Under the pieces are notes generated by a model. That model searched no databases. It saw nothing but the letters and a program-made list of their open reading frames with translations, and was not told the origin of the DNA. Positions 1 to 20,118 of a stretch of DNA of 20,118 nucleotides are shown one piece after another. How positions within the stretch are numbered: the stretch's first letter is position 1; each line of letters starts with the position of its first letter. Both the position numbers and the translations under genes were made by a program. Source of the stretch: a virus; IMG/VR virus record IMGVR_UViG_3300027833_000270, positions 1-20,118 of that record, one strand, 5' to 3'.

Positions 1-333
1 GCTTATTTCGCGGTATACTTTCATTGTATTGTCATCCAAGTCGTACCACGTATCACCCTCTGAAACATTTGTTCCTGTAGGCGTATCGTTAGAACGAAAA
101 TCTTGGTCTGCAAGCTGCTCTAAAGCAGATTGTACGTTTGTTGCTGTAATGGTACCATGGGGTGTAAATCCCATAGCCCCTGCATCCGCTAATGCAACAG
201 CTAATCCTTTAGCTTCTACGGTAGTTACAGAGGGAACTATGTTGAGAGTTGTTACGTTCTCCGCAACACTTATTGCAACATTAGTCTCTGCTATAACTAT
301 TTGAGTGCCGTCATTTGGAATAATATAAGACAT
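1..333 (-). CDS. Tail-fibre-like structural protein, N-terminal 111 residues (cut by window edge)
   Basis: This open frame starts at ATG 331-333 and runs without a stop to base 1, so the C-terminus lies outside the window. I translated it by hand. It begins MSYIIPNDGTQIVIAETN, continues with a Val/Ala/Thr-rich stretch, then shows GFTPHGTITATNVQSALEQL and ends near EGDTWYDLDDNTMKVYRE. The 'G.I.ATNVQ.AL..L' and 'GDtWYD...n.mkvY' motifs recur in phage fibre and fibre-adaptor proteins, so a fibre or decoration role is inferred from motif and place. The start overlaps the stop of the preceding 112-aa gene as TAATG, which suggests translational coupling and use of the same promoter at 692-720. Receptor specificity cannot be judged because the distal part is missing. 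Confidence 0.75.
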   Translation of the reverse strand, partial: MSYIIPNDGTQIVIAETNVAISVAENVTTLNIVPSVTTVEAKGLAVALADAGAMGFTPHGTITATNVQSALEQLADQDFRSNDTPTGTNVSEGDTWYDLDDNTMKVYREIS

Positions 334-671
334 TATCTTGTAACCTCTTGAGTAAGAGTTACCTCCCCAAAGAGAAGCCTAGATACTACTAAGTTATTTG
401 AGCTGAATATTTCAAGGTCGTAAAAGAACCTTCCTGCAGTTAACGAACTCGATGCCGCATTTCCTAAAGACAGGTTTATTTTACCATTAGTAGGAGTGGG
501 TATTGTGCAGGTAAAAGTAGCGGATAATTCGGAAGAACCTTTAGACGGCCGAAGCTGGGCTCGAGCTGAGTAACCAGTCAGGTTTTTTACTACACCTGCT
601 TCGGCTACTGTAAACTCTACCGCAAAGTCGGATCCTTGGTCAATAACTAGGTCATAACGGGCTGCACTCAT
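333..671 (-). CDS. Small fibre/tip-associated structural protein (112 aa), function unassigned
   Basis: This 112-residue protein looks all-beta. It opens MSAARYDLVIDQGSDFAVEF and carries 'LTGYSARAQLR' near residues 31-41, a 'GKINLSL' strand, 'GRFFYDLEIFSS' near residues 80-91 and the ending 'GEVTLTQEVTR'. I recognise this pattern from small conserved phage proteins next to tail-tip and fibre genes. It resembles the N-terminal beta-sandwich of lactococcal baseplate protein BppU, but that link is from memory and not shown. There is no signal peptide or membrane segment. It is the first gene after J and has its own near-consensus promoter with a leader of only about 15 nt. A GGAG Shine-Dalgarno element lies 8 nt before the ATG. 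Its stop overlaps the next fibre gene (TAATG), so the two are probably made together. Confidence 0.8.
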   Translation of the reverse strand: MSAARYDLVIDQGSDFAVEFTVAEAGVVKNLTGYSARAQLRPSKGSSELSATFTCTIPTPTNGKINLSLGNAASSSLTAGRFFYDLEIFSSNNLVVSRLLFGEVTLTQEVTR

Positions 672-691
672 ATCATTTTCTCCATTACAGA

Positions 692-720
692 ATTATAGCT
701 AAGTTGGGGTGTTATGTCAA
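692..720 (-). promoter_or_regulatory. Near-perfect sigma70 promoter for the fibre genes
   Basis: On the minus strand, TTGACA (715-720) and TATAAT (692-697) are both full consensus and separated by 17 bp. A run of seven A residues and an AT-rich stretch lie just upstream of the -35 box and resemble an UP element. Transcription should start near 685, giving a leader of about 15 nt before the ATG at 669-671. It lies wholly in the 69-bp gap after J. I see no terminator hairpin in that gap, so J transcripts may also read through. Confidence 0.88.
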
Positions 721-740
721 GATATATTTTTTTCATGGTA

Positions 741-3700
741 TTAAGCCAGATTTCCGATCTTAACTCTTAGAACTCCGCCCGAAAATATCTTAATTACATT
801 ATTTGTTCCATCCATTTGTATTCTATCATTTCCACTATCTGCAGAGATCTGTAGCTGCTCTGAAGTAATAGCATCAGCATCAATATGACTAGCTACAATA
901 GTATCTGCCGCTATATGGTTTGCATTGATTGTTCCTGCTTCTAAAAAGTCTACAGACAGGCTAGGTATGCTACTTGCAGTCGCGATAGTATTTAGATTGC
1001 CTGTGGTACCTATCTCAGGCGTACCGGTTGAGCCATCGACTACACTTATTCCAGAGTTAGAAACTGCAGAGAGAGTCTGTACTCCTGAAGTAATAGTAGT
1101 ATTACCTGCCATGGCAGTAGTAGCCGTAGTACCTATTGCTAGATTAGAAGTACCTGCACCAATAAAAGTACGGATAGCGGCACCATCGCTACAGAATCTT
1201 GTATAGTTGTCACTTCCATTATTAACTCTAAAAGCCATAGCTCCTGATATAGTGTTTTGATTAGTGTAGTTTGACCTAACCAATCTTACGTTTATATCTG
1301 CGGAGGAATTTCTTTTTACAACAGTACTTGCGGTAGCGGCTTCTGTACCTCCACTGTTTGTAATATAAGCCGACCCGTTTGTTAACTGGTTATTGTTTGT
1401 AATATAGTTAGCATTTGTAGCACCTGTGTAACCCAAATTTCCTAGGGTAAGAGCCCTCGTAGCAAAAGCTGTAACATGTCCATTTCCATTTACAGTAACA
1501 TCGCTTATTACGTTAGCACCTGTTAATGCGGCTCCCATATCTACGCCTTCCTGAGGGTGGACATAGTTGTTTGCACCATCTGCTACATTCAGTAGCGTTC
1601 TTGCGGCGGCTGCTGTATAAGAACGACCGTAAGTATCACTACCATTAGTACCCGTAAACATTCCCATTCCGCTTGCATTGCCTGAAGTAGAAAAAGTTCC
1701 TGTTCCGTTGTAATAAACTCCAAATATATAGCCGTTGGCCTGTCTTCTAACAACCGTATTAGCAGTTGCTCCTGTATCTATCGTATAAGGAAAGCTGTAG
1801 TTATTTGCGCTGGCTGCTACACCGTCTAGCTTATTCTTTAAAATGGTAGTAAAGTTTTGTTGAGTCAAGCCACCTGCTCCTACTGCAATAGCCGAAGTAT
1901 AGTAAGGTGCAGCAGTATTAGTAGCACTTGCAGCTACTCCATCTAACTTATTCTTTAAAGTAGTAGTAAAGTTTTGCTGAGTTAATCCACCTGCTCCGAC
2001 TGCGATAGCCGAAGTATAGTAAGGTGCAGCAGTATTAGTAGCACTTGCTGCTACACCGTCTAGCTTATTCTTTAAAGTAGTAGTAAAGTTTTGTTGAGTT
2101 AAACCGCCTGCTCCGACTGCGATAGCAGAAGTGTAATGAGGAGCTGCAGTATTAGTAGCACCCGTTGCTACTCCATCTAACTTATTCTTTAAAGTAGTAG
2201 TAAAGTTCTTTTGTGTAAGACCTCCATCTCCAACTGCTATAGGAGAAGTATAAGTAGGAGCTGCAGTATTAGTAGCACCCGTTGCTATACCATCCAGTTT
2301 ACTGCTACGAGTAGAAGTAAAGTTGATTTGTGTAAGACCTCCATCTCCAACACTATACTGAGTATTGGGAGTTGTTACCGTATCTGTGGTACCGTCTCCT
2401 CTTCTTAGAGTAATCGTACTGCCACTAATTGTCATGGCATTTGCTTGACTTCCCAGTGCTTGTGCTTGATCTGTCTTAACGTATGCAGAAGGCAATGAAC
2501 CTCCAAATGTGGCGGCATCTCCATCATCAGCATTAGTAATATACCCTGCCCCGTTTGTAAGCTGATCATTATTCGTTACATTTGTAGCTCCTGCTGCTAT
2601 ACCGTTTAGTTTCGTAGCAAAAGTAGAGGTCATTAAACCCGTAGTACTAGCAGTAGCATTTGGGATAGCACCTGTATAGTAAGGTACTGCAGTATTAGTA
2701 GCTCCAGTTGCTACTCCATCTAACTTATTTTTAAGAGTAGTAGTGAAGTTCTTTTGTGTAAGACCTCCATCTCCTACAGCGATAGCAGAAGTGTAATGAG
2801 GAGCTGCAGTATTAGTAGCTCCTGTTGCTATGCCATTAAGTTTAGTATGGTCAGCATTTGTAAAGTCATTAGTAGTAAGACCCCCGTCTCCTACAGCGAT
2901 AGCACCTGTATAGTAAGGTACTGCAGTATTAGTAGCTCCAGTTGCTACTCCATCTAACTTATTTTTAAGAGTAGTAGTGAAGTTCTTTTGTGTAAGACCT
3001 CCATCTCCTACAGCGATAGCAGAAGTGTAATGAGGAGCTGCAGTATTAGTAGCTCCTGTTGCTACACCGTCTAACTTATTCTTTAAAGTGGTAGTAAAGT
3101 TCTTTTGTGTAAGACCTCCGTCACCTACGGCTATAGCACCTGTATAGTAAGGTACCGCAGTATTTGTTGCACCTGCAGAAATTGTATCTAGCTTTGCTCC
3201 GTCAACGGAAAGGTCTCTTCCATCTACAGTTTGAGTACTTGAGAAAGTAATATTGCCAGTCATTTGACCACCTGCTTTCGGCAGTTTAGTAGCAATAGCA
3301 GTAGTAAGTGTAGTATTTAAATCTGCATCATTGTTCAAAGCTGTAGCAATTTCACCTAAAGTGTCTAAACTAGCACTTGCAGTACCTACAAGATCACTAA
3401 TTGCATCGTCTACATATGCTTCGCTAGCAAAACCAACACTACCGCTGAGTTGCGCTGCAGTAATAGTAACACCACTAATAGTGAGATCGGTACCATCCCA
3501 TAAAATAAATTTACTTGCGTTTCCAAAAACCATCTTACCTGCTGTAAGATCTAAAAAGGCACCTTTTTCTGCTCCACTTGGAGCCGCATTTGCATCAGGC
3601 ATTGTATTGCCTTTGATAGTACCTGCAGTAATTGCTCCAATGTTTGCATTAATAGAAGACAAGTTTGCAACATTAATTTTTGTAGCATCAATAGTACCTG

Positions 3701-6700
3701 CAGTTATGTCATCTGCGTTTAAAGCACCTCTTATAACCATGCTAGCAGATGCGGCATGCCAGAACATATACTTATTCGCAGCAGCATTACCTACATAAAA
3801 GTCTCCTGTAGAAGTTAAATGAGCACCAGAACCTGTAAGACTGCCTCCAGCAATTTTTGCAACAGTAGTTCTGTTTCTTGCTTTACCAGTACCAGTACCT
3901 GTATTAGCCGCTGTGAATATACCTCCAAGATTATAAGACTGCCCACTTGTGCCTGCAGTAGTATTCCATTGACCTTGTGTTGTGTTTCCCAGATCTGTAA
4001 TGTAGTACTCTGTTCCTATTACGAAATCCCCTGCGTTTAGCTCTAGAGACGGACCTACACGAATGTCCCGAGTAACAATTGCATCAGAATCTAACATCTT
4101 TGTATTTAGAGTACCGATTGTTGCGACTTCTGCCATTAAAGTTTTAAATGTAGCACTCGAACCCGTAATATCATCTACATCAAGTGTTCCTCTAAACTTC
4201 ATTGTGCCTGCGGACTGGTCCCAGAATAAATACTTATTTGAGGAAACATCTCCTACATACATATCACCATCTTGTTTAAGATTAATACCTGCGCCTGTAA
4301 GTGTAGTACCATTAATAACAGGGGCTGTACCGCCGACAGGAAACACTTTAACTTCACGAGCAATTACAGAGTTTGCATTTAGTACGTCAGTATCTACAAC
4401 ACTAAAAGTACCTATATTTGCTACAACCTGTCCAAATGTTCCACCCGACGAAGTAGTATCAATGTTATCTATCAGTATAGTGTCACTTGCAATTTCTGTT
4501 GTAGTGACAGCATTTTCCGCTATCTCACTTGTAGTAACACCATTTTCTTCTACTATATCTCCAGCAGGTTTAAGAACAGCATCAATCTTTGCATAGCTCT
4601 CGGCAAGAACTAATCCGCTAGAGGTATTATAAACTCGTGCAATAATAAAATCATTAGCATAATCTATGCGAATATTTGGAACAAAACCTTGTACACCACT
4701 AAAAGAACTAAAGTTATTTGTTACGTAAAGAAGCGTATCACTCACTACAGCAGCAACTTTATATCCTTCTGTTGAACCTAGCTTTAAGTTATCTCCGTCT
4801 TTAATCTGAGTTAAAAAGGCTGTTCCAGAACCTGTAACTTTAGTAGTACCTACAGCTTTACTAAAAGTACCTGTTAAAGCCGAGCCGTATTTATTTGTAG
4901 TATTTCCAGATCCAGCATCGTACCAAAAACCATTGCTAAAAGCGGGTCTATGGTATTTAATAAGTTTTAGTCTGTCTGTACTGTCACTAGCATCTAAAAG
5001 AATATACGCATGTTCTCTTATAAACTCTCCTTCTGTGGCTCTATCGCTTTCGCTCCAACTTATTATAGGCAGAGTAGTACAGCTCTGCTGCCAAGCGGCA
5101 GATGAAGTACTAGTATTTGTTATAGATTTAGATATCCCGCTAGGGCTTTTTGCTGTATAAGCATACCTTTTGAAAGTAAACGCATCAGACTGTATTCCGA
5201 AACCAACACTAGTAGTACCCGTATAAGGCACGCCTTCTGGCATACGAGGAATATTTTCTTTATATTTATCACTTACTCTTACCTCTGTTACTAAGGCTTT
5301 TGAAACATTCTGCAGTATATTAACTACCTTTACAGCTATTTGGTAGGTTCCGTCAGTTACCCCTTCGATAACATAAGAAGTTTGATTACTGCTTTTAATT
5401 GTTATAGGGCTTTCTATCTCTGGAAAATTATGAGTTATTTCATAACCTGCTATATGCTCATAATTACCGAGTGTTCCTTCTTCTGCTCCAGTTGTTGCAT
5501 CTACTGCTGTGCCTACAGCTAAAGGCGGAGTCCACTGTATTGTTAATTCTTCTCCTATTTTCTCAGGATTCATCATACTAGTAGCATACACATCTGTTAC
5601 CGGAGGCACTACATCATTATGCCTAACGGCAGGGTATACACTATCTGCTATATAAGTGGTAAAATCTTCATCTACTGCTGAGAACTTTTCATCATAGTGC
5701 TCAACCGCAGTAATACTAAATTCATTTTTAGACCCTTGAGAAATAGCTAATACTTTGTACTCTTTTGCAGAGCCTAAAACGGTTTGACCTCCTGCTGTTT
5801 CTGTAAGTACCCATATACTCTCTGCAGGAGGAATTGCTGAAAAAGCTGTAGTTACAGTTAAAGTATCTACACTACTTCCGCTAAGAGAGGCCGTTACATC
5901 CTGTGTTTCCACGCGAGTAGTTTCTGACCAGCTTAACACCAAGGCTTCAGTACCGGTTGCAGTTGCTTTAGCATTTAGAGCTTTTGTCTCGGTATCAATA
6001 TTTTGAAGAGTATAAGTACCGTTATTATTAGAATCAATAAATGCCTGTTTTACTAAGTCTCCTTTCTTATAGTCTACGCCGGAGATAGTTACATCTTCTG
6101 TTGCAAAGGCACCTGGCTCAACAAACATTACAGAAAGCTTATAAGTACTTCCCGATATTAAATTAGTCGTACTATCTAAAGGGATGGAGGTAGTACTGCG
6201 AGCTGTTCCTGAGTTTGAAACTCTTCCTCCTATACGAACTGCATATCTATCTGCATCCTGTATATTTACAATATCTCCTGGCATAAGAAAAGTAGCATTT
6301 AAAGCAGTCGAAAAACTAACAACCTCTCTCTGATTAGCCGCAGTCCATAGCTTCCATCGACCGTATCTTAAAGCTTGTCCTTCACTTGTTGCTCCCATTG
6401 CCATTGCACTTTGAGAAATAATTGTGCCAGTTTTAGCAATATTAAATCTATCTTCTACAATAAGAGGAGACGCTTTATAATTGGCCTCAGGATCTATCCA
6501 AGTAACGACACACTGATTAATTCGTGTCTTGCTTCCTGTACCTTCATAAGCAAACTTACCTTCTATTACATTAGCTTTGGTAAAATTATAAACAGGACCA
6601 GAAGGTGCGTCTATAACAGGAACAACTTGTCCATCAATGTAGTAAAGCATGCTACGGAACACCGTAGCAATATCTTTCAGAACTTTATATGCGTCAGCAG

Positions 6701-8498
6701 CTTTAGTAAAGTATAAATTAGCGGTAAAGCGAGGCTCTAGACCTCCTTTTCCATCGTCAACGAGGGCGTCACAATACCTTGAGATTCTATATAAAGCATA
6801 TTTATCAATATCAGTATCTTTTAGAAAGTCTCCTAATCCATAGCGATTATTTGTAAGTATATCATAAAATACCCAAGCAGGGTTATTTGTATAAAGTTTT
6901 TCCGAGGCAAAAGCACCGTCCCAGTCTTGGTAAGAAGTAGTAGTAGCACCGGTAGTAACATTACGATTATAAGTAGCAACTCCATCACTCGTCTGCTCTC
7001 TTGTAATATAGTTGGAAGGAACAGATACTTTTAGACCTCTAGCATGGTAGGAGCGTGTAGGCATGCCTTGAAACTTTTTTGTATCAAAAGTTACTTTACC
7101 GAGTGCAGTAAAAGGGTGTGTTAATATATCTTTAATAACACACGTTGTATTTGTTAAAGAAGCCGAAGTAACTTGCGTCCAGTTAGATCCTTTTTCAGTT
7201 TGAGTTTTATATGCATCTCCTTGGTGGTCAGTTATTCTTTCAACTTGTATTTTAAAGTCAGAAAAAGGCCTAAACGCTGTTAAGTCTACTGTTTCAACAA
7301 AAGTAACTGCGTTTTTATGTATTCCCTGATGAACTAACGGATGCTTTAAAACTTGGTAAGCTTCAAAAGAGCTTTCTCCAGGTTTTTTAATTGCTATCAT
7401 GGTTCTATATTGAGTAAAAGTGCCTCTATCACTTCCTTCACCATTTACTGCATAATGTCCGCTTGGATAAGCAATAGTAAAACGGGCTTCATCTACTTCT
7501 TGCAATTGGCTAGCAGTTAGCTTGAAACCAGCGTTTGAACTTCCTATCAAAACTTTAGGGGCATCTCCCGTGCTTGAATTATAGGTACTACTTATCTGTA
7601 AAGTGCCTCCTGCACTCGGAGAATTACTTATAGAAGTAGATCCGTGTCCTCCTCGGCCACTAAAGGGAGTTTGAGCGAGCGTACCTACCCTAAACTGAGT
7701 GGTTACTCCCTCATGGTTAGTTGTTTTTGTTTGTGTTATAGGGTCGAGTTTCTTAACTATGGCTCCTGTAACGTCAAATCTAAGGCTTAATACAGGATAC
7801 GCAGCAGGGTTGCCTGACCATGCTGACTCCAAAATAACAGTAGTTCCTGAAATAGATGAAATTTTAGCTATTTTGTCTACTTCTAGCCAGTAGCTACCAT
7901 CAGGAACCCATAATCCTGAAGGGCCTGCGGCGCCTCCGGGAACAAACTCAGCCACAGAACCACTAGTTCTTTTAGTTATCCAACCCTCTCCAAAAGCACC
8001 ATCTCCTACTCCTCCAGCTTCCATAAGCCCTAGTCTTGCAGGAACATGAGTGTCTACATCCTCAGGAGTAGAAATCATACTATCAGTAAAGAAGGCAGAC
8101 CCGTCAGTAGTCAGAGTAGCAGTAATAGCATAGTTATCAGTGCCTGCAGATCCGTTTGAGGCTGTTACCTGTTTTGTTCCGTGCGCAGCTCGTACAATTA
8201 AATACTTATCTCCTGTTTCTGACTGTATAATTGGATTTGCTCCCGCTCCCGTAATAACAGCAGAGGTAGAGCCGTTTGTTAAAGTGACTCTGGCAGCGCT
8301 TTGACTATAGTAATTACCAGTCTCTGAGAGAGGAACGGCCCTATCGTCGTTTAGATAAACAGAAGCCGCTCCATCAACAAGTCCATAAATAGGCCCTTCA
8401 GATATAAGATCTGTTATTGATATTGTCTGTCTATCTAGTGCTAAATGGCTAAAATCTAGATCGAGGGAATCTATGTTAAATCCTGGAATAAGGTTCAT
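741..8498 (-). CDS. J: gpJ-like central tail tip / host-specificity protein, very large (2585 aa)
   Basis: This is the lambda J position and type: the central tip protein that closes the tail and meets the receptor. The N-terminus has the family signature 'ITDLISEGPIYGLVDGAASV' at about residues 27-46. Around residues 650-780 lies a tail-3-like region with 'TRINQCVVTWIDPEANY' and 'LRYGRWKLW'. An FN3-like domain spans about 960-1076. Residues about 1440-1640 hold repeated 'G..YVG...NKY.FW....G' display modules and a Gly/Thr-rich module at about 1489-1546. A 39-residue repeat array covers about 1760-2235. The end, 'IQMDGTNNVIKIFSGGVLRV', is a common tip-protein C-terminus. At 2585 aa it is more than twice lambda gpJ (1132 aa). 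GGAG lies just before the ATG. The J call rests on family and synteny; which C-terminal part binds the host is unknown. Confidence 0.9.
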   Translation of the reverse strand: MNLIPGFNIDSLDLDFSHLALDRQTISITDLISEGPIYGLVDGAASVYLNDDRAVPLSETGNYYSQSAARVTLTNGSTSAVITGAGANPIIQSETGDKYLIVRAAHGTKQVTASNGSAGTDNYAITATLTTDGSAFFTDSMISTPEDVDTHVPARLGLMEAGGVGDGAFGEGWITKRTSGSVAEFVPGGAAGPSGLWVPDGSYWLEVDKIAKISSISGTTVILESAWSGNPAAYPVLSLRFDVTGAIVKKLDPITQTKTTNHEGVTTQFRVGTLAQTPFSGRGGHGSTSISNSPSAGGTLQISSTYNSSTGDAPKVLIGSSNAGFKLTASQLQEVDEARFTIAYPSGHYAVNGEGSDRGTFTQYRTMIAIKKPGESSFEAYQVLKHPLVHQGIHKNAVTFVETVDLTAFRPFSDFKIQVERITDHQGDAYKTQTEKGSNWTQVTSASLTNTTCVIKDILTHPFTALGKVTFDTKKFQGMPTRSYHARGLKVSVPSNYITREQTSDGVATYNRNVTTGATTTSYQDWDGAFASEKLYTNNPAWVFYDILTNNRYGLGDFLKDTDIDKYALYRISRYCDALVDDGKGGLEPRFTANLYFTKAADAYKVLKDIATVFRSMLYYIDGQVVPVIDAPSGPVYNFTKANVIEGKFAYEGTGSKTRINQCVVTWIDPEANYKASPLIVEDRFNIAKTGTIISQSAMAMGATSEGQALRYGRWKLWTAANQREVVSFSTALNATFLMPGDIVNIQDADRYAVRIGGRVSNSGTARSTTSIPLDSTTNLISGSTYKLSVMFVEPGAFATEDVTISGVDYKKGDLVKQAFIDSNNNGTYTLQNIDTETKALNAKATATGTEALVLSWSETTRVETQDVTASLSGSSVDTLTVTTAFSAIPPAESIWVLTETAGGQTVLGSAKEYKVLAISQGSKNEFSITAVEHYDEKFSAVDEDFTTYIADSVYPAVRHNDVVPPVTDVYATSMMNPEKIGEELTIQWTPPLAVGTAVDATTGAEEGTLGNYEHIAGYEITHNFPEIESPITIKSSNQTSYVIEGVTDGTYQIAVKVVNILQNVSKALVTEVRVSDKYKENIPRMPEGVPYTGTTSVGFGIQSDAFTFKRYAYTAKSPSGISKSITNTSTSSAAWQQSCTTLPIISWSESDRATEGEFIREHAYILLDASDSTDRLKLIKYHRPAFSNGFWYDAGSGNTTNKYGSALTGTFSKAVGTTKVTGSGTAFLTQIKDGDNLKLGSTEGYKVAAVVSDTLLYVTNNFSSFSGVQGFVPNIRIDYANDFIIARVYNTSSGLVLAESYAKIDAVLKPAGDIVEENGVTTSEIAENAVTTTEIASDTILIDNIDTTSSGGTFGQVVANIGTFSVVDTDVLNANSVIAREVKVFPVGGTAPVINGTTLTGAGINLKQDGDMYVGDVSSNKYLFWDQSAGTMKFRGTLDVDDITGSSATFKTLMAEVATIGTLNTKMLDSDAIVTRDIRVGPSLELNAGDFVIGTEYYITDLGNTTQGQWNTTAGTSGQSYNLGGIFTAANTGTGTGKARNRTTVAKIAGGSLTGSGAHLTSTGDFYVGNAAANKYMFWHAASASMVIRGALNADDITAGTIDATKINVANLSSINANIGAITAGTIKGNTMPDANAAPSGAEKGAFLDLTAGKMVFGNASKFILWDGTDLTISGVTITAAQLSGSVGFASEAYVDDAISDLVGTASASLDTLGEIATALNNDADLNTTLTTAIATKLPKAGGQMTGNITFSSTQTVDGRDLSVDGAKLDTISAGATNTAVPYYTGAIAVGDGGLTQKNFTTTLKNKLDGVATGATNTAAPHYTSAIAVGDGGLTQKNFTTTLKNKLDGVATGATNTAVPYYTGAIAVGDGGLTTNDFTNADHTKLNGIATGATNTAAPHYTSAIAVGDGGLTQKNFTTTLKNKLDGVATGATNTAVPYYTGAIPNATASTTGLMTSTFATKLNGIAAGATNVTNNDQLTNGAGYITNADDGDAATFGGSLPSAYVKTDQAQALGSQANAMTISGSTITLRRGDGTTDTVTTPNTQYSVGDGGLTQINFTSTRSSKLDGIATGATNTAAPTYTSPIAVGDGGLTQKNFTTTLKNKLDGVATGATNTAAPHYTSAIAVGAGGLTQQNFTTTLKNKLDGVAASATNTAAPYYTSAIAVGAGGLTQQNFTTTLKNKLDGVAASATNTAAPYYTSAIAVGAGGLTQQNFTTILKNKLDGVAASANNYSFPYTIDTGATANTVVRRQANGYIFGVYYNGTGTFSTSGNASGMGMFTGTNGSDTYGRSYTAAAARTLLNVADGANNYVHPQEGVDMGAALTGANVISDVTVNGNGHVTAFATRALTLGNLGYTGATNANYITNNNQLTNGSAYITNSGGTEAATASTVVKRNSSADINVRLVRSNYTNQNTISGAMAFRVNNGSDNYTRFCSDGAAIRTFIGAGTSNLAIGTTATTAMAGNTTITSGVQTLSAVSNSGISVVDGSTGTPEIGTTGNLNTIATASSIPSLSVDFLEAGTINANHIAADTIVASHIDADAITSEQLQISADSGNDRIQMDGTNNVIKIFSGGVLRVKIGNLA
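1793..2360 (-). repeat. Coding tandem repeat block A, five 117-bp units inside the J-like gene
   Basis: The anchor 'ttattcttta' or its degenerate form recurs at 1831, 1948, 2065, 2182 and 2299, exactly 117 bp apart. Each unit encodes 39 residues of the type 'IAVG.GGLTQ.NFTTTLKNK' followed by 'LDGVA..ATNTAAP'. The unit at 2299 is the most divergent. Neighbouring units differ mainly by silent changes; for example, the units at 1948 and 2065 encode the same protein with different Leu, Asp and Gly codons. This suggests an older, protein-selected array. Confidence 0.92.
2575..3205 (-). repeat. Coding tandem repeat block B, six 117-bp units inside the J-like gene
   Basis: Anchors equivalent to those of block A lie at about 2608, 2725, 2842, 2959, 3076 and 3193, again 117 bp apart. 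The end units and the one at 2842 are divergent ('TKLNGIATGATN' types). A perfect 167-bp direct repeat (2664-2830 and 2898-3064, offset 234 bp) shows that two units were copied together recently or homogenised. Blocks A and B are separated by about 215 bp of non-repeat fibre sequence. Confidence 0.92.
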
Positions 8499-8510
8499 TG
8501 GGGGCTCCTA

Positions 8511-9218
8511 TTAGGGCTGCTGTGTCTGTGAAACTATATTAGTATTATTTGCTGCGTCTGTTGCGGTATTATTTATCATATCTTGGTTGATCTGGCCACC
8601 GCTACCGTTTCCACCTTGAAGTATATCTACAGATATGGGTCTACCTGGCACTCTAAGTTCTCCGTAAAGAATGGGGATAGGGTCTCCTTCTACAGCATTG
8701 TTTGCTCCTCCGCTAAAAAGATAATTGGTAGGAGCATCTTTATCGACAGCAGGGTCAGGTGCCATTAACTGCTGTATGCCAGCAATAGCAAGGCTTGTTG
8801 CTAGCTGGACACCTCCCAGTACTGCTAAAGTTCCTGCTGTTCCAAAACTTCCAGCCATAGCCGCAGTAATAAGATTACCTCCTCCTGCTAATGCTAGGGG
8901 GTTAAAAACTAAAAAAGCAATTATAGCTATCGCTGCTAATATTTTTCCAAAACCGCTTTTAGAACCTGCAGGTACCAAAGATATAGTTATGTCTCCTTTA
9001 GCTAAAGGAGTAAGTGCATCTGTATGGTCTATAGTACCATCTTCTGTTTCAACTATAAAATTTATATCTTGTTCGTGGCAATTTCTTACATAAGCTAAAA
9101 AATCAGGTCTGTTTGCGTTTATGCATTTAAAAACTTCCGCATAATTACAGGTATTGACAATAAACTTATTGCCAAATCTTTCTCCTAGCTCTCCTTGTAA
9201 ATATACACTATGCTGCAT
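8511..9218 (-). CDS. I: gpI-like tail tip assembly protein
   Basis: This 235-aa protein matches the lambda gpI family in length, order and motifs. The N-terminal half (about residues 1-85) looks like a small beta-grasp domain beginning MQHSVYLQGELGERFG. Residues about 86-150 form a hydrophobic Ala/Gly/Ile-rich stretch with one or two possible membrane-spanning helices. The family motif 'NYLFSGGANNAVEGDPIPIL' then 'YGELRVPGRP' lies at about residues 161-193. The C-terminus is Asn/Thr/Gln-rich and probably disordered. The ATG overlaps the end of the K-like gene by 11 nt. In lambda, I is needed for tip assembly but is not found in the mature tail; I infer the same here. J follows after 12 bp that contain J's GGAG. 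Confidence 0.9.
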   Translation of the reverse strand: MQHSVYLQGELGERFGNKFIVNTCNYAEVFKCINANRPDFLAYVRNCHEQDINFIVETEDGTIDHTDALTPLAKGDITISLVPAGSKSGFGKILAAIAIIAFLVFNPLALAGGGNLITAAMAGSFGTAGTLAVLGGVQLATSLAIAGIQQLMAPDPAVDKDAPTNYLFSGGANNAVEGDPIPILYGELRVPGRPISVDILQGGNGSGGQINQDMINNTATDAANNTNIVSQTQQP

Positions 9219-9903
9219 AACGATAAACTCCGGTTATATACTTTTTCCAAAAGGGGTAAATATTTTCCCTACAGGATATTCTGTTTTCTGCATGATGATA
9301 AAATATATCATCTCCTAAATAAACTCCGCAATGATTACCTACTAAAGCATTGATTGTAAAAATGACTAAGTCACCTTTTTGCATGTTGTCTTCTATTCTT
9401 TTAAACCCCCAAGTACCTATGTACTCGTCGGTAAAATAATCTAAATCTTTTTTCCACCAATCGTCTTCAAAAAGAGGGCGGTTAGGTATTTCCAAACCTT
9501 TTGAAATATAATAATCTTTTGCCGCTTCAAAACAATCATTTACACCAAACTCATAGTCTCTTCCGTAAAGAGATTTACTCTCTCGTACAGGGTGCAATAT
9601 CTCCATATCCATTTCAGGATAACTAAATATATAATAAGGTATTCCCACCGCATTACAGTACTTAATATCATTTCCACTAGGCTCTGTGGTTCCATCGGGA
9701 TGACTATGTACAATACCTACAATATCTGCTCGGTGTCCTATACTAATATACTGTTTTGAGTCTATAACGAAGTCATTCTCATCTTCTGCTACATTATCAC
9801 AAGGAAACCATTCTTTCTTTCCTTTAACTACTGCTAGTACGCCACAGCCTTCTTTAGGGTACCACTTTTCAAAATGTTCTCTAATTTCTTCTACTTGATT
9901 CAT
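9208..9903 (-). CDS. K: gpK-like tail assembly protein: JAMM (Mov34/MPN) domain plus NlpC/P60 peptidase
   Basis: Two enzyme-type domains are visible in 231 residues. Residues about 1-105 form a JAMM metalloprotease-like domain: Glu18 in 'PKEGCG', then HSHPDGTTEPSGND giving His66, His68, Ser76 and Asp79, an intact H-x-H-x7-S-xx-D motif. Residues about 110-231 form an NlpC/P60 cysteine peptidase domain with Cys124 in 'VNDCFEAAKDYY' and His191 in 'GNHCGVYLGDD'; His203 or His204 may complete the site. This matches lambda gpK, which acts in tip assembly. The NlpC/P60 half may cut peptidoglycan cross-links during entry. No signal peptide is present, as expected for a virion or assembly protein. The gene starts 2 bp after the L-like stop and overlaps the I-like gene by 11 nt. 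Both active sites look complete; actual activity is inference. Confidence 0.93.
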   Translation of the reverse strand: MNQVEEIREHFEKWYPKEGCGVLAVVKGKKEWFPCDNVAEDENDFVIDSKQYISIGHRADIVGIVHSHPDGTTEPSGNDIKYCNAVGIPYYIFSYPEMDMEILHPVRESKSLYGRDYEFGVNDCFEAAKDYYISKGLEIPNRPLFEDDWWKKDLDYFTDEYIGTWGFKRIEDNMQKGDLVIFTINALVGNHCGVYLGDDIFYHHAENRISCRENIYPFWKKYITGVYRYAA

Positions 9904-9905
9904 AA

Positions 9906-11168
9906 TTAATACTTTAAGGTTCCGGGGAATGATCCAAAAGGTAGACGGGCTGCTAAATTTGTTGATCCTTCTGGTTTTTGATTTGCACTTGTAAGCACGG
10001 AAGGTTTAAAGCCGTATCGAGCTTTACAAGATTGTAATGTTTTACCACATATTTCTTCTCTAATCCAATAAGGGCTTGTGTTTGTAGGTACTTGTCCTGT
10101 TGACACTCCTGTTGCTTTCCAGATTGTTACTCCATCATACCGAACAAGAGTGCCTATTTGATAAGTGGTTCCCGAAGCCCATTCAGTCCATTTACGAACT
10201 TCTTTCCAATAGGCAGAAGTTGTAGAAGGAGCGTTGCCTGTTCCTGCAACTGTACGCACCCAAAACTTGCCTCCATGAGTAATATAGCTGCTGGTAGTGT
10301 ATGAGGTACTTGCATTAAAAGTAGCAGTAATACTTTCTGAGGCTATGAGAGGTCGATCGTCAAAGTCAAAGTAGGCTTTATGAGCACGCACAGTTCCATC
10401 TCCATTATAGTTAACTGCTCCGTCTGTATTCCACGTGCACCCTCCGCCTTTTCCGGAAGCATGTCCTTGATATTTCCAGCTACAATACTTACCTACTACA
10501 ATGCGTCGCGGTATCTGTACATTCTCTAAATCAAAAGGAGTAGCTACTTCATAAGTAATAGAAAGTGCGTTCTCTTCTTGCACTCTATCAATTACATATT
10601 CTTGAGTAGAAAACTCTATTGGAGGAGATGCGTCTTCAGGGCCTCCTACTAGGTATTTTCGAAGAGTTTGACGACGTTTAAGTCTTTGTCCTATTAAGTC
10701 ATCATTTTTAAAGTCTCCTAGCTCTGACTGAAATAATGAACCTATGTTTGCAACCGTAAAAGAAGGCCTGCTGGATGCTCCATCGGCTTGCAGTTCGAGG
10801 CCATCAATCATAATAGGCATTGGAGTGTAGTCGCGACTAGTATGAGTATTTTGAGTAACTAGTCCAATTCCTGAACCTACGCCTGTTGCAGTAAATACAG
10901 TACCTATGTTATTATTTGCAGCTCCAATTGAGGGGTAATAAGTATTGGCTATGGTTTTTATAGTATAACTATAACCAACTATAATATTACTTGCAAGTAC
11001 ATTACCAGTAGGCGCAGTTTTATCTCGAAACTGTAAGTCTGTCGAATCAGAATCTAAACCAGGGTGAAAATACAAGGTTGTTCCGTTAGGCAAGGTTACT
11101 TCAAATAGTTCGATAAGTTCCGAATCAATTTCTTGCGTTTGTAAGTCTGTTGCTATTACGTTGCTCAT
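9906..11168 (-). CDS. L: gpL-like tail tip protein with a four-cysteine domain and inserted carbohydrate-binding-like modules
   Basis: The place between M- and K-like genes and four spaced cysteines identify a lambda gpL relative. Cys229 ('GKYCSWKYQG'), Cys244 ('GGGCTWN'), Cys374 and Cys381 ('EEICGKTLQSCKARYGF') are candidate ligands for the [4Fe-4S] cluster known in lambda gpL. At 420 aa it is much longer than lambda gpL (about 232 aa), and two insertions explain this. Residues about 54-111 are a Gly/Thr-rich module ending 'GTVFTATGVGSGIGLV', like one in the J-like protein. Residues about 296-370, between the cysteine pairs, hold two units resembling CBM5/12 chitin-binding folds: 'GKFWVRTVAGTGNAPS...YW' and 'WASGTTYQIGTLVRYDGVTI...YW'. 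The start overlaps the M-like stop by ATGA. The L call is firm; cluster and sugar binding are inferred. Confidence 0.88.
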   Translation of the reverse strand: MSNVIATDLQTQEIDSELIELFEVTLPNGTTLYFHPGLDSDSTDLQFRDKTAPTGNVLASNIIVGYSYTIKTIANTYYPSIGAANNNIGTVFTATGVGSGIGLVTQNTHTSRDYTPMPIMIDGLELQADGASSRPSFTVANIGSLFQSELGDFKNDDLIGQRLKRRQTLRKYLVGGPEDASPPIEFSTQEYVIDRVQEENALSITYEVATPFDLENVQIPRRIVVGKYCSWKYQGHASGKGGGCTWNTDGAVNYNGDGTVRAHKAYFDFDDRPLIASESITATFNASTSYTTSSYITHGGKFWVRTVAGTGNAPSTTSAYWKEVRKWTEWASGTTYQIGTLVRYDGVTIWKATGVSTGQVPTNTSPYWIREEICGKTLQSCKARYGFKPSVLTSANQKPEGSTNLAARLPFGSFPGTLKY

Positions 11169-11566
11169 GCCTCAAAAACTCTCTTTAATGATAGTGAAAG
11201 ACTATAAAAATTATCATAGTCATAGGTTACTGAGTAATTAGTTGTTACTACTTTTACTTCTCTTTCTCCAATACCTGCAGGTCCCGCAGGGTTTGAACTT
11301 ACATTAGAATCAGGTAAAATTAAGGGAAACTTACTTACACCCTTTCTTGCATCTAAAAAAGCTACTACATCATCGATATAAGCCTTAGGACGGGTTCTAA
11401 AAGTTAAAGAATAGGTTTCGTTTAAAGTATTAATTCCATCTGCAATTCGCTGCTCATACCCATCTCCAAAACTAGCGACCAGTACTCGGGGAGTGCTCTG
11501 CTTTGCCATTGATTTATCGGGGGTAGCGTATGTGCTACCTCCATCATATATAAAACCTATTGTCAT
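11165..11566 (-). CDS. M: gpM-like minor tail protein
   Basis: This 133-aa protein carries the phage minor tail protein M signature 'FGDGYEQRIADGINTLNETY' at about residues 33-52, then 'LTFRTRPKAYIDDVVAFLDA' and the ending 'YSLSLSLKRVFEA'. The fold is expected to be mostly beta. Length and motif fit lambda gpM (109 aa) and related distal tail-like proteins. In lambda, M is part of the tail-tip complex, and the next gene here is L-like as in lambda. The ATG overlaps the tape-measure stop as TAATG, and the stop overlaps the L-like start as ATGA, so translation from H through L is probably coupled. Confidence 0.9.
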   Translation of the reverse strand: MTIGFIYDGGSTYATPDKSMAKQSTPRVLVASFGDGYEQRIADGINTLNETYSLTFRTRPKAYIDDVVAFLDARKGVSKFPLILPDSNVSSNPAGPAGIGEREVKVVTTNYSVTYDYDNFYSLSLSLKRVFEA

Positions 11567-14500
11567 TATGCTACTCCATACGGATTAAGTATTCCGCCTG
11601 ATCGTTTTTGGTTGTGTAGTTCCGTTTGAACTGCAGAGGCTACGGCGGCACCAAGCTTGTCCATATCTGGTCCTGAACTGCCTTCTTTACTGCTTTGTCC
11701 GTCTGTAGATATATTCACTACAATATTATTGTTAGTAGCGCCACTCTCTTTCATATCTACAGGTATAGCTTTTCCATTTGGCAAAGGAACTACTGCTTCT
11801 GTTCCGTGAAGAGTTGCTGGATATCCTGAAGTTGAGCCTCTTGCGACTCCTCCAGTTGCGTATCCTTGCGTTTTTTTACCTTCTGAAAATACTCCTCCAG
11901 TTCTAGCAATAGCCGCTACATTATATCCTGAGGAAAAATCAGTCATTCCCGCATCAGTAGGTGCACCCATTCCAAAAGCACTCATAAGAATTCTCATAAT
12001 CATCATTTGAGCAATCATTTGTGTGATTTGGGAAAGTATGCTTATTGCCATACTTTTGAAAGCCTCTTTTGCCGAAGCTGTTCCTGTAACAATTGAGGTA
12101 AAGGCGGCTGACATACTGCTTGCAATTCCATCAAAAAGTGCTTGCTTGTTTTCGGCCATTTTAGCAAGTATTGTTTGTGCTTTTATTTCCTCGTATAACA
12201 GGCCTTGCTCTGTAATTGTTAACTCTACTCCTCGACTTTTTAGTTCATTCATTTGAACATTGAAAGCCGTCATAGCAGGGTTCATAGATATAGATTGTAC
12301 CTTTAGTTGCAGAGCTTCTGTCTCTCCCTTAGCGTTTAGTAGTACTAGCTCTCCTCTCTTTTTGTAAAGCTCTATCTCCTGGTTTAGAGAGGCTAAACGA
12401 TTAGTAGCCCCTTGATTTGCTTTTTGAGCGTTAAAAGCGTTCATTGGATCATACCCTGGAGTTCCTTCTTTAGCCTTTTCAGCATCTACAATTTTTTGCG
12501 TATCTAATACATCTTGCTCTGCTTGTGAGCGCTTTGCATTTAGGTTAGTTCCAAAAGCTTTGTCTGCAGCCTGTCCTCGGGCTTGCCCAAATAAACCTGT
12601 CCCTCCTGCTTGAATATTTTTTAAAGCTAAAGAAGTACGAAAGATTGCGGTAGTTAAAGCCAGCCTTTTTCTTATTTGCTCATTTATAACTTTTTGCTGG
12701 TTCAGTTCAACAATCTTTATACTATTATTTTCTTCGCCTAATTCAATTTCTCTATTTGCTTGTTGTAACTTCTTTTCCCCTTCTATAATCTGTGCTTTTA
12801 CTTGCGCGAGTGTAGTTATCTCTGTATCTATTAAATCTTCTCGGGCTTTTCCGTTTTCATCTGTTAAAGAAACTTCTTGTGATTTTAAGAGTAAAAGTGC
12901 TTGCTGCTCGTCATTTGCAGATTTAGATAATATTAATCCCTGTGCTTGGACATTTTTTATCTTGTCCTCTATAGTTATTCCGTTTGTTCGCATTGCTGCG
13001 GCTTCTGTCTGTGCGGTTACTTGTTCATTACTTAGCCTTGTCATCTCGTCTTGATTTTCTTTTAGTGCTTCAGTAAAAAACTTATTAGTCTCTAACCTTT
13101 TACTTAAATCGCCCAGTGCGGAGTTTTGAAGATTTAGCTGCTCTACACTTCTACTGTGAATATCTAGTATTTCTTTGGAGGGTTTGGCAAACACATCTAC
13201 CATTTGAATTTCGCCTGTTACTGAAGGTAGGTCACTCTCTATTTGTCCAATTTTTAGGCCTTTTCCATCTCTATCAATATTATGTTTCTTTTCAAACTCT
13301 TCTAACTTAGCGGCTTCTTTACCTAATTCAATGCCCCTGGCTGATAAAGCTACGGTTTGGGAAGCGATTACAGCAGCTAAAGAAGATTGAAGTTCTGAGG
13401 CAAAAGGTTTTTTTATAGTACCAGTAAGTTTAGTAAGTTGTGTATTCATTGCTGCAATTTTTGAAGGCAATCTATCAAGAGTTATTCCAACATTTTGTAA
13501 ATCGTTTCCAAGATTTACCATGCTTAGTCGCTGCTCATCGGTTATCTTGGTTCCGCTATTTAAAGAAGCGGACAGACCTTTAAAGCCCACATCTAATTCT
13601 CCGGCTGCATCTGCTGTTTTTATCATCCTTTCAAACATTTCATCGGGGATCATTCTATCGGGGTACATTTCAATAGCTTCATTTATTTCTTTAATCATAG
13701 AGGTCAAACCTAAACTACCCACAGCCTTTCCCCGTGTTTGTATCATGTCTGAGCCGTTAAGCATGCTGTAGTCTTTCATAACATCTACAGTACGGCCGAG
13801 TTCCTCCCCTAAAGTTTTGTACTTACTAGTGAGTTCTTCTGTTCTTTTTTCTAATTTTTTTGTCTCCTCAGACATAGGATAGAAGTACTCTTTTATCATT
13901 TTCATGCCATCATAAGCTATTGAAAGCATAGATATCCAAAAGAAAGCCTTACCTATTACTGCTCCTGCTGTAGCTGCTGCTCCTGCTAACCCTGCGAAAG
14001 CAACCTTAGCTGTAGAAGCCATTGAGGTTAATTGTAGTTTAAAGCTTTTTATAGCTAAGCCTCCTTTTTTCATTTGGAAGGCAAAGTCGGCCATGCCTTT
14101 TTTGTGAATGCCCGCCCTTATATTATAACTTTTTCGTAAATCAGCAACTTGTTGTGCGTTCATATTCTTTAAAAGACCTGTTCTCTTTTTTGCAGATTTT
14201 TTAAGTTGATTTTCAGCATGCAGAAGTGCTTTATCTGCTGCTCTCTGAGATCTTTTAGAGTCGGTGCCCCCCTTTAAAAAGTCTAGCCCGCCTTGCCCTG
14301 ACTTAGTGCCGCCTGGCACCTCTGAGGCTATTTTTGCACCTGCTTTTTTAGCAATACTTGCATCATTCATACGTGCAAGTTTTAATTTTTCATAACTTTT
14401 CTGTGTTCTTGCAAGTCTTAACTGAACAGCCTGCTGATCTCTTCCTACTTGTTTGGCAGTAGCTTGACTGGACTCTTTCCAGGCACTCATACTAGGAAGT

Positions 14501-15405
14501 ACTTGCTTAAGTAAGCCGCCTGCAAATAAAGCTACTGCTCCCGTTAGTGCCATCATATTATTAGCTAGAAAACTTGCTATAGGGCCTATAACGTCTGCAA
14601 CGCCCGTTTTAATTTTATTTAGTAAGTCGTCAAAAGCTTTTGCAAACTGATTCAAAGAATGAGCGGTAGGATCCATCATTTTTTCCATGGCACCAAACTT
14701 ACGTTCCGCTTGGGCTAATACTTCATTTGCTACTGCTTGGCTCCTTTCGAATTCATTTAGCTCATCTTTAGACTTACCAATTTCTTGACCATACTTGCGA
14801 GTAGCATTTTCCAAACGAAGTATAATACCTAATTCATCGAGTAGTTCAGGCTCTGCTTTTGTAACACCACGTATTAATCTATCGAAAGAATCGCCTAAAT
14901 CTCTTCCTAAAGCAAGAGACGCATTCTTTGCCGCTGCACCCAATCTATTTAGCTGATCAGGGCTTATACCAGAAGCAGATCCAATTGCGGCTGCTTTTGC
15001 TGCTTCTGCATATTTTAGCTGTCCATTAGTGGCCTCTACTACAGAATTAGTTATTGTCTTGTAGGCCACACCCGTTACTGCGCCTAAAGCTTTTTGACCT
15101 TCGAGTAGGTTTTTGAAATCCATTGCACCTTTTAAGAAGTTAAAAGCTGCTGAAACGGCAAAAGCAGAAGCTGCCAGAGTTGCATAAACCCCTACCAGCC
15201 CTCCTGCTCCTTGCGCCATTTTAGAAAAGTTTTTTGTGCCTCCAGAAGAAGCTTGGGCAGCTCCTTTAATATTACGATCCACAGTGCGAGCAGAGTTACC
15301 CAGTTTGTCAAGGTTTTTAGCGGTTTTTTTCGACTCTACTCCGAGCTTTTTGGTACCACCCTTATCATCAACTTTTACATCAAGAATAATTTTATTTTTT
15401 GCCAT
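11566..15405 (-). CDS. H: Tail tape measure protein
   Basis: This is the largest alpha-helical protein here (1279 aa), placed directly after the chaperone pair as in lambda H. It has a Lys-rich N-terminus, hydrophobic segments at about residues 68-92, 271-300 and 465-500, and long charged helical or coiled-coil stretches between about 640 and 1085. A lambda-type tape-measure C-terminal motif lies at about 1088-1148, 'FDGIASSMSAAFTSIVTGTA' followed by a Met/Ile-rich helix. The end is Gly-rich. It sets tail length and probably enters the cell envelope with the DNA. Using the usual 0.15 nm per residue, the tail would be about 190 nm, if the protein is not shortened. No peptidase or transglycosylase motif is visible. 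The start is fixed by the TAATG overlap with the T frame, although only a weak AAAGG lies 4 nt before it. Confidence 0.93.
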   Translation of the reverse strand: MAKNKIILDVKVDDKGGTKKLGVESKKTAKNLDKLGNSARTVDRNIKGAAQASSGGTKNFSKMAQGAGGLVGVYATLAASAFAVSAAFNFLKGAMDFKNLLEGQKALGAVTGVAYKTITNSVVEATNGQLKYAEAAKAAAIGSASGISPDQLNRLGAAAKNASLALGRDLGDSFDRLIRGVTKAEPELLDELGIILRLENATRKYGQEIGKSKDELNEFERSQAVANEVLAQAERKFGAMEKMMDPTAHSLNQFAKAFDDLLNKIKTGVADVIGPIASFLANNMMALTGAVALFAGGLLKQVLPSMSAWKESSQATAKQVGRDQQAVQLRLARTQKSYEKLKLARMNDASIAKKAGAKIASEVPGGTKSGQGGLDFLKGGTDSKRSQRAADKALLHAENQLKKSAKKRTGLLKNMNAQQVADLRKSYNIRAGIHKKGMADFAFQMKKGGLAIKSFKLQLTSMASTAKVAFAGLAGAAATAGAVIGKAFFWISMLSIAYDGMKMIKEYFYPMSEETKKLEKRTEELTSKYKTLGEELGRTVDVMKDYSMLNGSDMIQTRGKAVGSLGLTSMIKEINEAIEMYPDRMIPDEMFERMIKTADAAGELDVGFKGLSASLNSGTKITDEQRLSMVNLGNDLQNVGITLDRLPSKIAAMNTQLTKLTGTIKKPFASELQSSLAAVIASQTVALSARGIELGKEAAKLEEFEKKHNIDRDGKGLKIGQIESDLPSVTGEIQMVDVFAKPSKEILDIHSRSVEQLNLQNSALGDLSKRLETNKFFTEALKENQDEMTRLSNEQVTAQTEAAAMRTNGITIEDKIKNVQAQGLILSKSANDEQQALLLLKSQEVSLTDENGKAREDLIDTEITTLAQVKAQIIEGEKKLQQANREIELGEENNSIKIVELNQQKVINEQIRKRLALTTAIFRTSLALKNIQAGGTGLFGQARGQAADKAFGTNLNAKRSQAEQDVLDTQKIVDAEKAKEGTPGYDPMNAFNAQKANQGATNRLASLNQEIELYKKRGELVLLNAKGETEALQLKVQSISMNPAMTAFNVQMNELKSRGVELTITEQGLLYEEIKAQTILAKMAENKQALFDGIASSMSAAFTSIVTGTASAKEAFKSMAISILSQITQMIAQMMIMRILMSAFGMGAPTDAGMTDFSSGYNVAAIARTGGVFSEGKKTQGYATGGVARGSTSGYPATLHGTEAVVPLPNGKAIPVDMKESGATNNNIVVNISTDGQSSKEGSSGPDMDKLGAAVASAVQTELHNQKRSGGILNPYGVA

Positions 15406-15830
15406 TAGCCTTTCACATTATGGGTGAAATTCTTTCCACCGCCCGCAGAACGTCTTTGTTCTGCCTTTTTCTGCTTTTCTGCCTTATCTACTCTATGTGC
15501 TACTAGTATCCCTTCCCACATTTTCATTAGATAAAGCATGTGTCTAGGTTCTTCTATGTTATAAAGGTTGAATAGGTACTCTATATTGCCCCAGTTCTTA
15601 CCCATGTAAGAGCCGGACATACCATCCCAAATATCCTCAAGAAATCCAAATATAAAAAATGCCACTTGGACATCAGAAGGAAGATCTGAAGTCTCGAGCG
15701 GCATCTTATCGGGATCGGGCTCTTCACCCAACTGATCACAGATAAGCAAGTACTTATCTAAATCAATCTGACCTGATTGCTTTACATATTTCTCAAGCAG
15801 AACCCGTATTGCGTCTACTTGTTCCCAGTA
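15405..15830 (-). CDS. T: Tail assembly chaperone T domain, made only as a -1 frameshift extension of the G-like protein
   Basis: Read in the -1 frame from TAC at 15828-15830, this frame gives 141 residues starting YWEQVDAIRVLLEKYV and ending 'GGGKNFTHNVKG'. There is no in-frame ATG near its start. A TTG at 15747-15749 has no Shine-Dalgarno element and would waste 27 upstream codons that look coding. In the -1 frame, a TGA (15837-15839) lies just before the slippery site, so the frame can only be entered at that site. The expected fusion is 139 residues of G plus 141 of T, 280 aa in all. In lambda, G-T binds the tape measure through its T part and recruits tube subunits. The middle has 'DIWDGMSGSYMGKNW' and the tail is Lys/Arg-rich. 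The stop overlaps the tape-measure ATG (TAATG). Confidence 0.88.
   Translation of the reverse strand, partial: YWEQVDAIRVLLEKYVKQSGQIDLDKYLLICDQLGEEPDPDKMPLETSDLPSDVQVAFFIFGFLEDIWDGMSGSYMGKNWGNIEYLFNLYNIEEPRHMLYLMKMWEGILVAHRVDKAEKQKKAEQRRSAGGGKNFTHNVKG
15794..15821 (-). promoter_or_regulatory. Predicted frameshift-stimulating hairpin
   Basis: On the minus-strand RNA, CAAGUAGA (15814-15821) pairs with UCUGCUUG (15794-15801) as eight pairs including one G-U, around a 12-nt loop. The stem begins 8 nt after the slippery heptamer, within the spacing usual for stimulators of -1 frameshifting. The G-frame stop codon lies inside the stem. I found it by eye; no folding energy was calculated. Confidence 0.6.
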
Positions 15831-16246
15831 AAATTTTCAAGATCACTCACGGTTTCAGTAACCCAAGTATCAAAGTCACCTGCATTTCTCATAAGTAGCT
15901 CTGAGTTATCTTGTGTAAACGGGAGTTCATCATCAGGGTCAAGAGCAGAAACATCTACCAATAGAAGCTCTTCTAGGTACTTATATTTTAAGCCTGACCA
16001 TCCTTTGATTACTGCTTTACAATACTCTACTAAGAATCTTTCTTCATCTAACTCTTCTTCTGGCTGACGAGTTTTTTTATTAAACTTTGTTGTAACACAT
16101 CTTTTACGTAATTTTACTAGCTCTTCTCGGGCTAGGTAGCAAAGATCTATTGTCATACCTATATGACCTGGAAAGTCAATTGTTACGGTTTTACTAGGAG
16201 TCATAAGACTCGCAAGTGATACTACTGGTTTGGTTGTGTCGATCAT
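15815..16246 (-). CDS. G: Tail assembly chaperone G
   Basis: This 143-aa soluble protein lies between the tail tube and tape-measure genes, where long-tailed phages of Gram-negative hosts encode the G/G-T chaperone pair. It starts MIDTTKPVVSLASLMTPSKT, has a helical middle rich in Glu, Lys and Arg ('LAREELVKLRKRCV', 'EEERF'-like stretches and 'IKGWSGLKYKYLEELL') and ends 'SDLENFTGNK'. Sequence similarity to lambda gpG is not obvious to me. The call rests on position, size and the frameshift signal at its last codons. AAGGA lies 6 nt before the ATG. The gene follows its own promoter (16324-16352) and a leader hairpin. Most ribosomes should end at TAG 15815-15817 and a minority should shift to make G-T. 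Confidence 0.87.
   Translation of the reverse strand: MIDTTKPVVSLASLMTPSKTVTIDFPGHIGMTIDLCYLAREELVKLRKRCVTTKFNKKTRQPEEELDEERFLVEYCKAVIKGWSGLKYKYLEELLLVDVSALDPDDELPFTQDNSELLMRNAGDFDTWVTETVSDLENFTGNK
15830..15836 (-). promoter_or_regulatory. Slippery heptamer AAATTTT for -1 programmed frameshifting
   Basis: In the G frame the codons read GAA AAT TTT ACT, so A AAT TTT fits the X XXY YYZ rule. After a -1 slip the codons become AAA TTT TAC TGG and continue into the T frame. The two frames overlap only between the -1 frame TGA at 15837-15839 and the G-frame TAG at 15815-15817. A heptamer of the right phase within such a short window is strong support. Confidence 0.88.
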
Positions 16247-16282
16247 GTTATATCCTTAGTTATCTTATTAATGGAAACGAAA

Positions 16283-16304
16283 CAAGGGTGAAAATTCACC
16301 CTTG
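16283..16304 (-). terminator. Strong intergenic hairpin: tail-tube terminator or leader attenuator
   Basis: CAAGGGTGAA and TTCACCCTTG form a perfect 10-bp inverted repeat around two bases; about eight pairs with a 6-nt loop is the realistic form. On the minus strand the stem is followed by TTTCGTTT, a moderate U-rich tract. It could end transcripts from the tube gene. It lies downstream of the promoter at 16324-16352, so transcripts from that promoter also contain it, about 13 nt from their 5' end. It could then act as an attenuator or as a stabilising 5' structure. Confidence 0.7.
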
Positions 16305-16323
16305 CTCCGATTTTCTATTACAT

Positions 16324-16352
16324 AGTATAGTCCAAAAGACCTCCCATGTCAA
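16324..16352 (-). promoter_or_regulatory. Near-consensus sigma70 promoter for chaperone and downstream tail genes
   Basis: On the minus strand, TTGACA (16347-16352) and TATACT (16324-16329) are 17 bp apart. A run of seven A residues lies just upstream of the -35 box. Initiation should fall near 16316-16318, about 70 nt before the G ATG. Layout and flanking bases (TCTTGACAT, then TGTAAT after the -10) match the promoter at 692-720, suggesting a shared phage promoter type. It is entirely intergenic. Confidence 0.85.
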
Positions 16353-16375
16353 GAACTTTTTTTACGTTGTTCCTA

Positions 16376-17569
16376 TTATGCTACAGCCATGCCTTTGTAC
16401 TGTATAGTAGCTTCATCTGCAGAAGTAATATCTGTAGGTAGAGCACTAAACGTAGTCTCAATAGAAATAACATCATCAATACTATGCGAGGGAATCTCTA
16501 AGTGACAAGCCGGAAGGTTTATCGACAAGTGAGGACCTGCTGTAGTACTTGCAGGAGTACCACCAATATGGAATGTTAAGTCAAAATCATTCGTAGTAGT
16601 AGTAGTAGAAGTAACCAGATCTTCAAATAAGTCTGAACTTCCTGCTGATGAGTTAGACAAGTAGCAAGTAAAGTTACCGCCAATAGTACGAGTACCTGTT
16701 ACGTGTCCAATCGGTTGGTTTACCTCACCGATTGTATCTGGAGTCAAGTAAGTAATATTATTTTCAAAACTAACACTTCCACCTGTCAAAGTAAGGGTAT
16801 ACGCAGTTACAATGTTTTCCGCTGCAGTTGCTCCTACTACTAGAGTAGTTAATCTGTTACGAATAAAGTTATTAGTAGCAGATAATCCTTCCTTAATAGT
16901 TACTGTAGGCTGTGATCCTTCATCCGTAATACTTGAAGCAAAACCTGACCAGTTAATAGTAGCAATACCATCAATATCAAAGTCTACTGTTGCAGAGTTA
17001 ACTACTGCTTTAGCAAGTTTATATACTTGGTGCGTGCCTGCATCATAAGCTCCTGAGCCCATAATAAAGTAAAGTTCAAGTTCTTTAACTACAGACTTGT
17101 TAGAGCCTAAGAAGTCTACTGTGAGACGTGGTTGAGTATTAGCATCCCAAGGCACAGAAGTTGTGTTATTAGTAACATTATCAGCCCAAGAAGAATTAGA
17201 AGAGGCTGTCCCTTCTGTAAAGGCTGCTGTTCCTACTAGTGCTGCCCAGAGAACTTCTTCTACTGCATGCACTTGTGCACTTGTACCGTCCCATCCAAGA
17301 CCCGTAGGACTAGTTACAGCATCTACCGTGGATAGAAAGGGTCTTACATAAGTTGAAAAAGACCATTCTGCAGGTGCCATAGAATCGTTAAACATCTTAC
17401 GACCTCTTCGGCTAACTCCTGCTGCTGACTCCATTTCGTTCAGAGTTACCTCTGATGCGTTTGTTGCTTGAGAGAACGAGAACCCGTCTAGTACTGGAAT
17501 CTCAAAAAAGGTTGAGTCGCATTTCACAACCAGTTTCGTGTCTCTGCTAAAAAATAAATCATTTGCCAT
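16376..17569 (-). CDS. V: Major tail tube protein
   Basis: This 397-aa protein begins MANDLFFSRDTKLVVKCDST and has a beta-rich, Thr/Ser-rich composition without membrane segments. Motifs include 'FSFSQATNASEVTLNEME' near residues 31-48 and 'EVNQPIGHVTGTRTIGGNFT' near residues 280-299. The C-terminal 'IDDVISIETTFSALP' resembles the final strands of tube proteins. Its place before the chaperone pair and after the U-position gene is that of lambda V. It is longer than lambda gpV (246 aa), so it may carry an added surface domain in its middle. AGGAG lies 7 nt before the ATG, a strong site fitting a protein needed in many copies. A hairpin follows downstream. The 63-bp gap before it (17570-17632) shows no convincing promoter. 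Confidence 0.85.
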   Translation of the reverse strand: MANDLFFSRDTKLVVKCDSTFFEIPVLDGFSFSQATNASEVTLNEMESAAGVSRRGRKMFNDSMAPAEWSFSTYVRPFLSTVDAVTSPTGLGWDGTSAQVHAVEEVLWAALVGTAAFTEGTASSNSSWADNVTNNTTSVPWDANTQPRLTVDFLGSNKSVVKELELYFIMGSGAYDAGTHQVYKLAKAVVNSATVDFDIDGIATINWSGFASSITDEGSQPTVTIKEGLSATNNFIRNRLTTLVVGATAAENIVTAYTLTLTGGSVSFENNITYLTPDTIGEVNQPIGHVTGTRTIGGNFTCYLSNSSAGSSDLFEDLVTSTTTTTNDFDLTFHIGGTPASTTAGPHLSINLPACHLEIPSHSIDDVISIETTFSALPTDITSADEATIQYKGMAVA

Positions 17570-17632
17570 AGTTAATCTCCTATGTTATCCTGAAAAGACA
17601 TGGACGTGAACTTTTGTTCGTGCCAGTATTTT

Positions 17633-18088
17633 CTAATATCGAACCTCTAAGACTATTTCTCCTACGCCTAGAGGCTCAAGTACACCTTCGTCGGTATCAA
17701 TACTAACGACAGTGATTTGTTGTGTATATTGATCTGCATTGTTGCGATCTTTATACCTAATTCTTGAATTTTCTTCTATTACGGTCTCTACATCTTCTAA
17801 TAGAGCATCCAGTGCCGCTACTGAATCTTCTTCTTTCACATAACACCGAATTGTTAAAGATAAAAATCTATCCTTATACCCCCCAGCTTGATACTCTCTG
17901 GTCTCTGACCCCGCATTTAAATGTAGAGCAGGAAACTCTTCTACCTCATCCCAAAACTTTAGGCGAGGAGATACATTTTGGTCTAAGTTACTTAAGTAGT
18001 ACCCCGTACCGTCAATATCTTTTAAGGCATCAACAAGAGCTTCTACTATGCCAAGACGTCGGGTTGTGTACTGTCTACTTTGTTCCAT
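17633..18088 (-). CDS. Tail terminator-like protein (lambda U position)
   Basis: This is a 151-aa alpha/beta protein. The N-terminus 'RRLGIVEALVDALKDIDGTG' is a helix followed by 'YLSNL'. The middle has 'VEEFPALHLNAGSETREY', then a strand 'LSLTIRCYVKEE' and a helix 'VAALDALLEDVETVIEE'; the end is 'GVGEIVLEVRY'. This layout fits small tail terminator and completion proteins that cap the tube once the tape-measure length is reached and dock it to the head. The position just upstream of the tube gene is that of lambda U. I cannot show direct similarity to gpU, so the role is inferred from order, size and fold pattern. Its ATG overlaps the preceding stop as TAATG. Confidence 0.72.
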   Translation of the reverse strand: MEQSRQYTTRRLGIVEALVDALKDIDGTGYYLSNLDQNVSPRLKFWDEVEEFPALHLNAGSETREYQAGGYKDRFLSLTIRCYVKEEDSVAALDALLEDVETVIEENSRIRYKDRNNADQYTQQITVVSIDTDEGVLEPLGVGEIVLEVRY

Positions 18089-19383
18089 TAAACTCTCCTA
18101 GTATAGAATCTTCCAATTGCGAACTGTACTGCAAGCTCTCGAATAGATCTATCAATTACTTGTCGGGGGTCTCGTTGACCATTTGCCCAAGGTGCTGCAC
18201 CTCCCCCATCTTCAAACACCTGATAAGGATCTCTTTGATATGTATAGCCAATACTTGGAAACCCTTTTGCTGTTTGAACTATATCTGTTATTTCAACACT
18301 ATTTGCAAACCTACCTGTTCTATTTTCTAAGCCAGGCTCTTGCATATTTTTTCTTACTGTTGAAGGTAACTCTTTATTTATTAAGCCTATTAAATGTAAA
18401 GGTCTTAAAGCAGGTTCTTTTCTTTTCTTCTTTATCCGCGTTTTCGGAGTTTTTAATATTTTACGACGAACCTTTGAAGACTTATTACTTTTTGATTCGT
18501 GGTTTTTAGTTGTACTAGTTCTTTTTGGCTTTTTTCTTTTTTTAGAAGGATCTAATTGCTCTACAAGCTGCTTCTCGATATCTTGCACTATTGTGGGAGA
18601 GCCTTTTAAATTAAGTATATCTATCTCTCCTAAAGACTCGGTGAATGCTTTAGTGTTTCCTCTTATAATCTCTGCGTAAACTCCTCCAACCCAAGAAGAC
18701 AGTCTACCTTTAAATCTGTTTAACTTTCTATACTCTGCCTCTAGGTGTATAGCACCTGAAAGACCTTTCATAATATCTGCGTCTTTTTTCCAATCTATCG
18801 ATACGTCGGGCCCTTCCGCAGCTGTATTAGCTAGATATTCTATTAGATCTATTTTATTTTCTTTTTCAGTACCATTTATAGAATCCATTGCGTCTATCTT
18901 TTGTACAACAAGAAATAAAGCTAATAGTTCTTTTCGTCTAGGGTCTTCTTTGGACATTTTTTGAAGTACGAGAGCAATATTACCTCTTAAAATACTTATA
19001 TCTTTATGTCCTAAATCATAGCCTTCTTTCAGCTCCGGTATTAGCTTATTTCGTAGTCGATTTATTTGCCTAAAATTTTGCGTTTTCTCTTTTACTTGCT
19101 TTCCTGTTTTGAACGCAAACTTTTTTCCGTCATGTTCAAACATCTTATCCGCACTGGCCTCAAGGTCTTTTTCGGTCATTCCCATTGCTGCTCTATCATA
19201 AGAATCTACTAAACGGTTATATCTTTCTTCATATGCTTTATCTAGTAAAAGGATTTGTTTTACATCTGGATTTTTATCAACAAGTCTTCGTACATATTTT
19301 GAGCGTACACTCTTTCCATCAACTTGTTGCTGTACTACTTTGTCTAAATCTGTACGTGCCTTTGACAGATTAATCTTAGCCAT
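18088..19383 (-). CDS. Neck/tail-completion protein in the lambda Z position, with a highly basic linker
   Basis: This 431-aa protein has three visible parts. Residues 1 to about 275 are helical and charged ('LDKAYEERYNRLVDSYDRAA'). Residues about 281-325 are a linker in which roughly half of the residues are Lys or Arg. The C-terminal 100 residues contain 'RTGRFANSVEITDIV', 'GFPSIGYTYQRDPYQVFEDG' and a final 'FAIGRFYTRRV'. The C-terminal part resembles HK97 gp10/lambda Z-type completion proteins as I recall them, and the gene sits between connector and U-position genes. It is about twice the length of lambda gpZ (192 aa), so the N-terminal half is extra. Role at the head-tail joint is inferred. 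Start and stop both form TAATG overlaps with neighbours. Confidence 0.65.
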   Translation of the reverse strand: MAKINLSKARTDLDKVVQQQVDGKSVRSKYVRRLVDKNPDVKQILLLDKAYEERYNRLVDSYDRAAMGMTEKDLEASADKMFEHDGKKFAFKTGKQVKEKTQNFRQINRLRNKLIPELKEGYDLGHKDISILRGNIALVLQKMSKEDPRRKELLALFLVVQKIDAMDSINGTEKENKIDLIEYLANTAAEGPDVSIDWKKDADIMKGLSGAIHLEAEYRKLNRFKGRLSSWVGGVYAEIIRGNTKAFTESLGEIDILNLKGSPTIVQDIEKQLVEQLDPSKKRKKPKRTSTTKNHESKSNKSSKVRRKILKTPKTRIKKKRKEPALRPLHLIGLINKELPSTVRKNMQEPGLENRTGRFANSVEITDIVQTAKGFPSIGYTYQRDPYQVFEDGGGAAPWANGQRDPRQVIDRSIRELAVQFAIGRFYTRRV

Positions 19384-19967
19384 TAGTAGTTTTTATACAT
19401 ATCCAGAACCCTTTTAATATGGTCTGGAAAGCCTACATTATCGTTTTGACTAGAAGTACTATTATTAGCAGTACTTGAGCCTTGCATAGTTTGACGAGCT
19501 TTATGCTCATCTTTATGATAATAAGTAATTAAATCGATTACAGCAAGCTGTAAGTCTGCTGGACAAGTCGCATACCCAGCCTTATAAATAATGCGTACAG
19601 AAGCAGGGCCTGTAGGCCAGCTCTTGGCATGACCAGAAGTATTAACTCTGTAGATACTATCTGTGTTTGAGTCTAAGTAGTACTCTGTTGCAGGTACAGT
19701 AGTGTAGCCTGCAGAAAAATCTTCTCGCTCTTCTACAGATACTATAGTATTTACAGGGCTTTCTGTTAGCTGTGATAAATTTGTTGACCAAGTAATGTTG
19801 AAAGTTTCGGTCTTATTAGCTGAGTAGTGGTCTACTATTGTATTCCCACAGTAAGTCTTTACTAAAGCACTTATAGAGACAATTAAATCATTTAAACGAG
19901 CATCATCCTTTGTACTTTCCATTTTTACGGAAGTTTTATAGTCGTCTAATGTTATTAAGTTTGCCAT
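19383..19967 (-). CDS. gp6-like head-tail connector (adaptor) protein
   Basis: This 194-aa protein has the layout of HK97 gp6-like connectors. An N-terminal helix pair 'LITLDDYKTSVKMESTKDDA' and 'RLNDLIVSISALVKTYCGN' is followed by a beta insertion, the family-type 'IIYKAGYATCPADLQLAVID' at about residues 126-145 and 'LITYYHKDEHKAR'. The C-terminus is Ser/Asn-rich, then 'FPDHIKRVLDMYKNY'. Such proteins form a ring below the portal and open the way for tail joining. It lies directly downstream of the capsid gene, as usual. AAGGAA lies 8 nt before the ATG. The stop overlaps the next start (TAATG). It is longer than HK97 gp6 because of the beta insertion at about residues 50-120. Confidence 0.85.
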   Translation of the reverse strand: MANLITLDDYKTSVKMESTKDDARLNDLIVSISALVKTYCGNTIVDHYSANKTETFNITWSTNLSQLTESPVNTIVSVEEREDFSAGYTTVPATEYYLDSNTDSIYRVNTSGHAKSWPTGPASVRIIYKAGYATCPADLQLAVIDLITYYHKDEHKARQTMQGSSTANNSTSSQNDNVGFPDHIKRVLDMYKNY

Positions 19968-19984
19968 ATTTTAAGTTCCTTAGT

Positions 19985-20010
19985 AAAAACTTAGGGGAGA
20001 TAAACTCCCC
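19985..20010 (-). terminator. Intrinsic terminator after the capsid gene
   Basis: On the minus strand, GGGGAG (20005-20010) and CTCCCC (19994-19999) form a 6-bp GC-rich stem with a 5-nt loop. TAAG and then five T residues (19985-19989) follow. It lies between the capsid gene stop and the connector's ribosome site. I see no promoter between it and the connector gene, so it is probably leaky and lowers tail gene expression relative to capsid. Confidence 0.75.
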
Positions 20011-20032
20011 CTCGTTTCTATACTTTTAAGTA

Positions 20033-20118
20033 TTAAGCGATGTAGTCGATTTTCACTACTGGCTCGTGACCAGTTGCGCCTGCTACCAACTCTTCAAATC
20101 CAAGAGCTTGACTAGCAA
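20033..20118 (-). CDS. Probable major capsid protein, last 28 residues (cut by window edge)
   Basis: The minus-strand frame ending at TAA 20033-20035 is open to the right edge. It reads ASQALGFEELVAGATGHEPV then VKIDYIA. This short acidic, strand-ending C-terminus just upstream of a gp6-like connector, with a terminator behind it, suits an HK97-fold major capsid protein. The identity is inferred mainly from gene order; 28 residues do not allow a firm call. Confidence 0.55.
   Translation of the reverse strand, partial: ASQALGFEELVAGATGHEPVVKIDYIA

Follow-up and report, generated by a model that had tools for sequence, protein, structure and literature searches.

A probable programmed -1 frameshift site joining tail assembly chaperone genes G and T in an uncultivated phage, and its putative +1 counterpart in T5-like relatives

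The DNA analysed here, hereafter the window, comprises 20,118 bases and is an IMG/VR record of an uncultivated phage. In its tail gene cluster, the 3′ end of gene G is, with a probability of roughly 95%, a programmed -1 ribosomal frameshift site of the lambda G/G-T type, at which part of the ribosomes would pass into the overlapping T frame. An initial annotation, made from the letters alone, had read the locus in this way, and its reading is supported by the conservation of the site and of the frame relation, by the startless T part and by the PHROG families of the two proteins.

Organization of the G/T locus

The features of the locus are the following:

15815..16246, minus strand: gene G, tail assembly chaperone, zero-frame product of 143 aa (ORF; PHROG 313)
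15830..15836, minus strand: slippery heptamer A_AAT_TTT, the putative -1 site (read directly; conserved among the -1 loci)
15815..15836, minus strand: 22-nt overlap confining the shift, limited by TGA 15839-15837 and TAG 15817-15815
15405..15830, minus strand: T part of 141 aa, predicted to be reached only via the -1 shift (-1 frame; PHROG 3914)
15794..15821, minus strand: stem-loop, putative stimulator, 8 nt past the heptamer (covariation; synonymous shuffles)

The ORF reading of the window places the tail genes, including G and T, on the minus strand, which the initial annotation had implied without stating it. In minus-strand order they encode head completion, tail completion, tail terminator and major tail proteins, G, T, the tape measure and lambda-like tail-tip proteins. 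Gene G ends in GAA AAT TTT ACT GGG AAC AAG TAG, with its stop codon TAG (15817-15815) 12 nt past the heptamer. The -1 frame is closed by the TGA at 15839-15837, directly 5′ of the heptamer, and opens at the heptamer itself; from 15836 it continues to a TAA at 15405 that shares bases with the tape-measure ATG (TAATGG), and the slip leads into 141 codons of it. The predicted products are G, of 143 aa, and a G-T fusion of 139+141 = 280 aa with DLENFYWEQVDAIR as the predicted junction peptide. The earliest potential start codon in the T frame is TTG 15749, at approximately the 28th T codon, and it is not accompanied by a Shine-Dalgarno element. On re-reading, the G 3′ end, the in-phase AAATTTT and the preceding TGA given in the initial annotation proved correct to the base. 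Its 141-codon frame reaching the tape-measure start, its two product lengths and the lack of an ATG or Shine-Dalgarno element near the beginning of T were likewise borne out, while the overlap that it had put at about 20 nt measures 22 nt.

Elsewhere in the window, positions 741-8498 (minus strand) encode a protein of 2585 aa in which a motif like AIAVGDGGLTQKNFTTTLKNKLDGVATGATNTA is repeated in tandem many times; from its location and its lambda-like neighbours, it may be a tail-tip/fibre protein.

Identity of the G and T proteins

G matches PHROG 313 (E 2.2e-11) and T matches PHROG 3914 (E 2e-16), both of them tail assembly chaperone families, in agreement with the chaperone identity initially assigned to both ORFs, and the two genes are situated between those of the major tail protein and the tape measure. 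No Pfam match was found for G or for T. A structure model of G (pLDDT 79) was compared with 350,542 PDB chains; the best two matches are YqbN (3klu) and the HK97 tail assembly chaperone (2ob9), both weak and non-significant, with E-values of 0.23 and 1.3 and TM-scores of 0.34-0.44. The fold search with the T model gave no meaningful match.

Conservation of the slippery heptamer

In-phase heptamers of the type X_XXY_YYZ occur at 49 of the 6408 codons of the window's genes, so that the probability of meeting any of them by chance in the five available positions is ~0.04; for A_AAT_TTT it is ~0.002. A chance origin is made untenable by the conservation of the heptamer across related loci. All ~120 related IMG/VR loci with both parts (window excluded) keep T in the -1 frame, retain the heptamer and have the G stop 12 nt past it, with identities that decrease to 59% for G and to 36% for T. 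Because the G-protein search patterns used to collect these loci leave the slip site uncovered, the loci were not selected for the heptamer. Some contigs are present twice in this set, once per search, and its counts therefore refer to loci and not to phages.

The complete set with the -1 layout contains 172 loci, corresponding to 114 distinct sequences; these share kinship, and the counts are of non-independent events. A slippery heptamer is present in 172/172 loci. It is A_AAT_TTT in 104 of the 114 distinct sequences, and the remaining ten, all freshwater, carry the canonical G_GGA_AAC one codon upstream. The A_AAT_TTT sequences invariably use AAT and TTT at the site, codons that elsewhere in the same genes account for 60% (AAT) and 77% (TTT) of the choices, while the preceding Leu codon is free (CTT, TTA, CTA, CTC, CTG or TTG). 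The ten freshwater sequences have AAC TTC or AAC TTT, which would break the A_AAT_TTT heptamer; the codons before their AAC are always [CT]TG GGA, rebuilding G_GGA_AAC, and the Phe codon is free to be TTC or TTT. As judged from these codon choices, the constraint at the site tracks slipperiness rather than amino acids. The initial annotation had proposed an alignment of homologous loci as a check, and across the 114 distinct sequences the heptamer, or its G_GGA_AAC replacement, is conserved together with the -1 frame relation.

One detail of the site counts against the -1 reading: on A_AAT_TTT, the slipped Asn tRNA would be left with a mismatch at the wobble position. A consistent Shine-Dalgarno-like stimulator upstream of the heptamer was not found, GGAG, GAGG or AGGA being present in 7 of 76 distinct upstream 18-mers.

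A covarying stem-loop downstream of the heptamer

In the stem-loop, the arm CAAGTAG (15821-15815), within which the G stop codon lies, pairs with the arm CTGCTTG (15800-15794). In the window clade (57 distinct sequences) 92% of the cells are paired, and double-sided changes are seen in 47 cells. In 500 shuffles, neither this paired percentage nor the number of double changes nor the covariation score was attained even once, and versions with slid arms are paired in only 23-42%. The near-invariance of the sequence CAAGTA at the G stop is accounted for by the stem-loop. A second marine clade (B) uses the same 5′ arm with a nearer partner, a different loop and a shifted register, and shows compensating pairs at one position (GC 13, CG 3, TA 2). 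Synonymous shuffles that preserve the T protein and its codon usage, scored over the first 60 nt, give mean z values of -2.5, -2.7 and -2.2 in three -1 clades and of -1.4 in the freshwater clade; the value of -2.5 for the window clade is the mean of 45 loci, and the window's own sequence alone is weaker (z -0.8). By its predicted pairing and position, the stem-loop is of the usual type of -1 frameshift stimulator. Neither this stem-loop nor the +1 arrangement of T5-like phages described below had been part of the initial annotation.

Proposed mechanism and alternative explanations

A ribosome decoding AAT TTT would meet the hairpin 8 nt downstream and pause, and the Asn and Phe tRNAs could then move back by one base to pair with AAA TTT. 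A minority of the ribosomes would slip into T and produce the 280-aa G-T protein, whereas the majority would terminate at the TAG, which lies within the hairpin, and yield the 143-aa G protein. By analogy with lambda, the tape-measure protein would be coated by many copies of G and few of G-T, and tail-tube subunits would be recruited through the T domain. The occurrence of slippage, its efficiency and its role in tail assembly we infer from the sequence, the role being carried over from lambda via gene order and family membership.

That T is instead a separate gene with its own initiation, whether by termination-reinitiation at a near-cognate codon, from the internal TTG 15749 or from an ATG, appears very improbable. 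The annotations of T5-like relatives do assign T an internal start codon of its own, and some start codons do occur downstream in the T frame, but across the -1 clade the position of the first one is scattered from T codon 11 to T codon 71. A conserved T start codon, which the initial annotation had named among the observations that would speak against a frameshift, was not found in the -1 clade. Furthermore, homology and coding selection reach upstream to the slip site. T codons 8-28, which in most near relatives of the window lie ahead of the first T-frame start, show substitution values of 0.245/0.164/0.386 for the three codon positions of the T frame, a pattern by which the region upstream of the first start evolves as coding sequence, and the residues immediately past the slip are conserved as Y-x-E-Q. 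Independent initiation would also leave both the synonymous constraint on the heptamer and the hairpin unexplained.

Less probable still is a joining of the frames by transcriptional rather than ribosomal slippage, on the A4T4 stretch. The site is indeed a short A/T-rich run, but runs of four are short compared with the known cases (An with n>7, Tn with n>8; PMC3711429), and the GGGAAAC found in the freshwater relatives is a ribosomal heptamer without a long run. The phase of the heptamer and the spacing of the hairpin also suit ribosomal slippage. The programmed -1 ribosomal shift is the preferred explanation of the locus. This kind of frameshift is well known in phage tails, and the locus adds a well-supported case.

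Comparison with lambda and other tail chaperones

The heptamer of lambda is GGGAAAG, which differs from the A_AAT_TTT of the window, and the compact hairpin enclosing the G stop codon likewise distinguishes the window from lambda. Common to both are the gene order tail tube-G-T-tape measure, the short overlap, a heptamer of the X_XXY_YYZ type, the -1 slip near the G 3′ end and a T without its own start. The likeness drawn here is one of layout rather than of close sequence relation. The -1 frameshift in lambda G/G-T was described by Levin 1993 and Xu 2004, as cited in PMC5009743; according to the latter, G and GT are made in a ratio of ~30:1 and both bind the tape measure, with T recruiting the tail-tube subunits. 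The gp17.5/gp17.5* proteins of SPP1 are a functional analogue of G/G-T, with a putative -1 shift before the tape-measure gene (PMC6316719); the SPP1 site, UUUUUUC, is unlike that of the window, and the two systems are compared by function and not by homology.

A +1 arrangement in T5-like phages

Homologous G/T pairs were found by tblastn in ~880-900 phage records, and all inspected records with a full lineage belong to the Demerecviridae. The pair, annotated in phage Slocum as homologues of T5.143 and T5.142, shares ~25-41% identity in G and ~27-37% in T with the window, occupies the same gene position and has its junction at the same Phe. Unlike in the window, T lies in the +1 frame relative to G in every intact T5-like pair, T5 included, and each of these pairs carries TTT_CGT or TTT_CGA (TTT_CGN) at the homologous conserved Phe. 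They amount to 25 distinct sequences, from phages of Escherichia, Salmonella, Klebsiella, Serratia, Providencia and Enterobacter and from several Vibrio phage lineages; left out of this intact set are L217 and L221, which look damaged or are too fragmentary, and L218, which has no detectable G. The window itself does not have this site: its T is in the -1 frame, and the junction reads TTT ACT. Further differences are a terminator between T and the tape-measure gene in the T5-like phages and the lack of a shared -1 hairpin: a shared downstream hairpin was looked for in the +1 clade and not found, the mean synonymous z being ~-1.

In the long ORFs of the T5-like loci, in-phase TTT_CG is found at only 4 of 6862 codons. 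The T-frame stop often lies just 5 nt before the TTT, which leaves no other place for the shift. T codons 8-20 of these phages change by 0.068/0.002/0.245 per codon position and, because of this pattern, are taken to be translated, while most T5-like annotations place the T start downstream of them. A pyrimidine following UUU is recognised as favouring +1 shifts (Schwartz and Curran 1997, as cited in PMC4914553). After a +1 shift at UUU_C the tRNA-Phe would re-pair perfectly on UUC, and since this holds in all T5-like phages, a +1 shift is preferred over a -2 shift, for which tRNA-Phe would need to pair with ACT, CGT, CAT or GGT in several of them. Schwartz and Curran reportedly tested UUU CGU/CGG dicodons in that 1997 work. 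An independent GTG start at the site is present only in the Sugarlandvirus records L126, L211 and L212, and not in T5 or most Vibrio phages. The Sugarland paper describes the chaperone as being without a predicted frameshift signal, like that of T5 (PMC6256483).

In a maximum-likelihood tree of G+T one fully supported branch separates all +1 sequences from the rest, so that a single change of direction suffices; the tree is midpoint-rooted, several +1 rows have long branches, and the polarity of the change is not fixed by it. The T5-like pair is very likely joined by a programmed +1 shift at UUU_CGN, the direction having been reversed once, in either sense, at the same codon and with both the short and the fused product retained. 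Since the tail chaperone of the archaeal myovirus HSTV-2 is reported to use very likely a +1 shift (PMC5009743), a precedent for +1 replacing -1, a +1 shift would not be a new kind of event for a tail chaperone. What is surprising to a specialist is that T5-like phages have the opposite direction, a reversal strongly supported by the sequence comparison.

Two further observations concern individual records. Vibrio phage VspSw_1 (L123, 2340-3113) has an extra 774-nt ORF between its T and tape-measure genes. The 5.9-kb record OR848485.1, labelled Listeria phage LM 4-14-1, contains a G 100% identical to that of the Escherichia T5-like phage used as query, and is possibly a mislabelled or contaminant sequence.

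Putative transcription signals around T and the tape-measure gene

One further feature lies inside T:

15654..15707, minus strand: terminator-shaped hairpin followed by TTTTTT (-25.0 kcal/mol; shuffles; covariation)

In the window clade this hairpin (15707-15654) has a mean synonymous-shuffle z of -3.3 and 36 double-changed cells, compared with 13 in shuffles, a support beyond the constraint of the protein; it is a possible attenuator ahead of the tape-measure gene. T5-like phages (L145 and others) have a strong intrinsic terminator between T and the tape measure, ~40-80 nt past the T stop, which in T5 reads GGCTCTGGG...CCCAGAGCCTTTTTT and which is annotated in phages PR1 and Slocum. The freshwater relatives L156, L158, L165 and L170 have a near-consensus promoter, TTGACA...TATAAT, ~35-70 nt past the T stop and ahead of the tape-measure gene. 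Together, the in-T hairpin, the T5-like terminator and the freshwater promoter suggest that transcription of the tape-measure gene is controlled separately.

Upstream of G, between the major tail gene and G, the window contains, within 16352-16278 (minus strand), a near-consensus promoter, TTGACA-17-TATACT (11/12), with a 14-pair hairpin (16309-16278) directly 3′ of it.

Implications

Across several clades, the window and its relatives provide a clean natural data set on a single -1 site, comprising a frozen heptamer, a heptamer swap and a covarying hairpin. The analysis further suggests that T5-like genomes would carry an unannotated G-T fusion, contrary to the statement in PMC6256483. The comparison with T5-like phages opens the evolution of frameshift direction to direct tests in a laboratory model phage.
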